This document shows, one piece after another, positions 1 to 64,000 of a stretch of 64,000 bases of DNA. The translations under genes and the position numbers were made by a program. Source of the stretch: an uncultured Gemmataceae bacterium (GTDB lineage: Bacteria; Planctomycetota; Planctomycetia; Gemmatales; Gemmataceae); contig CALDUY010000002.1 in the NCBI GenBank assembly GCA_937923405.1, forward strand, positions 682,001 to 746,000, written 5' to 3'. A model generated the notes under the pieces. That model made no database searches and was not told the DNA's origin. It saw nothing but the letters and a program-made list of their open reading frames with translations. How positions within the stretch are numbered: position 1 is the first letter of the stretch; each line of letters begins with the position of its first letter.

Positions 1-113
1 TGTACCCTCTGTGTGGTTGGCTGATTACTCCAATCTGGGCTTCCGTCGCCATGAGTCTTAGCTCCCTGTCGGTCATCGCCAACGCTCTGCGGCTGCGCTG
101 GAGCAAACTCTGA
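1..113 (+). CDS. Metal-transporting P-type ATPase, C-terminal end only (partial)
   Basis: Only the last 36 codons lie in the window (reading frame starts at base 3, TGA at 111-113). The peptide runs through ITPIWASVAMSLSSLSVIAN and ends ALRLRWSKL. This combination of a final membrane helix (proline, then AxxMxxSSxxVxxNALRL) is the characteristic C-terminus of P1B-type copper/heavy-metal ATPases of the CopA/ZntA family. The protein would pump a metal ion across the inner membrane. The metal cannot be told from this fragment, because the CPx and N-terminal metal-binding regions are outside the window. It is convergent with the kinase gene that ends at 124. Confidence 0.8.
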   Translation, partial: YPLCGWLITPIWASVAMSLSSLSVIANALRLRWSKL

Positions 114-123
114 GCAGAACGGC

Positions 124-3100
124 TTACTTACAAAGGCGATCGACGAGTTGGCGAAACTCGTCTCGATAGACCGACCGAAGCGGCTCGAATTCGCGACTTT
201 GCAGACGACGCCGCAGGGCTTGCTCGTCTGAGATGTGAACGCGCTGGAGCATCTCCATCGCCTGCTTGCCATAGCGTCGAGCAAGGAGTTGGCGTTCGGT
301 GGTAGGAATTCTGCAATCTTCATTGGCCATTTTGATGCATCGAGACAGCTGCGCCGCTGAATCTATCCAACCCGGCCAAGCTTCCGACATCAACGGACGA
401 AGCTCAGTCAGACAGCGAGCCGCTCCTTCGTGATCCAACGCTGCTTCGAGTACGTCGGCTCGGGCGCGAACCGTGCTAACAATCGCATCGCGGATGAACA
501 GTCGCTCGCCGATGCGCCAGGCCCGACGATACCAGGGGGCTTCCGGTCCCAACAGGGGAATCGTGTCCAGGTAATCTTGACGGAGCCGCGTCAACCGGGC
601 CACGTGCCGCTCTGCCGTGCGATGGTCCTTGCGCGATTCCGCCAGCCGGGCTAGCTGATCGTGGCAGAAGATGAGGTTCCGCAGGGCGATTTGACGATAC
701 TCCAAAAGATCGGCACGATGTGGCAGCTGGCGTTGCAGTTCCAGCAGCAAGTCGACGGCTTGAGTCAGCGAATGTTCGGAAGCGGCCAGATCGTTGGCCT
801 GGATTAGAGCAATGCCCTCGGATGTCGCCAGGCGAGCGAGATCGAGTCGATAATTCGCAGTATTCGGATAGCTTTTGACCAGTTTTTCGAGCAAGCCGCG
901 CGCGCTTTCGAGTTCTTTTCGAGCTGTGGCTCGCTGATTCATCCGTACCAGTTGCGTGCCGAGATCGGCTCGCGCCAGAGCGAGTTGATGGGCATAGTCC
1001 ACATTCAACGGGGCGCGTTGGTGCAGGTCGGCAAACAATTCCACGCTGCGTTCGTAGGTCTGTCTGGCCTCGTCGTGGTGTTGGAGCAATGCCTGAGCCA
1101 CTCCGAGATTCTTGTAGGCTTGTCCGATCACTTCCGTCAGCTTGGCTTCTTCCGCGGCCCCCTCTTGGAGCAACCTTGTGAGCAAGCGAATGGCCTGTTG
1201 GCAATCTTGCACAGCGCTGGCGAGGAGTTCGTCGCTGGAGTTGGAACTTCCTGCGAGACGTTGCCGATTGGTGATTAGTAACGCGGCGCGATTGACACGG
1301 AGGCGAGCTAGTTCGACGGGAAGTTGCTGCGCTTCGCCGAGTTGCTCAAGTGTTTCGATGGCTCGATCGTAGTCCTGTTGGGCGCGAGTTGGGCGATGGC
1401 GTAACTGATGATGGATAGCCCGATTCAAGAGCCACAGTCCGATTAAGCGGCGAGGGGGGGGGTGGGGGCGTTGTTGAACCTCTCGCATCCGCTGATCGAG
1501 CAGAGCCATGATTCGGTCGGCTTGCGCGGGATCGACCGATTCCAACACGCTCCAGAACTGGATGTAGGTTTCCAGTAACTCGGACTCGAAATCGACACCG
1601 TCGAGCCGCGCTTCCTCCCCACGATCGATCAGCTTCTCGTACAGCTCGATGGAGGCTTGATAGTGCTGAATCGCCTGGTTGGCGTTGCCTAGGACAGTCT
1701 CCAGGTCGGCAATCAAACGATGGGCACGGGCAGCGCGGAGCTGGGCCGACGGATGATGGCCTGGCCGTTCGGTAAAACGCCGACACATGGCCACGCCACG
1801 CTGAAGCACGCTTTGCCGCAAGGTTTCGACGCCGGGCTTTTTCAATTCCTTGCGTGCCAGCGTTAATAGATCCTCGGCAGCCTCCAGAGCGGTTAGAAAA
1901 CTCCCCTGCGCATCACGTTCAGCACGAGTCACACGCTCTAAAGCCTCGGTGAGGTTTTGGTTCGTCTGTTGCAGCGATACCAGAGTTGCCTGGAGCTTCT
2001 TCTCGCGATCCTGAAGTTGAGCGTTGGTTTTCTCTAAGGCTAATTTGCCCTTTTCCAGATCCTCATTTTGTTTTTCTAGTGTTGTGGCCTGCTCTTCCAA
2101 CTTCTGGGCCTGTCGCGACAGCGTCTCGTTCTTGCTGGCCATCTGAACGCCGAAGGCAATGCTCAGTGCCGTTACCAGAACCGGAGTGAGAATAGCCAAG
2201 GCGGTAGCGAGGGCGACGGCGGGGCGACGCCGTGCCCACTTCCAGAGGCGTTCGACCGACGAGGCAGGGCGCGCCTCGATGGGTCGGCCATCGAGAAAAC
2301 GTCGCAGATCGTCGGCCAAGGCGGCGGCACTGGCGTAGCGCTTGGCTGGATCTTTCTCTAGACATTTTAGACAGATGGTTTGAATGTCGAGCGGCACTTT
2401 GGGTTGCAATCGCGTCGGCGGGATCGGCTCGGCGGTCTGAACCAACTGAATCGTGTCCAGCGCCGTCGTGCCTCGAAAGGGGGGTCGCCCCGTCAACAGA
2501 TCGTAAAAGACGGCACCGAGGGCATAAACGTCGGCCTGCGGACCAACCGCTTTGGCCTTACCGCTGGCCTGTTCCGGGGCCATGTACGTTGGTGTGCCCA
2601 GAATCGCTTCCGTGCCGGTTTGCCCCTGCTCGTCGTCTAATCGTTTGGCTAGGCCGAAATCGGTGATCTTCGGTGTCCCATCGGCGGTCAGGAGAATGTT
2701 GGCAGGCTTCAAATCCCGATGCACGATACCGCGTTGATGGGCGAAGTCCATCGCGCGGGCCAGAGTTTCCAGCAGAGCGGCGGCTTTGTAGGGATCCAGC
2801 GGTGTGCCGTCGAGTTTCTGTTGCAGACTGCCACCATCACAGAACTCCAAGCTGAAAAACGGGCGTCCGTCTCGTTCGCCGATGTCGAACACCTGAACGA
2901 TGTTGGGATGTTGTAGGCGAGCGACGGCCTCAGCCTCGATCTTGAACCGTTTGAGTTCATCGGTGGAAGCATGTCCCCCGGAGAGGATCATCTTCAGCGC
3001 GACGATGCGGTTGAGGCCGAGTTGGCGGGCTTTGTACACCACTCCCATACCGCCGCGTCCGAGAATCCCGAGGATCTCGTAGCCGGTGACGATGGTCGCA

Positions 3101-3639
3101 TCGCCACTGCTGCTCGTTTCTGTTGGTCCGTGGGTCGAAGGGCGCTGTAACGTCTCGCCGAAGTTCGTGGCCGGAGCGGCAATCGGCGAAGTCAGTCGTG
3201 CGCCGCTGCGTGCGTAGGGAGTTGGCGGAGAATCTCGCTCCAGGGGCTCATCAAGGCCGGGCATCGCTGCCGATGTTCGGGGCGGAGTCCAATCGGTGGT
3301 CGCGTTTGGAGAAGTGGGAGCCACACTAGGTCGAACAAGCGTCTCCTCGGGTTCCGCCGAGGACGACGAAACGCCTCGTATCTCGTCGACTCCCTCCGCA
3401 CTTATCCGAGAAGGAATCGGCATCGGTGCCACATTGGGGGAACCAATCAGCGTTTCCTCGGTAGGCGGAACGGCAGAGCCAATCAACGTTCCCTCGGGTT
3501 GGGACGCGGTAGAGAGCGAGCCAATCAGCGTCTGATCTTCGGAGACAGGGTTGACGACACACCCACACTCGGGGCAGAGGGGGATAGTCAAAGGGGTATT
3601 CCCCTGATGACCGTTCGGGCATTGCCAGTGGGCATGCAT
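124..3639 (-). CDS. Membrane Ser/Thr protein kinase with zinc-ribbon N-terminus, coiled coil and TPR-like tail
   Basis: About 1171 aa. I chose the ATG at 3639 (with AGGTG just upstream) over a GTG two codons earlier. Residues 6-30 carry CPNGH...CPECGC, a small zinc-ribbon. Residues 36-165 are low-complexity and repeat a TLIGS/TLVRPS/TLQRPS motif at least five times. The kinase domain spans about 189-451: glycine loop GRGGMG, VALK lysine, HRDLKPAN catalytic loop, DFGLA, and APEQ. All key residues are present, so it should be active. One transmembrane helix follows (about 476-500), then a Gln/Glu/Leu-rich coiled coil (about 505-590) and a long alpha-helical TPR-like C-terminal half. Topology predicts a cytosolic kinase and an extracytoplasmic sensor/scaffold. 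The substrate is unknown. Confidence 0.93.
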   Translation of the reverse strand: MHAHWQCPNGHQGNTPLTIPLCPECGCVVNPVSEDQTLIGSLSTASQPEGTLIGSAVPPTEETLIGSPNVAPMPIPSRISAEGVDEIRGVSSSSAEPEETLVRPSVAPTSPNATTDWTPPRTSAAMPGLDEPLERDSPPTPYARSGARLTSPIAAPATNFGETLQRPSTHGPTETSSSGDATIVTGYEILGILGRGGMGVVYKARQLGLNRIVALKMILSGGHASTDELKRFKIEAEAVARLQHPNIVQVFDIGERDGRPFFSLEFCDGGSLQQKLDGTPLDPYKAAALLETLARAMDFAHQRGIVHRDLKPANILLTADGTPKITDFGLAKRLDDEQGQTGTEAILGTPTYMAPEQASGKAKAVGPQADVYALGAVFYDLLTGRPPFRGTTALDTIQLVQTAEPIPPTRLQPKVPLDIQTICLKCLEKDPAKRYASAAALADDLRRFLDGRPIEARPASSVERLWKWARRRPAVALATALAILTPVLVTALSIAFGVQMASKNETLSRQAQKLEEQATTLEKQNEDLEKGKLALEKTNAQLQDREKKLQATLVSLQQTNQNLTEALERVTRAERDAQGSFLTALEAAEDLLTLARKELKKPGVETLRQSVLQRGVAMCRRFTERPGHHPSAQLRAARAHRLIADLETVLGNANQAIQHYQASIELYEKLIDRGEEARLDGVDFESELLETYIQFWSVLESVDPAQADRIMALLDQRMREVQQRPHPPPRRLIGLWLLNRAIHHQLRHRPTRAQQDYDRAIETLEQLGEAQQLPVELARLRVNRAALLITNRQRLAGSSNSSDELLASAVQDCQQAIRLLTRLLQEGAAEEAKLTEVIGQAYKNLGVAQALLQHHDEARQTYERSVELFADLHQRAPLNVDYAHQLALARADLGTQLVRMNQRATARKELESARGLLEKLVKSYPNTANYRLDLARLATSEGIALIQANDLAASEHSLTQAVDLLLELQRQLPHRADLLEYRQIALRNLIFCHDQLARLAESRKDHRTAERHVARLTRLRQDYLDTIPLLGPEAPWYRRAWRIGERLFIRDAIVSTVRARADVLEAALDHEGAARCLTELRPLMSEAWPGWIDSAAQLSRCIKMANEDCRIPTTERQLLARRYGKQAMEMLQRVHISDEQALRRRLQSREFEPLRSVYRDEFRQLVDRLCK

Positions 3640-3859
3640 CGTCACCTCGGTATCGAAGAGGTTGACTTTAGGAGTGGTGCCGTGGACGCCGAGTTCACGG
3701 ATTTCACATTTGGTAAAAATGTCTGTCCATCTTAACGTTGAATTGTCGAGTGAGCCAACAGCAGAAACTCGGTGAGCAAGAAAAGATTGACCTGCAGAGC
3801 TAGAAGAATCACACTAAAAGATCCGATATTCGGGATTTCCCTCTCGAGGTTCAAGGTCT

Positions 3860-6800
3860 GTGTCACTTGGCTCGAAATCGAAGCGAATGCTTCGGCTGGA
3901 GATTTTGGAAGCGCGAGTCACTCCCGCGACTTTTCTCGTATCCAATACTTCTTCCGCAGACATCCCAGGCAGCCTCACTCGCGCGATTCTCAACGCGAAC
4001 AACTCTGTGGGCATGGACACGATTCAGTTCGATCCGTCTGTATTCGGCCCAGGGTTGAATGAAGCCATCGTTTTGACGAATCCGTTGCCACTCCTCACCG
4101 ACCATGTTCGGATCCTCGGTCCAGACTCGGTCCGCCTGAGCATTCAACGAGCCGACTCTGCTCCCGACTTTCGGATTTTTCAGATCGCTCCTGGTTTGAC
4201 TGTGGAGATCAGCAATCTTCGCCTTGCCAATGGACGGGCAGATCTCGGTGCAGGCATTCTCAATCAGGGATTGCTCTTGCTGCAAAACTCGGTGCTAGAA
4301 TGGAATCAATCGCTCTCGGCTGGGGGGCAAGGCGGCGCGATCGCCAGCTTTCAGTCGTTGACGCTCGTCGACACGCTGATCGCCAACAACTCCGCGGGTG
4401 TCAATGGAACAGGGGGCGGCGTTCTGGTCGGATTCGACAGCCAGTTTTCTAGCTTTAGCTCTACCTTTACTGGAAACACCGCGGCGTTGGGCTCGGCTCT
4501 GTTCATTCAGGGATCAAACGTCTCGTCGCTGTTGCAAAACACCACGATTTCCGGCAACCAGGCGACGGATCCTAACGGCCTGGGCGGCGCGATTTTCGTT
4601 CACACGTTCTTTGGGGAATTTTTTCTCGATCTGCGAAGCACCACCATCGCCAACAACCAAGCTGCACCCGGGGGCATCGGCGGCATCATCAACTTTGGCG
4701 AGGCCAGCACAACTTCCTCGATCGTCTATCAAAACACTCTCTTCGCGGATAATGTCGGTGCCAACTTGTTCGAGGCTCCCGGAAGCTACTTCGGCTCGTT
4801 AATGTCTCTGGGACACAATCTCTCGACCGACAACACGGGCAATCTCACCGCCTCGGGAGATCAGCCCAACACCCCGGCCCTGCTTCGACCCCTGGGCAAC
4901 TATGGCGGACCCGTTCCCACTCATGCTCTGTTGCCTAATAGTCCCGCCATTGATGCCGGACCCGTCCTGATCGACGTTCTCCTGGATGCACGCGGTTTTC
5001 CTCGATCGCTAATCTCCGACATCGGCGCATTCGAGGCCAACTATACCTTCGAGATGTTTTCGGGCAACGCACACTCGATCGCGGCTGGTACCGTCGCGGA
5101 CACGCAGCTGATCGTTCAACTGCTAGAGAGCGGTCAGCCTGCCACGGGCGTTCCCGTCGCCTTCAACGCGCCACTTGGCGTTTCCTTCAACGGAGTGTCC
5201 ACGGTGATCGTGCCCGTGGATGCGTTGGGATTAGCCAAAGCGCCCTTCCTCACCGCGGACACGACTCCGGGACAGTTTTCCGTGCTAGCCAGCGAAGGAG
5301 CCAACACGCTGACCTTCTCAGTGTTGGTGACTCCGGGCCAATTAGCCGGTTACGAAGTCATCCCCGAACTGAGCCAAGTCCTCCCCGGACAGCCGTTCTT
5401 TATCGATGTCAAACCGGTGGATGCCTTCGGCAACCCCTTCCCACTCGACTCGGGCGGACTCAGTTTCACCAGCAGCGACCCTTTAGCCGTCTTACCGGAT
5501 CCTTATACGTTCTCAACGAACCAGGATCTCGGCAATCCGCCGGGAGTCTATCGCATCACAGGTTTCGCCCTGCACACCTTCGGCAACAAGAAGATCACGC
5601 TGACTCCGATCGACACGCAATTGGGAGTATTGCCTGTCGTGGTGTCTCTCCGCGTGTTGAATACCAACGCTCCCTCGCCCTCGATCGGCGAGGACACTAC
5701 GATCATGATCGGTCAGCCGCTCATTCGTTCAGGCAAGATTCTGGACCGGGAGGATAAGACTTTCTCCGTCACTGTGGACTATGGCGATGGCTCCCCAAGC
5801 TCACCGCTGGAAGTGATGGGAGACGGCTCGATCCAGTTGTTCCATCTCTACGCCGAACCCGGCACCTACACCGTGGTCGTCACCGTGGTGGACGACCAAG
5901 CTCGGGTTCGCTCGGCGAGTTTTGACGTCAAGGTGACTCCGATCGGCCAGCCAGCTCTGATCCTCAGTCGGCGTGACGAATTTTCCAATGTTGGCAGTGT
6001 CTTTCAGCGAACCGGCAAGGTCGTGAACGCCAATTTCGCGCAGGCGGTGGTTCTCGTGGACTATGGTGATGGTACACGAGAACAGGCCGCTCTCGATGAG
6101 AACGGGTTCTTCCAACTCCGGCACGTTTACCAGATCGAAGGGTCGTTCATCACGCGAGTGCGGCTGATCGTCGATGGGGTGGTCTTCGATCGACTCGCGT
6201 TCTACGTCGATGTGCTGCTGGCTGGCGTACCGAAAGAAACAGCGGTCAAGGTGCGCATTCCCGCTGGAGAGACCGGCATCGCCGCCGTGCCAGGAGCTAC
6301 GGTGATCTACGACAATAACGGATCTACATTTTCTGCTATTATCGTGGCCATCGTTCCGCTCCATGTCGTCGATCAGCTCGACAAACAGTTCTTCCATAGT
6401 CGCAATCTGACGATCTTTGCTTCGTATGACGTCCGAGCCATCAACGTCAGTCTCAACGATGTCGCTCTGGTCACCTTCTCCTTCCCCGATGTGCCGAATC
6501 GAATCGGCGATCCCGTGTTGACCTTCTTCAATCGACCGACAGGGAAGCAAGAATTCGTCCGCTCTCAGCTGTTCATCATCGACACAGTCAATCGAACTAT
6601 CACCTTCATTTTAGATCGACAAAGTATTCCACGTCTGACTCAACTCACAGGCACCGTCTTCACGATCGCCGCGCCACTGAGTACCACCGTGCCGACCAAT
6701 TTCTCTTCCAGCAGCGGCGTAAACTCGCTCAGTCTGGCGCTGACCGGAGCGGTGCAGGCCTCCCTCTTGCTGACCGAGTCCGAGGACACCATGCTTGCTG

Positions 6801-7339
6801 AAACAACGCGAACCTCCGTCGATTCCGGAGTATTCGTGCGGCAACTGCTGGGAGGACATAAGCCCGATGCATTGGCTAGTTTGGCCATTTTCGCCGAACG
6901 CTCCGAAGTCGAGTTAGAATCGCGCGAAGGAGGAGTGCTGCGCGAGCTGCCTGAGGTGCCGCCCGTGCTAACCGACTTACCCAGCGTGACAGTCACTCCT
7001 GCTGGAGCGGAGCCACTTTCGCCACCGCCCGCGAGCAAACCTGTCGCCCCCTCTCCTGGTCAAGAGGAACCAGCAACTGAACTATCGACCGAGGCCGAGC
7101 TGCCGCACCAAGCAGCATCGGCCAGCGAGACAGACTTGGTGGAGCTGAATAAAACCGATTTTGAAGATCGGTTTAGAAGACAATCTTGCTCAGACGCTCT
7201 CTTCATGGTGGCGCTGGTCCCGGTGCTGGTCGCCTGCTCACGGAGCAGCAAGCGAGACGGCGACGATCTCCTGATCGTTGCGGGCAAACACAGTTCGCTG
7301 AGCGAAAGCGGGATGGGACCAGACGATTTTGCGGGGTGA
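3860..7339 (+). CDS. Secreted right-handed beta-helix protein with PKD domains
   Basis: 1159 aa from a GTG start. An ATG at 3887 is an alternative. The N-terminus contains RLEILEARVTPATF, the planctomycete-type leader found on large secreted proteins. Residues about 25-390 are an Asn/Gly-rich parallel beta-helix (repeated xxLxNxxTISGN-like rungs, then a typical closing segment NSPAIDAG). Two Ig/invasin-like stretches follow, then two PKD-type domains with VDYGDGS and VDYGDGT (about 637-685 and 730-775). The last third is Thr/Ser/Pro-rich and ends in a short hydrophobic segment near residue 1118. This suggests an extracellular or surface-attached adhesin-like or carbohydrate-interacting protein. 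The last 102 bp overlap the convergent PQQ gene, so the native stop may have been lost. Function is not determinable. Confidence 0.85.
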   Translation: MSLGSKSKRMLRLEILEARVTPATFLVSNTSSADIPGSLTRAILNANNSVGMDTIQFDPSVFGPGLNEAIVLTNPLPLLTDHVRILGPDSVRLSIQRADSAPDFRIFQIAPGLTVEISNLRLANGRADLGAGILNQGLLLLQNSVLEWNQSLSAGGQGGAIASFQSLTLVDTLIANNSAGVNGTGGGVLVGFDSQFSSFSSTFTGNTAALGSALFIQGSNVSSLLQNTTISGNQATDPNGLGGAIFVHTFFGEFFLDLRSTTIANNQAAPGGIGGIINFGEASTTSSIVYQNTLFADNVGANLFEAPGSYFGSLMSLGHNLSTDNTGNLTASGDQPNTPALLRPLGNYGGPVPTHALLPNSPAIDAGPVLIDVLLDARGFPRSLISDIGAFEANYTFEMFSGNAHSIAAGTVADTQLIVQLLESGQPATGVPVAFNAPLGVSFNGVSTVIVPVDALGLAKAPFLTADTTPGQFSVLASEGANTLTFSVLVTPGQLAGYEVIPELSQVLPGQPFFIDVKPVDAFGNPFPLDSGGLSFTSSDPLAVLPDPYTFSTNQDLGNPPGVYRITGFALHTFGNKKITLTPIDTQLGVLPVVVSLRVLNTNAPSPSIGEDTTIMIGQPLIRSGKILDREDKTFSVTVDYGDGSPSSPLEVMGDGSIQLFHLYAEPGTYTVVVTVVDDQARVRSASFDVKVTPIGQPALILSRRDEFSNVGSVFQRTGKVVNANFAQAVVLVDYGDGTREQAALDENGFFQLRHVYQIEGSFITRVRLIVDGVVFDRLAFYVDVLLAGVPKETAVKVRIPAGETGIAAVPGATVIYDNNGSTFSAIIVAIVPLHVVDQLDKQFFHSRNLTIFASYDVRAINVSLNDVALVTFSFPDVPNRIGDPVLTFFNRPTGKQEFVRSQLFIIDTVNRTITFILDRQSIPRLTQLTGTVFTIAAPLSTTVPTNFSSSSGVNSLSLALTGAVQASLLLTESEDTMLAETTRTSVDSGVFVRQLLGGHKPDALASLAIFAERSEVELESREGGVLRELPEVPPVLTDLPSVTVTPAGAEPLSPPPASKPVAPSPGQEEPATELSTEAELPHQAASASETDLVELNKTDFEDRFRRQSCSDALFMVALVPVLVACSRSSKRDGDDLLIVAGKHSSLSESGMGPDDFAG

Positions 7340-8602
7340 ACTCACGCCGCCGGCCAACTGTCCCGTCGGAGCAAGAAGGTTGGTGCGATCAAGTGGCTCG
7401 TAGCCTTTGGGCGTCAACCGCGCCAGGATCAGATCCCCCAGTTCATTGAACAGCACGAAGCGATCACCTTGCACGACCAGAAAAGCGTTGGCCCAGCGTT
7501 CCGGCTCTTTGCCCGCGCCGGTCGCGGTCAGATCGGACCACAACCGTTTCCCTTCCGCCAGCGTCAGACAGCGTAGTTCGCCGTAACTGCACACGCCGTA
7601 AATGTGTCCATTTTGGATCACTGGAGTGGACATAATGGAGTGCAGTTTGTCCGTCTGATTAGGCCGTTCTCCGCGTCCGTTACTCTTCCATAGTTCGCGC
7701 ACGGTGAAGCGGTCACCTTTCGACTCGATCTGTAGCAACTTACAGCCGTTGTAAAACGAGGTGAGGAAGAGTTTATTGTCCACCTGTCGCGGAGTGGAAA
7801 TGGTGAGATTAGCCTTGATGGGCCACTCGTGCCGCCACAGTTCCTTGCCGGTGGCCACCTCCAAGCCAAGGACGGCCTCGGGATGCCAGACCACCAAATG
7901 CCGTTTACTGCCGAAGGTGTAGATCATTGGCGGACAGTAGCCAATTTCCAGATCGACCACTTCGCCAGCTCGCCACAGCTCCTTGCCGGTGTTCTTGTCG
8001 AAAGACACGACAGCGGGATTGTTGCCCACCAAGCAAATCAGTTGGTGCCCGTCGATCAACGGGGAGGCGGAGAAGCCCCAGACGGGCACTCGGGCCTCGT
8101 AATCCTTCTTGAAATCTTTCGACCAGATCACCGAGCCGTCGTTCAAATTCAGACAATACAGATCGCCCATAGCTCCGAGAGCGTATACCTTGCTGTCCGC
8201 GATGACGGGAGTGGCACGCGGGCCGCACGGATATGACATGGTGTACTGGCAGGGGTACTCATGCTTCCAGAGTAGTTTGCCGGTCGTTGCGTCAAGGCAC
8301 AGAATGCGCTCTTTTCCCCTTGATTTGGTGCGAGCGAAGGGATTTTCAGGATCGGCCTGGCCTGGATCGAGGAGTCGATCGGTGACGACGACTCGTCCCT
8401 GGGCGACAGCCGGCCCAGCGTAGCCGCCGCCGATCTTCACCTGCCACAGCCTTTTCGGACCTTCTTTGGGGAATTTGTCCACGATACCGCTTTCTCGCCA
8501 GACACCATCGCGTTGGGGGCCTAGCCACTGAGGCCAATCGTCACCATGACTTGTGGTTGCCAGAACCAGTAAGACGAACCAGGCAAAGAAAGCTGGTCGC
8601 AT
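7238..8602 (-). CDS. PQQ-binding-like beta-propeller repeat protein, secreted
   Basis: 454 aa with a strong Shine-Dalgarno (AAGGAG) before the ATG at 8602. The N-terminus MRPAFFAWFVLLVLATTSHG is a signal peptide. DWPQWLGPQRDGVW follows directly; this is the standard opening of the planctomycete PQQ-like propeller family. Repeated LWKHEYP, IWSKDF, LWRAGE and LWRHEW blades match PQQ/BamB-type propeller repeats. No catalytic domain is seen. The protein probably acts in the periplasm or at the outer membrane; enzyme versus scaffold cannot be decided. The C-terminal VFARNDQEIVAVSLA is conserved in this family, so this gene is the authentic user of the 7238-7339 overlap with the convergent beta-helix gene. 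Confidence 0.9.
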   Translation of the reverse strand: MRPAFFAWFVLLVLATTSHGDDWPQWLGPQRDGVWRESGIVDKFPKEGPKRLWQVKIGGGYAGPAVAQGRVVVTDRLLDPGQADPENPFARTKSRGKERILCLDATTGKLLWKHEYPCQYTMSYPCGPRATPVIADSKVYALGAMGDLYCLNLNDGSVIWSKDFKKDYEARVPVWGFSASPLIDGHQLICLVGNNPAVVSFDKNTGKELWRAGEVVDLEIGYCPPMIYTFGSKRHLVVWHPEAVLGLEVATGKELWRHEWPIKANLTISTPRQVDNKLFLTSFYNGCKLLQIESKGDRFTVRELWKSNGRGERPNQTDKLHSIMSTPVIQNGHIYGVCSYGELRCLTLAEGKRLWSDLTATGAGKEPERWANAFLVVQGDRFVLFNELGDLILARLTPKGYEPLDRTNLLAPTGQLAGGVSSPRKIVWSHPAFAQRTVFARNDQEIVAVSLAAP

Positions 8603-8772
8603 CGATTTCTCCTTAATTAGGGCGAGGATTCCTGGACAACAACTGTTGTACGTCTCGATCCTCTTCAGGAGTAGGCGGCTGCTGCACCGCTAGCATTCTG
8701 GCCAGAAAGAGCGTAGGATGAAAGAGCCTGGATCTTCAGCGATTCAGCCCATTTCCTCTTCGGGAGAATGGA

Positions 8773-10416
8773 ATGTTTCTAAGTCGTTCAATTCCGATCC
8801 GGAAAGGTCGTTATCAACAAGAGCATGCGATGATTCTTATCATGATCATCGTCGTGTGTATTGTTAGTGTTCGACTCATTGTGCCAGAACAGCCAACTGA
8901 TCCGCGACCAATGTGGGATCGCGTCTTCGCCTCGTTTCTGGGGCTACTACAGTGTTTCGGGCTGGTGGTGGCGATCAGTGTCATTCTCGCCTCGATCGAG
9001 ATTCTCAAACAAGCAGCAACGCGCTATCAATCGCGTCGAGTCGAGATGAAACTGGCTCGGCTGGAACCGATCTTGCGCGATTCGCAAACCCATGCCACCT
9101 CGCGCGGCTTTTCCCGCGTGTTACGCTTGCTGCGTGATCGCAATGAGGAAGTGCGTCAGCAGGCCCTGAGTGCGGTCTTCGCCATCGCCCGGGCGGATCC
9201 GACACTGCGGCTCAGCCCTGGCGAACGCGAACTGGTCGAGGAATCGCTGGTGCAGAATTTTGGCTTCGCCCAGGCCTTGGCTCTGACCGCCTTGGAGGAC
9301 GACCTGTTAGCGCGGGTCACGCTCGGGGCTAAATTGGGAGCCGGTACCTCCGATAAACGCTTGGCTCCGGTGACCAGCAGCCCAGCCATGCTTGCTCGTT
9401 GGATCGAACTTCACCGTCGCGAGCAGACCAATCCTGAGATTCAGATTTCGATTGGCTACGACACGTGCAGCCTGCCCTACCATGCGGAACGAGCGCGATT
9501 CCTGGGCCTGTATCTGTTTATCAGCACGACGGACTTGCAGCGGTTCCAGGCGCTGCTTCGCCGACCGCCTCGGGATCCGAACGCGGCCTTCGGCTTGGTG
9601 ATTCGTGGCGATGTCGTTGAGGTCAAGTATCCGGGGCAAGCTCGTGGGCATCGACTAGATTACGTCTTTCCGTTGCCGCAACGGCTCAGCGAAGCCAATT
9701 TGGCAGGACTGATTCACGAAATCCAGGTACTCAATCTCGGACTGTTGCTCGCCTGCGCCGCCGACCTGTGCCGCGTGCTGCTTCCCGGTGTACCGCCGAA
9801 CTGGCTAGACAACCGGCGACAGGCCATTAGCCGTGTTTATCAAAGCTTCGAGCGTAAGTTCGTGGCCTTGCTTCGTTCGCATGACCGCTACCGTGATCCT
9901 GGGCAGATTCATCGCTTGGTGCCGACCGACCACGCGGAGCGCATTCACGCTTTTGAGAGTTATCGACTCGAAGAATCGCTTTATCCACAGTATGGCTGGG
10001 TAGTGCCGCTCTACGATCCGGACACACGCTGGGAACGGCTGTTGGGACCACTGCGGGCCGTCGAGGCGATGCTGCTGCATCAGGGGCCGGTCGAAGGACG
10101 CGACGTCACTCGGGGCACCGACTTTATTCATCAGGCTCGCCGACTGGGCTTTGACACGACCTCGGCGATCGAGCAGATTTTGCAAGGCGAATCGCTGGCT
10201 ACCTCTTCCACGGTCCTCTGTCACGATCCGTTTATTGATTCGACGCATGAAGAGGCGACCATTTCATATCTTCGACGAGTCAGTCAGGCGATTGCTCGCG
10301 GCGAATGCTATCATGAAGATCTGCCGGACCCCGCCATGTTTCGCCGAGCTGCGACCTACTACGAAATCAACCAGGGACCCAAATCGGCTACTGTCGCTCC
10401 GGAGGAAGAAGCATGA
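8773..10416 (+). CDS. Membrane protein of unknown function with HEAT-like segment
   Basis: 547 aa. GGGAG lies 6 bases before the ATG at 8773; an internal ATG at 8830 would also keep the first helix. Two hydrophobic segments, around residues 20-40 and 48-72, are membrane helices. They are followed by an Arg-rich linker and a short HEAT-like helical repeat (RVLRLLRDRNEEVRQQALSA, about 115-140). The remaining 400 residues look soluble and presumably cytoplasmic. I recognise no enzymatic motif. The stop overlaps the start of the following small ORF (ATGA), so the two are probably translated together. Confidence 0.75.
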   Translation: MFLSRSIPIRKGRYQQEHAMILIMIIVVCIVSVRLIVPEQPTDPRPMWDRVFASFLGLLQCFGLVVAISVILASIEILKQAATRYQSRRVEMKLARLEPILRDSQTHATSRGFSRVLRLLRDRNEEVRQQALSAVFAIARADPTLRLSPGERELVEESLVQNFGFAQALALTALEDDLLARVTLGAKLGAGTSDKRLAPVTSSPAMLARWIELHRREQTNPEIQISIGYDTCSLPYHAERARFLGLYLFISTTDLQRFQALLRRPPRDPNAAFGLVIRGDVVEVKYPGQARGHRLDYVFPLPQRLSEANLAGLIHEIQVLNLGLLLACAADLCRVLLPGVPPNWLDNRRQAISRVYQSFERKFVALLRSHDRYRDPGQIHRLVPTDHAERIHAFESYRLEESLYPQYGWVVPLYDPDTRWERLLGPLRAVEAMLLHQGPVEGRDVTRGTDFIHQARRLGFDTTSAIEQILQGESLATSSTVLCHDPFIDSTHEEATISYLRRVSQAIARGECYHEDLPDPAMFRRAATYYEINQGPKSATVAPEEEA

Positions 10417-10580
10417 ATCCTCAAGCCAATCGCCGGGAAACGACTCCACGACGCGAACCGGTTAAGGTGCCGGAAAAGCTGCCCTCGCCAACCCCAGTAC
10501 GTCCGTTAACTCCACAGCCTTCGGCTCCACCGGCCAAGCCCCAGCCAGCGCGACCGCTCGGGGGCCGGTCCTCAGCGTGA
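10413..10580 (+). CDS. Small Pro/Arg-rich protein coupled to the upstream membrane protein
   Basis: 55 codons (MNPQANRRETTPRREPVKVP...). The ATG overlaps the preceding TGA in an ATGA arrangement, and GGAGGAAG lies just upstream, which is good evidence for translation. About a quarter of the residues are proline and there are many basic residues; no fold or domain is recognisable and it is probably disordered. It may act together with the membrane protein encoded upstream, but that is inferred only from the coupling. It could also be a chance ORF with a fortuitous RBS inside the upstream gene. Confidence 0.5.
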   Translation: MNPQANRRETTPRREPVKVPEKLPSPTPVRPLTPQPSAPPAKPQPARPLGGRSSA

Positions 10581-10682
10581 GCCGCAGGCCGCTATCTAGC
10601 GAAGGTTGCCCTTCCGTCCTGGCATGTCTATGCTGGTGACATCGCTCTTGTCGTGACTGTTGCGCCCGCATTGGAGTTGACC

Positions 10683-11165
10683 ATGCAAGGACATCCGGAG
10701 GTCATTGAAGCCCTGAACCGGGCTCTGACCATCGAACTGACTGCCATCAATCAGTACTTCTGCCAGGCCAAGATGTGCAAGAACTGGGGCTACCTCAAAC
10801 TCGGGGCCAAGCACTATGAGGAGTCCCTCGGCGAGATGAAACACGCCGACATGATCATCGAACGTATCTTGTTCCTCGAAGGCGTTCCCGAGATTGCCCG
10901 TTACGACGTGATCCGGGTCGGCTCCACGGTCAAAGAACAGTTCGAGAACGATCTGAAGCTCGAGACCTCCGGAGTGAAGGCGTACAACGACGGCATCGAG
11001 TTGGCCGCCCGCCTCAAGGACAACGGGACACGCGAACTGATGGAGCGGATCCTGACCGAGTCGGAAGAACACGTCGACTGGCTGGAAACGCAACTGAGCC
11101 TGATCGAAGAAGTTGGATTGCAGAACTATCTGCAGTCGCAAATGGGAGAGGAAGAAGAAGGCTAA
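10683..11165 (+). CDS. bfr: Bacterioferritin
   Basis: 160 aa, starting at the ATG at 10683 with GGAG upstream; this gives the canonical MQGHPEVIEALNR N-terminus (an in-frame GTG at 10653 adds ten unrelated residues). It is a four-helix ferritin that oxidises Fe(II) at a di-iron centre and stores Fe(III) in a 24-mer. Ferroxidase ligands are visible at E18, E51 and H54, with further Glu/His in the TESEEHVDWLETQ segment. The haem-ligand methionine (M52 of EMKHAD) is kept, so haem should bind between subunits. The C-terminus LQNYLQSQMGEEEEG matches the family. It converges with the BFD gene, which would supply electrons for iron release. Confidence 0.96.
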   Translation: MQGHPEVIEALNRALTIELTAINQYFCQAKMCKNWGYLKLGAKHYEESLGEMKHADMIIERILFLEGVPEIARYDVIRVGSTVKEQFENDLKLETSGVKAYNDGIELAARLKDNGTRELMERILTESEEHVDWLETQLSLIEEVGLQNYLQSQMGEEEEG

Positions 11166-11182
11166 ATTGGTTTCGTTAAAGC

Positions 11183-11224
11183 GCGGCTAGCGAGGTTACT
11201 GCATAAGGCGACATCGCTAGCCGC
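11183..11224. terminator. Inverted repeat between bfr and BFD gene
   Basis: Perfect 11-bp arms GCGGCTAGCGA / TCGCTAGCCGC separated by 20 bases, between two convergent genes and overlapping the BFD stop codon. It has no long T-run on either side. A bidirectional terminator or mRNA-end hairpin is plausible. Confidence 0.5.
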
Positions 11225-11456
11225 TTGTGCGAACGGCGAGGCCGGCTTCCATTAGCTCGCTCAGATATTGGCGTAAGCGGCGATGACAAGCGGTGCAGCC
11301 GTCGCCCGCTCCAGTCGCGACGCGCAACTGCTCCAACGTTGGAGCTTCCAGCACGGCCAAGGCTTCCTGCACCATCTCTTCCGTCACCTGTAAACAGTGG
11401 CAGATCATCCTAGCGGGGCAAGTAGAACAGTTGGACCGGGTGTTACAAGCGTCCAT
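11217..11456 (-). CDS. BFD-like [2Fe-2S] protein (bacterioferritin-associated ferredoxin family)
   Basis: 79 aa. MICHCLQVTEEMV...GDGCTACHRRL contains the Cys-x-Cys...Cys-x-x-Cys pattern that binds the [2Fe-2S] cluster of the BFD fold. In known systems Bfd docks on bacterioferritin and passes electrons to mobilise stored iron; the adjacent convergent bfr supports that role. The first 15 residues add three more cysteines (C4, C9, C12). The native start could instead be the methionine at residue 16 (codon at 11411), which gives a standard-size 64-aa BFD. A 17-bp palindrome 40 bp upstream is a candidate iron-responsive operator. Confidence 0.85.
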   Translation of the reverse strand: MDACNTRSNCSTCPARMICHCLQVTEEMVQEALAVLEAPTLEQLRVATGAGDGCTACHRRLRQYLSELMEAGLAVRTSG

Positions 11457-11495
11457 GAGAGTGGACCCGGGGGTGGATCAGAGCAAGTTCTGCGA

Positions 11496-11512
11496 TTGAG
11501 ACACAGTCTCAA
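11496..11512 (-). promoter_or_regulatory. Palindromic operator-like site upstream of the BFD gene
   Basis: TTGAGACACAGTCTCAA is a perfect 7-bp inverted repeat around a 3-bp centre, ending 40 bp upstream of the BFD start at 11456. Size, symmetry and position suit a dimeric repressor. It loosely resembles Fur boxes of the TGAGAATnATTCTCA type, which would fit an iron-release gene. The regulator assignment is inference. Confidence 0.45.
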
Positions 11513-11591
11513 CAACTGGATTGTACGCTTCCCTGGCTCGCTGTCAAGTAGGGTCGGCCGACAATTCTTCTCTGCTCTGGGCGTTGTCTGA

Positions 11592-11900
11592 TCAGGTGGT
11601 CATCACGGCCAGCAGACAGCGATCCAGGGTGATCGACGCTCCCTTTTGGATGAAATCTACCTGGACGACGAGACGCTTGTGGCCGGCCCCTTGGGCAGGA
11701 TTCCCTGTAAACCTTCTAGTGAACCGCCGGTGATTTTCACTGGGGTTCCCGGATACAGACGATCCTCGGCAACGACTGGCAATCCCGACTCCAGCAAGAG
11801 CTGCACCTGTCGCAGATCCGACCGTAGCCGAGTCTGGTCATGGACGGGGATCGCCTGCACCGCTCGGTTCGTCATCAGGCAGCGAATTCGTTCTACCGAA
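11592..11900 (-). pseudogene. NusG-family transcription elongation factor remnant, 5'-truncated and frameshifted
   Basis: Read on the minus strand from about 11900, the sequence encodes RIRCLMTNRAVQAIPVHDQ, then LRSDLRQVQLLLESG, LYPGTPVKITGGSLEGLQGIL. After a frameshift near 11685 the other frame gives GHKRLVVQVDFIQKGASITL, ending at a TGA at 11594-11592. This is the end of the NGN domain plus the KOW-containing C-terminal domain of planctomycete NusG/RfaH-like paralogs. The first part of the NGN domain is missing: upstream DNA is instead a copy of the dispersed palindromic element (11896-11956). With no proper start and a broken frame, it is a pseudogene. Confidence 0.7.
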
Positions 11901-11956
11901 TCGGTAGTCGCAGGCTTTAGCCTGCGAGCTGCCACACCATTTTGTAACGCGTACTA
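11896..11956 (-). repeat. Partial copy of MITE-like palindromic element
   Basis: On the minus strand this reads agtacgcgttacaaaatggtgt, then the palindrome GCAGGCTAAAGCCTGC (plus-strand copy 11910-11925), then taccgattcgg. This matches the left end of the element at 21688-21871 nearly base for base. The right half is absent; the NusG remnant begins where the match ends. Confidence 0.75.
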
Positions 11957-12617
11957 TAGATTTACTACTGTAGCAGTTTGAACGCACCACACCACCCCCC
12001 AACGAATCTACCCCCGTAAAATTCGTTTAATTCGTACCTTGGTGAACGCGTCGGCCTATAAATGAAACGAAGAAAAGGGACGCCGTGGAGCAGGTCGAAC
12101 CATCAGGGGCTCGGTCGCAGATTCAGCAAGTCACCGGTGTTGTCCAAGGAACTTTTCCTGTTGCTCTTTCAGAGGCGTCGCGAGATGATAGATGGGTAAC
12201 GGCCCACCGTTTCTCCTACTCGCAGGTGGTCCGTTATGTCTAAAAGTTGCTTTGCGTAGTGAAATAGCCGGCTACCGTCAATTCGTTGCGCTGAAGAAGT
12301 TCCCCAGATCCTTATCCGCTGGAAATGACTGGCTGCGATAAAACGAGTAAGCCGACCGAAACGACCGCATCGGTGTGTCCGTTTGACCGAGTGTTCCGGA
12401 GGCGGAAACCTGGGAACTGCCGAGATCGACTAGTCAACGATCCAGCTTACCCGCTCATCGCGACGATACCTGATGGGGACACGATGACGAAATTCACTCG
12501 ACCCCGACTTGACGGCTAGTTCCCCCGCCCACACAGGTTCGATTGGCCACAAGGTCAAGAGTAATCTACAGTAGGGAATGTAGGCCGAGCCACCCTGGAC
12601 GCGCTGGAATCCTCCTT
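11957..12617. other. Long intergenic stretch with no supported gene
   Basis: About 660 bases. Near 12001-12040 there is an ACGAAT...ATTCGT inverted repeat followed by TTTAATTCGTACC, which resembles the repeats at 33067-33145. Otherwise I see only short unsupported ORFs and the unassigned upstream region of the sigma-factor gene. Confidence 0.5.
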
Positions 12618-13454
12618 ATGACACGACCTCGCCGTCTACGGAATGATCTGGTTCAATCTCCATTGGAGACGTATCTCCGTGAGATTAACGAAACTCCTTT
12701 GCTCAACGCGGAGGAAGAAAAGCAACTAGCCTACCGCATTGGAAGCGGGGATAGCGAAGCTCGCGACCGCATGGTTCGGGCCAATCTTCGGTTGGTCGTG
12801 AATATCGCTCGCAGCTACACTGGTAAAGGCTTGGGATTACAGGATCTGATCGAGGAAGGGAATCTAGGGCTGCTCCGCGCGGTCGAAGGCTTCGACCCAG
12901 AGATGAACACTCGCTTCAGTACTTATGCCAGTTACTGGATCAAACAATCGATCAAGCGAGCTTTGGTCAACACGGCCAAGACCATTCGCATCCCGGCCTA
13001 CATGGTCGAGCTGTTAGCGAAATGGCGGCGTGCTTCGGCGAAGCTCCAGGAGGAGTTGGGCCGGCCTCCTACACAGGAAGAGGTGGCCAAGTCACTGGAG
13101 TTGCCCAAAAAGAAGCTCAACATCATTAAAAAGGCCATCCGTGTCTACAATTCCGCGCCGCAGGCCGACCAGACCGAGAGCGGCTGGTCGCTGGACGAAA
13201 TGTTGATGGACGGCCATACCAAGACTCCCGACACAGAAATGGTGGAAGCCGACGACCTTAAGCACGTTCTGGAACTACTCGATCGGATGGACAAGCGCGA
13301 GGCGACCGTACTCCGTATGCGGTTCGGCCTGGATGACGAGGAGCCGAAGACCCTCAAACAGATCGGCGAATGCCTTGGGCTGACTCGCGAACGGGTGCGT
13401 CAGATCGAAAGCGAGGCGTTAGCCAAACTCTCCGACAGCATGCAAGCGAATTAA
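12618..13454 (+). CDS. RNA polymerase sigma-70 family factor (group 1/2-like)
   Basis: 278 aa from the ATG at 12618; a TTG at 12543 in frame would add 25 unrelated residues. Region 1.2 begins at DLVQSPLETYLREINETPLL. Region 2 carries NLRLVVNIARSYTGKGLGLQDLIEEGNLGLLRAVEGFD and STYASYWIKQSIKRAL (core binding and -10 recognition). Region 3 has IRIPAYMVELL. Region 4 has EPKTLKQIGECLGLTRERVRQIESEAL, the -35 helix-turn-helix. There is no region 1.1, so it resembles short RpoD-like group 2 sigmas (RpoS/SigB-HrdB type) rather than the long housekeeping RpoD. The regulon is unknown. It stands alone, convergent with the histidine kinase gene. Confidence 0.93.
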   Translation: MTRPRRLRNDLVQSPLETYLREINETPLLNAEEEKQLAYRIGSGDSEARDRMVRANLRLVVNIARSYTGKGLGLQDLIEEGNLGLLRAVEGFDPEMNTRFSTYASYWIKQSIKRALVNTAKTIRIPAYMVELLAKWRRASAKLQEELGRPPTQEEVAKSLELPKKKLNIIKKAIRVYNSAPQADQTESGWSLDEMLMDGHTKTPDTEMVEADDLKHVLELLDRMDKREATVLRMRFGLDDEEPKTLKQIGECLGLTRERVRQIESEALAKLSDSMQAN

Positions 13455-13479
13455 CGCTCTTGCTGGAGCGAGCGGCCAA

Positions 13480-13543
13480 CGGACGGGACGGACAGCTCGA
13501 ACAACACAGAATCTCACTCCTACCTGGGTGCCGTCCCTGTCCG
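13480..13543. terminator. Possible hairpin between sigma factor and histidine kinase genes
   Basis: CGGACGGGACGG (13480-13491) can pair imperfectly with CCGTCCCTGTCCG (13531-13543), between two convergent genes. The loop is long, there is no T-run, and one base bulges. Confidence 0.3.
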
Positions 13544-13552
13544 CCTCAGCAG

Positions 13553-15910
13553 CTACTTTCGTAGTTTGGCCGTCTCCAGTGCCGCGCGCACTGCCGCCAA
13601 CAGATCCGCTGGGCTGTACGGCTTGGCGAGAAAGTCTAACACGATCTCGCGCTCCTCGTCGCTGAGTTGCTCCGAGGAGTAGCCACTGGCGATGAGAACC
13701 GGCACGGCAGGGGTGATCTGTCGCATTTGACGCAGCGCCTCTTGCCCCGAGAGACGCGGCATAGTTCGGTCCAGCACCACCAGATCAATCGATTGGTGTT
13801 CCTCGCGGTACACTTCGACCGCTTTTTCGCCATCGGCGGCCAGTCTTACCGTGTAGCCGGCTTGTTGCAGGACCGCACGAGCGATGTTGAGCAGCATTGG
13901 TTCGTCATCTACCATGAGGATAGTGCCCTGTCCCCTCACAGCAACGGGCGCGGAAGAGGTCGTCGCAATGTCTTCTTCATGCTGACCGCGGGGCAGATAG
14001 ACGTCGAAGGTGGTGCCGATGCCCGGCTCACTTTGGCAGCTGATCCAGCCCTGATGCTGTTGCACGATGCCGAACACCATCGACAGTCCCAGGCCGGTGC
14101 CGCGATCTGGCCCCTTGGTGGTGAAGAATGGCTCGAAGATGTGTGGCAAGACTTCGGCGGGAATGCCCACGCCGTTATCGCTGACACGCACACGGACGAA
14201 CTCGCCGGGCCGACCATGCGGCTGCTGGGCCACCTCCTCCTCGGTGAGGACGACGTTGCTCGTCTGTAAGCGGATCCAGACATGTTCCGGATGAGTCTGC
14301 CGGTGACTCTCCAGGCGATCGAGAACGGCATCGCGGGCATTGATCGCCAAGTTGAGCAACACTTGACACAATTGCCCCGGATCGGCGACGACGGGCCAGA
14401 GGGTCGGCTCCGGTTCGATTTGCAGTTCGATGCGTGGATCGATGGTCGGCTGTAACAGTCCGCGCACTTCCTCCAGCGTGTGGTTGACATTCATCGCTTC
14501 GACGTGCAGCACCGTTCGCCGAGAGAACCCAAGTAGTTGGCGGGTCAACGTTGCCGCTCGCCAGGCCGCCTGCTCCGCGCCATCTAGCAGAGGGCCAACG
14601 GTGCTTTGCATCGAGGCATCCAGCTGCAAGCGAATCAGCGAGAGATTGCCCACGATGGCGGTAAGTAGATTGTTGAAGTCGTGCGCCACTCCGCCGGCGA
14701 GCTGTCCGACGGCTTCTAGGCGTGAGGCTTGGCGCAACTGCTCTTCCAACAACCGCTGCTCGGTCACATCCCAAAAGATGCCCAGCACACCAACAAGGCG
14801 ATCGTTTTCGTCGCGGACTGGCGTTTTGATGACTCGAACCCAACGCAGTCGGTTGTTGATCAGCGTCTGTTCTTCTGTCTCAAGTCGTTGTCCGTGGTGC
14901 AAGACACTCTGATCATCGGCCCGATACTTCGTGGCCAACTCCTCGGGATAGAGATCAAAGTCACTCTTGCCGAGAATCTCGGCCTCACTGAGACGAATCC
15001 CTTCGCAGAAGCGGCGATTGACCGCGATGAAGCGTAAATCAACATCTTTGAGGAACACACTCTGTTCGAGATTTTCCAGCAAGGAGCGATTGCGCGCTTC
15101 ACTGGCCTGAAGTTGCTGCCGCTGATGCACCATCTCGGTGATGTCGCTGACCACGCCATTGAGCCGCAGATAGATGCCTTCGCGACGGGCTTGCAAACTG
15201 GAACGTATCCAGCGTCCAGGAAGGGTGACCAGTCGATGCTCGACCTCGACGCGCGTCGTTTGGCCACTCTGAAGCCGAACCAATGCGGCGCTCAATTTCC
15301 CCTGGTCTTCGGGATGAGTGATGCCCAGCCAAGCGTTCCATCCTTGCAGCAACTTCTCGGCAGTCTGGCCGGTGAGTCGTTCCGCGACCGGCGAGCAGTA
15401 GCGCATCCGCATCTCGCCGTGCGAATCGATGTTAGCACTCCAGACGCAATCGGAAACCCCCGCCAGCACCTCACGAAGTTCCGCCTCTTTCAGGCGCAGC
15501 TGCTCGTGAACGTGACGTTGCTCGGTAACGTCTCGAGCAGTAATCAGGCCGAAGGTGCGCTGCTCTGTGTGTAGTCGAGTGATGGTCAAGTTGACGGGAA
15601 TCCAGGTGTCTTCCTGGCGATGGCGAAGCAGAAAGCCCCCTTGCGCGTGGAAAGGGCCGGTCTTACGATAAGCCTGCCGCAAGCGTTGCATGCCCCCCTT
15701 CAGTTCGGAGCGAAACAGATAGTCAACGCGAAGCCGAAGCAGTTCCTGTCGCGTCCGATCGCACAGCCGCTGAGCCATCGGGTTGACGTCGAGCATCTGC
15801 TCGGATTCCGGATCGAACAAAAACAGCGCATCACCGCTCTCCTCGAAGAGCGTTTGCGCAAGTTCCGCGAGGTCGTGTTCGTTCATGCCTCGGAGGAATC
15901 CAACGGTCAA
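13553..15910 (-). CDS. Hybrid sensor histidine kinase with three PAS domains and receiver
   Basis: 785 aa, apparently cytoplasmic (no membrane helix). Three PAS domains occupy about 12-130, 140-260 and 268-390. The dimerisation/phosphoacceptor region has [15 protein letters not shown] with H410. The ATPase domain (about 450-640) shows N box [17 protein letters not shown], and GTGLGLS. A C-terminal receiver (about 663-780) has the DDE acidic pair, phospho-acceptor D714 (VVLDRTMP) and K763. All catalytic residues are present. The TTG start overlaps the stop of the upstream kinase gene (TTGA); an ATG at 15886 is an alternative. The overlap suggests coupled expression with that Ser/Thr kinase. 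No separate output regulator is adjacent. Confidence 0.92.
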
Positions 15911-16692
15911 GAGTGCAGAACGGCACGGAGAAGGCGAACAAAGTCCACCATGGTTGCCGGCCGATCATGGGGATCGCGAGCCAAACCGGCACAGAACACG
16001 CCGTTGAGTTCTTCCGGTAACGAGGAATTCCGTGTGGTACAAGGAACGAAGACACGCCCGGGCAACTTACCGGTCAGTAGTTCATATCCCACTGAAGCGA
16101 GGGCAAATACATCTGCTCGTTCATCTACGGGAAGACCAAATCGCTGTTCCGGGGGACAATAGTCGGGACTGCCACGCTCCCAAGTGAGCCGGCCCAAGCC
16201 GCGGGGAACGACGCCGTCCAGATCCGCCAGTTTGACATGCCCCTCTGGAGAAAGCAAGACATTTTCGGGTTTTAAATCCAGATGCAACAGTCCCCGCTCG
16301 TGAAGATAGGCGAGTGCCTCCCCTAAAGCGATCAACAGCAAAAGCGCCTGTCTAGTTGGCCAAGGGATCCGGGAAGTCATGGACTGACGTAGGGTTCCCC
16401 CAGTCAGCAGTTCCATTTCCAGATAGGGCGCGTCTCCCAGCTGTCCGCAGGCAAACACTTTGACCAGATGGGGATGCTCCAGCCCGGTCAACAGCTCCGA
16501 TGAAGATTGCCAGATGTTCAACGGAGTTCGAGCTGCTCCTACCAACACCTTCAAAGCGAAGTCACACTCTGGAAGATCCCAACGGCGTGCCCGATATACC
16601 ATGCCTGTGCCGCCTTCGCCTAACTTTTCCAGGAACTGATAGCGTGCTGCTAGTTCCGTATCGTCGCGAAACGGCTCTGTTTCGGCTGTCAC
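15907..16692 (-). CDS. Degenerate Ser/Thr protein kinase (possible pseudokinase)
   Basis: 261 aa from a GTG start; essentially just a kinase domain with no membrane helix. The glycine loop (GEGGTGMVY) and lysine K48 (FALKVL) are intact. The catalytic loop reads HLDLKPEN (137-144) instead of HRD, and the DFG motif is replaced by DLD followed by Gly (157-160). APE is PPE. D139, N144 and the metal-binding D157 are kept, so weak activity is possible; loss of the HRD arginine removes activation-loop phosphorylation control. The gene overlaps the following hybrid histidine kinase by 4 bp. The pair may form one signalling unit in which this protein regulates, or is regulated by, the histidine kinase. 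Confidence 0.87.
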   Translation of the reverse strand: MTAETEPFRDDTELAARYQFLEKLGEGGTGMVYRARRWDLPECDFALKVLVGAARTPLNIWQSSSELLTGLEHPHLVKVFACGQLGDAPYLEMELLTGGTLRQSMTSRIPWPTRQALLLLIALGEALAYLHERGLLHLDLKPENVLLSPEGHVKLADLDGVVPRGLGRLTWERGSPDYCPPEQRFGLPVDERADVFALASVGYELLTGKLPGRVFVPCTTRNSSLPEELNGVFCAGLARDPHDRPATMVDFVRLLRAVLHS

Positions 16693-16873
16693 CCGTGGTT
16701 CTCGATTCTCTCTAACACTGGCGAAGGTCTAATTGAATCTTTATAAATTTAGCACAATCCGATGAATCTCGCAAGAAACCTCCATAAATCAACACATCTG
16801 CATGCGAGCGATCGTCATGGTGATAGGGTAGAAAGCACGAGGAGCCATGCCAAGGGCTAGGGAACTCGGAGCC

Positions 16874-16917
16874 AAAAAAATCCCCTTCCTCAAACCTCCT
16901 AGGTTGAGGAAGGGGAT
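16874..16917 (-). terminator. Rho-independent terminator of the lipoprotein gene
   Basis: ATCCCCTTCCTCAA (16880-16893) pairs with TTGAGGAAGGGGAT (16904-16917), with extra pairing of ACCT/AGGT inside. On the minus strand the hairpin is followed by seven T residues (16880-16874). It lies 30 bp after the lipoprotein stop. Confidence 0.85.
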
Positions 16918-16947
16918 CTACTGAGCCGCTCAGAAGCCGTTGCCTGG

Positions 16948-17364
16948 TTATTCAAACGCTTTCTTCAGTTCTTCCACTGCTTTGCCCGTCGCTTCGCGGA
17001 CCTTGTCCCAGCGATCGGCACTGGCTTCTTTTAATTCCTCGAACTGTTTCATGGCCGCATCACGTTTTTCTTTGGCCGCTTCCAACTTCTTTTCGAGTTC
17101 CTTCTTGGCCTCGCCGGTCGCTGCCTCGGCCTTCTTTTTCAACTCTTCGTATTTTTCGTTGGCACTGTCGAGTTGCTTGTTGATCTCGGTGAGGAATTGG
17201 TCTTTCTGCATCTGAGCAGCCTTGGCAGTGGCGTCCATCGCTTCCTTGAGCTTCTCTTTGGCTTCTTTGGTCTGATCTTTTGCGTTCTTCTTGGAGTCCT
17301 CCTGACATCCCATCAACAACAGTGACGACAGCAACGCCAGCGAAAACAGTCCAGGGAAACGCAT
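16948..17364 (-). CDS. Small coiled-coil lipoprotein
   Basis: 138 aa with AAGGAG before the ATG. MRFPGLFSLALLSSLLLMGC is a lipoprotein signal with lipobox LLMGC, so the mature protein starts at C20 and is lipid-anchored. The residue after the Cys is Gln, which does not match the Asp inner-membrane retention rule of proteobacteria. The rest is almost entirely Lys/Glu/Ala-rich helix (KELEKKLEAAKEKRDAAMKQ), a long coiled coil. It resembles Lpp/YgdR-like structural lipoproteins only in general form. Function unknown, perhaps an envelope spacer. It is monocistronic with its own terminator. Confidence 0.85.
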   Translation of the reverse strand: MRFPGLFSLALLSSLLLMGCQEDSKKNAKDQTKEAKEKLKEAMDATAKAAQMQKDQFLTEINKQLDSANEKYEELKKKAEAATGEAKKELEKKLEAAKEKRDAAMKQFEELKEASADRWDKVREATGKAVEELKKAFE

Positions 17365-17635
17365 CCGATTGCTCCTTGTGCTGAGTTGGAGATGAGTTAT
17401 TTGACAAAGGACATTCTATGCGGGTGATCGAGAGGGACAACCGATTACCGACCAACAGACCTTCAAAGCACTCATCTTCAATTCAATATAGCTATACTAA
17501 TGATCTTTATTGTTTTGCTGGACTCCTCGTACCCGATTACGTTTCAGTATCTGTTTGCCCATTGACGCTGGAGAGGCGGTCAACGACATTACTCTTGACA
17601 GGGTTCTTTGTCTTCTGGTGGGACGGCTAATCATC

Positions 17636-19165
17636 ATGAATCACTGGCGAGTCGCGGTTTACCTGATTCTGGTTCCTTCCGTGGGGCTGGCCGAGCCGAC
17701 CTCTTTGGACCGACAGCTCGCCACGGTGCTGCAGCGATCGGAGTACAAGTATGCTCGCTGGGGCATTCTCGCCATCGATGCCGCGACCGGCCAACCGGTG
17801 ATTGAGCTGAACGCCGATCAGCTCTTTGCGCCGGCTTCAGTGACCAAGCTCTATTCGTGTGCCGCCGCCATGATCGCCCTGGGTGCGGAACATCGGTTCG
17901 AGACCCCTGTCTATCAGCGCGGAGAAGATCTAATCCTAGTGGCTCAGGGCGATCTGACTTTCGGAGGACGCACCACGAAAGACGGCCACATGGCCTTTGC
18001 CAATGATGACCACATCTACGCGACGGCTACTAAAGCGACGACCGCTCTGACCGAGACCGATCCGCTGGCAGGGTTGAAGGATCTGGCTCGTCAACTCAAG
18101 GAGGCGGGGATCCGTGAGATCAAGGGCGACGTGCTGATCGATACTCGCCTATTTGAGATCGCTCGTGGGTCTGGTAGCGGGCCGGCCATCGTCACGCCCA
18201 TTCTGGTGAACGATAATCTCGTCGACGTGGTGGTTCGTCCTGCCGAGGCAGCGGGGCAGCCTGCTGCCATTGAGTTAGTGCCGAAAACCGAGTTCGTTCA
18301 GCTCGATGCCCAAGTGGAGACGGTGTCGAAGGAGGGCCGGCTGAACATCACGACGCGACGAGTGGGACCAAACCGCTTCGTCGTTCGCGGTCACATTCCC
18401 CAAGGCAGCAAACCCCAGGTGCGGATCTGCCCTGTGGACGATCCAGCCGGCTTCGCCCGTGCCTTGTTCCTGGACGTGCTTCGCGCCGAGGGCATTCGAG
18501 TGACGGCCAGTGGCTTGCGCGAGCCAACTGCGGAACTGCCTGAGTGGGAGTCATATGCCAAGCTGAAGCCGCTGGCCATGCATCGGTCCCTACCGTTGGC
18601 GGAATCCCTTAAGGTGACGTTAAAGGTCAGTCACAATCTTTATGCCAGCACGTTGCCGCTTCTGCTGGCGGTCAAAGAGGGTAAGCGAACGCTTGCCCAG
18701 GGCATGCTAATCCAGGGGCAGACGCTGGCGAAGCTGGGCGTTGAGATAGAAGCGATCTCGCTAGAGTCGGGAGCGGGCGGCGGCGACGGCGACAAGGTCA
18801 CTCCGCGAGTAACCGTGCAGTTGTTGCAGCTGTTGCGGCAACGGGAGGATTGGCCGAAGTTCGAGGCCGCCTTGCCGATCCTCGGCGTGGACGGCACGTT
18901 GGCCGATGCCGTCCCCAAGGACAGCCCGGCACGCGGCAAGGTCAAAGGGAAGACCGGCACCTACACCGATGCTAACTTGTTGCTAGGCCGATCGCATCTT
19001 CGAGCCAAATCGTTGGCCGGCGTGATGACCACGGCCAAGGGCCGCGAGTTAATCTTCGCCATTTTTGTCAACGACGCGCGGCTACCCAAAGGGATGATGA
19101 CCGGTACTCGCGATGGGCAAGCCATCGGACGCATTTGTGAATTGATCTATGAACACGCTCCCTGA
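17636..19165 (+). CDS. dacB: D-alanyl-D-alanine carboxypeptidase/endopeptidase, PBP4 (S13) family
   Basis: 509 aa from the ATG at 17636, which gives a signal peptide (MNHWRVAVYLILVPSVGLAE). The S13 catalytic motifs are all present: SxxK as ASVTK (about residue 66), SxN as SHN in KVSHNLYAS, and KTG in KGKTGTY. Such enzymes remove the terminal D-Ala or cleave cross-links in peptidoglycan in the periplasm; this fits recent evidence that planctomycetes do have peptidoglycan. The large insertion between SxxK and SxN is typical of PBP4. It stands alone and is divergent from the lipoprotein gene. Confidence 0.92.
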   Translation: MNHWRVAVYLILVPSVGLAEPTSLDRQLATVLQRSEYKYARWGILAIDAATGQPVIELNADQLFAPASVTKLYSCAAAMIALGAEHRFETPVYQRGEDLILVAQGDLTFGGRTTKDGHMAFANDDHIYATATKATTALTETDPLAGLKDLARQLKEAGIREIKGDVLIDTRLFEIARGSGSGPAIVTPILVNDNLVDVVVRPAEAAGQPAAIELVPKTEFVQLDAQVETVSKEGRLNITTRRVGPNRFVVRGHIPQGSKPQVRICPVDDPAGFARALFLDVLRAEGIRVTASGLREPTAELPEWESYAKLKPLAMHRSLPLAESLKVTLKVSHNLYASTLPLLLAVKEGKRTLAQGMLIQGQTLAKLGVEIEAISLESGAGGGDGDKVTPRVTVQLLQLLRQREDWPKFEAALPILGVDGTLADAVPKDSPARGKVKGKTGTYTDANLLLGRSHLRAKSLAGVMTTAKGRELIFAIFVNDARLPKGMMTGTRDGQAIGRICELIYEHAP

Positions 19166-19247
19166 GCTTTCTTGCTGACGCTGATCCGTCGATCGAGTAT
19201 GCTGCGGGAACAGTCGCTGGCTACTTTTGCGTCCTGGGTAAAGGCTG

Positions 19248-21683
19248 ATGTCGGACGCCTCCGCTTTCGTCGCTTGTCCTTTGTGTCAGTCGTTGTTGCT
19301 GACGAACGCGCTGGAGGAGCACCTGCGGCATGAGCATCGCCGCTATCTCTATCGTGGACAATTGCGATCGTTAGAAGAATCGATCGAGATAATGCTGGCC
19401 GACGTCCTCGCTCCCAACGGCGAGGAGAACGCTTGGCCGACTCTGGTTCGCTTAACGCGAGAAGAGTTTGGTCCAGCATCGGGACGGGTACTGGCCAACC
19501 ATCTCAAGCGCGCACTTGTTAAGTTCGATCAACAACAATTACCCTCGATTTTATCTTCCTTGGCGTCGCGAATCGCTCCTGGTAACGCTCGTCTACTGAC
19601 CAAGCTAGCCACGAGCAAGGAACTGTCTGTTCGGTGGTTGGCATTGCGCGGCATCGCTTACCTACGCCCGCCGTTCGAGCGACGGCTGCTGCAAGCCCTG
19701 CGAGGGCTGCTCACAGAGACGGCGCTGCCGTTGGCCGATCGGCTCCAAGCCGTGGCCACCGTTCTGCCGCATCTGGAAGAGTCGGACGCCAAACGCCTGC
19801 TCGTCGCACTGTTGTCTGGCCAGACCCGACGGAGAACGGTTCGGCTGCTCAATCAGCTGGAGGCGATCACTGGGCCGTTGCCGATCCTGTCCCGAGTGCG
19901 ACATCGAGTAGGGGGCAACGTGCGGATGAGCTGTCCACGTTGCGGCATAGAGATGCGACGCAACTACATGGTCGGGCATCTGTGGCAAGAGCATCGGCTC
20001 TTGCTAGAAGAAAACCGAGTGCGCGACCCGTGGAACGTCGTTGCTGAGTGGCTGCAACGCGCCGCGGAAACTCGCGACCGCCGGTATCTGGAACGCTGCC
20101 GAATAGCAGTAGATAAAATCGATCCGCAAAATGGTCAAAAGCGATTGACTCGAATGCTGCTGGCACGCAACTTGGCCGACTCCGCGACCCGACAGGAGAT
20201 CTTGAACGAAGCTCGTGAACAGCAGGCTAGTTGCTGTCCGGTCTGTTTCGCCTTCGTGCCGGTTCCCCTGGAGCAGCCCCCCCTGGTCTTCAAGCCGCGT
20301 GCCGACCGCGTCACCGCTGGCACCTACCGCGTGGAGATTGACGAAACGGGATTGCGACCGTGGCTAGAAGTGGCCACACCTCGGGGCATGGTCTTTCAGG
20401 GCGTTGAGCCGGATCATCCTTGGACGGTGGAAGGCAGGGCGTTTGTTTGGACGCTGGTCTTCGTGCTGGCGGCGCTGCTCTGTTCACTGGTCTGGCCTGC
20501 ATTTCTGGGTCCGTCACTGCGTCCCGTAGTGATTTTGCTCTTCGTCGCCGTGTTGGTCTATCATGGCATCCTGCTCTACGGGCGAGGCCAAGAGACGCTC
20601 AAGGAGCGTTTGCTGCAATACACCTGGGAGTTTCTCGTCCCCCAACTGCATGCCGGAGAATTTCGCCTGGCCGACTCGGCATTTGCTGCTGGACTGGCCA
20701 ACTGGTATCTACGTGAGGAACGGCTGGACGTGCCAACAGAGCAGGTGGCCCAGTTGGTGGAAAGGACTCGGCAAGCGGTGGAACGTGGCGAGGCCCCCGC
20801 TGGACACTTGGCGGCTCTGGTGCGTTGGTATCTTCGTTTGCAAGGGGAACAACAAGCCGATGTCGTGCCGCTGGTGGCGCGCTGGCTGGGCGGATGCTTC
20901 ACGGGCAAACTCCCCCTGTCGTTCGCCCAACAACTGCTGGAACCTCTTGATGAAGCCTGGTGGAGCAAGGCGAACCGAGCGCGGCTGCGCGTCTTGCTCA
21001 GCGATCGCGCCTTCGAGGCGGGATTTGAAGTGCGAACTCTGCTCGATGCGGGGCAAAATGCTCCGGCTCTGGGCGACCTACTGGGAGTACACGCGCCGCG
21101 ATCCTTGGCCGCGCTTCGCTTGATCTGGTCGATGCGTCCGACCCGCCCCTGGGATAAACTCGGCGAAGTGCGAACCGCGTTCGAGTTGGCCGCCGATCCC
21201 ACGACTGGCCCGCTCTTTGAGGAGCATCCAGACCTGCTACTGTTTGAAGAAGATCCCGACACGCCTTTGGAGTACGACCGTGGGCAAGCGAAGATGCGGC
21301 CCGCACGCCTCATCCTCACCCTCGCTGGGGTCTGGCTGCAAGAGGTGATCTTCAGCATTCCGCCACGGGTCTTCGAGATCAAGTTTCGCTCCACGGGTGG
21401 CCAACTGATTCTGGGGATTCATGTTTTTCGCTCTACAGTGGATCTCGATCCTTTTTCTCGTCGATTAGAACGCTGGCTGCGTTGGGTGTTTCACGATTTC
21501 TTGCGACAGATCGATCCAGTGATGAACTGGCAATCACCTCATCGCAACGCGCTGTTACGAGCCTGGGGTGCGGTCAGCTGTCCGGAGTGTGGCACAGGCT
21601 TACTGCCCACAGTTGGACAAGTCGGCATCGCTCTGGACGAGCAGCGTTCCGAGTCGGTTCGTGCCTTAGAGAATTCCGGATGA
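19248..21683 (+). CDS. Large membrane protein with four Cys-pair zinc motifs, unknown function
   Basis: 811 aa. A C2H2-like motif opens the protein (C10-x2-C13...H25-x4-H30) and a second near 229-250 reads SCPRCG...VGHLWQEHR. CCPVC (about 331) and a final CPECG (about 781) add two more Cys pairs. Two hydrophobic helices lie around 398-440 (FVWTLVFVLAALLCSLV and VVILLFVAVLVYHGILLYG). The rest is helical, Arg/Leu-rich, with HEAT-like character between 100 and 200. I do not recognise the family; it looks planctomycete-specific. The zinc motifs suggest protein or nucleic-acid contacts on the cytoplasmic side, but this is inference. Confidence 0.75.
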   Translation: MSDASAFVACPLCQSLLLTNALEEHLRHEHRRYLYRGQLRSLEESIEIMLADVLAPNGEENAWPTLVRLTREEFGPASGRVLANHLKRALVKFDQQQLPSILSSLASRIAPGNARLLTKLATSKELSVRWLALRGIAYLRPPFERRLLQALRGLLTETALPLADRLQAVATVLPHLEESDAKRLLVALLSGQTRRRTVRLLNQLEAITGPLPILSRVRHRVGGNVRMSCPRCGIEMRRNYMVGHLWQEHRLLLEENRVRDPWNVVAEWLQRAAETRDRRYLERCRIAVDKIDPQNGQKRLTRMLLARNLADSATRQEILNEAREQQASCCPVCFAFVPVPLEQPPLVFKPRADRVTAGTYRVEIDETGLRPWLEVATPRGMVFQGVEPDHPWTVEGRAFVWTLVFVLAALLCSLVWPAFLGPSLRPVVILLFVAVLVYHGILLYGRGQETLKERLLQYTWEFLVPQLHAGEFRLADSAFAAGLANWYLREERLDVPTEQVAQLVERTRQAVERGEAPAGHLAALVRWYLRLQGEQQADVVPLVARWLGGCFTGKLPLSFAQQLLEPLDEAWWSKANRARLRVLLSDRAFEAGFEVRTLLDAGQNAPALGDLLGVHAPRSLAALRLIWSMRPTRPWDKLGEVRTAFELAADPTTGPLFEEHPDLLLFEEDPDTPLEYDRGQAKMRPARLILTLAGVWLQEVIFSIPPRVFEIKFRSTGGQLILGIHVFRSTVDLDPFSRRLERWLRWVFHDFLRQIDPVMNWQSPHRNALLRAWGAVSCPECGTGLLPTVGQVGIALDEQRSESVRALENSG

Positions 21684-21687
21684 GCCT

Positions 21688-21871
21688 TAGTACGCGTTAC
21701 AAAATGGTGTAGCGGAGCGCAGGCTAAAGCCTGCGCCTACCGATTCGGATGGGCAGGTAGGCGCAGGTAGCCGCAGCCAGGTAGCCGCAGGCTTTAGCCT
21801 GCGCAAGCAAGTTTCCACCTGCGAACGCGCTTCCTCCCTCGTTGCTGCTACACCATTTGGAGAAGTGCTCT
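21688..21871. repeat. MITE-like palindromic element, full-length copy
   Basis: Starts agtacgcgttacaaaatggtgt and ends tgctacaccatttggagaag, so AAATGGTGTAGC is inverted at both ends. Inside are the perfect palindromes gcgcaggctaaagcctgcgc (21717-21736) and GCAGGCTTTAGCCTGC (21787-21802). The overall plan matches the copy at 29723-29880. It encodes no protein of its own, consistent with a non-autonomous element. Confidence 0.75.
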
Positions 21872-22087
21872 AGCAGTCCGTGCGGTTCTTGCGAGGTCGT
21901 GGACGAACCGGATCCGAGAAACGCGGGTCGGCGAGCATGGATCAGAGCCAAACTCTCGATGATAATCTCCCGCTGCCGCGACTGGGGCATCGATTTCATG
22001 AAGAGTTCTCGCGGAAAGGTTACGCAGGTACTCTCGGGCGTACTCGGCGTAGCTTACCTCGATCAACGCCCGCAGTAGTTGCAACAT
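21862..22087 (-). pseudogene. Small frameshifted gene ending at a MITE-like element
   Basis: A strong Shine-Dalgarno (CAGGAGAACC) precedes the ATG at 22087. The product starts MLQLLRALIEVSYAEYARE YLRNLS. Near 22010 the sense shifts by one base: the other frame reads RELFMKSMPQSRQREIIIES LALIHARRPAFL until the repeat element begins at 21871. Removing one base from the TTTCC run would join the halves into an amphipathic helical protein of about 75 residues. The continuing frame without correction gives a low-complexity tail. I do not recognise the family. It could also be an intact small gene ending in the first frame. Confidence 0.35.
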
Positions 22088-22192
22088 CTTGGTTCTCCTG
22101 GAAACAGCTGTTCGACAGTCTACCAGGTGCCGAGTCTCATCGACCAGAACAAGTCCGAAGTGCGAGGAAAAAGTCAACCAGTCGGGAGTCAA

Positions 22193-22541
22193 GCTCTCCG
22201 CGAGAGGAAAGCGACCCCCGACTGGTTGGCGTGGTCAAGCAGGGCAACGTCAAACGTACTGATTGAGCAAACAATCAGCCTAGGATCGGGCGACCAGTCA
22301 CAGCGATCATGCCGCGACCGATCGGGGATGGACGGTGGTCTTCGCCAGGGGTCCACCCCTTCGGCAGAGCAGCCGACTGACGAATTGCTTCTCCAGTCCT
22401 GTCTCTTTGCGTCGCCAGCTCGCGCTGACTTTGCCCTTTCGAGGATGAAAGGCGTTATCGATCCAAGCAAGACGTTGATGGTTGCCCCCGAGAACGACAC
22501 CAAAGCTGCCGCTCTCGTTTGCATCAAAACCCTAGATCACA
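22193..22541. other. Intergenic stretch without supported gene
   Basis: About 350 bases between the frameshifted small gene and the GT87 gene. Short ORFs exist on both strands but none has an RBS, domain or plausible composition. Confidence 0.4.
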
Positions 22542-23849
22542 TCACGTCGGGAGGCAAGCGACCTCGTCGCAGATATTCAATTTCTTAGCAGGCGGTTTCT
22601 CGTGGAAGCGAAACATTTCACGATAAGCGAAACTCCAACCGTAGCCCAGCAAAGCGATCGCCGCCGCCAAGGGGACGCCGACGTCCCGCATCCAGCGACA
22701 GCCTGGGAGCATGGGTAGACTCGTGGCCAGCAGCCAAAGCACCGCCAACACAGTCAGACGTGGCTGAGCGAACCGAGCCACGACCAACGAGCTGAAAAGC
22801 GGCAGGGCCAAAGTTAGATAATGCAGATGGCAGATGGGACAAATCAGCACCATCAGCAACGTCAACAAGGCCAGCCGGTGAGCCAGAGCCACGCCTTGTT
22901 CCTGGCGAAGCGATCCCGGCAGAAGCACGGTCAGTGTGAACAAACCGGCAATAGCCCAGTGGCTGGCCCGCACCCCAGGCGCGGGGATCGGTGGAATCGC
23001 TTGGTCGCCCAGATGCAGCCATTTGTGCAGCACCACCTGAAACGACTGACTCTGAGCCGCCGTCGCTTCCAGCATCTCGGCTCCGCCAGGCTGCTCGGCA
23101 CGTTCTGCCGTGAAGACGTTCGCGAGAAACTCGAATCGATCGACGTAGACTTGTCGCGTTGTCGTCGGTCCCAGCACAGCCAAAGGGATCACGCCTAAGC
23201 CAATGAGTAGACCTAGCCCGCACCCCGTCAGGCAACGTCCATCGCGTCGCCCCAGCGGAACGAGCAGTAGATAAGCCGGAAAGATCTTCAGGCAGATGGC
23301 TCCAGCTAACCACAGCCCAGCGCGTAGGCGACGTCCTCGCACCAGATTTACGATGAAACCGACCAGCAGTGCCAGCAGAATCAGTTGGACCTGCGAACGA
23401 ACCAAGGTCAGGCCGATGACGGGCAGACACAAGGCAACCGGCCAGGCTCGCCAGCGCCACCAATGCTCGACGTCGCCTGAAGCCGTGCTCGCTTCGTAGA
23501 GCCGTGCTATTCCATGAACGGCCACTGCCAGGCAGGTCAGGTTGATCAGATAAAAAATGAGAATAGCGATCGGAAATGGTATCGATGTTAACCGCTCTGC
23601 ACCGGCAGGAGCATCGGCAAACGGCGCCAGCAAGATGGCGAACAGCGGTGGATAGTGATAGTGCCAGCCGTTGTTGTCGGTGACTCGATACAGTTGCTCG
23701 CCACCCATGCGAATGGCCCAGGCAGCTCGGCAGTAGACGCGGAAATCTCCCTGCGGACGACGCAGGGCTACCGAACGATGCCAGACCACCCCAGCAAAGA
23801 GTACAGCCAACAGCAGCAGGGCGATCCCCAGCCGTTTTGAAGACATCAT
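22542..23849 (-). CDS. GT87-family (DUF2029) membrane glycosyltransferase
   Basis: 435 aa. I start at the ATG at 23849 (ATGATG overlapping the upstream TGA, with GGAG 8 bases before) rather than an upstream in-frame codon that adds 96 non-hydrophobic residues. About ten membrane helices. The N-terminal loop has GDFRVYCRAAWAI and YHYPPLFAILLAPFA, the family pattern of an acidic residue in the first loop and a YPPLF motif. GT87 enzymes use polyprenyl-phosphate sugars (mannosyl or arabinosyl in actinobacteria) on the outer face of the inner membrane. The acceptor here is unknown. It is translationally coupled to a second GT87 gene. Confidence 0.85.
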   Translation of the reverse strand: MMSSKRLGIALLLLAVLFAGVVWHRSVALRRPQGDFRVYCRAAWAIRMGGEQLYRVTDNNGWHYHYPPLFAILLAPFADAPAGAERLTSIPFPIAILIFYLINLTCLAVAVHGIARLYEASTASGDVEHWWRWRAWPVALCLPVIGLTLVRSQVQLILLALLVGFIVNLVRGRRLRAGLWLAGAICLKIFPAYLLLVPLGRRDGRCLTGCGLGLLIGLGVIPLAVLGPTTTRQVYVDRFEFLANVFTAERAEQPGGAEMLEATAAQSQSFQVVLHKWLHLGDQAIPPIPAPGVRASHWAIAGLFTLTVLLPGSLRQEQGVALAHRLALLTLLMVLICPICHLHYLTLALPLFSSLVVARFAQPRLTVLAVLWLLATSLPMLPGCRWMRDVGVPLAAAIALLGYGWSFAYREMFRFHEKPPAKKLNICDEVACLPT

Positions 23850-25105
23850 GTTGACTTCTCCGCGGGGAGCGAGAGTTGGAGCATCGGCGGCGCGAGGGGC
23901 TTCAGACGTGCCTGTCGCATCAACGCGACTAACTGAAGCCGACGTTTCGACTCCGAGTCGGTCCAGGTCAGGCCATAAGCGAGTAGCAACAGAAGCACGG
24001 CTAGCGGTTGCAGCCCGGCGGCATGATACAGTGTCCGTCCCGCTGGCACGGCGACGCTGACGACACAGAGTAAGAGCAACCCCATCGCCTGGCCGGCCAA
24101 ATACCGGGAAGCCGTCGGACCTCGACGATGCATCCATACCGTCAGCCAGCAGGCCAACGGCGCGAACAGCATGTAGGTGTTCGACTCGGTGGCTGGTCCT
24201 AACAACATCATCCAGCCCAGTGAAGCCACTGCCACCAGCAACAGCAAATGGCGTTCAGCGACGTTATGCCACTTCGCCCACCAACACAGTCCTGCCGCTG
24301 CCATGCCGCCGAGCAGTTGCAGCAGAGTGTAGCCAACCACCGACGGCGCAATTTGCCACACGCGCAGGAGCAAAAGCAAATCGCGATAGGCTTTGTCGAA
24401 CGGTAAGAACCGGCGATGACTCTCGTTATCATCCAACAGGTCGAACCAGATGGTGTATTGCTCGGCGACGTAGCCCGGACTCTGGAGGGCGAACGGCACC
24501 AACCCAAGGAACAGCAACGCCAACAGATAGCGAAGCGGTAGCTTGCGCGGATATAGAGTGAAGAGGATCAGGGCCAAAGCGAGAGGATAGACCTTCAGCC
24601 AAGTGGCCAGGGCCAGCCAACACGCAGCCTGATTCCAGTGAGCAGCGGCGACGGCGGCCAAGCTCAACAGCAATAACCCCGCTAGGATTGCGTTGGCTTG
24701 ACCATTATTCAGACAGCCCAACGACAAGGGAGCCAACAGCAGCAACAGCCACTCCGTCTGCCGTCGCGAGAACTGGTCCGGAGTAGCGTGAATCAGCCAG
24801 GCACGCAAGCCGAACAGCAGCACCGCTGCGCTGAGCAGTCGCCAACTAATGGTCGCCATCCAGGGCGGGAGAGCGGCCAGCGGGACACAAGCGGCAGCAA
24901 GGAGCGGACTGTAGCGAAAACTCTCGAAGTCATTGCCCGTGTGGTAGGGCGTGGCCGAGTTCCACCACAGCCGCCCCGTCTGCGTCCACAGCAGCGTCAA
25001 ATCCGACCGTCCCGGTTGCAAGAGAGGTCGGACGCACACCCCCAGTAGCAGCGCTGCCCAGACCCAAACAACCAGCGAGCGTCGAGGATCCTTAATTAAA
25101 ATCAT
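23846..25105 (-). CDS. GT87-family (DUF2029) membrane glycosyltransferase, first of a coupled pair
   Basis: 419 aa, polytopic (about ten hydrophobic helices). SDLTLLWTQTGRLWW places the acidic residue in the first periplasmic loop, and FESFRYSPLLAAACVPLAAL is the YxPL-type motif matching its downstream paralogue. Likely substrate is a polyprenyl-phosphate hexose. Its TGA overlaps the next gene's ATG, so the two transferases are probably made in fixed ratio and may act in sequence or as a heteromer. The specific glycan is unknown. Confidence 0.85.
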   Translation of the reverse strand: MILIKDPRRSLVVWVWAALLLGVCVRPLLQPGRSDLTLLWTQTGRLWWNSATPYHTGNDFESFRYSPLLAAACVPLAALPPWMATISWRLLSAAVLLFGLRAWLIHATPDQFSRRQTEWLLLLLAPLSLGCLNNGQANAILAGLLLLSLAAVAAAHWNQAACWLALATWLKVYPLALALILFTLYPRKLPLRYLLALLFLGLVPFALQSPGYVAEQYTIWFDLLDDNESHRRFLPFDKAYRDLLLLLRVWQIAPSVVGYTLLQLLGGMAAAGLCWWAKWHNVAERHLLLLVAVASLGWMMLLGPATESNTYMLFAPLACWLTVWMHRRGPTASRYLAGQAMGLLLLCVVSVAVPAGRTLYHAAGLQPLAVLLLLLAYGLTWTDSESKRRLQLVALMRQARLKPLAPPMLQLSLPAEKST

Positions 25106-25421
25106 ACAAGATCTCTAAAATCAACATTGACGACGTCGCCTGTTACCGAGTGAGCGCCGGGGTAGATTGGAGCAAGCCTTCGAGCAGAGGTGGAGCCGCC
25201 TTGCGAGTCGGATAAAGGGTTTGGCCCGGCCATCCAGTTCGCGCCACTTGACCCATTCCTGTACCCGACGCAGATACTCGCCAAGAATCACCTACTGGGT
25301 CAAGTCCAACCTTCGACCGTAACGATTTCGCGACCAAGGTAATGCCTACTCGTCAGAAATGCCGATCTTTTCTTCAAGTCAGATGAGTAAGGGGAATGGG
25401 GAACCGGGAGGAATCGGACAG
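25106..25421. other. Divergent intergenic region, possible small-gene remnant
   Basis: About 316 bases between divergent genes, expected to hold promoters for both. On the minus strand, 25291-25121 encodes a 56-codon ORF from GTG (VILGEYLRRVQEWVKWRELD...) with coding-like composition, but it lacks a convincing RBS or known relatives. Confidence 0.35.
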
Positions 25422-26738
25422 ATGCGTAGGATACTTGGACTGGCGATCTTCGCGGTGATCCCTGGTGTGGTACTGGGTCAGGTGAGCGTCTATACACCAA
25501 CACTCCAACCGCCCCCTGCCGCTCCGGGGCGATTGCCGAACCTTTCCGCCATCGAGTTGCGGCCCGAGCAGTTTCAGTCGTTCGATCCGTCCCGAGTACG
25601 GTTGTCGTGGACCAACCGTCGCTGGCAACTGGTGACCGAGACCGGCGAACTGCTCAAGGATTTTGGTTCGCAGGATCAGGATGCACGATTGGCGTTGCAA
25701 CTGATCCAAGAGTTGGGTCTCAATCAGCGAGCAGTGATTGGCGAACCGGTGCCGATCCTAGAATACTGGCTGGTGGACGGTCAGGCACCGCGTGGGTTGC
25801 CTCGTTCAGGGATGCGGGTCGTGACTTTGGTGCCTGCCGCCCTGGAAGTCGCCGATGTACTCGGACAATGGGTGGTACGCGATAAGGCGCGCATCTACTT
25901 CAACTTCGGGCCTCGTGCCGAGGAGGCGCGTCAGGCCTTGGCTGTGATTCGCAAGTATCAGTTCGATCAGGTGGCCTATCTAGGACGAGTGACTCCTTCG
26001 ATGTACCTCTTCTTCAGTCAGGCGACGCCCAATGGCTCAGCGTCCTTAACCGTAGAACGCTCGGGCCGTGCTTTGCCATCTCCCAAGTTCTCTCGATTGG
26101 CCAAGAACTCAGATGGGTCGCCGCGCACCTCCCAACTCCCCCAAGCGACGTCGAATCTTTCGTTGGCCGGCGTAGCTGCTCCCGTGCTTCCGCCTTTGTC
26201 CAATCGCCGTGATCCCGAGCCGACCCGCTCTTTTCACTGGCAGTCCAAACCGGGTCACTCGGTTCAGGTGACGGAGAACGCGGATCGGCTCCCCTTTGAC
26301 TGGCGGCGAGCTACCGTCGTTCAAGAAGAGGGCGAGTGGCGGCTCAAAGTTGGTACTCAGGTGCTGGCACGATTTGGAAGCTCGGCCAACCACGCCCAGC
26401 AGGCGATGGCCGCCTTGCGCTACTATCGCTTTACGGAACAGAACCGGCTCGGCGGAGAGCAGCCCTACTTCACCTACTACCTGGCTAACAATCAGTCCCC
26501 ACGCGGGGTGATGATGGGAGTCAACGCCGAACGCTTCGATCCGGACAAAGTGGAGGTACGACAGGTCGGCGAAAACTTCGCCCTGTGTCAGGGGCAGCGG
26601 GTGTTGGTGCAGCTTCGCCAACAGCAAGACGATGCTCGAAAACTTCTGGAGAGTATTCAGCGCAACAAGTATGACCGTCTCTGCCGCATTGGCGATCCTG
26701 GCAAAGAGGCGATGACCTTCCTCGTTCGTTCGCGGTGA
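25422..26738 (+). CDS. Secreted protein of unknown function built from repeated modules
   Basis: 438 aa from the ATG at 25422, which has GGGAGGAA just upstream and yields a clean signal peptide (MRRILGLAIFAVIPGVVLGQ). An internal module of about 50 residues occurs four times: a Trp/Leu strand, then [VL]LxxFGxxxxDAxxALxxIxxYxFxQxxxIG, then often YWLxxGQAPRG or YYLANNQSPRG. Copies start near RWQLVTETGEL, QWVVRDKARI, EWRLKVGTQV and NFALCQGQRV. I do not recognise a named family. The conserved G-[QN]-[AS]-P-R-G loops suggest a binding function. It lies just upstream of a secreted TPR protein on the same strand. Confidence 0.75.
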   Translation: MRRILGLAIFAVIPGVVLGQVSVYTPTLQPPPAAPGRLPNLSAIELRPEQFQSFDPSRVRLSWTNRRWQLVTETGELLKDFGSQDQDARLALQLIQELGLNQRAVIGEPVPILEYWLVDGQAPRGLPRSGMRVVTLVPAALEVADVLGQWVVRDKARIYFNFGPRAEEARQALAVIRKYQFDQVAYLGRVTPSMYLFFSQATPNGSASLTVERSGRALPSPKFSRLAKNSDGSPRTSQLPQATSNLSLAGVAAPVLPPLSNRRDPEPTRSFHWQSKPGHSVQVTENADRLPFDWRRATVVQEEGEWRLKVGTQVLARFGSSANHAQQAMAALRYYRFTEQNRLGGEQPYFTYYLANNQSPRGVMMGVNAERFDPDKVEVRQVGENFALCQGQRVLVQLRQQQDDARKLLESIQRNKYDRLCRIGDPGKEAMTFLVRSR

Positions 26739-26860
26739 ATAGCAGAGGAAACTTCCTCGCTTGCTCGTGTCGTGCCGTCGCTTGCATTGTCGCGTTGGCC
26801 TTGTTGCTACAATAACAAAGGTCGCTGGAGAAGGGGCCGACACACAAGAGGTTCAGCTTG

Positions 26861-28132
26861 ATGACACCAAGGTTAGGAAAAGATCGGCGGATGGGCGTTC
26901 GTGAGTGGTTGGTCTTGATGCTGCTCGTCTGCGCCTCGCCAGCCTCGGCGGGAGTCTATAACCTCAGTGAACGTCTTCCTCACGCTTCGTCCAGCGAAGT
27001 GCGCGGCTTGGTGCTCCAGGTGCGCTCTGCCGCTTTGCCCAGTAAAAGCTCATTACGTCCGGAGCATTTCAAGTATCAGGTCCAGAGTGAGGCCAACCGT
27101 CTCGAAGCGGTACAGCGCGACGGGATCTTTTCCACGCTGGATCGCGTCTCGCTGGCGGGGTGTTACCTGCGGCTGGGTGAGCCGGACAAGGCTATCCGTT
27201 TACTGGAGCGCGGTGACCGAAGCCATTTTCTCCTCCTCTTGAACTTGGCGGCAGCTTACTTTCAAACCGGTGACGCGGCGATGGCCGTTCGCTATCAGGA
27301 GCAAGCCTTGAAAGTCTGGCCCGAGGTCTTCTTTGCCTGGAGCGAGCGCGAACTCCGTCGCTACCGCAAGTGCGAGCGAGCCTTGCTAAATCTCTATCGC
27401 TTCCGGGCCGAGGAGTCGCGTGGCCGACCGATTCGCGAGAATCTGGACATTGACCCGGTCTTCCCGGGGTTACGCTATGTCAACACTGTGGGAGAGTTCC
27501 AACCAGGGGCTTTGTCTCAAGAGATGCTCGATCGTCTGCCCGATGATGCCGTGGACGTACTCACCCAATTAGCTGTCTGGTTCCCCACCGACATGCGCTT
27601 GTACTGGCAATTGGGGCTGTTGCTCTCCAGTGTGGGAGTGATCGATCAGGCGGCAGCGATTGCCGATGAGTTGGTCGATGCTGGCATGGCCCGAAGTTTT
27701 AAGGGACTACCGCAACAACGTCGAGCTTTGCGCGAAGCCATGCTGGCCTTCAAGGTATTGGGCGATCCGATTGACCCCGCGCCGCGTGGGCAACTGCTGG
27801 CGACGCTACTGCTGGTGCCGCGACCGCTCATGGCTCCTCCGATCGTGGGCGATGCTGCTTATGCCGCCGCCTGTACTGGGGTGGTTCCCGCGATGCTCGA
27901 ACTGAGCAAGCCTCCTATTCCGTCCTTTGCCACCGCTCAACAGGATCCCTTCGCCTCCGGAGGCTCGGCGAATCAGGCTGTCTTCAACTTCAGTCACCTC
28001 GCGCTGGCCTTCTTCTTTGGCATGTTAGTAGCCGCCTTAATCGCTCTGCAAAGGAGTGAATGGCGTCGCCGACAGCGAATGGCCGCGGCTCACCATCACC
28101 AGCAAGCCCTGCCACAGCAGCCGTCCGAGTGA
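26861..28132 (+). CDS. Exported TPR-like protein with C-terminal membrane anchor
   Basis: 423 aa from the ATG at 26861 (AAGAGG upstream); an ATG at 26891 would give a shorter signal peptide. The N-terminus has a hydrophobic segment ending ASPASAG. Residues about 100-170 form TPR-like helices (YLRLGEPDKAIRLLERGDRS, AAYFQTGDAAMAVRYQEQAL); another pair is around 250-290. A hydrophobic helix near the C-terminus (FSHLALAFFFGMLVAALIAL) is followed by Arg- and His-rich tail residues, so the protein is probably held in the membrane with its TPRs outside the cytoplasm. Function unknown; protein-protein scaffold is the usual role for TPRs. Confidence 0.75.
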   Translation: MTPRLGKDRRMGVREWLVLMLLVCASPASAGVYNLSERLPHASSSEVRGLVLQVRSAALPSKSSLRPEHFKYQVQSEANRLEAVQRDGIFSTLDRVSLAGCYLRLGEPDKAIRLLERGDRSHFLLLLNLAAAYFQTGDAAMAVRYQEQALKVWPEVFFAWSERELRRYRKCERALLNLYRFRAEESRGRPIRENLDIDPVFPGLRYVNTVGEFQPGALSQEMLDRLPDDAVDVLTQLAVWFPTDMRLYWQLGLLLSSVGVIDQAAAIADELVDAGMARSFKGLPQQRRALREAMLAFKVLGDPIDPAPRGQLLATLLLVPRPLMAPPIVGDAAYAAACTGVVPAMLELSKPPIPSFATAQQDPFASGGSANQAVFNFSHLALAFFFGMLVAALIALQRSEWRRRQRMAAAHHHQQALPQQPSE

Positions 28133-28147
28133 TCCCGTGGAGTGTTC

Positions 28148-29722
28148 ATGTCGGCCAACGTCTCCAACAGCTACGATCAAGTACCTTACGACTCCCGCCC
28201 TCGCTACGCCACTCATCCCGACTGTCTGGCGACACTAGGTCGATTACTTGGACTGTCGCCGGCTCCCGTTCCGCGCTGTCGAGTGCTGGAGTTAGGCTGC
28301 TCCACGGGCGGCAATCTTTTTCCCCTGGCCGAGTCGCTTCCTGGTTCTCAGTTTGTGGGCATTGATCTGTCGGTCCGACAGATCGAGACGGGCCAAAAGG
28401 TAGCGGCGGCTCTGGGACTGACCAACCTACGCTTGCAGGCCTGCAGCATTCTGGACCTCGATTCCAGTTTGGGAGAGTTTGACTACATCATCGCCCACGG
28501 GGTCTACTCGTGGGTCCCCGAGGCGGTGCGTGACAAACTCTTGCAGGTGTGTAAAGATCATTTAGCACCACAAGGGATCGCTTATATTAGCTATAACACC
28601 TATCCGGGATGGTATCTCCGGGCCGGCGCACGCGATTTGATGACTTTCCACACCCGCGAGTTCGACGACCCTCAACAGAAGGTTCATCAAGCCCGTGCCA
28701 TTCTCGACTATTTCCGCGACATCGTCCCCGATCAGGAGGGAACCTGGCATCGCGTCTTGAAAGAAGAGGCCGAGTTGATCCGTCCTGAGGGAGACTACTA
28801 CGTCTATCACGAACATCTCGAAGCCGAGAACCATCCCGTCTACTTCACCCAGTTCATCGAGCATGCCCGGCGACACGGCTTGCAGTATCTCGGCGAAGCC
28901 CAGATGCATACCAGCTTGTCGATCTATCCCGCGGAGGTGCAACGAACGCTACGGAGCATCTCTACGGATTTGATCCAGCTGGAACAATATCTCGACTTTC
29001 TGAAGAATCGCACCTTCCGTCGCACTCTCCTGGTGCATGAGCAATTAGAACTAACCCGAACCCCCGGACCGGAGGTGGCTCAGACCTTGCTAGCGGTCGG
29101 CTCGGCCAAGCCGGTTTCCGAGACCCCGGAGTTGCTTTCCGACAAGGTCGAGGAGTTCGTCAATGACAGCGGAGCCACCGTCTCCACCAACGTGCCCTTC
29201 GCCAAGGCGGCCCTGACCATTCTCTATGAACAATGGCCCAAACCGTTCACCTTCGAGCAACTGTGGCACGCAGTGCAGACTCGGCTGGGGGCAGCGGGAC
29301 CGCAGTACACCGCCGAGCAGGGACGCGGCTTGCTGGCTCGTTCTCTGGTGCATCTGTATCTGTCAGGGCTGGCCAGTCTGCACACCTATCTGACCCCTCT
29401 GGCGTTGCAGCCCGGCGAGCGGCCCCGCTCGACACCCTTGCTCCGACTGCAGGCTCGAACCGGCGCTGGCGTGACCAACCTGCGGCACAAACAGGCCGAA
29501 CTCAACGTCTTCGATCGCGCCGTACTCTCTCTGTGCGATGGCCAACGGGACCGCGCCGGGCTGCTCGAGGAACTGATCCAGCTAGTCACTCGGGGCGAGA
29601 TCGGCTTGAAACGAGAGGGGCGTGAATTAACCGATCTGGCGGAGATTCGTGCGGCGCTGGCCGAGGAGTTGACCGAGAGTCTCACTCGCCTGGCCCGCTC
29701 CTTGGTCCTACTCGCTGACTAG
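28148..29722 (+). CDS. SAM-dependent methyltransferase with methyltransferase regulatory domain
   Basis: 524 aa from the ATG at 28148 (GGAG upstream); a GTG two codons earlier is less likely. The N-terminal class I fold has motif I VLELGCSTGGNLFPLAE (about 44-60), motif II FVGIDLS, and FDYIIAHGVYSWVP. Residues about 215-300 match the regulatory domain (MethyTransf_Reg) that follows in this family, and a C-terminal winged-helix-like stretch follows. Relatives include protein-lysine methyltransferases of Rickettsia (PKMT1 type), so a protein substrate is plausible, but I cannot identify it. The gene is followed directly by a MITE-like repeat. Confidence 0.88.
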   Translation: MSANVSNSYDQVPYDSRPRYATHPDCLATLGRLLGLSPAPVPRCRVLELGCSTGGNLFPLAESLPGSQFVGIDLSVRQIETGQKVAAALGLTNLRLQACSILDLDSSLGEFDYIIAHGVYSWVPEAVRDKLLQVCKDHLAPQGIAYISYNTYPGWYLRAGARDLMTFHTREFDDPQQKVHQARAILDYFRDIVPDQEGTWHRVLKEEAELIRPEGDYYVYHEHLEAENHPVYFTQFIEHARRHGLQYLGEAQMHTSLSIYPAEVQRTLRSISTDLIQLEQYLDFLKNRTFRRTLLVHEQLELTRTPGPEVAQTLLAVGSAKPVSETPELLSDKVEEFVNDSGATVSTNVPFAKAALTILYEQWPKPFTFEQLWHAVQTRLGAAGPQYTAEQGRGLLARSLVHLYLSGLASLHTYLTPLALQPGERPRSTPLLRLQARTGAGVTNLRHKQAELNVFDRAVLSLCDGQRDRAGLLEELIQLVTRGEIGLKREGRELTDLAEIRAALAEELTESLTRLARSLVLLAD

Positions 29723-29880
29723 TGGGCGTTACAACATGGTGTAGCGGAGCGCAGGCGAAAGCCTGCGCCTACCTGCCAATCCGTATCGGTAGCCGCAGGC
29801 TTTAGCCTGCGAAAGTAAGTTTCCGCCTGCGAACGCGCTTCATCCCTCGTTGCCGCTACACCATTTGGAGAAGGGCTCTG
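29723..29880. repeat. MITE-like palindromic element, second full-length copy
   Basis: Begins gggcgttacaacatggtgta and ends ccgctacaccatttggagaa. It has the same inverted ends as the copy at 21688-21871 and the same two internal palindromes, one with a single change (GCAGGCGAAAGCCTGC). It fills the gap between the methyltransferase gene and the convergent PPTase gene. The hairpins could also serve as a transcription end. Confidence 0.75.
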
Positions 29881-29919
29881 AGCCGGACCCAAAGAGCAAT
29901 TATTCTATTTCCTCTCCGG

Positions 29920-30696
29920 CTACTCTTCAAATTGACGTGGCACAATCTTCAACCCATGTGTCTGGACAGCCAACGCCCCGACGTAGCCAGCTGCCGGCTC
30001 AAACGACGTCATCGACCAGGTTTCGGCTTTGGCTCGATCGCCATCGATGTGCAGCAGACGAGCGGGGTCATCGGGAGGGACCGACACCTCGAACCGCTCC
30101 AAGCCATGAGCCAGCCCTACGCCGATCGCTTTAACGAAGGCTTCCTTGCGTGTCCAGATGTGGAAGAAGGCCTGCTCCCGCGCCCCTGGCGGCAGGCGGG
30201 TCAATGCTTGCACCTCTCCCGGCGCGAAGTAGCGCTGAGCCATGTCCAGGTGGGTCGGCATGGCTCGAACTCGTTCGACATCAACGCCGATTTCGCCCCA
30301 GTTGGTCACGGCAATCAGACCGATCTCGCCGGAGTGCGAGACGTTGAAGTGTGGGCCGCCGCCTGCCAGGTACGGCTTGCTGGTTTGTTCGGTGCGGAAG
30401 CGAACTCTCGCTGGATCGATGGCCAGATAGCCTGCTAGCACCAGCCGCAATAAGCCGCGTGAAGCGATGAACTGATCACGGGCCTGACGCGGTCGATAGC
30501 AGCAAGCTCGGGCATATTCCTCAGCGGTGAGTAGTTCGCGCAACCGAGCCAATTCCACCTCGCTGCGTGCTAGCGAGATGGTCCAGAGATGGACTTCATC
30601 CTTGCCCAGCGACCAGGAAGGCTGGCCCATCGCGAGGCCTCGAACTCCCGCGAGTCGGGGCAACGGATGGACTCCACTACCACTCCGTTGCTCCAC
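29920..30696 (-). CDS. 4'-phosphopantetheinyl transferase, Sfp type
   Basis: 258 aa. The GTG at 30696 has a strong AAGAGGTGA upstream; the ATG at 30630 with GAGG is an alternative that trims 22 residues. The enzyme transfers phosphopantetheine from CoA to a serine of carrier proteins. Family motifs seen: FNVSHSGE, IGVDVERVR (metal-binding Asp/Glu), and WTRKEAFVKAIG. Length and motif order fit the Sfp/AcpT group that serves polyketide, peptide or fatty-acid carrier proteins. No carrier protein or NRPS/PKS gene is in this window. It starts 14 bp after the prolyl oligopeptidase stop, so the two are likely cotranscribed. Confidence 0.92.
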   Translation of the reverse strand: MEQRSGSGVHPLPRLAGVRGLAMGQPSWSLGKDEVHLWTISLARSEVELARLRELLTAEEYARACCYRPRQARDQFIASRGLLRLVLAGYLAIDPARVRFRTEQTSKPYLAGGGPHFNVSHSGEIGLIAVTNWGEIGVDVERVRAMPTHLDMAQRYFAPGEVQALTRLPPGAREQAFFHIWTRKEAFVKAIGVGLAHGLERFEVSVPPDDPARLLHIDGDRAKAETWSMTSFEPAAGYVGALAVQTHGLKIVPRQFEE

Positions 30697-30710
30697 GTCT
30701 CACCTCTTAA

Positions 30711-32849
30711 TTATCGCTTATTCAGTTCCAGCTTCAAGGTCTTGCACAAAAAAGCGTACTCATCGGCCAGTTCCTCGATGAGTTTGGCGGTCGGTTTGCC
30801 CGCGCCGTGTCCCGCCTTGGTCTCGATGCGGATCAACACCGGATTAGGGCCGGATTGGCACTCCTGCAAACGGGCGGCGAATTTGAAGCTATGTCCGGGA
30901 ACCACGCGATCATCGGTGTCGGCAGTGGTGACCAAAGTCGGCGGATAAGCCGTTCCCGGTTTCAGGTTATGATACGGCGAATAAGCATACAGCGCCTTGA
31001 ACTCTTCGGGGTTGTCGGCGCTACCATAGTCGTCGGTCCAGTAGCGACCGGCGGTGAACTTGTGGAAGCGGAGCATATCCATGACGCCGACTGCTGGCAA
31101 GCAGGCTCCGAACAGATCCGGGCGCTGGATCATGCATGCCCCGACCAGCAGCCCGCCATTGCTGCCGCCCTTGATGGCCAGTTTACTCGGCGAAGTGTAC
31201 TTCTTGTCGATAAGATATTCGGCGGCAGCGATGAAGTCGTCGAAGACATTTTGTTTGTTCAGTTTGGTGCCGGCCTTGTGCCAGTCTTTGCCGTACTCCC
31301 CGCCACCACGCAAGTTGGCCTGAGCGTAGATGCCGCCCATCTCCAGCCAGATGATCCGCGCCACGGAGAAACTCGGCGGCAGCGAGATATTGAACCCGCC
31401 GTAGCCATACAGGATCGTCGGATTCGTGCCGTCCAACTTCACGTCCTTGCGCCGGGTGATGAACATCGGAACCTGCGTGCCGTCCTTGCTTTTGTAGAAG
31501 ACCTGTTCGACGACATAATCCTCGGGGTTAAACTTCACTTTCGAGGTGCGGTATAGGCTGCTCTTGCCTGTAGCCAGGTTGTAGCGATAGATGCTCGGCG
31601 GCGTGGCAAAGCTTTGGAAGGTGTAGAACGTTTCGTGATCGATGCGTCGTCCGCCAAAGCCGCTAGCCGTGCCGATCCCGGGGAACTCCACATCGCGGAC
31701 AAACTCGCCGGTCGGCGTGTACATCTTCACCACCGTCTTGGCATCTTTGAGGTAGGTGCAGACGAACAGATTGCCGACCAGACTGACGCTCTGCAGCGTC
31801 TCCTTGGCTTCGGGGATAATCTCCTTCCAGTTCTGCTTGTCCGGCTTGCGCAGGTCAATGGCTATGACTCGTCCCAGCGGTGCGTTCAAGTCGGTCTTGA
31901 AGTAAAAGAGCGGTCCGTCGTTGTCGATGAGCGAGTACTCGTTCTCCATATTGGCGATCAACTCGACGGGCAACCCGTAGGGTTCTTCGAGATCCTTGTA
32001 AACGACGCGATTGCGACGATCGGTGCCCTCGCGGATGCTAATCACCAGATAGCGGCCATCCTCGGTGACCCCGGCATTGAATCCCCACTTGGGATGATCG
32101 GGTCGATGATAGACGAGTACATCGTCACTTTGGGACGTCCCTACCCGATGATAGTAGACCTTCTGGTTGAGGTTCAGAGAGGTGAACGCTCCTTCTTTGG
32201 GTTCATCGAACCGCGAGTAGAAGAAGCCTTTGGAATCCTTGGTCCACGAGGCACCGCTGAACTTGACCCATTTGATGCGATCTTCGCGTAATTTGCCGGT
32301 GTCGATGTCCATCAGATACCAAGTGTTCCAGTCCGAGCCGGACTCCGCCACACTGTAGGCCAGTAGTTTGCCATCCGGGCTGACCGCCAGGCCTGACAGG
32401 GCCACGGTGCCGTCCGCCGACAGTTTGTTGGGATCGAGGAGGACACGCGGCTCGCCGTCCAGCGATTCTCCCGTGGTGTACAGCACCGCTTGATTCTGCA
32501 ACCCATCGTTGCGCGTGTAGAAGTACCGTCCTCCCTCCTTAAACGGCACGGAGTAGCGTTCGTAGTTCCAGAGTTCAGTGATGCGCTTTCGTAAAGCTTC
32601 CCGCTGCGGGATCTGTTCCAGATAGCTGAAGGTCAACTTGTTCTGGCTTTCCACCCAATCGGCGACGTCTTTGGATTGGCGAACATCGGCTTCCAGCCAA
32701 CGGTAGGGATCGGCTACCTTAGTCCCATGGTAATCGTCTACTTGATCGACCTTTTTTGTCGCTGGATACTTCATAGGACTCTCTGCGCCAACGAGGATGC
32801 CCATTCCCAGCAGCGAGACGACTACGAGACAGGTCAGAATCCTTAGCAT
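30711..32849 (-). CDS. Prolyl oligopeptidase (S9A family), exported
   Basis: 712 aa from the ATG at 32849, chosen because GGAGA lies 8 bases before it and a signal peptide follows (MLRILTCLVVVSLLGMGILV). The family opening DDYHGTKVADPYRWLE begins the seven-bladed propeller (to about 430). The C-terminal hydrolase domain has IKGGSNGGLLVGA with nucleophile S563, the acid in TTADTDDRVVP, and the histidine in KAGHGAGKP. It cleaves small peptides after proline, here in the periplasm. The length is typical. The next gene is an Sfp-type PPTase 14 bp downstream; I see no functional link. Confidence 0.94.
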   Translation of the reverse strand: MLRILTCLVVVSLLGMGILVGAESPMKYPATKKVDQVDDYHGTKVADPYRWLEADVRQSKDVADWVESQNKLTFSYLEQIPQREALRKRITELWNYERYSVPFKEGGRYFYTRNDGLQNQAVLYTTGESLDGEPRVLLDPNKLSADGTVALSGLAVSPDGKLLAYSVAESGSDWNTWYLMDIDTGKLREDRIKWVKFSGASWTKDSKGFFYSRFDEPKEGAFTSLNLNQKVYYHRVGTSQSDDVLVYHRPDHPKWGFNAGVTEDGRYLVISIREGTDRRNRVVYKDLEEPYGLPVELIANMENEYSLIDNDGPLFYFKTDLNAPLGRVIAIDLRKPDKQNWKEIIPEAKETLQSVSLVGNLFVCTYLKDAKTVVKMYTPTGEFVRDVEFPGIGTASGFGGRRIDHETFYTFQSFATPPSIYRYNLATGKSSLYRTSKVKFNPEDYVVEQVFYKSKDGTQVPMFITRRKDVKLDGTNPTILYGYGGFNISLPPSFSVARIIWLEMGGIYAQANLRGGGEYGKDWHKAGTKLNKQNVFDDFIAAAEYLIDKKYTSPSKLAIKGGSNGGLLVGACMIQRPDLFGACLPAVGVMDMLRFHKFTAGRYWTDDYGSADNPEEFKALYAYSPYHNLKPGTAYPPTLVTTADTDDRVVPGHSFKFAARLQECQSGPNPVLIRIETKAGHGAGKPTAKLIEELADEYAFLCKTLKLELNKR

Positions 32850-33314
32850 AAGCTTGGTCTCCGGCAGCGTGACGAACGCTAGTATGAGGTTTCTCTCAGT
32901 ATATACGCCACCGCCCAACTCGGAGTGTCTGCGTGACCAACTGTCGCCGTTTCTCCTCGTCCAGCCCGGTTGGTTGCTGCTCGCCATGGCTCGAGCCTCC
33001 GCTGGTGCTAAAAGCGCACGTTCGTTGCCGCGAAACGTTTCCGGCACCTGCCGCGTCTTGCGCGCTACGAAATTAACGGGGGGCTTAATTCGTTTCTTTC
33101 GTACTGTCCACCATCTCAGCGGGACTTAATTCGTTTATTTCGTACCTCCCACAACCTCGATGACTTGTAGGCAACGCTGCACGTCGAGCCGGCCAGCCCG
33201 TAACGTTGGTTTCACGTCATACGACTGAGGAGATTCCAACGAGGAATTGCCGCAAGAGTATGAAATGTAACAACCTGCAGCTGATTTACCGCAGGTTGCT
33301 TCGGATTGCTCTAG
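32850..33314. other. Intergenic region with AT-rich direct repeats
   Basis: No supported gene. CTTAATTCGTTTCTTTCGTA (33084-33103) recurs as CTTAATTCGTTTATTTCGTA (33125-33144). AATTAA...TTAATT around 33071-33089 forms a small inverted repeat. The same pattern appears near 12001-12040, so it is a minor dispersed repeat family. Confidence 0.55.
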
Positions 33315-33389
33315 GGTGAGTGAGGGGACTCGAACCCCCGACATCCAGAGCCACAATCTGGCGCTCTAACCAACTGAGCTACACCCACC
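33315..33389 (-). tRNA. tRNA-His (anticodon GTG)
   Basis: On the minus strand the cloverleaf folds fully. The acceptor GTGGGTG/CACTCAC carries an extra 5' G (G-1) opposite C73, the hallmark of tRNA-His. D arm GCTC/GAGC. Anticodon stem CCAGA/TCTGG encloses the loop TTGTGGC with anticodon GTG. T arm is GGGGG-TTCGAGT-CCCCT (last pair G-U). The 3' CCA is not encoded. Confidence 0.96.
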
Positions 33390-33444
33390 GTGTGATAACA
33401 ATCATAGCTGGTTTTGCCACGTCGGCAAGCGGTGTTGTCGCGGC

Positions 33445-36219
33445 TCATTTGGGTCGAACCCGCCAGCGTTCCACCTCCTGAAACCAGGGCAGCGGATTGC
33501 TTGCGCCATCGAAATCCATACGGCGGCCATCGTAGGCATACAGCGGATCTAGTTGCCACAACGGAATCGTCGGCATGTCGCGTTCGAGCCATTTGCGGTG
33601 GATCTGGTGAGCATCCTTGCGCACTTCAACGAAGCTACGACGCGACAAGGTGGCTTGAACATCGGTGACCAGTGAACCGGTGAAGCCTAGATAATTGTCC
33701 CGACCATTGCGGCCATGGGGGCCAAGCAGTGGATACAACCATAACGTCTCGTCGAGAAAGTCGTAGGGATAGTAGGCCAACTCGTAGTTCTGCGTCTCTT
33801 CGACCTCTGTGCGGAGTTGATGCGGAGAGCGGGCTTCGGCTTTCAAAGTGATACCTGGCAGGGCAGTCATCGCCTGCCGACAGAGCGATTCCATCGCCGC
33901 TTCCAGATCGGGATCGCCACTGGGGTACTTGATGGTCAAGGTCAGTGACTTGGTGCGCAGCTTTTGTAAGCCCTGTTCGGCTCGGGCTCGGGCTAGCCCT
34001 GGATCGTAGGCGTCCAAGCTATCCGGAATGGTTCGGCTGACTAACTCGGGATCGCAGGCCCAAGATCCAGCGGGGTACGGTCCATTCAAGGCTTTGTGAA
34101 CTTGTGCGCCCAGTCCCTTGCGAAAATGCTCGTTGAGCAGTTGTTCGCGCGGAATGGCCCGAGCGAGAGCAATGCGAATGTCCGGCTCGGCCAACGCCAC
34201 TTGGCGATGGTTCACCGCCAAAAACCATACTCGACGGTTGGGCAATGGCGGCGTCGAAAGCGAAGTGACGATCTGTCCGTTGGCCCGTAGTTGCTCCACC
34301 TGCTCGGCTCGAAGGTCCAGGGCCACTTGAAGGTTTCCCTGACGTAAGTCGGCCACGGGGTCACTCACAGCGAAGAAGCGAATTTCGCGAATGCGCGGAG
34401 TATCGCGCTTCTCTTCCCGGATGCCATAATGGTCGTTGGCCCGAAACGAGGCATAGGTACGCTGTCCATCGGACTTTTGCCCGGCATAGACGAACGGCCC
34501 GCTGCCTAGGGGCGACTCGGCGAAGGCTTGGGTCGTTGGATCGGGATTGCGTGGCAGAATCTTGAACGACAACGCTCCTAATGGATCGAGCAGTCCCTGG
34601 CGGAGACGGAGACGAATTCGGCCATCGAGGCCGGCATCAAGGCGATTTTCCAGCAATTCTCCCCAGGCAGGATTCCGCTCCGACAGGCGCGTCTCGTCTC
34701 GCAATAGCCGCAGGGTGGCGCGAAGATCGTCGGCCCGCAACGGAGAACCGTTGGACCAGCGAGCCTGTCGCGGTAACTGAAACTGCCGACCACGGGGAAT
34801 CACCTCGGGAGCCGCTGCTGCCAGCGCGGGACGATATGATAACAGCCCCTCACTCATGACCGTTGGAGCCACCAAACTCTCGAAGAGTAACTCGACAGCA
34901 CGCAGCTCGGCGTCGGTACAAGCCCAACTCGGCGACAGGAAACGCGGTAGTTCTCGCATGCCGACATTTAAGATCTGATATTCGCGATCCACCTGAATCC
35001 GTTCATTGCGGAGATTGGGCAGGGCTGGCCAGATCTGCTCCGCCGCCTTGAACAACTCGACAGCTCGATCCGGTTGGGTCGCCTTGAGACTCATTGCTTG
35101 ATCGAACAGTGATTTGGCCTCAGCGATCAAACTGGAACGGATGGGCGCACCGACGTTGCTTCCGGGAAACTGTTCTTCAATGAACGCTAAATGAGCGCGG
35201 GCTTGTTCTGGGCGTTCCCGAGCATAGTTGGAATCTTTTAATGCTCGAGCCAGCAGGTCGGTCAGGGATCGAGCGATCTGTTTGCGGTCGGCTTGTCGGG
35301 AGTAGGTGTCGACCAAACGTTTCATCTCGGTGAAAGCGGTATCCCAGGAACGAGCCTCGGCCAGTTGCTCGACGCGCTGGAGTTGCACTGCCAAGCGTGC
35401 GGAATCGAGTTGGTGGCCGATTTCCTCCCAGCCGGCTCCGCGACGAACTCCTCGATCCCTCGCAGAGCGATGGAAACTCACCACTGCTGACAGTGCTTGC
35501 TCAGCGTACGTCAGCTGATCAAACCGGTTCAGATACGTTGGATGCGAGGGATCGACCTCGGCAAATTTAGCAGCGAGGAACGACTGCACCTCATCGGCGG
35601 CCACCTGCTCGAACCATCGGATCGAAGTGATGTGACTGGGCGGAATCTTGTCGATCCGTAATGATTTGCCCGTGTCGCGGTCCAGCACGTTGAGCGTCAA
35701 GACGTCGGTATGCTTATCAATCTCGGGGATGTACTCCGCAAGTGGACTTACCCAGAGAACACGATTGGGCACTCGTCCGCCTTCCACGGTCGAGCCGAAC
35801 CCTTTCACATGGATCAGGTCGTGTGGGATCGATAGATCGTGAAACAGTGCTTTCAAGCGGGGATGCGTTGCCTGCTTGGCAGCCACAGACAGATCTGCTG
35901 AGGCGACAGTAGTCGGCTTGTCGATCTCTTCGTCCAGACGACGAATGTCGCTTTTACCGCTACGGTCGTCTTCTTCCTCGACTCGTTTCTTCTGGAGTTT
36001 GGAAGCCGTTTTGTTTTCTTCTGTGTCTTCTTCCTCGGTGCGCTTCTGGGACGACTTGGCCTGGCCTTTCTGGCTCCGCTCGTCGTCTTCCTCCTCGACG
36101 CGCTTCTTTTTTGCCTTCTCCTGAATGAAGCCAGCCTCGAGCATTAGCGACGCCGAAAACAGAAGTAATGTTCCCGAGAAGATGAACTGGAGCAGGTACA
36201 GCTTGCGAGGACGTAGCAT
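33445..36219 (-). CDS. Exported extracellular solute-binding protein (family 5) with acidic repeat N-terminus
   Basis: 924 aa from the ATG at 36219; a TTG eight codons upstream is possible. A hydrophobic segment (LLQFIFSGTLLLFSASLML) suggests a signal peptide or anchor. Next come three copies of a charged motif, KKRVEEEDD, QKRTEEEDT and KKRVEEEDD, spaced 19-20 residues apart. The middle (about 200-400) is helical. The C-terminal half resembles SBP_bac_5 oligopeptide-binding proteins: RQARWSNGSPLRADDLRATL, SPLGSGPFVY, FLAVNHR, and ALARAIPREQLL. No permease or ATPase gene is adjacent, and the protein is much longer than usual (500-600 aa). It may be a sensor or orphan binding protein rather than a transporter part. 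Confidence 0.8.
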   Translation of the reverse strand: MLRPRKLYLLQFIFSGTLLLFSASLMLEAGFIQEKAKKKRVEEEDDERSQKGQAKSSQKRTEEEDTEENKTASKLQKKRVEEEDDRSGKSDIRRLDEEIDKPTTVASADLSVAAKQATHPRLKALFHDLSIPHDLIHVKGFGSTVEGGRVPNRVLWVSPLAEYIPEIDKHTDVLTLNVLDRDTGKSLRIDKIPPSHITSIRWFEQVAADEVQSFLAAKFAEVDPSHPTYLNRFDQLTYAEQALSAVVSFHRSARDRGVRRGAGWEEIGHQLDSARLAVQLQRVEQLAEARSWDTAFTEMKRLVDTYSRQADRKQIARSLTDLLARALKDSNYARERPEQARAHLAFIEEQFPGSNVGAPIRSSLIAEAKSLFDQAMSLKATQPDRAVELFKAAEQIWPALPNLRNERIQVDREYQILNVGMRELPRFLSPSWACTDAELRAVELLFESLVAPTVMSEGLLSYRPALAAAAPEVIPRGRQFQLPRQARWSNGSPLRADDLRATLRLLRDETRLSERNPAWGELLENRLDAGLDGRIRLRLRQGLLDPLGALSFKILPRNPDPTTQAFAESPLGSGPFVYAGQKSDGQRTYASFRANDHYGIREEKRDTPRIREIRFFAVSDPVADLRQGNLQVALDLRAEQVEQLRANGQIVTSLSTPPLPNRRVWFLAVNHRQVALAEPDIRIALARAIPREQLLNEHFRKGLGAQVHKALNGPYPAGSWACDPELVSRTIPDSLDAYDPGLARARAEQGLQKLRTKSLTLTIKYPSGDPDLEAAMESLCRQAMTALPGITLKAEARSPHQLRTEVEETQNYELAYYPYDFLDETLWLYPLLGPHGRNGRDNYLGFTGSLVTDVQATLSRRSFVEVRKDAHQIHRKWLERDMPTIPLWQLDPLYAYDGRRMDFDGASNPLPWFQEVERWRVRPK

Positions 36220-36562
36220 GATTGATCGATTGCTCCGACACAAAAGGAGAGGACAGTATCACCATACCACGAGATCAAAAACAGGCAAAGGCAAAGCGGA
36301 TCCGACATGGAGCGAAAGCCTGCCTGGCGACTGGTTTGCAGAAGTCGCGCCTTGGCTCCCCTCGTCTTACTAGTAGCAAGAAAGACTCGTTAATCTTCCT
36401 TGGAAGAGAAAGAACTGGACGTTACGCTCAACAAAGGGGGACGCCGTATCCTGGAAAACCTCCTTCTTGGATCGATACTTTTCTGGGATCTCTGTGTTGA
36501 ACTTAAAACACAGCTCCTTGCTGTTCACCTAGACCTGTTACACCGGAAGGAGTGCTGAGCAG
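36220..36562. other. Divergent intergenic region
   Basis: About 340 bases between divergent genes, presumably carrying both promoters. GGAAGGAG at 36544-36551 is the RBS for the DUF1549 gene. I see no other structured element. Confidence 0.4.
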
Positions 36563-38227
36563 ATGCGTGGAATCACACGCCTTCGCAAGCTGGGTGGTCT
36601 CGCTCTGGCCGCCACTATCTTTCTACTAACCGGCGATCCCACTGTCGCCTTCGGTCAGAAAGCTACCGATACGCCGAACTATCACGCCGACCCTAGCTTG
36701 AAGCTGTCGCAGGTAAAACCGACTTTGCCGGCTGGACAGAAATTGACGGCCAGTCAGCTTGCTAGCCACCTTGACAAGTTGATCCTTGCTCGACTACAGG
36801 CCGAGCAGGTCGATCCCTCGCCGCGCTGTAGTGACGAGGAGTTTCTCCGCCGCGTTTATCTCGACATAACCGGCAAGATCCCGACCAGTGAAAAGGCCGT
36901 TGCTTTCCTTGACAGCAAGGAACCCAACAAGCGGGCCAAGCTCATCGACGAGTTGTTGGAGAGCAAGGACTACGGCCGACACATGGCGGACATTTGGCAA
37001 GCGCTGTTGCTGCCGCGCGACTCCGACAATCGTCGGCTCATGACCTACTATCCCCATCTGGTTAGTTGGTTGGACGAGAAGTTCAACAAGAACGTGCCCT
37101 GGAACGTCATGACCCGCGAGTTTCTCACGGCCAGCGGCGACGTCGACAAGAATGGTCCAGTGATTTACTGGCTAGCCCAGAACACTCCTGACAAGGTTAC
37201 CGACAATGTTAGCCGCATGTTCCTAGGCATTCAGTTACAGTGCGCTCAGTGCCACAATCACCCCTTCACGGACTGGAAGCAAGATGAATACTGGGGCATG
37301 GCGGCGTTCTTCCTGAACGTGCGACCGACAGGTAATCCCAAGGCAGCGGCCAAGAATAACGAGACAGTCGGCGTCGCCGAGTCACCCAAAGCCAAACGAG
37401 GCAAACGCAACAATCTGCCCGAGTCGGCCAAGATTCTGCCGCCCCGATTCCTTCAGGGAGAACAGGCGAAGTTGCGTCCGACTGACGCGCGGCGTCCGGC
37501 TCTGGCGGAGTGGATGATTAGCCCTAAGAATCCGTTCTTCGGCAAAGCGATGGTCAATCGTCTCTGGGGGCAGTTCTTCGGACGCGGCATCGTCAACCCC
37601 GTGGACGACATGCACGCTGCCAATCCTCCTTCCCATCCAGAGTTGCTCGCCGATTTGGAGCAGCAGTTCATCGCTAATGGCTACGACGTGAAGTATCTCA
37701 TCCGAGCCATCTGCAACAGCGAAACCTACCAGCGCTCGAGCAAACCACATGGCTCGAACGCCGACGTCGGGCCAGAACTATTTGCACGCATGGCGATCAA
37801 GCCGCTCACTCCGGAGCAGCTGTACGACGCCCTGACCCAACTGACCGGCGACGAACGACGGCCTGGCATTCGTAATCGGGCAACGATGCGACCCGGCATC
37901 GGCGGACCACGCGAAGCCTTTGTCGCTTTCTTCTCCGCTGAAGATGGAGCCGATCCCACGGAGTATCACACTGGCATTCCGCAGGTGTTACGGCTGATGA
38001 ATTCGCCACAGTTCAACAGCGGATCGCTAGCTCGCCTAGCTCGCTCAGGGTTATCCCACGAGGAGATCGTCGAGAAACTGTATCTGAGCGTGCTGTCACG
38101 GCGACCCACTGCGGAGGAAAAGGATCGTATAAGTGGCTATATGGCCCGCTCACGCGATTCGCGTGAGGCGATGGCCGGCGTTCTGTGGGCGCTGATGAAC
38201 TCCAGTGAATTTGCTCTGAACCGCTAA
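36563..38227 (+). CDS. DUF1549/DUF1553 domain protein, exported (planctomycete family)
   Basis: 554 aa with GGAAGGAG before the ATG and an N-terminal signal (LALAATIFLLTGDPTVAFGQ). The DUF1549 part (about 65-270) has FLRRVYLDITGKIPTSEKAV and the CAQCHNHPFTDWKQDEYW segment near 226. The DUF1553 part (about 300-550) has RRPALAEWMISPKNPFFGKA, VNRLWGQFFGRGIV, and SRRPTAEEKDRI. CAQCH is a CxxCH c-type haem signature, but in this family a haem role is not established. The gene pairs with DUF1501 78 bp downstream, an almost universal planctomycete arrangement. The pair is thought to act outside the cytoplasm, perhaps in polysaccharide or sulfated-glycan use; the biochemical role is unknown. Confidence 0.93.
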   Translation: MRGITRLRKLGGLALAATIFLLTGDPTVAFGQKATDTPNYHADPSLKLSQVKPTLPAGQKLTASQLASHLDKLILARLQAEQVDPSPRCSDEEFLRRVYLDITGKIPTSEKAVAFLDSKEPNKRAKLIDELLESKDYGRHMADIWQALLLPRDSDNRRLMTYYPHLVSWLDEKFNKNVPWNVMTREFLTASGDVDKNGPVIYWLAQNTPDKVTDNVSRMFLGIQLQCAQCHNHPFTDWKQDEYWGMAAFFLNVRPTGNPKAAAKNNETVGVAESPKAKRGKRNNLPESAKILPPRFLQGEQAKLRPTDARRPALAEWMISPKNPFFGKAMVNRLWGQFFGRGIVNPVDDMHAANPPSHPELLADLEQQFIANGYDVKYLIRAICNSETYQRSSKPHGSNADVGPELFARMAIKPLTPEQLYDALTQLTGDERRPGIRNRATMRPGIGGPREAFVAFFSAEDGADPTEYHTGIPQVLRLMNSPQFNSGSLARLARSGLSHEEIVEKLYLSVLSRRPTAEEKDRISGYMARSRDSREAMAGVLWALMNSSEFALNR

Positions 38228-38305
38228 TTCGCAGATGAGACGAGGAGTTGCTCACGACTCCTCGGACTCTGCCTGCTTCAACAAGGACAAAATAGGAACC
38301 GACTC

Positions 38306-39574
38306 ATGCAGATGCATTCTCTTTCTCGTCGTGAAGCGCTGACGCTCGCTGCTGCTGGTGTGTCGTCGCTATCGTTGTCCGGGTGGTTCAACGTGCTGGC
38401 TCACGGGGCTGCCGCTCAGGGGAACCAAACCAAGTCGTGCATCCTCTTATGGATGGATGGTGGCCCCAGTCATAAGGACACCTTCGATCTGAAGCCGGGC
38501 ACGGCCAACGGTGGACCGTTCCAAGAGATCGAAACCAGCGTGCCGGGCATCAAAATTAGCGAGTACTTCCCCAAGTTCGCTCAGCTGATGCAGCATGCCG
38601 CCATTCTGCGGAGTATGTCCACTGCCGAGGGGGCACATGGCCGAGCCAAGTACAACTTGCACACCGGCTATCGTGAGGGGCAGGGCGGCGTGGTTTATCC
38701 CAGTATCGGTTCGATCGTGGCCAAGGAACTAGGCAGTGAGGCCTTTCCGCTACCCAACTTCGTCAGCATCGGCAACCGCTCCTACGGCTCGGGCTATCTC
38801 GGTACCCGCTACAATCCGTTGGTAGTCAACGATCCCAACCGCGGCGTCGAGAATCTCCGCGCCATGGTGAGCGGCTCGGCGTTCGATGACCGCGTCGATC
38901 TGCTCGAACAGATGGAACAAGCGTTTTATCGCGACTACCAGTCCGGCGCTGCCACCGCTCATCACACTACGTATCAGCGAGCCGTCACCCTGATGCGTTC
39001 CAAAGAGGCCAAAGCCTTCGACATCTCTGCCGAGCCGGCGTCGGTCAAATCGGCCTACGGCGAGACGCGCTTTGGCCAGGGGTGCTTGCTGGCGCGTCGC
39101 CTGATTGAAGCGGGAGTCAAGTTCGTCGAAGTCGGCCTAGGCGGTTGGGACACGCACCAGAACAACTTCGATCGCGTCAAGAGCTTGTCGCAGCAGGTCG
39201 ACCCGGCGATGTCGGCGTTGATCCGCGATCTGCGCGAGCGTGGGCTGCTCGACTCGACATTGATTATCTGGATGGGCGAATTTGGCCGCACCCCTCGCAT
39301 TAACACCCGAGGTGACAAACCGGGACGCGATCACTACCCGCGAGCCTGGAGTAGCTTGCTGATCGGCGGCGGCATCCGCGCTGGGCAAGTCGTTGGCCGT
39401 ACTGACAAGGAGGGGGCGACCGTGCTGGATCGTCCGATCAGTGCGGGCGATTTCTTGGCCACCGTCTGCACCATCCTGGGCATCAATTTCAACAAGCAGT
39501 ACACCACCGCTAGCAATCGTCCGATTCGCCTCGTCGACAAGGGGGCGAAGGTGGTTCGCGAGGTGCTCGGCTAG
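38306..39574 (+). CDS. DUF1501 domain protein (sulfatase-like fold), Tat-type signal
   Basis: 422 aa; AGGAACC precedes the ATG. The N-terminus SLSRREALTLAAAGVSSLSL has a twin-arginine-like SRRE motif before a hydrophobic core, so export by Tat is likely. Characteristic DUF1501 segments: SCILLWMDGGPSHKDTFDLK, AAILRSMST, GGWDTHQNNF, IIWMGEFGRTPRIN, and GRDHYPRAWS. The fold is related to alkaline phosphatase/sulfatase, but no formylglycine CxPxR motif is seen. It follows the DUF1549 gene, with which it nearly always occurs, so the two probably work together. Confidence 0.94.
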   Translation: MQMHSLSRREALTLAAAGVSSLSLSGWFNVLAHGAAAQGNQTKSCILLWMDGGPSHKDTFDLKPGTANGGPFQEIETSVPGIKISEYFPKFAQLMQHAAILRSMSTAEGAHGRAKYNLHTGYREGQGGVVYPSIGSIVAKELGSEAFPLPNFVSIGNRSYGSGYLGTRYNPLVVNDPNRGVENLRAMVSGSAFDDRVDLLEQMEQAFYRDYQSGAATAHHTTYQRAVTLMRSKEAKAFDISAEPASVKSAYGETRFGQGCLLARRLIEAGVKFVEVGLGGWDTHQNNFDRVKSLSQQVDPAMSALIRDLRERGLLDSTLIIWMGEFGRTPRINTRGDKPGRDHYPRAWSSLLIGGGIRAGQVVGRTDKEGATVLDRPISAGDFLATVCTILGINFNKQYTTASNRPIRLVDKGAKVVREVLG

Positions 39575-39585
39575 TGGTTGATGGC

Positions 39586-39700
39586 TGCTGAATTGTGGGG
39601 TGGCTCAGAAACCGTCTTCTCATGAGCGGAAGGCGTTAGCCCTCCGTGCTTCGTGACACCACGGAGGACTTACGTCCTCCGTTCGGAAGTGCTTTCCGCC
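39586..39700. repeat. Palindromic repeat of the GGAGGAC family
   Basis: Contains CGGAGGACTTACGTCCTCCG (39662-39681), a near-perfect palindrome, within a segment (ctgaattgt...cctccgtgcttcg...cggaagtgctt) that matches 49283-49405 in order and spacing. Non-coding, dispersed element. Confidence 0.65.
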
Positions 39701-39800
39701 GGTAGCCGCAGGCTTTAGCCTGCGCAAGAGTACCGGTAGCCGCAGGCTGAAGCCTGCGCAAGACCTTCAGAGGATCGCAGGCTAAGCTTGCGACTACCGG
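39701..39800. repeat. Cluster of three GCAGGCT...AGCCTGC palindromes
   Basis: GCAGGCTTTAGCCTGC (39708-39723), GCAGGCTGAAGCCTGC (39742-39757) and a decayed copy (39777-39791) are each preceded or followed by ccggtagcc or gactaccgg. They are the same core palindrome as in the MITE-like elements at 21688 and 29723, but without the AAATGGTGTAGC ends. Confidence 0.7.
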
Positions 39801-39852
39801 TTCGGTTTTGGTAGCCGGTTAAATCTTCCTTCGACCGATACAGCAAATTCAC

Positions 39853-39916
39853 GGGTGTCTCGCTATTGGATCCTCCCCCTCCACCGCGGTGGCGAAGATC
39901 CAACAACGAGACACCT
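39853..39916 (-). terminator. Long hairpin downstream of the 39932-41149 gene
   Basis: Arms of about 20 bp with two mismatches (GGTGTCTCGCTATTGGATC against the complement of GATCCAACAACGAGACACC), enclosing a second perfect palindrome CCACCGCGGTGG (39881-39892). It starts 16 bp past the minus-strand stop. No strong T-run, so factor-dependent termination or RNA stabilisation is possible. Confidence 0.5.
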
Positions 39917-39931
39917 GTTTTGATTTCTGGC

Positions 39932-41149
39932 TCAGACCTTCTTCCAACCCGGGGGCAACGGAATCATCAGTTCTGGCGGACAGAACGAACGATCGAAGAC
40001 CCGAGCATAGTAGATGAGTAGCCCATGCACGGCGTGATACATACCGCCGCCGTCAATCGCTGCTCCTTGAAGATCGAGAATTTGTAGACACAGAGCGCTG
40101 ACGGCTTCCTGCACCCACGATTGCCGCAGTTCCTCATCGGACATCGCAAGCGCCAACCACTCCAGGATATGGCCCGTGGTGTTGATGCGCAAGTTCTTGT
40201 CTTTCTCGTCGCCTTTGCCCTGGAAAAACTTGGTGGAGAAAGTACCGTCTGGGTTTTTGTACTCCCTAGCCAAGTTGATGTACTTTTTGGTCTTGTCGGC
40301 GACATCCTGCCAGACGCCCTCAGTCCTTCCGCCACGTATCAGATGCAGGTGATACGCCCAGGTCAAACCGAACAGACGATGGGTTCCACCACAAGCCGCC
40401 GTCTCGACAGGCTGGTTCAGTTCGTAGCGAACGATGTCGTCGAAGGTGATTTTTTCGTGGTTGGGATTGGTCCACTCAGCCTTGAGACCATTGGTCGTAC
40501 TCTTCGATTTGAAGTCTAGATGATCCATGTACTGAGCAATGATGATAATGGTCCAGCTCAGTTCCTGGTTCTTGAGCAAACTGGCATTAGCATGACTGAA
40601 CTTGGCGAAATCGAGGAAGGTGTATTCCTTTCCTCGAATGAGGAACTTGCGATCGTGAGGCATGCTCCATTGCGCCATTTCTGCAATAAACTGATCCTGA
40701 TGGCCCTGGCCTAGCCCATCCTGGGTCGAGACCACTTCCACTCCCAGCAGATTGGGACGAAAGACTAAGCCTTTTAGATTGCCGCCGTTGCAGATGTGAT
40801 CGATGGCCCGAATCCGTTCATTCGTCTTCGGGTCGGTCAGCTCAATGCCTGGACCGAGGCCGAGAATGCCGTGAAAGATCGTCCAGAATCCGTTGTTGAA
40901 GGTCAACTGACGGGCACGGATGTTGTTCACCGCGGCTTCGATGCGCTCCTTGATGCCGCGCGGTACTTCCGGTAGCGGTTTCGTCGGGTCGGTGTCCGGG
41001 TTGGCGAACTCCGGAAAGGCCACAGCGTCTTTCTTGATCGCTGAGCCGGTTTCTTCTCCCTCCAGCGACAAGGGGTCGATCGGCGCACAGGACAGACCGA
41101 CCGCGACCACCGCTAAGAGGGGCAGGCAGAACCATTGGCATACACGCAT
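39932..41149 (-). CDS. Secreted lipoprotein-like protein of unknown function (HTTM operon)
   Basis: 405 aa. MRVCQWFCLPLLAVVAVGLSC looks like a lipoprotein signal with Cys at 21. The mature protein is helical with Trp/His-rich segments such as FWTIFHGILGLGPG, LSWTIIIIAQYMDHL, GGTHRLFGLTWAYHLH, and GGGMYHAVHGLLIYYARVF. These look like an alpha-toroid, as in terpene-cyclase or glycosidase-like folds, but I see no catalytic motif. The start is 3 bases after the HTTM stop, so it is the third gene of a three-gene operon. A conserved planctomycete family without known function. Confidence 0.75.
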   Translation of the reverse strand: MRVCQWFCLPLLAVVAVGLSCAPIDPLSLEGEETGSAIKKDAVAFPEFANPDTDPTKPLPEVPRGIKERIEAAVNNIRARQLTFNNGFWTIFHGILGLGPGIELTDPKTNERIRAIDHICNGGNLKGLVFRPNLLGVEVVSTQDGLGQGHQDQFIAEMAQWSMPHDRKFLIRGKEYTFLDFAKFSHANASLLKNQELSWTIIIIAQYMDHLDFKSKSTTNGLKAEWTNPNHEKITFDDIVRYELNQPVETAACGGTHRLFGLTWAYHLHLIRGGRTEGVWQDVADKTKKYINLAREYKNPDGTFSTKFFQGKGDEKDKNLRINTTGHILEWLALAMSDEELRQSWVQEAVSALCLQILDLQGAAIDGGGMYHAVHGLLIYYARVFDRSFCPPELMIPLPPGWKKV

Positions 41150-41152
41150 GAT

Positions 41153-42280
41153 CTAGCGCCCTCTCGATGTCTGATAAGCCTCAGTTTGTGATGCTGTCCA
41201 GGTCGATTCACGGGAGTTGGGAAGCAACTCGGCAACTCGTCGCAGTGAGGAGATTTGGCTTAATCCTTGACCGATTTTTCCCCATTCCGTGGCGGAAATA
41301 TAACTCAAACAGCCGATCAGCAGTGCCGGTCCCATGTTCGGAATGCGGTACAGGGTAGCGAGGCCGATCCAACCGACGACTGCGCCGCCGAGCAACAGCA
41401 GTCGCCACCATCCGCTGCGCCAGGCAAACGTCGGAAAGAAGATCTGCCAGGCGATCGTGGCGTAGGCCATCACGTTGAGCTGGGCGATGAACCAGTCGCC
41501 ATCTCTGGCTCGGGCGCGGAGACTCTCCATCGTAGTGCTTAGCGGTGTGTAGAGGTTGTACCAGTGAGCCACTCCGGACCACCATTCGGCGATTTGCAAC
41601 TTCGTCAGCCCCGTGGTCACGAGGATCACGGCCAGATGCACTTGAATGAGCCGAAGAGCGAGTGTGGCCGCCTCACTAGCTCGCGACGAAGAGTCGGAGG
41701 GGTGGAACCACCGCCAGCCGACGATCCAGTCGCCTGAGCCGAGTACTCGCTGCAGCGGATTCCAGCCGCGCCGCCACTGACCCAATAGTAGATAACCCAC
41801 TGCCAGGTACAACGTCAGCATCAGCAACAGCGGATCGGCCTCCATGTCGAAGACAGGCGAGGCGGTAAACGATACGACGATCAGCCACGCTGCGATTGCC
41901 GTGAGTCGGGCTGCCACGCCTAGCGTGAACAATACCAGTACTGCGATGGATCCCCAGTAGAACGCTAGCAAGGCGGCTGGATTGGCCCCAATGGGATATA
42001 AAAGAGACCAACTATCTCTGGTAATTGGTTTGGGAATCGTCTGTTGGTTCAGCTTGGCGGCTTGTACGAAAGCTTGCCGATCGAACCATCCTTGCAGGCC
42101 AAACAAAGCATCGACTTGTCCGGCCAAGGGTAGCAGCCAAGCCAGCAACAGAAGACCGGTCAGAAAGCGGATCAGGTGCAAGCCAAACGGATCGCTCGGT
42201 GCGAACCAGAACCGCGACCATCCCGAAAAGAAACCGGCCTGTTCCTCGGCAGCCTCCGGGTGAGTCGTCGGGGGTTTCAT
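41153..42280 (-). CDS. HTTM-domain membrane protein (vitamin K-dependent carboxylase-like)
   Basis: 375 aa with several membrane helices. The opening FWFAPSDPFGLHLIRFLTGL LLL is the HTTM signature (an aromatic segment and a conserved Arg in the first helix), and later helices include ALLAFYWGSIAVLVLFTLGV. HTTM is the membrane domain of gamma-glutamyl carboxylase; bacterial forms are mostly uncharacterised and lack the C-terminal carboxylase part. Here no such part is present. The ATG overlaps the upstream gene's stop (ATGA), and the next gene follows after 3 bp, so all three are coexpressed. Confidence 0.88.
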   Translation of the reverse strand: MKPPTTHPEAAEEQAGFFSGWSRFWFAPSDPFGLHLIRFLTGLLLLAWLLPLAGQVDALFGLQGWFDRQAFVQAAKLNQQTIPKPITRDSWSLLYPIGANPAALLAFYWGSIAVLVLFTLGVAARLTAIAAWLIVVSFTASPVFDMEADPLLLMLTLYLAVGYLLLGQWRRGWNPLQRVLGSGDWIVGWRWFHPSDSSSRASEAATLALRLIQVHLAVILVTTGLTKLQIAEWWSGVAHWYNLYTPLSTTMESLRARARDGDWFIAQLNVMAYATIAWQIFFPTFAWRSGWWRLLLLGGAVVGWIGLATLYRIPNMGPALLIGCLSYISATEWGKIGQGLSQISSLRRVAELLPNSRESTWTASQTEAYQTSRGR

Positions 42281-43032
42281 GGCGTCAGTCTCCCATACGA
42301 ACTGCGAATCTCAGTCGTGTCTAGTTGGAGTTCCCTCTCCTGAAGGATTTGTGGGTCGACGGGCATGCGGTGATAGCGATCGACGTCGGCACTTTCAGCA
42401 CCATGTGCCCGACACAGATAGCGTACTAACGAACGCAAGACGATCAGCGACCAGGAAGAGGGGCGGAACGTCGGTCGATCTCGTGGAATGTCATTCTCGT
42501 CCATTTCCACTAACACATTGGTCCGATCTAGTTGGTTCCAATCCCAGACGGTAATCGTCGGAGCCACTGCGCCAGGAGCAGCGACTTTTTCAGTCATGCT
42601 CGGTCGAACTGTTTCATCCTCAGTTAGCCAGTTTACCAAGGCTGTCTGTCGATTCTGCACTGCGGCTGAGGCTTGTGGGTCCGGAAAACGCAGAGATTTC
42701 ACGGAAATTCCATTCTTGTCGTACAGTTCGATCTTCAAGTACGCTTCGGGACCGCCCGGACGGTTACTCCGAAAATGTGAGGTGTGCGATTGTTTGATCG
42801 CTCGTAGATACGCCGCTGGACCTTTCTCCAGGACCATGCTAACCAGATGAGGCGGAGGTACCGGTTCAACCACCGGATTGCCGTCTCGATCACGTCCTGG
42901 CCAAGGACCACTTGGCGCAGACATGGCATTAAGGACCACACTGCCCAGATGGAACACGACCAGTAAACTTCCCACGAGCACCACCCAGCGTGGGAGGGGA
43001 GGCTGAACGACGCGAGGCTTTGGTGAAGTCAT
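42277..43032 (-). CDS. Membrane-anchored partner protein of HTTM, unknown function
   Basis: 251 aa. A single hydrophobic helix near the N-terminus (WVVLVGSLLVVFHLGSVVLN) anchors a soluble domain outside the cytoplasm. That domain has strand-like segments (AYLKIELYDKNGISVKSLRF) and a C-terminal WSLIVLRSLVRYLCRAHG helix. I do not recognise a named domain. It overlaps the HTTM gene by 4 bp and starts the operon; in planctomycetes such a gene commonly precedes HTTM, so joint function is likely. Confidence 0.75.
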   Translation of the reverse strand: MTSPKPRVVQPPLPRWVVLVGSLLVVFHLGSVVLNAMSAPSGPWPGRDRDGNPVVEPVPPPHLVSMVLEKGPAAYLRAIKQSHTSHFRSNRPGGPEAYLKIELYDKNGISVKSLRFPDPQASAAVQNRQTALVNWLTEDETVRPSMTEKVAAPGAVAPTITVWDWNQLDRTNVLVEMDENDIPRDRPTFRPSSWSLIVLRSLVRYLCRAHGAESADVDRYHRMPVDPQILQERELQLDTTEIRSSYGRLTP

Positions 43033-43210
43033 TGTGCGAGAATCTCGACAGAAGAACTCACGGTCGAGCGAGTCTCAACTCGTCTCTACAGCGAGGATAC
43101 CAGTTCTTTGGAATTCCGTCCCACAATCCCCGCAAACTTCCTGAATTCTCTTGCTTGCCGAGTCACTGTATTCGCCAGAAGTGAAAAAGTTTCTCAAACC
43201 GTTGACGGTT

Positions 43211-44542
43211 TCAGCGGCCTCCAAGGAGTAATCCCACCAGCACCAACAGCGATAGCACTCCTAAAGCGATCGCAACGGCCGCGGCAACGGCCAAACCAAG
43301 TGGTCGCTCTTCGCGGGATCGGGTCCGCACGATGATAGGTGTTGCAGAAAAAAGATCTGAAATATCTTCTATTGAGGTCTCGTTGGTGGGCGGTGAGGTG
43401 AACAAATCTACTTCGGACGAACCGGGCTTTTCGGTTGGCTCTGCCTGAGGCGTCTGTTTGAGCGGAGAAGGGGTAGAAGTAACTTGAGGACAATACGGCT
43501 TCAATGCCTTGATCAGTTCGTCAGGATTGGCAAAACGAGCTTCGGGTTTTTTGGCCATCAACCGATCTAGGATCGCGACAACGTCGGCAGGCACATCGGA
43601 GCGAAACTCGGACAGTGGGCGCGGGCGTTCCGTGGCATGACGGATGATCTTGTCCATCGCGTTGCCGCCTGGAAAGGGAACCTGACCGGTTAGCAAGAAA
43701 TAGAAAGTACACCCGAGGCTATACAGATCGCTGCGAATGTCGGCAGCGTGTAGGTCGCGCGATTGCTCGGGCGAAAGGTAATCTGGAGTGCCCATGACGC
43801 TGTTGTCGCGGGTGAGGATCGTCGCCGACCCAGGCGACGCCGAGGCTCCCACGGGAGCGGCAATTCGCGCCAACCCAAAATCGCTGACTTTGACCACGCC
43901 GGGCTCACTGACCGTCCCTCGTGCTTGGATCAGGATATTAGCGGGTTTAATATCCCGATGCACCATGCCCAAGCGATGAGCGAAATCTAACCCTTGGGCG
44001 GCCTGCCGGATGTAGTCGCAGGCCAGTCCCACTTTCAACGGTCCATTCAGGCGAACCAACTGATCGAGATTCGGACCATCCACAAATTCTAGCACGAGAA
44101 AATGGCGGCCATCCACGATGTTGGCATCATAAGCCGTCACGATGTTGGGATGAACCAGTGCGGCGACGGCACGAATTTCGTGCAAGAACAACTGGATTGC
44201 CCGCTCTGTAGTCAACACCGTGTTGGCCAGAACCTTCAGCGCCACGAGACGCTTCATGCTGCAGTGTTCCGCCTTATACACCTTCCCCATGCCGCCTTTG
44301 CCCAGCGCGTCGAGGATGCGATAGGAGCCGAGAAAATAACCATCTTCCTTACCTGCCAGCAACCGCTCTGTCTGATAACGAGTGATGATCGCGCGTTCGA
44401 CCAGCAAGCGAGCAAACGGTTTAGCGCGTTGTATCTCGGGATGCAGCTCCTTGACAGTGCGTAACATGTCTGGACTGAGCAATCCACTATTGCTCAACAC
44501 TATCAAGAACGAGGTTCGATCCATCTCGGGTGTGGGCGGCAT
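43211..44542 (-). CDS. Membrane Ser/Thr protein kinase
   Basis: 443 aa. The N-terminal helical region (LSNSGLLSPDMLRTVKELHP and LLVERAIITRYQTERLLAGK) is the planctomycete kinase leader, also seen in the kinase at 60764. Kinase domain about 73-350: GKGGMGKVY loop, K103, HRDIKPAN (196-203), DFGLA (221-225), and SPEQS. All catalytic residues are intact. A linker rich in Pro/Thr/Ser leads to one C-terminal membrane helix (LAVAAAVAIALGVLSLLVLV, about 415-440) with almost no extracytoplasmic part. It may therefore sense through its N-terminal region or through partners. A start at M7 (44524) is also possible. Confidence 0.92.
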   Translation of the reverse strand: MPPTPEMDRTSFLIVLSNSGLLSPDMLRTVKELHPEIQRAKPFARLLVERAIITRYQTERLLAGKEDGYFLGSYRILDALGKGGMGKVYKAEHCSMKRLVALKVLANTVLTTERAIQLFLHEIRAVAALVHPNIVTAYDANIVDGRHFLVLEFVDGPNLDQLVRLNGPLKVGLACDYIRQAAQGLDFAHRLGMVHRDIKPANILIQARGTVSEPGVVKVSDFGLARIAAPVGASASPGSATILTRDNSVMGTPDYLSPEQSRDLHAADIRSDLYSLGCTFYFLLTGQVPFPGGNAMDKIIRHATERPRPLSEFRSDVPADVVAILDRLMAKKPEARFANPDELIKALKPYCPQVTSTPSPLKQTPQAEPTEKPGSSEVDLFTSPPTNETSIEDISDLFSATPIIVRTRSREERPLGLAVAAAVAIALGVLSLLVLVGLLLGGR

Positions 44543-44655
44543 TGGTCATTCGCCAAGTTGCGAGTCGGCGAAGTTCTCCTCGACAACAGCGTTTAGGAGT
44601 CGGATTGATCCTATAGTAGCATGCCCACCGGTGGAAATGGCCAGCAAAAAGCTCT

Positions 44656-46242
44656 TTATTCTTGAACACGTCGACCCATGTTCACATTGAGCCAGGCACG
44701 GAGTTGCTGACCCGCCGGGCTGTGTATGGGTGGACGGCAAACACGGTAGATGACGATCTCCGACTTGCGATCAAGCGGCTGACGATACACTTCTTTACCG
44801 TGCTGGATCAGTTCCTTGGCCAGATCAAGCAAATACCACAAATGCGGATGTTTGTTTGATGACTCTTCCATGACAACGTAGCACACCTCGGGAATCGAGC
44901 GCGGCGCATCGCTAGGCACGAACAGTTTTCCTGAGTGGTACGAAGTCCAGGCCAGGGGATCAAACACTTCGTCTCCCGGCAGCGAGTTTTGCGCCAGCCA
45001 TTGACCAGCTTGACGAAAGCCAGCTCGATTGGCATGCAACGGCGTGAGCAGTTTGGGCAAACAGATTCCCGTCAAAACTAGTAATCCGACCAGGGTGAAC
45101 CAACGAGGTTGGCTACGACCTAACCAGCACACCGCAGCAGTGGCAAAGTACATGCTACCCAAAACGATCAGCAGGACGTGGCGTTCGCCGATGTATCCCG
45201 CTGCTTGAGCCAACCGCCACAGCAGCGCTAGCAGAATCAGTCCGCTCAGCATCATGATCGACGCGATGGGAACCTCAAACAGCCGACGTCGGAATACCCA
45301 CATTCCCAGTAACGTAAGGGGATCAAAGACGTGGAACAGACTTTTATCGAGCGTGATGACCAACGCACGTGTTGCCCAGCCGACCCGATCGGCAGGTGTT
45401 ACTCCCGGATCGATCCACCACAGCGCCAAGGGCAGCGGTGAACGAACCACCGCCGCAGGCCGAGCAGGCTGTTGCCAACCTTTCGGATCGGTAATGTTCT
45501 TAAGAGAGGCTTTCAGGGAAATTCCACCGATCAATAGCATGAAGGGGACCACGACACAGCTGCAGGCTCCGCACAACGACAGCGACTGCCCCAGCCAATT
45601 CCGTCGTCGTCGCAACAAGAGAATCAAGGTTGCCACTGGCACCACCAGTAGCCCTTCGGTGCGAGTTAGATAGGCAAGTCCTGTTGTGAATCCCGCGAGG
45701 AGGAACTGGCGGTAGGAGCCATTTTCTATCGCTCGATGGACCAGATATAGCGATGTCGTCACCAGCAGTAAAAACAACGGTTCGCTCAAGCCGTCGGCCA
45801 TCAAGCGGCCTGAGGAAGGCAGAACCTGAAAGAGCAAAGCGGTCCAGAATCCCACGCGGTTTCCGAACAGTGCTTTGCCCAAATAGTACATGGGAATGAC
45901 CAGCAGAAGGCTAGCCAGCGAGGCAGCGAGTTGAGCGCTGAGTTGCATGGCATACGGCAGGTCGGAGAGGATCGCTCGCACCGGTCCGGCGAGGGCATAG
46001 ATCAGGAATCCATATCCGGGGTGTTGCGTCTCACTGGTGATGACCTGATGCCAAGGTTCGTGGCCGAGTCTCCAAGCATAGCGAATGTAGGCGATGCTAT
46101 CGCGACTGGTCACTTCTGTCGTAACGAGATGCCAGACCCGCAAAGCCAATGCCAGGACGAGCAGGACAAGTAGGCATCGTCGATCCGACCAATTCGAGAT
46201 CAGGTACGGGGCTTTCCCCTCCGATGATCGCTGCTCCTCCAT
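44656..46242 (-). CDS. GT39/ArnT-like membrane glycosyltransferase
   Basis: 528 aa from the ATG at 46242, preceded by GAGGGGGAA. About ten to twelve membrane helices. The first loop contains TEVTSRDSIAYIRYAWRLGH, with the acidic residue of GT-C enzymes, followed by a helix with TQHPGYGFLIYALAGPV. This resembles GT39 (protein O-mannosyltransferase/ArnT). It transfers a sugar from a polyprenyl-phosphate donor to an acceptor in the periplasm. The acceptor is unknown. The C-terminal ~100 residues are a soluble domain facing outwards. It stands between a kinase and a TPR gene, divergent from the latter. Confidence 0.87.
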   Translation of the reverse strand: MEEQRSSEGKAPYLISNWSDRRCLLVLLVLALALRVWHLVTTEVTSRDSIAYIRYAWRLGHEPWHQVITSETQHPGYGFLIYALAGPVRAILSDLPYAMQLSAQLAASLASLLLVIPMYYLGKALFGNRVGFWTALLFQVLPSSGRLMADGLSEPLFLLLVTTSLYLVHRAIENGSYRQFLLAGFTTGLAYLTRTEGLLVVPVATLILLLRRRRNWLGQSLSLCGACSCVVVPFMLLIGGISLKASLKNITDPKGWQQPARPAAVVRSPLPLALWWIDPGVTPADRVGWATRALVITLDKSLFHVFDPLTLLGMWVFRRRLFEVPIASIMMLSGLILLALLWRLAQAAGYIGERHVLLIVLGSMYFATAAVCWLGRSQPRWFTLVGLLVLTGICLPKLLTPLHANRAGFRQAGQWLAQNSLPGDEVFDPLAWTSYHSGKLFVPSDAPRSIPEVCYVVMEESSNKHPHLWYLLDLAKELIQHGKEVYRQPLDRKSEIVIYRVCRPPIHSPAGQQLRAWLNVNMGRRVQE

Positions 46243-46426
46243 GAGCTTTCCCCCTCTGACTGGAAACAAGACGATCCTATGCTGGATCTCTTTGTCCGGT
46301 CAAGGTCGGAACCGCCTTCCGGTTCGTGTGGCATCGTTTTCAGCCGTTCGTTAGGATGAATACTCGGAGTAGCTTCCCAGATGACACGCCCGAATAGTGT
46401 TCAGCTTTTCTCCGGAGATGGTGACG

Positions 46427-47680
46427 ATGGGCAAACTAAAGTGTCGTGTATGGTGTCTCAGTCTACTCGTTCTTGGAACGGTGTTTCTCGCGGGCGCTGC
46501 TTCGGAGGAAAGCCTCGGCTCGGAAGAGACTTCTCTTCGCAAACAGGCCCTGGCCCTGAACGAGGTGACTGGCACGGAACCGATGAGTGGAGAGTTAAAG
46601 CGTCTCCTGAGCAATCCTGCGGCGACCAAGAAACTTTTGGCCGTTGCGGCGAAGATGGTTAAAGAGGAACCGCAGCCATTCAATCGCAACGCCACTCTCT
46701 TGTTGGCAATGGCCGCTGAGAATGCCCGAGAAGTGGATATCGGAGCTACTTTTTATCGATTGAATGCCAAGCAGTCTCTGGCTCTGTTCTCCGAGCGTGG
46801 TATAGCTCAGGCCTACGTTGGTTTGATCGAACTGTACGCCAACAACCAACGCTACGCAGACAGTGAAAAGGTTTGCCGTGAGTTTCTCTCCATCGAGGGC
46901 GAAGAGGACGAGGCGATTGATCGGCTCAAGCCATTGGTTATGCGGCGGATGATTTTGGCCGTCGCCAAGCAAGGAGCTTCCGAACGCGCCCTGCGTATGG
47001 TCGATCAACTCATCAAGGTCGATCCGCGCAACTTCTTGCACCGTGCCTTGCGAGCGCAGGTGCTTCGCGAGGCGGAGAATTACGACGAGGCGGCGAAAGT
47101 TTATCTGGACGTTATTGATCGCATCGAACGCGACAAACGCTTTGAGCAAGAAGAAAAACAAGAGTACATCGATGAGTACCGCTACTCGCTGGCAGGGATC
47201 TACATTGATGCGGGCAATATCGATAAAGCCGCCGAGCAGTTGAAAATACTGCTCGATCGAGAGCCGAATAATCCGTTGTACAACAATGACCTGGGCTACA
47301 TCTGGGCGGACAAAGGCATCCATCTGGAGCAAGCCGAGAAACTCATTCGTCGAGCCATCGAGGAAGATCAGAAGATCCGCAAGCGTGCTAATGCCGAGGA
47401 GATGGAAAACGCGGCCTATCTCGATAGTCTCGGCTGGGTGTTGTTCAAGCAGGGCAAAGTTAAGGAGGCCAAGCCGCATCTGCTCGCTGCTGTCAAGCTC
47501 AAAGAAGGGCAGAGCATCGAGATTTACGATCATCTCGCCGATGTGCATCTGGCCCTGAATGAGAAGGACGAGGCCATTGCTGTTCTCAAAAAGGGACTGG
47601 AGATTGCCGGTTCGACCAAGCGGGACTTGAAGCGGAAAATCGAGGTCGAGAAGAAACTCAAGGAGTTGGAAGGCAAGTAG
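46427..47680 (+). CDS. Exported TPR protein
   Basis: 417 aa; the ATG at 46427 is preferred (GGAG nine bases upstream) over 46418 and a GTG at 46397. The signal peptide MGKLKCRVWCLSLLVLGTVF LAGAA is followed by at least five TPR-like units, for example AYVGLIELYANNQRYADSEK, AQVLREAENYDEAAKVYLDV, AGIYIDAGNIDKAAEQLKIL, DSLGWVLFKQGKVKEAKPHL, and DHLADVHLALNEKDEAIAVL. The organisation is close to PEP-CTERM/BamD-like or PelB-type TPR scaffolds. It likely mediates protein assembly in the periplasm; no specific partner can be named. Confidence 0.88.
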   Translation: MGKLKCRVWCLSLLVLGTVFLAGAASEESLGSEETSLRKQALALNEVTGTEPMSGELKRLLSNPAATKKLLAVAAKMVKEEPQPFNRNATLLLAMAAENAREVDIGATFYRLNAKQSLALFSERGIAQAYVGLIELYANNQRYADSEKVCREFLSIEGEEDEAIDRLKPLVMRRMILAVAKQGASERALRMVDQLIKVDPRNFLHRALRAQVLREAENYDEAAKVYLDVIDRIERDKRFEQEEKQEYIDEYRYSLAGIYIDAGNIDKAAEQLKILLDREPNNPLYNNDLGYIWADKGIHLEQAEKLIRRAIEEDQKIRKRANAEEMENAAYLDSLGWVLFKQGKVKEAKPHLLAAVKLKEGQSIEIYDHLADVHLALNEKDEAIAVLKKGLEIAGSTKRDLKRKIEVEKKLKELEGK

Positions 47681-47696
47681 CCCACTCCTCGACGAG

Positions 47697-47739
47697 ACGG
47701 GCGGGGCGCGGTTCATATCCTGAACTGCACTCCGCCCGT
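47697..47739 (+). terminator. Hairpin terminator after the TPR gene
   Basis: ACGGGCGGGGCGCGGTTCA pairs, with a few mismatches, with TGAACTGCACTCCGCCCGT around a short loop. It starts 16 bp after the stop and is followed by gttcgtttg, a weak T-rich tail. Confidence 0.6.
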
Positions 47740-47763
47740 GTTCGTTTGTGGAGAACTCCAGCA

Positions 47764-49122
47764 ATGACAACTCTGGCACAGCGCCTGGCAAGCTACTCAA
47801 CTTCGTTGCGTTATGAAGATCTGCCTGCCATCGTGGTTCACGAAGTAAAACGACGATTCATCGATTCCATTGCCACTGCTGTTGGCGCACTCGATTCGGA
47901 CGCAGCCACCATTGCCCGCCGCTGTGCCGCGAAATTCCAAGGACAGCCTGCTATCTCAATGTTGGGCGGCGGCACTTCCACGCTGGAATGGGCCACCTTT
48001 GTCAATGGCTTGTTGATCCGCTACCTGGACTACAACGATACCTACCTTTCTTTGGAGCCAGCCCATCCTAGCGACAACCTTGCCGCGGTCCTGTCGGTCG
48101 GCGAACTGGTCGGCGCTCCGGGAACCGCTCTCATCACGGCCTCGGCCTTGGCCTACGAAATTCAGTGCCGACTATGCGATGCCGCCAGTCTGCGCAAACA
48201 TGGAGTCGATCACGTTACCTATGGCGCGCTGTCGTCCTGTGCCGCTGCGTGCAAACTGCTGGGACATGATGTGACGCAAACGACCCACGCCTTGGGTATC
48301 GCTGGGGTGTGCAACGTGGCTTTGCGACAAACTCGCTCGGGGGAATTGAGTATGTGGAAAGGCTGTGCCTTCGCCAATGCGGCGAGAAACGGCGTGTTCG
48401 CCGCCTTGCTCGCGGGAGAAGGCCTGACGGGGCCGGCCCCAATTTTCGAGGGCGACTTGGGATTTTTCAAACTCGTCAGTCGCATGGAGTTTGATTTACC
48501 CGTTTTAGGAGGGAAAAACACTCCCTTCATGATCAACCAGACTTACATTAAGTTCTGGCCCGCGGAGTACCATTCCCAGAGTGCCATCGACGCGGCTTTG
48601 AAGCTGCGTACCAAGATCGGCAACGTGTTGCAGGACGTCAAGTCTATCGACATCCACACGTTCGAGGCGTCGTACAATATCATCGGCAAGTATCCGGAGG
48701 CCTGGGCACCGCGCACTCGTGAAACTGCCGATCACAGTCTGCCTTACTGCGCGGCAGTAGCTCTGCTCGATGGTGATGTCACCCTGAAACAATTTGATCC
48801 GCAACGATTCACCTCGCCCGACATCGTGAACCTTACTTCCCGAGTGAAGGTGCATCTGGACGACTCTCTTTCCACACGGTATCCGCATGGCATTCCCAAC
48901 CGAATCACGGTCACATTGAACGACGGACAACAATTGGTCGAGGAAGTGGAATTCCCTCGAGGGCATGCTAAGAATCCGATGACCGATGAGGAAGTCGAGG
49001 CTAAACTGCGTCGCATGGTTGAGCCGAAGCTGGGCAAGTCCAAGGCCGACAAGATACTGGCAACCTGTTGGCAATTGGAGAAACTTTCTTCTCCAGCCGA
49101 GTTGGTGCAGCTGGTGGCCTGA
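47764..49122 (+). CDS. MmgE/PrpD family protein (2-methylcitrate dehydratase-like)
   Basis: 452 aa from the ATG at 47764 (GGAG ten bases upstream). Family hallmarks: VKRRFIDSIATAVGA, FVNGLLIRYLDYNDTYLSLE PAHPSDNL, HVTYGALSSCAAACKLLG, LGIAGVCNVALRQTRSG, and a C-terminal half with KFWPAEYHSQSAIDAAL and RETADHSLPY. PrpD dehydrates 2-methylcitrate in propionate breakdown; family members also include iminodisuccinate epimerase and cis-aconitate decarboxylase. No prpB or prpC gene is adjacent, so the substrate is uncertain. It should be cytoplasmic. Motifs and length are typical. Confidence 0.92.
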   Translation: MTTLAQRLASYSTSLRYEDLPAIVVHEVKRRFIDSIATAVGALDSDAATIARRCAAKFQGQPAISMLGGGTSTLEWATFVNGLLIRYLDYNDTYLSLEPAHPSDNLAAVLSVGELVGAPGTALITASALAYEIQCRLCDAASLRKHGVDHVTYGALSSCAAACKLLGHDVTQTTHALGIAGVCNVALRQTRSGELSMWKGCAFANAARNGVFAALLAGEGLTGPAPIFEGDLGFFKLVSRMEFDLPVLGGKNTPFMINQTYIKFWPAEYHSQSAIDAALKLRTKIGNVLQDVKSIDIHTFEASYNIIGKYPEAWAPRTRETADHSLPYCAAVALLDGDVTLKQFDPQRFTSPDIVNLTSRVKVHLDDSLSTRYPHGIPNRITVTLNDGQQLVEEVEFPRGHAKNPMTDEEVEAKLRRMVEPKLGKSKADKILATCWQLEKLSSPAELVQLVA

Positions 49123-49148
49123 AATCGAATCAGTGGGCAATCAAGGAG

Positions 49149-49210
49149 TCTGCCCGTTGGGAAAAGGAGCTGCGGGCCTCCGCCTCTGGCCTCTCTTCCC
49201 GCTAGGCAGA
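49149..49210 (+). terminator. Hairpin downstream of the PrpD-family gene
   Basis: TCTGCCcgttGGGAA (from 49149) pairs with TTCCCgctaGGCAGA (to 49210), with a small internal loop. It lies 27 bp past the stop and has no T-run. Confidence 0.45.
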
Positions 49211-49282
49211 GGGTAGGAAAGAACACGTCCGAGCGTCTCAACTGCGTAATTCCTACCTCTATGTATCTGGTGGTTCATCGTA

Positions 49283-49430
49283 GCTGAATTGATTGTAGGA
49301 TGGGTCAGAAACGACTCTTCCGATCAGAGGGGGGGCGTCAGGCCTCCGTGCTTCGCGAATACCCACGGAGGACTGACGTCCTCCGCTCGGAAGTGCTTCG
49401 CGCCACCCACGGAGGACTGACGTCCTTGAC
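49283..49430. repeat. Palindromic repeat of the GGAGGAC family, second copy
   Basis: CGGAGGACTGACGTCCTCCG (49366-49385) is palindromic, with a second partial copy at 49410-49427. Flanking words (gtcagaaacg, cctccgtgcttcg, cggaagtgcttcg) line up with the copy at 39586-39700. The remaining bases up to the pyrophosphatase start at 49722 hold no supported gene. Confidence 0.65.
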
Positions 49431-49721
49431 TGTGGAGATCGAAGACCTTTTTCACTACGATCTCACTCATCTCCCGTTGGATGGAATTGGCAACAGGATT
49501 CGACGCGAGTTCGAGGACATCACTTCGGTTGATCCGTCTTAGCCAGTTTGATGATCACCTTCTATCTATCGACCCGCGCGGGTGGACTTATGAAGCCCGC
49601 ATACCTATCTTTACTTCCTGCTTTCGAACTTCACGCTGCCCGAGAAGCAGCAAGTGCCGGACCGATTTTTTGTCTACGGTCTGCTGAGTGGATGAATTGT
49701 CACAAGGAGAGTAACAAGGTA

Positions 49722-52427
49722 ATGAAGACCCTCGGTAAATTCGTGGTCTCACTCGCGCTGTTGTTGCTGGCCGCGCTGCCAGTATTCGCGAGTGAAGCCG
49801 ATCTTGCTATTCCTGATCTACATGCTGGTAAGTTCACGATCTTTGGGGTGGAGATCACAGCTTGGTGGTTGCTGTTCTGGGGGGCGTTGGTGATCTGTGG
49901 CACCTTGGGGATCAGCCTCTATCTCAGATACCAAATCGCTAAATTGCCGGCTCATAAATCGATGTTGGACGTCGCAGACGTCATCTTTCAAACCTGCAAA
50001 ACGTATCTCTTCCAGCAAGCCAAGTTTTTGATCTTGTTGTTCCTGCTGATCGCGGCAGCCATCACCTATTATCTAGTCGGTTTCGGACATGAAGAGTATA
50101 CGATGTCCGATCGGATTATGCAGGAATTGCGCCTGTATCCCACCTCCGAGAACGCGATCCCTGAGGACACGCTGAAAAAACTGGAAGGGATGATTAAGGC
50201 TAATGTGACGTTTACCAACGATGAGGGCCAGCACAACGCTCGGGAGAAATTCATTCGGGCGATGCAGGATCAACTGACCGAAGAGGAATGGTCCAAGTAC
50301 GGCGAGACGATCACGAACATCGCTGCTCCTGATCCTCTGACGCCTTTGAACAAGGTGTTACTGGTGTTGCTCTTCTCGGTCGTGGGGATGGGCGGTTCTT
50401 GCTGGGTGGCGTATTACGGCATCCGAGTCAACACCTACGCCAACGCGCGCACGGCCTTTGCCGCGCTGCGGGGTGAACCGTGGCAGGTGGTCAACATCCC
50501 TCTGCGGGCGGGCATGTCGATCGGCCTGTTCCTGATCTCGCTGGAACTGGTCATGATGGTGGTGATTCTCCTCTATGTGCCGCGACAAATCGTTGGCGTC
50601 TGCTTCCTCGGGTTCGCCATCGGTGAGTCGCTCGGCGCGTCGGCTTTACGTATCGCGGGTGGTATCTTCACTAAGATCGCCGATATCGGCTCGGACCTGA
50701 TGAAGATCGTCTTCAAGGTCAAAGAAGACGATCCGCGTAATCCGGGCGTGATCGCTGACTGTACTGGCGACAATGCGGGCGACTCGGTCGGCCCGACTGC
50801 TGACGGGTTCGAGACCTACGGCGTCACTGGTGTGGCTCTGATCGCCTTCATTTCGTTGGCGGTCAACAGTATTGACGTGCAGGCCAAGCTCATCGTTTGG
50901 ATCTTCGCCATGCGCTTCCTGATGGACTTCATGTCGGGGGCGTCTTATTTCGTCAATCAAGCCATTTCCGAGAAGAAGTATCAGGGATTGAAGGAATTCA
51001 ACTTTGAAGAGCCTTTAACTCGCTTGATCTGGATTGCTTCGATTCTCTGTATCTCCACCTCGTTCTTCATGAGTTGGCTGTTGCTCAGCGACATTCGAGT
51101 GCCCGGTGTGGACAGTGCTCAGCTTTCCGGGTTATGGTGGCAGCTGGCCGCCATCATCAGCTGTGGCACGCTTGCCGCAGTCTTGATCCCTGAGTTTACC
51201 AAGATCTTCACCAGTTCCCACTCCAAACATGTCAGTGAAATCGTCACCGCCAGCCGGGAAGGCGGTTCCTCGCTGACCATTCTGTCCGGCATTGTCGCGG
51301 GCAACTTCAGCGCCTTCTGGAAAGGCATACTGATCGCCTCCTTGATGACGATCGCCTATTTCATCAGTCAGTTCGGCCTGGATCTCATCATGAGTGTCCA
51401 GCTGACTCCGGGGGGGCCCCTGATTGGAGTAGGTTCGATCTTTGCTTTCGGGTTGGTGGCGTTTGGCTTCCTCTGCATGGGGCCTGTCACTATCGCCGTC
51501 GATAGCTACGGACCAGTGACGGACAACGCCCAGTCAGTCTTCGAGTTAGCCCAGACAGAGAGCATTCCTGGCATCAAGGAAGAGATCAAACGCGATTTCG
51601 GTTTTGAGCCGGACTTCGAGCGTGGCAAGCACTATCTGGAAGCCAACGACTCTGCCGGCAACACGTTCAAGGCGACGGCCAAGCCGGTCTTGATCGGCAC
51701 CGCAGTCGTCGGAGCGACCACGATGATCTTCTCGATCATTCTGCTGTTGGGCAAAGCCGGCACGCTCAGTCTCGATCTAACCAAAGCCCCAGTGTTGCTC
51801 GGCTTCATCTGCGGTGGAGCAGTCATCTTCTGGTTCTCCGGAGCCTCCATGCAGGCTGTCGTCACCGGTGCCTATCGGGCCGTCGAGTACATTAAAAAGA
51901 ACATGAATCTGGACAAGGCCGAAGCGGATACGGAAGATTCCAAAACGGTTGTCCGGATCTGCACCGAGTATGCCCAATCTGGGATGTGGAACATCTTCAT
52001 CGCGCTGATGATGATGACCTTGGCGTTCGCCTTCTTTGACCCCAACTTCTTCGTGGCCTATCTGATTTCGATCGCCATCTTTGGTCTGTTCCAGGCGATC
52101 TACATGGCCAATGCCGGCGGAGCTTGGGATAACGCCAAGAAGCTCGTCGAAGTGGATCTGCGGGAGAAGAACACGCCGGTTCATGAGGCGACCGTGGTCG
52201 GCGACACCGTCGGCGATCCGTTCAAGGACACGACCTCGGTAGCGCTCAACCCGATCATCAAATTCTCGACACTGTTTGGCCTGCTGGCCGTCGAAATTGC
52301 TGTCGAGGTGAAGAACGCTCGTGCTACCGACTATACTCCGTTTGTTGGAGTGGCTCTTTTGGTGATCGGTTTGTACTTCGTCTGGCGTTCCTTCTACGCG
52401 ATGCGAATTCCGGAGAAAATCAAGTAA
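49722..52427 (+). CDS. hppA: Membrane-bound ion-pumping pyrophosphatase, divergent subfamily
   Basis: 901 aa from the ATG at 49722 (GGAG 12 bases upstream). It hydrolyses PPi and pumps H+ and/or Na+ across the membrane. The substrate-binding core is clear: DIGSDLMKIV, then EDDPRNPGVIADCTGDNAGD (about 335-354) and SVGPTADGFETYGVTG, then TVAVDSYGPVTDNAQS-like and GNTFKATAKPVLIGTAVVGA (about 646-665). The wording CTGDNAGDSVGPTADGFETY differs from classical pumps (NVGDNVGDCAGMAADLFE) and resembles a divergent group in Bacteroidetes and related phyla. Lys in GNTFKAT is at the position tied to K+ independence. Extra features are a signal-like N-terminus and an ~75-residue charged loop at about 125-200, making it longer than usual. 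Confidence 0.93.
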   Translation: MKTLGKFVVSLALLLLAALPVFASEADLAIPDLHAGKFTIFGVEITAWWLLFWGALVICGTLGISLYLRYQIAKLPAHKSMLDVADVIFQTCKTYLFQQAKFLILLFLLIAAAITYYLVGFGHEEYTMSDRIMQELRLYPTSENAIPEDTLKKLEGMIKANVTFTNDEGQHNAREKFIRAMQDQLTEEEWSKYGETITNIAAPDPLTPLNKVLLVLLFSVVGMGGSCWVAYYGIRVNTYANARTAFAALRGEPWQVVNIPLRAGMSIGLFLISLELVMMVVILLYVPRQIVGVCFLGFAIGESLGASALRIAGGIFTKIADIGSDLMKIVFKVKEDDPRNPGVIADCTGDNAGDSVGPTADGFETYGVTGVALIAFISLAVNSIDVQAKLIVWIFAMRFLMDFMSGASYFVNQAISEKKYQGLKEFNFEEPLTRLIWIASILCISTSFFMSWLLLSDIRVPGVDSAQLSGLWWQLAAIISCGTLAAVLIPEFTKIFTSSHSKHVSEIVTASREGGSSLTILSGIVAGNFSAFWKGILIASLMTIAYFISQFGLDLIMSVQLTPGGPLIGVGSIFAFGLVAFGFLCMGPVTIAVDSYGPVTDNAQSVFELAQTESIPGIKEEIKRDFGFEPDFERGKHYLEANDSAGNTFKATAKPVLIGTAVVGATTMIFSIILLLGKAGTLSLDLTKAPVLLGFICGGAVIFWFSGASMQAVVTGAYRAVEYIKKNMNLDKAEADTEDSKTVVRICTEYAQSGMWNIFIALMMMTLAFAFFDPNFFVAYLISIAIFGLFQAIYMANAGGAWDNAKKLVEVDLREKNTPVHEATVVGDTVGDPFKDTTSVALNPIIKFSTLFGLLAVEIAVEVKNARATDYTPFVGVALLVIGLYFVWRSFYAMRIPEKIK

Positions 52428-52441
52428 CTTCCCTCCAGCCG

Positions 52442-52484
52442 AGCCGCGCTGACGAAGTAACTCGTAGCGCGGCTGCGGCGTTTT
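52442..52484 (+). terminator. Terminator after hppA
   Basis: AGCCGCGCT (52442-52450) and AGCGCGGCT (52466-52474) are perfect 9-bp inverted arms with extra ACGA/TCGT pairing inside, followed by gcggcgTTTT. It starts 15 bp after the stop. Confidence 0.65.
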
Positions 52485-52559
52485 CAACTTGCTCTTGCCC
52501 CAAACATCGCCAACCAGCTATTCTTCGTGGTTGATACTTTCGAGGAATGGAGTCCCCGA

Positions 52560-54248
52560 ATGAACCCGCACCCGGAACACATGGATCGTGGTCTGCTTGA
52601 TGAGGCGTTGTTTATTGAAGACACGCCGGACGAAGACCCGCTCTCGACTCTCGCCAATCACGCGATTCAGGCCGTTCCCAATCCCCCTCGCACTATGGTT
52701 CGCGATGGGACGAACAATTATCCGCTCACTCATCTGGCTCCAGGACTTTATGAGGTCGTCTCGCCGAACGCTCACGAACCAGAGTCTTTTCGACCCATGT
52801 CCGCTGAGGAGGAGTTGCCTTCAGCGGTTCAGGTTTGTTTTCCTACTATTCCCGGTGAAAGCGAAAAAGACGATCCGGAAACTCTCCCTTCTTACCATTG
52901 GTCCGAACAAGCAGCAGAAGCTACAGCCGAAGTCACGGAAGAACTGCTTGATACCGAACCAGGTGTCGAGGACGCGACGGAAGATCTGCTCGATTCTTCT
53001 GGAACCTGCGTCGAGATCGAAGTCATTGCCGATGCGGAACCGATTCTCGAAGTCGGAGAGGAGATCGCAAATGCACAACCTATTCCCTACCTCGATACTT
53101 ACGAAAACGAGGGACCGATTCCCAGCCTAGAGATAAGCGGAGCCGACCTTCCCTCTCTAGAGTTGGTCGCCAATACAGGAATGACTCTTTCTCCTGGCGA
53201 GACGGTCATTCTCACCGAGCAACGGCTTCGACTAATCGGTGAAGATCCATTTCTACTGGACATAGTGTTGCTATCTCCTCCAACCCAAGGAGTGCTATTG
53301 CGCGATGGTTTCGCTTTAGCTAGCGGCGACGTGTTTACGCAGGAGGACATCAATCACGGACGTATCAGTTATCGCCATGAAGGAGAGCCAGGCGACGATG
53401 AGTTCGTCTTTTGCACGCCTCAAGAAGAGATCCCGGCAACGCGGTTCAGCATCCACATACAGACAGCCCGACTGGCACCAGAGGTACTTACTCCGGGCCG
53501 GTTACACAACCCTGTTGAAGGCACACGGATCGCGGATTTGCTCGGCGAGGTAAAGAGCTATGAGAGTGAACTGGCTCCCGGTATGGCATTGATCGGTACC
53601 AGTGGACGCGGACAATGGGAATACTCCATCGATGGTGGAGCGAGCTGGCAACCAGTCGGCTTTGTGCAGCCAGATCATGCCCTGCTACTTGGTTCCTCGC
53701 AACTGCTGCGCTTTGTCCCTCGTCCGGGATGGTCTGGCCGAGTTCAATTGACGTTTCGCGCCTGGGATCGCAGTTGCGGAAATGTTGGATCGTACATCGA
53801 TCTGGCCAATCCGCACGATGTTGGCGGTGCCAGTGCGTTCAGCGTCCAGCAACTTCAGGTGTCCGCGAGCATCCGTCCGGTGCTTCCAGCTGTGGTCGAG
53901 CCGTGGATTTCGCCAGCGAAAGTGGAAGAACTGCTGGGCGAGGCCGTCGCTATTATTCGAGCGGACGGTCCTGGCATCTGGCAGTTCTCGCTAGATGACG
54001 GTCAGTCCTGGCAGGATTTCGGCGTGGTGTTTCATGGTCGAGCTAGGCTTCTGCTGGGCAAGAATCGTGTTCGATTTCTCCCTAGCAAAGCAGCCCAAGG
54101 ACGAGTTGTCCTTACTGGACGACCCTGGGATGGTTCCTCACATCCAAACGGATCGCTGGTCAATCTTTCTGGACACAAAGCTACAGGGCAAGGCACTCCT
54201 TTTGGGGAGTTGGCACAGTCTCGGACTTGGCGAATTCATCTGGACTGA
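52560..54248 (+). CDS. Protein with CSPG-like repeat and two SIDGG repeats, no signal peptide
   Basis: 562 aa from the ATG at 52560 (GGAG nine bases upstream). The first ~190 residues are acidic, disordered and repetitive (EPILEVGEEI, ANAQPIPYLD). Residues about 205-300 match a CSPG/NG2-type (cadherin-like) repeat: a glycine-led start, LSPPTQGVLLRDG, then FTQEDINHGRISYRHEGEPG DDEFVF. Two repeats of about 110 residues follow, each opening with WEYSIDGGASWQPVG or WQFSLDDGQSWQDFG and containing LLRFVPRPGWSG or RVRFLPSKAAQG. These domains are normally extracellular, yet there is no signal peptide or membrane helix. It may use an unusual export route or belong to a split larger protein. Function unknown. 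Confidence 0.75.
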   Translation: MNPHPEHMDRGLLDEALFIEDTPDEDPLSTLANHAIQAVPNPPRTMVRDGTNNYPLTHLAPGLYEVVSPNAHEPESFRPMSAEEELPSAVQVCFPTIPGESEKDDPETLPSYHWSEQAAEATAEVTEELLDTEPGVEDATEDLLDSSGTCVEIEVIADAEPILEVGEEIANAQPIPYLDTYENEGPIPSLEISGADLPSLELVANTGMTLSPGETVILTEQRLRLIGEDPFLLDIVLLSPPTQGVLLRDGFALASGDVFTQEDINHGRISYRHEGEPGDDEFVFCTPQEEIPATRFSIHIQTARLAPEVLTPGRLHNPVEGTRIADLLGEVKSYESELAPGMALIGTSGRGQWEYSIDGGASWQPVGFVQPDHALLLGSSQLLRFVPRPGWSGRVQLTFRAWDRSCGNVGSYIDLANPHDVGGASAFSVQQLQVSASIRPVLPAVVEPWISPAKVEELLGEAVAIIRADGPGIWQFSLDDGQSWQDFGVVFHGRARLLLGKNRVRFLPSKAAQGRVVLTGRPWDGSSHPNGSLVNLSGHKATGQGTPFGELAQSRTWRIHLD

Positions 54249-54256
54249 AAACGTCA

Positions 54257-56353
54257 TTATTTGGACTTACTCAGTGCCATAAAGACGTTGTCGCTCTCCA
54301 ACGGGAGCTGGAAGGCATCGGCTACGCGCGTCATGTAGTGTCCTCGGCTTGTCCACCAGATCAGGTCGACTGCTTGCTCCTTGCCTAGTTGTTCAATCAA
54401 CTGCTTGACGTCGGCATCGGTGATCGACGAAGGTGAAACAGCTTGCTTCCAGGCGAAAGAAAAGGCGACCCTTTCCTCGGGAGAAAAGTTGGACCAGTCT
54501 CCTGAAGCTAGTTGCTCAAATCGATCCCGAATTTGCTTGTCGGTTAGGCCCGCGACCGCGAGCAGCATTTCGCAATGTCCCATTCAGTAAAAGCAGCTGA
54601 TCGAGCGGTTGATGACCCAAAAGACACTCTCGTTGAACACGCGATCTGGGTGAGCTTCCTGGGAATAAGCTCGCGTGCAGGCCATCCAGGCGTTTGTCAG
54701 TTCTGGTTGATACCCTTGGCAAACTTGCATCCATTTGAGCCGGAGATACGTCTCTCCCATTTTCCCCATTTGAGAGGCTCGTTCTTTTAATATCTCTTGA
54801 GAGGGAGTCGGAATACGGATTGAGCGTGCCTTCTGTGATTCCATACTTTTCATCAATTCAGCAAAATCGATCGGCTCCCAATCTGGACGTTCGACATAGG
54901 ACAAGGTGGGCCGATCGATCGGCTTGAGACGCTTTGGAGCCATTGTCGATCGATCGGAAGGATCAGTCTGAACGTTCAAGGAAGGCAACACTGGACCAGA
55001 GACACCTAGCGAGAGAACGAGACGATCCTGAAAGTTGGCGTAGGCCAGTAACTTCACCAAGGCGACCAGTTTGGCCTCACCCAGTTGTTTTCTTAGCTGC
55101 TCTATTTCGTCATCGCTGACCGAGTAGGCTGCCAGAGTCAGAGTGCGTGCGAAACGGAGAATTCGCCGTTCGTCTTCGTTTGTGGCAGTGGGATCAGACA
55201 GCCCTGCACGACGCAAGTCATTAAGGGCTTGCATCTTAGTCCATTCGCACTGGTTGGCCACTGCCGCTGCGTAACGAACCTTTGCCGACAAACTTGCTCC
55301 CAGCGGGTTCGCCTCGCGATGCAAACGATCGAGTTCGAGCATAGCAGCAGTGGTCGCCGGCAGCGGTCCCGCCAAGGTGCGCGCCCAGTCGGGCAACGGC
55401 TTTCCTTGGTCCGGTCCTCGTAACGGTAAGCGGTTCCACACGGCGTCGGTGTCCAGTTTTTCAAACCGTGGAGCTTTGGGGAGTAGTCCGCGTTGTCGAA
55501 ACCACTCCTCGGCTCGTTCAGGCCAGCGAGTTACTGGCTGATCCGTTCGCCGCAAGCCATAGCCGTGCCCACCTGTTTCCCAGACGTGCAGTTCCGCGGG
55601 CACCCCAGCCTTTTTGAGGGCTAAGTACATCAACGCGCTGGATTCGGAGGTCACTGGATCGTCATGGGCATGCACTAACAACGTTGGCGGAGTCTCCTTG
55701 GTGACGCGATATTCGTCGGCGAGCTTGGTTCGGGACTTATCTGCCAGGTAGCCTGGATAGACGAGTACCGCAAAATCGGGCCGACAACTGACGGCATCGA
55801 GTTTATCCACAGCTTCATAGGCACGCTTGTCCCAGTTCGTGGAAGCTAGCGCGGCGAGGCTTCCACCAGCTGAAAAGCCGAGTATTCCTATCTTGTTTGG
55901 GTCTATTTTCCATTCAGCGGCATGATGTCGCGTGATACTCAATGCTCGTTGTGCATCCATCAACGCCGGCAGATAGTACAAGCCAGTCTTGGGGCGAGGC
56001 ACTCGGTACTTCAAGAGCACCGCCGTGATGCCGAGGGTGTTCAACCATTCACAGACCTCAGTGCCCTCTAGATCAAGTGCGAGGATGTGATAGCCACCAC
56101 CAGGGCAGACGATCACACAGGTTCCCGTGTCTCGTTCCTTGGTGGGTTTGTAGATCGTGAGGGTCGGTTTGGACACGTTGCCCAGGCGAATCACCCGTCG
56201 GCCAGCAACCAGACCTTCGCCAGCCTTCGTTTGATCTTTCTCTTCACTGGTCGCGGCGATCACTCCGGGAGCAGGCCCCGGCCAAAGTTCAACAACTCGC
56301 GGTTTGTCCGCGGCGGCGACCAGCAAGGAAACGGCTAGCGTTACTGAGAGCAT
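54257..56353 (-). CDS. Exported alpha/beta hydrolase fused to two AhpD-like (CMD) domains; probable selenoprotein (in-frame TGA)
   Basis: Read through the TGA at 54586-54584, this is 698 aa with Sec at 590. A short signal precedes an esterase-like alpha/beta hydrolase: CPGGGYH oxyanion segment, GFSAGGS nucleophile, HAHDDP acid and GGHGYG histidine. Two carboxymuconolactone decarboxylase/AhpD-like domains follow. The first (about 345-470) keeps a single Cys in ANQCEWTKM. In the second, NESVFWVINRSISCFY is followed by TGA and then MGHCEMLLAVAGLTDKQ, matching the family CxxC...H active site with TGA replacing the second Cys; the Glu is 12 residues before the first Cys, as in AhpD. A SECIS-like hairpin lies just downstream. 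If the TGA is a true stop, the product is a 589-aa protein lacking its active site. Convergent with the CSPG-repeat gene. Confidence 0.75.
54548..54563 (-). promoter_or_regulatory. SECIS-like hairpin following the in-frame TGA
   Basis: On the mRNA, GCUCGC-GGUC-GCGGGC forms a 6-bp stem (one U-G pair) with a GGUC loop. The loop begins 26 nt after the UGA. Bacterial SECIS elements are short hairpins in the coding sequence just after UGA, with a G (and usually U) in the apical loop contacting SelB; the E. coli fdhF hairpin also carries GGUC. Position and loop fit; the stem is short. Confidence 0.55.
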
Positions 56354-56480
56354 GTCTCAACACTCCTTGGAGAAAACTTAAGGAATGTTATCATGACCCA
56401 GTCAGGAGCGAATGGCAAGATCCCTGCGGGGGATCACGAGGTGCTTACTGTCTTTGGATCGAGTTTTTGGAAAGAGTCTG

Positions 56481-57566
56481 ATGAACCCGATTTGCAATTT
56501 TAATGCTGGTCCTTCGATGTTGCCTGTCCCGGTGTTACAGCAAGTTCAGAGTGAGTTGCTGGACTATCAAGGGCGTGGCATGTCGATCATGGAGATGAGC
56601 CACCGCTCCAAGGAATTTGAAGCTATTAATGCATCTGCCGAGACCACCTTCAAGCGATTGCTTGGGATCGGTGACGGCTATCGAGTTCTTTTCGTTCAAG
56701 GAGGTGCTTCGACTCAGTTTGCCATGCTCCCGATGAATTTCTTGCCACCTGGCGGCAGTGCTGACTATCTTCTCACCGGGGCCTGGGCGGAGAAAGCGAT
56801 CGAGGAGGCAAAGCTGTTCGGAACGGTGAACATCGCCGCTTCGACCCAAGCCGATCAGTTTCGTCGCGTCCCCCAACAGGACCAACTGCAACTCAATCCC
56901 CAGGCGGCATACGTGCATTTCACTTCCAATGAAACGATTCAGGGAATTCAGTTTCACCAGATCCCTAATATCGGAGATCGGCCCCTTGTTTGTGACATGT
57001 CGAGCGATATTCTGTCACGGCCGATTCCGGCAGAACGTTTTGCCATGATCTATGCTGGCGCACAGAAGAATCTCGGGCCCTCGGGAGTGACCGCCGTTCT
57101 GCTCCGCGAAGATTGGCTGGCCCGGGCGAACAAGAATGTGCCTACCATGTTGCGATATTCCACTCATGTGAAGAACAATTCTTTGTACAACACGCCGCCG
57201 ACCTTTGGAGTCTATGTGCTAAACTTGGTGCTGAACTGGATCGAGCAACAAGGCGGACTATCCGGCATGGCAGAACGCAACGCCCGAAAAGCCAAGCTCA
57301 TCTACGAAGCCATCGATCAAAGCCGAGGGTTCTATTTTGGTCATGCCTCGATTGAGTCACGTTCATTAATGAATGTTACCTTTCGGTTGCCGAACGAATC
57401 ACTTGAGAAACAGTTTGTTCAGCAAGCCACAGCCGCTGGATTGATTGGCTTGGCTGGGCATCGCAGCGTCGGCGGGATTCGAGCCTCGATCTACAATGCA
57501 GTCGAGGAGTCGGCTTGCAGAACGCTGGCGAACTTCATGTCGGACTTCGCAAAGCGATATGGTTGA
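56481..57566 (+). CDS. serC: Phosphoserine aminotransferase
   Basis: 361 aa from the ATG at 56481, giving the family N-terminus MNPICNFNAGPSMLPVPVLQ; an ATG at 56412 would add 23 unrelated residues. PLP enzyme that converts 3-phosphohydroxypyruvate and glutamate to phosphoserine in serine biosynthesis (and 3-hydroxy-4-phosphohydroxythreonine in pyridoxine synthesis). GRGMSIMEMSHRSKEF and FVQGGASTQFAMLPMN bind the cofactor phosphate. The PLP lysine is in MIYAGAQKNLGPSGVT. AGLIGLAGHRSVGGIRASIY NAV closes the protein. Cytoplasmic. No serA or serB in this window; divergent from the hydrolase gene. Confidence 0.96.
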   Translation: MNPICNFNAGPSMLPVPVLQQVQSELLDYQGRGMSIMEMSHRSKEFEAINASAETTFKRLLGIGDGYRVLFVQGGASTQFAMLPMNFLPPGGSADYLLTGAWAEKAIEEAKLFGTVNIAASTQADQFRRVPQQDQLQLNPQAAYVHFTSNETIQGIQFHQIPNIGDRPLVCDMSSDILSRPIPAERFAMIYAGAQKNLGPSGVTAVLLREDWLARANKNVPTMLRYSTHVKNNSLYNTPPTFGVYVLNLVLNWIEQQGGLSGMAERNARKAKLIYEAIDQSRGFYFGHASIESRSLMNVTFRLPNESLEKQFVQQATAAGLIGLAGHRSVGGIRASIYNAVEESACRTLANFMSDFAKRYG

Positions 57567-57709
57567 TGCTGCTTGAACTCAGTGCAATAATCGATCTAAA
57601 AGATCCTTGAAACGGAGTTTGAATTAAAGTTGTTTGGAAAGAGGAACCGACAACCCTAATTACGGAGTCGAGTAAACATGAATTGACAGCTACTTTTCGG
57701 AGGTAGGAT

Positions 57710-58939
57710 ATGTTGCACCTACTGCGAAAGATTCGTCAATGGTTGACTACCTCCAAAAGAAGCCAAACGAATAAACCTCGACCTCCACTGTTGTTTCTAC
57801 ATATTCCCAAAACAGCTGGAAGTTCTGTTAATGAATTTCTGGTCAATCGATTTGCTCTGAATGATTTACATTCAATTTATCCGGCATTTACAGATGATGC
57901 GACTAAATTACTTCCTTCCGAGCCAAAAAGCTGTTATGCCGGTCATGTTCGTTATGACATTAAACGATATCTTCCAAAAAACACTCGTATATTCACTATC
58001 TTGCGGGATCCGATTGATCGCGCTCTTTCTGCCTATTTTTTCTATTTGCGAATTCCTCGCGAAGAACTGCTTCGTGGAGGTCCATATATCGCAAATATCC
58101 AAAATATGAGTTTTCCTGAATATGTGAAAACCTATCCAGATTCAGCAATTTCAACTTTTGGAAACTATCAAACGTATTACTTCAGTAGAGAGTATTCGAC
58201 TGATAGACATGTTCAATGCCGTCGTGTAACCCGCTGTGATTTAGACATTGCTAAGAAACATCTATCGGAATGTATTGTTGGCTTGACCGATCATTTGCAC
58301 GAGTCATTAGTTCTGCTTTGTCATGAATATGATTGGCCGTATCCGGATCGTGTCTCCGAGGCCAACAAAACCACAAATCGACCCCGCACACTTGATGCGG
58401 AATCGCAAGCCTGGTTAGAAGAGCATACAAGGCTCGACGCAGAACTGTTTTGCTTTGCTCGTGAACTGTTCCACGAACGCTGGGCTCGCTTAAATCAGCA
58501 ATCCTCTGTTAGAAAAGTAGCTAGCGCACGCCGAAATTTCCGACTTACGTTCGATCAACCAATTCCTGGTTACGGCTGGCATCCTCGTGAAACTCATCAA
58601 CTGGGACCATACTGTTTTCTCGAACCCCATGCTTGGTTGGAATGTCCCAGGATCCGTGGTCGACAAGTGCGAGTTGAAGTGCGCACTGTGCCCATGCTTC
58701 CTCAACAGTTAGAAAGCCCCATTTTAGTTCGGGCTAATGGAGTCGAGACGCGACTGGAACGTCACCAGAGCCCTGACGGTAGCACATACGAGGCGATTCT
58801 TCCCGCTGGAGATCAACCGACCTTTCGGCTAGAGTTTCAGGCCATCCGACCAGTTCGACCCGCAGAGGTGCTTCCAGGAAATCAAGACAAACGCTTGCTC
58901 AGTCTGGCGGTCCGTGAGGTTTTGCTTCGAACGGCGTGA
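57710..58939 (+). CDS. Sulfotransferase family 2 protein with C-terminal accessory domain
   Basis: 409 aa; strong CGGAGGTAGGAT upstream of the ATG. PAPS-binding motifs: LLFLHIPKTAGSSVNEFL (5'-phosphosulfate loop, about 27-44) and FTILRDPIDRALSAYF (3'-phosphate loop, about 95-110). The enzyme moves sulfate from PAPS to a hydroxyl, probably of a carbohydrate. Residues from about 280 form an added beta-rich domain (GYGWHPRETHQLGPYCFLEP HAWLEC), a type seen at the end of glycan-modifying proteins. The first two thirds of the gene are visibly AT-rich (one 60-base line is about 37% G+C) and the last third is not. This suggests horizontal acquisition of the catalytic part. An O-antigen-type exporter follows, so a sulfated surface glycan is plausible. 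Confidence 0.88.
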   Translation: MLHLLRKIRQWLTTSKRSQTNKPRPPLLFLHIPKTAGSSVNEFLVNRFALNDLHSIYPAFTDDATKLLPSEPKSCYAGHVRYDIKRYLPKNTRIFTILRDPIDRALSAYFFYLRIPREELLRGGPYIANIQNMSFPEYVKTYPDSAISTFGNYQTYYFSREYSTDRHVQCRRVTRCDLDIAKKHLSECIVGLTDHLHESLVLLCHEYDWPYPDRVSEANKTTNRPRTLDAESQAWLEEHTRLDAELFCFARELFHERWARLNQQSSVRKVASARRNFRLTFDQPIPGYGWHPRETHQLGPYCFLEPHAWLECPRIRGRQVRVEVRTVPMLPQQLESPILVRANGVETRLERHQSPDGSTYEAILPAGDQPTFRLEFQAIRPVRPAEVLPGNQDKRLLSLAVREVLLRTA

Positions 58940-59090
58940 GGCGATCTACCGCCAACGAGAGAGAACCTTTTCCTCTAACTAAAGTGTGCTAGGGCTTGAC
59001 CGAAGCCTGTCTCCGGCTGTACAGTCTTTGACCTGTTCCCGATTCCTGATCGTCGGATATCGGGTGAGGACTGCCTGGAGATCGATTCGC

Positions 59091-59897
59091 ATGCTCATTG
59101 CATGTTGTCGGAGCGTCATAAACTATTTCGCCCTACTTTGGTCCTTTCGCTACTTCTGGAGCAATCTGGTCAAAGCAGAACTTCAGCGGCGCTATCGGCG
59201 TTCGTTATTCGGGTTAGGTTGGTCGATGCTCCAGCCGCTGTCGATGACGCTAGTTCTCGGGGTCGTCTATCGAAAGATCTTTAATATCTCTTTTTGGGAC
59301 TTCGCTCCGATGTTGTTATGTGGGCTGGCGTTCTGGAATATGTTTAGCCAGTCGATCTTTCGTGGGTGCGAGTCGTTCGTCAATTCGGAGTCGTACATTC
59401 GTCAGCAACCATTGCCGTTGGTGATGTTTCCTCTGCGCGGTGTGCTGACCACCGGGTTCCATTTTCTTATCTCTCTAGGGTTGACCCTCTTGCTCGTCTG
59501 GCCAGTCAACATGGTGTTTTATCCCTGGGCGTTATTAAGCCTGATGCCAACGTTGACCTTACTTTTCATCTTCTGCTGGTCGATCGCGATCTTGGCTAGT
59601 TTCGCCCATACCTACTTTCCCGATACGCAGCATCTCGCCGAAGTTAGTCTGCAAGCTTTGATGTTCCTCACGCCGATTATGTATCCCCCAGCGATGTTAG
59701 AGCGAAGCAATCTAGGCTGGCTGTTGCAGTACAACCCGTTGGCGATCCTCGTGGAAATGCTTCGTGGACCGATTCTACGAGGCGAAGTTCCTGAGTTGTT
59801 CACTTACGGAATCGCTGCACTGATCGCTCTGGTGCCTGCTCTTTTGGCTGGGTGGGTTGTGTCTCGATACGAGGACCAGGTGATTTTCGCGCTGTGA
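59091..59897 (+). CDS. ABC-2 type polysaccharide export permease (Wzm-like)
   Basis: 268 aa from the ATG at 59091 (GGAG ten bases upstream); an upstream in-frame ATG at 58986 adds 35 residues. Six membrane helices. The first soluble segment has LVKAELQRRYRRSLFGLGWS MLQPL, the typical start of KpsM/Wzm/TagG permeases. LQYNPLAILVEMLRGPIL near the C-terminus is the matching family signature. It forms the channel that moves a lipid-linked polysaccharide or O-antigen across the inner membrane. The ATPase gene follows 17 bp later. Confidence 0.93.
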   Translation: MLIACCRSVINYFALLWSFRYFWSNLVKAELQRRYRRSLFGLGWSMLQPLSMTLVLGVVYRKIFNISFWDFAPMLLCGLAFWNMFSQSIFRGCESFVNSESYIRQQPLPLVMFPLRGVLTTGFHFLISLGLTLLLVWPVNMVFYPWALLSLMPTLTLLFIFCWSIAILASFAHTYFPDTQHLAEVSLQALMFLTPIMYPPAMLERSNLGWLLQYNPLAILVEMLRGPILRGEVPELFTYGIAALIALVPALLAGWVVSRYEDQVIFAL

Positions 59898-59914
59898 GGT
59901 AGAAAAAAGGAGCC

Positions 59915-60694
59915 ATGAGCATACGACGGATTTTCCTTGACGACGTTCATCTCACGTTCCAAGCGCGGACGCGAGGCAGTATCTCGTTAAAAGACTTCGT
60001 GATGCATAAGCTGTTGCGTCGGCCTGCTCCACCGATTCCGACAGTGCAGGCGTTACGCGGCATTAGCTTTGAACTGCACGATGGCGAGCGGCTCGGCATT
60101 ATCGGGCACAATGGCGCGGGGAAAAGTACGTTATTGCGGTTACTCGCCGGCGTCTATAAACCAACGCGCGGGCGGTGCGAGATTCATGGACGTATCAGTT
60201 CTTTGTTCGAGTTGCAACTCGGCTTCGAGAGCGATGCCACCGGACGTGAGAACATCCGTTATCGGGGCTACTTGCAACGCGAGACACCAAAATCGATTGA
60301 AGCCAAGCTTGAGTCGATCGCCGCTTTTACTGAACTAGGGCCGGCCTTGGACATGCCCATTCGCTATTATTCGTCGGGCATGCTAGTTCGACTGGCATTT
60401 TCTATCGCCACTAGTGTCGATCCCGAACTGTTGTTGATCGATGAAGTACTCGCAGCAGGGGACATGGCCTTTTTGGAGAAGGCTCGTCGCCGAATGCGCG
60501 AGTTGATGGATCGTGCCAGGGCTATGGTGGTCGTTAGCCATGATCTCAGCGCGATTGGCAAAATGTGTGATCGAGTCATCTGGCTGCATCAGGGCGAGAT
60601 TCGTAAGATGGGCACTCCGACGGAAACAATCTCAGCCTACTCGCGGTACATGAAAGAACTTGCACAGCAACAAGCCATGATCGAAGCTGCCTGA
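59915..60694 (+). CDS. ABC transporter ATP-binding protein for polysaccharide export (Wzt-like)
   Basis: 259 aa; AAAAAAGGAG before the ATG. Walker A GHNGAGKST (about 67-75), signature YSSGM, Walker B LLLIDEVLAAGD, and switch VVSHD are all intact. The long N-terminal segment before Walker A (SISLKDFVMHKLLRRPAPP) is typical of Wzt/TagH/KpsT ATPases. It has no C-terminal carbohydrate-binding extension, so it is the short (KpsT-like) kind, not the O9a Wzt with a glycan-reading domain. It pairs with the permease just upstream. Confidence 0.94.
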   Translation: MSIRRIFLDDVHLTFQARTRGSISLKDFVMHKLLRRPAPPIPTVQALRGISFELHDGERLGIIGHNGAGKSTLLRLLAGVYKPTRGRCEIHGRISSLFELQLGFESDATGRENIRYRGYLQRETPKSIEAKLESIAAFTELGPALDMPIRYYSSGMLVRLAFSIATSVDPELLLIDEVLAAGDMAFLEKARRRMRELMDRARAMVVVSHDLSAIGKMCDRVIWLHQGEIRKMGTPTETISAYSRYMKELAQQQAMIEAA

Positions 60695-60763
60695 AAAAAC
60701 TACTCTCGTTGGCCAACGCTCTTTCTCGTTTCTCTCACTCAGACAGGAAGGGGGAACTCACGG

Positions 60764-62764
60764 ATGAGACCCCACAAGTCGCGCACAACGATTCCAACAA
60801 CCACCTCAGAACTCCTGTTGCTACTTCGTCGAACCCGATTGCTTACGGAAACACAGATCCAGCGGCTGATTCGAGCCTGGCCGGCCAATGATTCCCCTGA
60901 GCCGCACGTCGAGGAACTGATTCGCGCTGGGCTATTAACACGCTATCAAGGCACACAACTTCTCCAGGGGCAGATCCGCAACTTGTCTCTGGGACCGTTT
61001 CTTCTGCTCGATCAGTTAGGAGTCGGTGCTTCGGGACAAGTTTTCAAGGCCGAACATCGCTTACTTAAACGCCTGGTCGCACTAAAGGTATTTAGCGAGA
61101 AAGAATCTCTGCAAGCGCATTTTGAGATGGAAATAGTGGGTAATTTATCTCATCCTCACCTTGTTGCTGCTTATGACGCTCGGCAATTGCGTGGGCGATT
61201 CGTTCTCGTTCTCGAATACATCGAAGGCGTAGATCTGCAACGCTTCCTTCGTGAGACAGGGCCAATCTCGTGGCCGTTCGCCTTGACCATTGCCCGACAG
61301 ACGGCCTCGGCACTGGCCTATCTCCATGAACATCGACTGGTGCATCGTGATGTGAAACCGGCCAATCTGCTACTGACGCATCCAACGCATCGGCCCGAGC
61401 AACCGTTGCTCAAACTGCTCGATCTCGGCTTGGTATGCCCGGCCTCCCAAGCAAGTAAGGAACGATGCGGCACACCGGATTACATGGCTCCAGAGTGTGG
61501 TACGGACGGCGCGAGGATCGATATTCGTAGTGACCTATATTCACTCGGCTGCACGTTATACGAGTTGCTCTCGGGGCGCGTTCCCTTTCCGGGAGGTGGC
61601 TGGACGGGAAAACTGCTGCGCCATCAGATCGAAGTCCCTGAGCCTCTCGCTGCGTTGCGCCCCGAGCTTCCCTCGAACGTGATCCAGGTGATCGAACGGT
61701 TGATGGCTCGTGATCCTGGGTGTCGATTTGCCAATCCTGCGGAACTACTCAAGGCGCTGGATCAACTGGACAATCCGCCTTCCTTGCCCGAGAAAGTGAT
61801 TTCGGCAAGGGTCAAACCAAAACGGTTGCGGCTAGCGGTGGCGGCTCTTTGTCTGCTAGCCATTCTAATAGGGACAGGGGCCGGGAGTGTTGCCCGAACA
61901 AGTTTCGCTATGTCGATCCGTTCCTCGGAACAGGTCGAGTTGCCAAGACCTCAGCTGCCTAAGCCCGTTCGACGGCCTTGCTTGGCTTCGCAGATTGAGA
62001 CGGCCAGGGATGGTAGCGTAGTCGAGATTCCATCGGGACGGCACCTTATTCCGCCAATTCATCTTCGCGGGCGAAAGCTCACTTTGCGCGGTGCCGCAGG
62101 AAGTCGACCAGTTTTGGTGCGCGCTCACCAGTCGAGTTGGGATGCATTGGTACAATCCGACCGAGCGTTGATCTTAGAGCATCTGGAACTGCAGGCGGGC
62201 GATTCCGAAACCTATCCTGCGCCACTGATCGCAGTGGACTCTGCTGAGCTTTCGTTGCGTGACTGTGTGTTGAATCAGCGTAGCACAGCCCCAGCAATTT
62301 CTTTCCGTCGTGGGGCGAAGTTGTGTCTCGATCACACCAAGATTGTTGCTCGGGAGCAAGGGGTGGCTATCGAAGCGTCTCCCAACGTTCAGCCGTCGAT
62401 CCAGCTCCACTCCAGCGAGCTACTCGTTCGTGAAGCTACGGGACCTGGGGTGTTACTCTGGGCCACGGAAGGTTCGCAAATCATTCGTTTGCAGATGAAA
62501 CAATCGAAAGTGCGAGCAGGGCGGATTTTAGTGGGGCGTTCTCTGTCTGCCCCAATCCAGTTTACTGCTTTGGAGAGTCAATTTATCTTTCATCAAGCCT
62601 TGGTTAGTCTCGATGACAGTCAGCTTGCCTGGCCGGACCATCTCGTCTGGAAAAGTTCCGGCAATCGCTACGAAGCGACCGGAGCTTGGCTGCGCGTCGA
62701 TGGTCAACCGGGGCCAGCCTTCGATGAAGCTACCTTCGCGCAACTCTGGCGCGGTCGCCCGTAA
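60764..62764 (+). CDS. Membrane Ser/Thr kinase with C-terminal beta-helix-like region
   Basis: 666 aa; GGAAGGGGG upstream of the ATG. It starts with the planctomycete kinase leader (LLRRTRLLTETQIQRLIRAW, LIRAGLLTRYQGTQLLQGQI). Kinase domain about 78-340: GVGASGQVF loop, K108, HRDVKPAN (195-202), but DFG is DLG (220-222), and APEC replaces APEQ. D, K and N are kept, so it is likely active. One membrane helix (355-377) leads to an external region of repeated short strands (GRHLIPPIHLRGRKLTLRGA, then ALILEHLELQ, AELSLRDCVL), like a right-handed beta-helix ending at about 640. This could bind a glycan or envelope component. It lies 70 bp after the ABC exporter on the same strand. Confidence 0.9.
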   Translation: MRPHKSRTTIPTTTSELLLLLRRTRLLTETQIQRLIRAWPANDSPEPHVEELIRAGLLTRYQGTQLLQGQIRNLSLGPFLLLDQLGVGASGQVFKAEHRLLKRLVALKVFSEKESLQAHFEMEIVGNLSHPHLVAAYDARQLRGRFVLVLEYIEGVDLQRFLRETGPISWPFALTIARQTASALAYLHEHRLVHRDVKPANLLLTHPTHRPEQPLLKLLDLGLVCPASQASKERCGTPDYMAPECGTDGARIDIRSDLYSLGCTLYELLSGRVPFPGGGWTGKLLRHQIEVPEPLAALRPELPSNVIQVIERLMARDPGCRFANPAELLKALDQLDNPPSLPEKVISARVKPKRLRLAVAALCLLAILIGTGAGSVARTSFAMSIRSSEQVELPRPQLPKPVRRPCLASQIETARDGSVVEIPSGRHLIPPIHLRGRKLTLRGAAGSRPVLVRAHQSSWDALVQSDRALILEHLELQAGDSETYPAPLIAVDSAELSLRDCVLNQRSTAPAISFRRGAKLCLDHTKIVAREQGVAIEASPNVQPSIQLHSSELLVREATGPGVLLWATEGSQIIRLQMKQSKVRAGRILVGRSLSAPIQFTALESQFIFHQALVSLDDSQLAWPDHLVWKSSGNRYEATGAWLRVDGQPGPAFDEATFAQLWRGRP

Positions 62765-62872
62765 TGTGCCGAGATAATCTGGGGTATCTTGTCAGATCAC
62801 TTCGATTCCGTAGTTGCGAGGGGCAATGGCGCGCTGGTATCCTGATCGACGGGGAAGCGGAGGAGTCGATCT

Positions 62873-64000
62873 ATGCGCACGACGATTCTAGCAATCTTTC
62901 TTACTGGTCTGATTGTCGCGGTAACGACGGCTCAGCCGCCTGCGACAGGATCAATCGACAAAAAAACCCCAATTCCATCTAAAATTGGTGGCAAGACTCT
63001 CGAAGAGTGGAAGAAAGATCTGCTCAGTGAAGATGCTAGTCGCCGGGCCCAAGCAATCATGGCGATCGTCGAGTTTGGCGAAGGGGCCGCTTCCGCTGTG
63101 CAGGCGATCATCGACCGGCTCAATGACAAAGACGTCAGCCCGCGGGCACGAGCCTTATTGGCTCTGCGGGCTATGTCGATCGAAGACAAGGACGTCGAAA
63201 AAGTGGTTCGAGCAGTAGCCAATCGTTTGATACCTGCCGTCGAGAGTCAAGCGGTTATTCGTTATGAGGCAGCGCTCACACTCTATCGCTTTGTCAATGA
63301 TGGTGCGCCGGCGATTCCGAATCTGATCGTGGCGACGATGGATAAAGCTTCGTGGGAAATTCGCCGCCATGCTATCTCTTTATTGTGGCGAATTAGCATA
63401 AGCACTGGAAAAGAAGACAGTCCGCCGGATGACCGCATCGTTGAGGCCTTGCTGAATTCGCTACGAATGGATCGCACCTATCAATGTCGACTGGAAACCA
63501 TCCAAGGATTAGGAGCAATTGGACGGCCTGGGAACCCGGCTTTGTTGAACAAAGTGGTATCGGAACTGAATCTGTGCGCGGTGCATCCAAACAAACCTTT
63601 GGCGATCTGGGCCTACAGCGGTCTAGTCGCCATGCAGGATGGCAAGCCAGCCGAGCAGGCGTTGAACACGTTGGCCAAGTTTCTCAAAAACAGTGATCTA
63701 GAAACCCGCATTCAGGCAGCGACCGCTCTGGGAGCCTTGACTGACAAAGCTCAAAGCAAAGTGCCAATGCTGCTGGAAATGCTCAAGGATAAGGAACCTC
63801 TTGCCGTGCAGGCTGCCGCCCGTTCTCTAGGTTTGCTCGGTGACAAAAGCGACAAGGTGATCGATGCCTTACTTGAGTTAGTCAATGATCCCGAGCCAAT
63901 GAATGGGGCCAGTGCAGTGGCCGCCCTGGTCAATCTAAAACAGCGAAATTCCCGAGTGATGACTCGATTAGACAAAATGTTGGAGAAAAAGGATCTGGAT
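62873..64000 (+). CDS. Exported HEAT-repeat protein (3' end outside window)
   Basis: 376 codons are visible, starting at the ATG at 62873 with a strong GGAGGAG upstream; the frame is open to the window's last base. MRTTILAIFLTGLIVAVTTA is a signal peptide. From residue 40 on, paired helices repeat: EWKKDLLSEDASRRAQAIMA, AVQAIIDRLNDKDVSPRARA LLAL, IRYEAALTLYRFVNDGAPAI, RIQAATALGALTDKA, and AVQAAARSLGLLGDKSDK. These are HEAT/PBS-lyase-like units (scaffold). A further catalytic or haem domain, common in planctomycete HEAT proteins, could lie beyond the window. Confidence 0.87.
   Translation, partial: MRTTILAIFLTGLIVAVTTAQPPATGSIDKKTPIPSKIGGKTLEEWKKDLLSEDASRRAQAIMAIVEFGEGAASAVQAIIDRLNDKDVSPRARALLALRAMSIEDKDVEKVVRAVANRLIPAVESQAVIRYEAALTLYRFVNDGAPAIPNLIVATMDKASWEIRRHAISLLWRISISTGKEDSPPDDRIVEALLNSLRMDRTYQCRLETIQGLGAIGRPGNPALLNKVVSELNLCAVHPNKPLAIWAYSGLVAMQDGKPAEQALNTLAKFLKNSDLETRIQAATALGALTDKAQSKVPMLLEMLKDKEPLAVQAAARSLGLLGDKSDKVIDALLELVNDPEPMNGASAVAALVNLKQRNSRVMTRLDKMLEKKDLD

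Follow-up and report, generated by a model that had tools for sequence, protein, structure and literature searches.

Selenoproteins of the AhpD/CMD type that carry a Cys-x-x-selenocysteine (CxxU) motif were found in the GOS and Sargasso Sea surveys, and a 2026 review lists them (PMC1088965, PMC2398784, PMC13188914), so the kind of enzyme considered here is already known. Described forms include NF041238 (CFYUT; "hypothetical protein 1" of the Sargasso Sea) and the AhpD-like selenoproteins of PF02627 (CxxU) CMD and COG2128 / TIGR01926. The same fold occurs in the debrominase Bmp8 and in AhpD-core peroxidases (PDB 6ohi, 2prr, 6k40), and the His of AhpD-core proteins stands at +4 from the second Cys, going by the residue numbers in PMC4674687. 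Two AhpD-like domains per chain are found in Sestrin2 and in the fused AhpD dimers of bacteria that resemble Sestrins. Among the bacterial proteins, some have the Cys pair in the C-terminal domain only (PMC11429811), and Sestrins have a lone Cys in the N-terminal domain, with an electronegative C-terminal hinge, DDYDY, replacing the active site (PMC4674687, PMC11429811).

Here we describe a gene on a 64,000-nucleotide stretch of DNA (the window) from an uncultured Gemmataceae bacterium, in which an in-frame TGA is very probably (about 0.95) decoded as selenocysteine (Sec). Its product has in common with NF041238 the CxxU in an AhpD-like C-terminal domain, the two-domain length and the CFYU motif, but differs in having MGH in place of the T of CFYUT and in the planctomycete fusions. 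It shares fold and CxxU with the PF02627, COG2128 and TIGR01926 selenoproteins, but has two domains, the second of which carries the active site. The resemblance to Bmp8 extends from the fold to a CxYC followed by His at +3, matching the spacing in the window, although Bmp8 and the AhpD-core peroxidases are single-domain proteins with Cys instead of Sec and <20% identity to the window protein. Unlike Sestrin, which it resembles in having two AhpD-like domains per chain, the window protein has its active-site CxxU in the C-terminal domain, contrary to the Sestrin definition, and a search for Sestrin resemblance at the sequence level gave no match. The CMD-CMD part looks like a selenium version of the bacterial Sestrin-like layout with a C-terminal Cys pair. 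Deiodinase-like selenoproteins (PF00837) are an N-terminal fusion or neighbour in related CMD selenoproteins, whereas the window gene has a hydrolase there.

The first-pass annotation had proposed that a hydrolase plus two-CMD-domain selenoprotein may be new. The enzyme type is not, as the published CxxU proteins show; the combination may be, since no curated family cut-off is passed by the AhpD-like part and no report of a hydrolase fusion was found, the text of the 2026 review (PMC13188914) mentioning no planctomycete and no hydrolase. The subfamily, its RNA signal and the hydrolase fusion appear to be undescribed in the papers and model libraries searched; the supplement of PMC4807772, the Porphyra planctomycete paper, lists planctomycete selenoprotein candidates, among which the family could already figure.

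Reading frame and conservation of the TGA codon

The gene and its central features are as follows.
54257..56353, minus strand: predicted selenoprotein gene, 698 residues read through the TGA (translation with TGA = U; full-length homology)
54584..54586, minus strand: TGA, probable selenocysteine codon, residue 590 (sequence; same codon conserved in homologues)
54584..54595, minus strand: CFYU redox motif, C587 and U590 (invariant among TGA forms)
56363..56368, minus strand: Shine-Dalgarno-like AAGGAG, 10-15 nt 5' of the ATG start (sequence)

Translated with TGA as U, the frame from 56353 to 54257 comprises 698 codons and is interrupted once, by an in-frame TGA: 589 codons upstream, from the ATG start at 56353, and 108 sense codons 3' of it, ending in TAA at 54259-54257. 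The TGA occupies the second position of a CxxC motif, in the codon series Cys-Phe-Tyr-TGA-Met-Gly-His-Cys. Retranslation bore out the coordinates, motif and downstream codons of the first-pass annotation; three of its other points needed amendment. A Glu 12 residues before the first Cys, given as a hallmark of AhpD/CMD enzymes, is present in the window gene, yet it is no family constant (Glu in 24, Asn in 19, Gln in 7 and another residue in 11 of the TGA forms). The active-site His lies at +3, not +4, from the second CxxU position, as in Bmp8 and unlike classical AhpD. The third point concerns the CMD domains, the first of which is without the redox pair.

Codons 3' of the TGA align end to end with homologues at ~40-50% identity and, in close pairs of relatives, pN is far below pS in this stretch, which together argue that the downstream reading frame is not due to chance. 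Among close relatives, dN/dS is mostly ~0.04-0.4 over the 107-120 codons 3' of the TGA, similar to the stretch 5' of it; a genuine stop would not be expected to precede a protein so constrained.

A protein search of 59 related genomes, with no condition on the codon at the site, yielded 24 clear MGH-type members including the window gene, 16 with TGA, eight with TGC and none with any other stop or sense codon, the TGA-or-Cys alternation anticipated for a selenoprotein. A degenerate-pattern scan for CFY(TGA)MGHx[EQ]M across 84,980 species, with one genome per species, gave 57 TGA stretches, essentially all labelled Planctomycetota and a few just "bacterium", the matches including the cultured Aquisphaera insulae (JC669) and Gemmata sp. 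(IIL30). A phylum-wide sample of 392 genomes held the family in five only, too sparse for a distribution test, and the plasmids searched gave no match.

A maximum-likelihood tree built on 74 rows requires three changes of the Sec/Cys label, the direction of which is inferred because the root was placed at the midpoint. Two Cys-form groups are nested within a large Sec clade, and the family seems to lose Sec with the hairpin described below disappearing along with it. One Sec form, L089 (CYY-TGA-LGH), sits in a separate, otherwise Cys clade and seems to have gained Sec independently, its SECIS sequence being identical. At this locus (frame +1, site codon 1157, CYY-TGA-LGHQE) the TGA is followed by the same CUCGCGGUCGCGGG hairpin, and the other genomes seen have Cys. 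Another relative, L061 (frame +1; G044:C110), is an 859-codon frame, open at its left edge, with two Cys-type double-CMD units in tandem.

A conserved hairpin downstream of the TGA

54548..54563, minus strand: predicted SECIS hairpin GCUCGC-GGUC-GCGGGC, loop 54557-54554, 26 nt 3' of the UGA (covariation; -9.5 kcal/mol)

Published rules for bacterial SECIS elements (bSECIS; PMC13188914) specify a loop of 3-9 nt, a stem of 4-16 bp, a G in the first two loop positions, a position 16-37 nt after the UGA and an energy <= -7.5 kcal/mol. With its 4-nt loop (GGUC), 6-bp stem, spacing of 26 nt and -9.5 kcal/mol, the hairpin conforms to all of these. The hairpin follows the UGA in 59 TGA loci; pairing was evaluated on 58 distinct rows, and codons were compared in 61 TGA-form sequences. 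In the latter, codons +8 to +11 read CTC GCG GTC GCG with almost no exception, despite free third positions, while third positions of the adjacent conserved Gly, His and Glu codons vary as expected; this is not a selection effect, because the scan pattern left codons +8 to +11 out. Across 12 TGC forms these codons are variable, with Glu (GAG/GAA) at +9 in 11.

All hairpin cells (100%) are paired across the 58 distinct rows, and two pairs show two-sided changes, in 14 cells as against 1.9 in shuffles, a signal abolished by partner sliding. Pair 24-39 occurs as GC, CG, AU, UA and UG, and RNAalifold recovers the same hairpin unaided. Taken alone, the 43-nt stretch has another structure as its minimum-energy fold (z -0.5); the evidence for the hairpin is this covariation. 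It is absent from the Cys forms, and its restriction to TGA forms supports the proposed selenoprotein reading. No Rfam SECIS family matches it; a covariance model built from it scored 73.3 bits at the window gene and 65.0 at a paralogue on contig C8 when run over the whole genome, the next match reaching 16.9. The RNA signal also shapes the protein: the +9 residue is Ala in Sec forms, its codon belonging to the hairpin, and mostly Glu in Cys forms.

Selenocysteine machinery

The first-pass annotation had proposed a search for selA, selB, selD and tRNA-Sec, and all four are present above cut-offs in the window's genome (5.78 Mb, 56 contigs, 93% complete). There is one tRNA-Sec (71.6 bits, anticodon TCA); selB (394 bits) and selA (562 bits) are adjacent on contig C27 and exceed their curated cut-offs, as does selD (286 bits) on contig C7, which is part of an Ndh-SelD fusion with a CGGC motif. 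This fusion (737 residues; G000:C7:241783-242718; L049 1390-3603, minus strand) has its CxxC in the SelD part and is of a type already described (PMC2398784).

All 13 TGA-bearing genomes in the sample of relatives have at least one strong Sec-machinery gene, with selA over cut-off in 11. For tRNA-Sec, only matches well above 60 bits were accepted, with selA/selB serving as the markers for G017, G003 and G034; many matches of ~50 bits were set aside as probable serine-type tRNAs. In G044, selA is split across two contigs, each part falling under the cut-off, and the tRNA-Sec is strong. G017 carries TGA genes and gave no tRNA-Sec and no selA, likely an assembly gap, since selB is over cut-off there on contig C81 with only part of the gene matching. 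G010 and G058, which have TGC forms only, are without selA, selB or a convincing tRNA-Sec. Taken together, the machinery, the TGA/TGC homologues, the covarying SECIS and this co-occurrence across genomes support the CxxU reading of the first-pass annotation.

Alternative explanations

Were the TGA a genuine stop, the functional product would be 589 residues long, a hydrolase with the first CMD domain, and the 108 codons beyond it would be decaying after a recent nonsense mutation or as a pseudogene. The standard code does stop at TGA and an ATG lies immediately 3' of it, but dozens of diverged genomes have TGA at this very codon, the protein sequence beyond it is under purifying selection, a conserved SECIS is confined to the TGA forms, and the genome has the full Sec machinery, which leaves this explanation very improbable. 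A sequencing or assembly error hiding a true Cys codon (TGC/TGT) would need a single base, TGA and TGC being one base apart, and the window sequence is known from an assembly. We give this next to no credence: the same TGA is present in many independent assemblies and in the C8 paralogue of the same genome, and the window gene has the GCG (Ala) of TGA forms at +9 and the whole hairpin, where Cys forms mostly have Glu. Reading of TGA as Trp or Cys, through read-through without Sec or a reassigned code, is hardly credible either. The C8 paralogue terminates with an ordinary TGA, so TGA is still a stop in this genome, as it also is in several relatives; homologues that differ at the site invariably have Cys, with which Sec usually exchanges; and both SECIS and tRNA-Sec are present.

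A separate question is whether the hydrolase fusion is an artefact, with a real selenoprotein and its neighbouring gene joined by mis-assembly or a sequencing indel. The fusion is found in no other genome, the 38% identical hydrolase of Aquisphaera insulae is a separate gene just upstream of its CMD gene, and the stand-alone hydrolases of relatives end near the fusion point; being known from one assembly only, the junction could be a local mis-assembly. We nevertheless consider an artefact unlikely, as neither a stop nor a leftover second signal peptide is seen at the junction, the frame, GC3 and domain boundaries run smoothly through it, and 294 + 295 codons are open before the TGA. Selenocysteine decoding within a fusion gene is the reading followed below.

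Domain organization and predicted structure

56306..56353, minus strand: hydrophobic N-terminus, residues 1-16, possible secretion signal (sequence only)
55472..56353, minus strand: alpha/beta serine hydrolase, BD-FAE / PaeX-like esterase, residues 1-294 (PF07859, PF20434, NF041902, PDB 6a6o)
55862..55879, minus strand: GFSAGG nucleophile elbow, Ser of the catalytic triad (sequence)
55655..55672, minus strand: HAHDDP, putative triad Asp (sequence)
55556..55573, minus strand: GGHGYG, putative triad His (sequence)
55007..55360, minus strand: first CMD/AhpD-like domain, without CxxC (AF2 helices; PF02627 E 0.004, below cut-off)
54296..54736, minus strand: second CMD/AhpD-like domain, with CxxU (AF2; matches to 2pfx and Bmp8; NF041238 26.7 bits, below cut-off)

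The fusion protein is probably exported, judging from its hydrophobic N-terminus, although this lacks the positive charge typical of signal peptides; stand-alone relatives likewise start with signal-like N-termini. The hydrolase domain matches PF07859 (2.2e-16) and PF20434 (BD-FAE; 4.1e-15) over their cut-offs and the PaeX equivalog NF041902 under its own (184 bits against 550). Its closest solved structure is PDB 6a6o (4.8e-44), and the Ser-Asp-His motifs (GFSAGG, HDDP, GGHG) are intact in the sequence.

Residues 295-698 form two AhpD/CMD domains, both present as first annotated, although the redox pair is confined to the second; the first has a lone, non-conserved Cys in NQCEWTK and matches AhpD-type PDB chains at 2.6e-7 with the A2 profile. 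The AF2 model is of high confidence (mean pLDDT 94.9, pTM 0.94), and the all-helical AhpD fold is apparent by structure, AhpD-type PDB entries matching with TMt 0.65-0.77 and prob 1.0. In Foldseek, Sestrin2 matched across both CMD domains (8.4e-6, TM about 0.5-0.6) with an rmsd of 8-12 A, so the orientation of the domains may differ from that in Sestrin2; Bmp8 and AhpD-core proteins followed, over one domain. Of the AhpD active-site features, CxYU is present, alongside the family-variable Glu and the Bmp8-like His noted above. Sequence models match weakly, which places the window protein outside PF02627 (17.6 bits against a cut-off of 23), TIGR01926 (37.9 against 81.8) and NF041238 (AhpD_rel_CFYUT equivalog; 26.7 against 175) by their cut-offs. 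At E<=0.01, 16 of the 38 alignment members match PF02627 and 38 of 38 match TIGR01926. Membership of NF041238 and TIGR01926 was rejected on the cut-offs.

Fusions, a paralogue and relatives with two UGA codons

Among the 77 frames collected, the window gene alone is fused to a hydrolase. In Aquisphaera insulae the separate hydrolase gene lies directly upstream of the CMD selenoprotein gene, an adjacency that suggests that the two proteins are functionally linked and that gene order provided a route to fusion. The C8 paralogue (G000:C8:41023-42237; L052 about 4989-6323, minus strand), a second CMD selenoprotein of the same genome, is stand-alone with a signal-like N-terminus and has the same in-frame TGA.

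Other relatives have, in the place of the hydrolase, an EF-hand and a deiodinase-like domain (PF00837, 1.8e-28), the latter fused to CMD in 16 cases and encoded by a neighbouring gene in four. In the fused proteins, a Cys CMD is paired with a Cys deiodinase-like site in four of four, and a Sec CMD with Cys in seven and Sec in five. An in-frame TGA in the deiodinase-like sequence (FGSFT-TGA-GPFRSQ) is seen in the fused L053, L054, L064, L085 and L093 and in a separate upstream gene at L004, L096 and L117. Each deiodinase-like UGA codon found has its own conserved 3' hairpin (such as GAUCCCAGUUUGGGGUC), missing in Cys forms, and because of these hairpins the fusions with two UGAs look like two-Sec proteins.

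Proposed function

We propose that the organism's own SelA/SelB/SelD/tRNA-Sec system would decode the TGA, with Sec insertion directed by the SECIS hairpin 26 nt downstream, within the coding sequence. The product would be a protein of 698 residues in which a serine esterase/hydrolase is fused to a two-domain, Sestrin-shaped AhpD/CMD oxidoreductase bearing Cys-x-x-Sec in its second domain. By analogy of fold and motif, Sec or its Cys partner may attack an oxidised or halogenated organic compound such as a hydroperoxide, after which a Cys-Sec bridge would form and be reduced by a thiol donor; the hydrolase could cooperate by releasing or handling an esterified form of the substrate. Hydroperoxide reduction is a putative assignment to which we attach somewhat less than even odds. 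Broader still, and doubtful at present, is the idea that planctomycetes possess an extracytoplasmic module dependent on selenium. In it, a double-AhpD selenoenzyme of Sestrin shape would be linked, either within one protein or through gene order, with a deiodinase-like selenoenzyme or with a hydrolase of the BD-FAE type, and the partners would share one reaction on organic substrates; the reduction of hydroperoxides and the reductive dehalogenation of esterified aromatics derived from algae or plants are examples.

Under standard annotation the gene would fall apart into a truncated hydrolase and a fragment of 108 residues, a fate that dozens of its planctomycete relatives would share. The fusions, with the hydrolase here and with deiodinase-like domains elsewhere, some of them apparently two-Sec, offer concrete pairs for probing the roles of AhpD-like and deiodinase-like bacterial selenoproteins.

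Other features of the window

A c-di-GMP-I riboswitch is found at 22360-22445 on the minus strand (58.2 bits). On the plus strand, 49548-52427 encodes a 959-aa membrane ORF that, by eye only, resembles a proton- or sodium-pumping pyrophosphatase.
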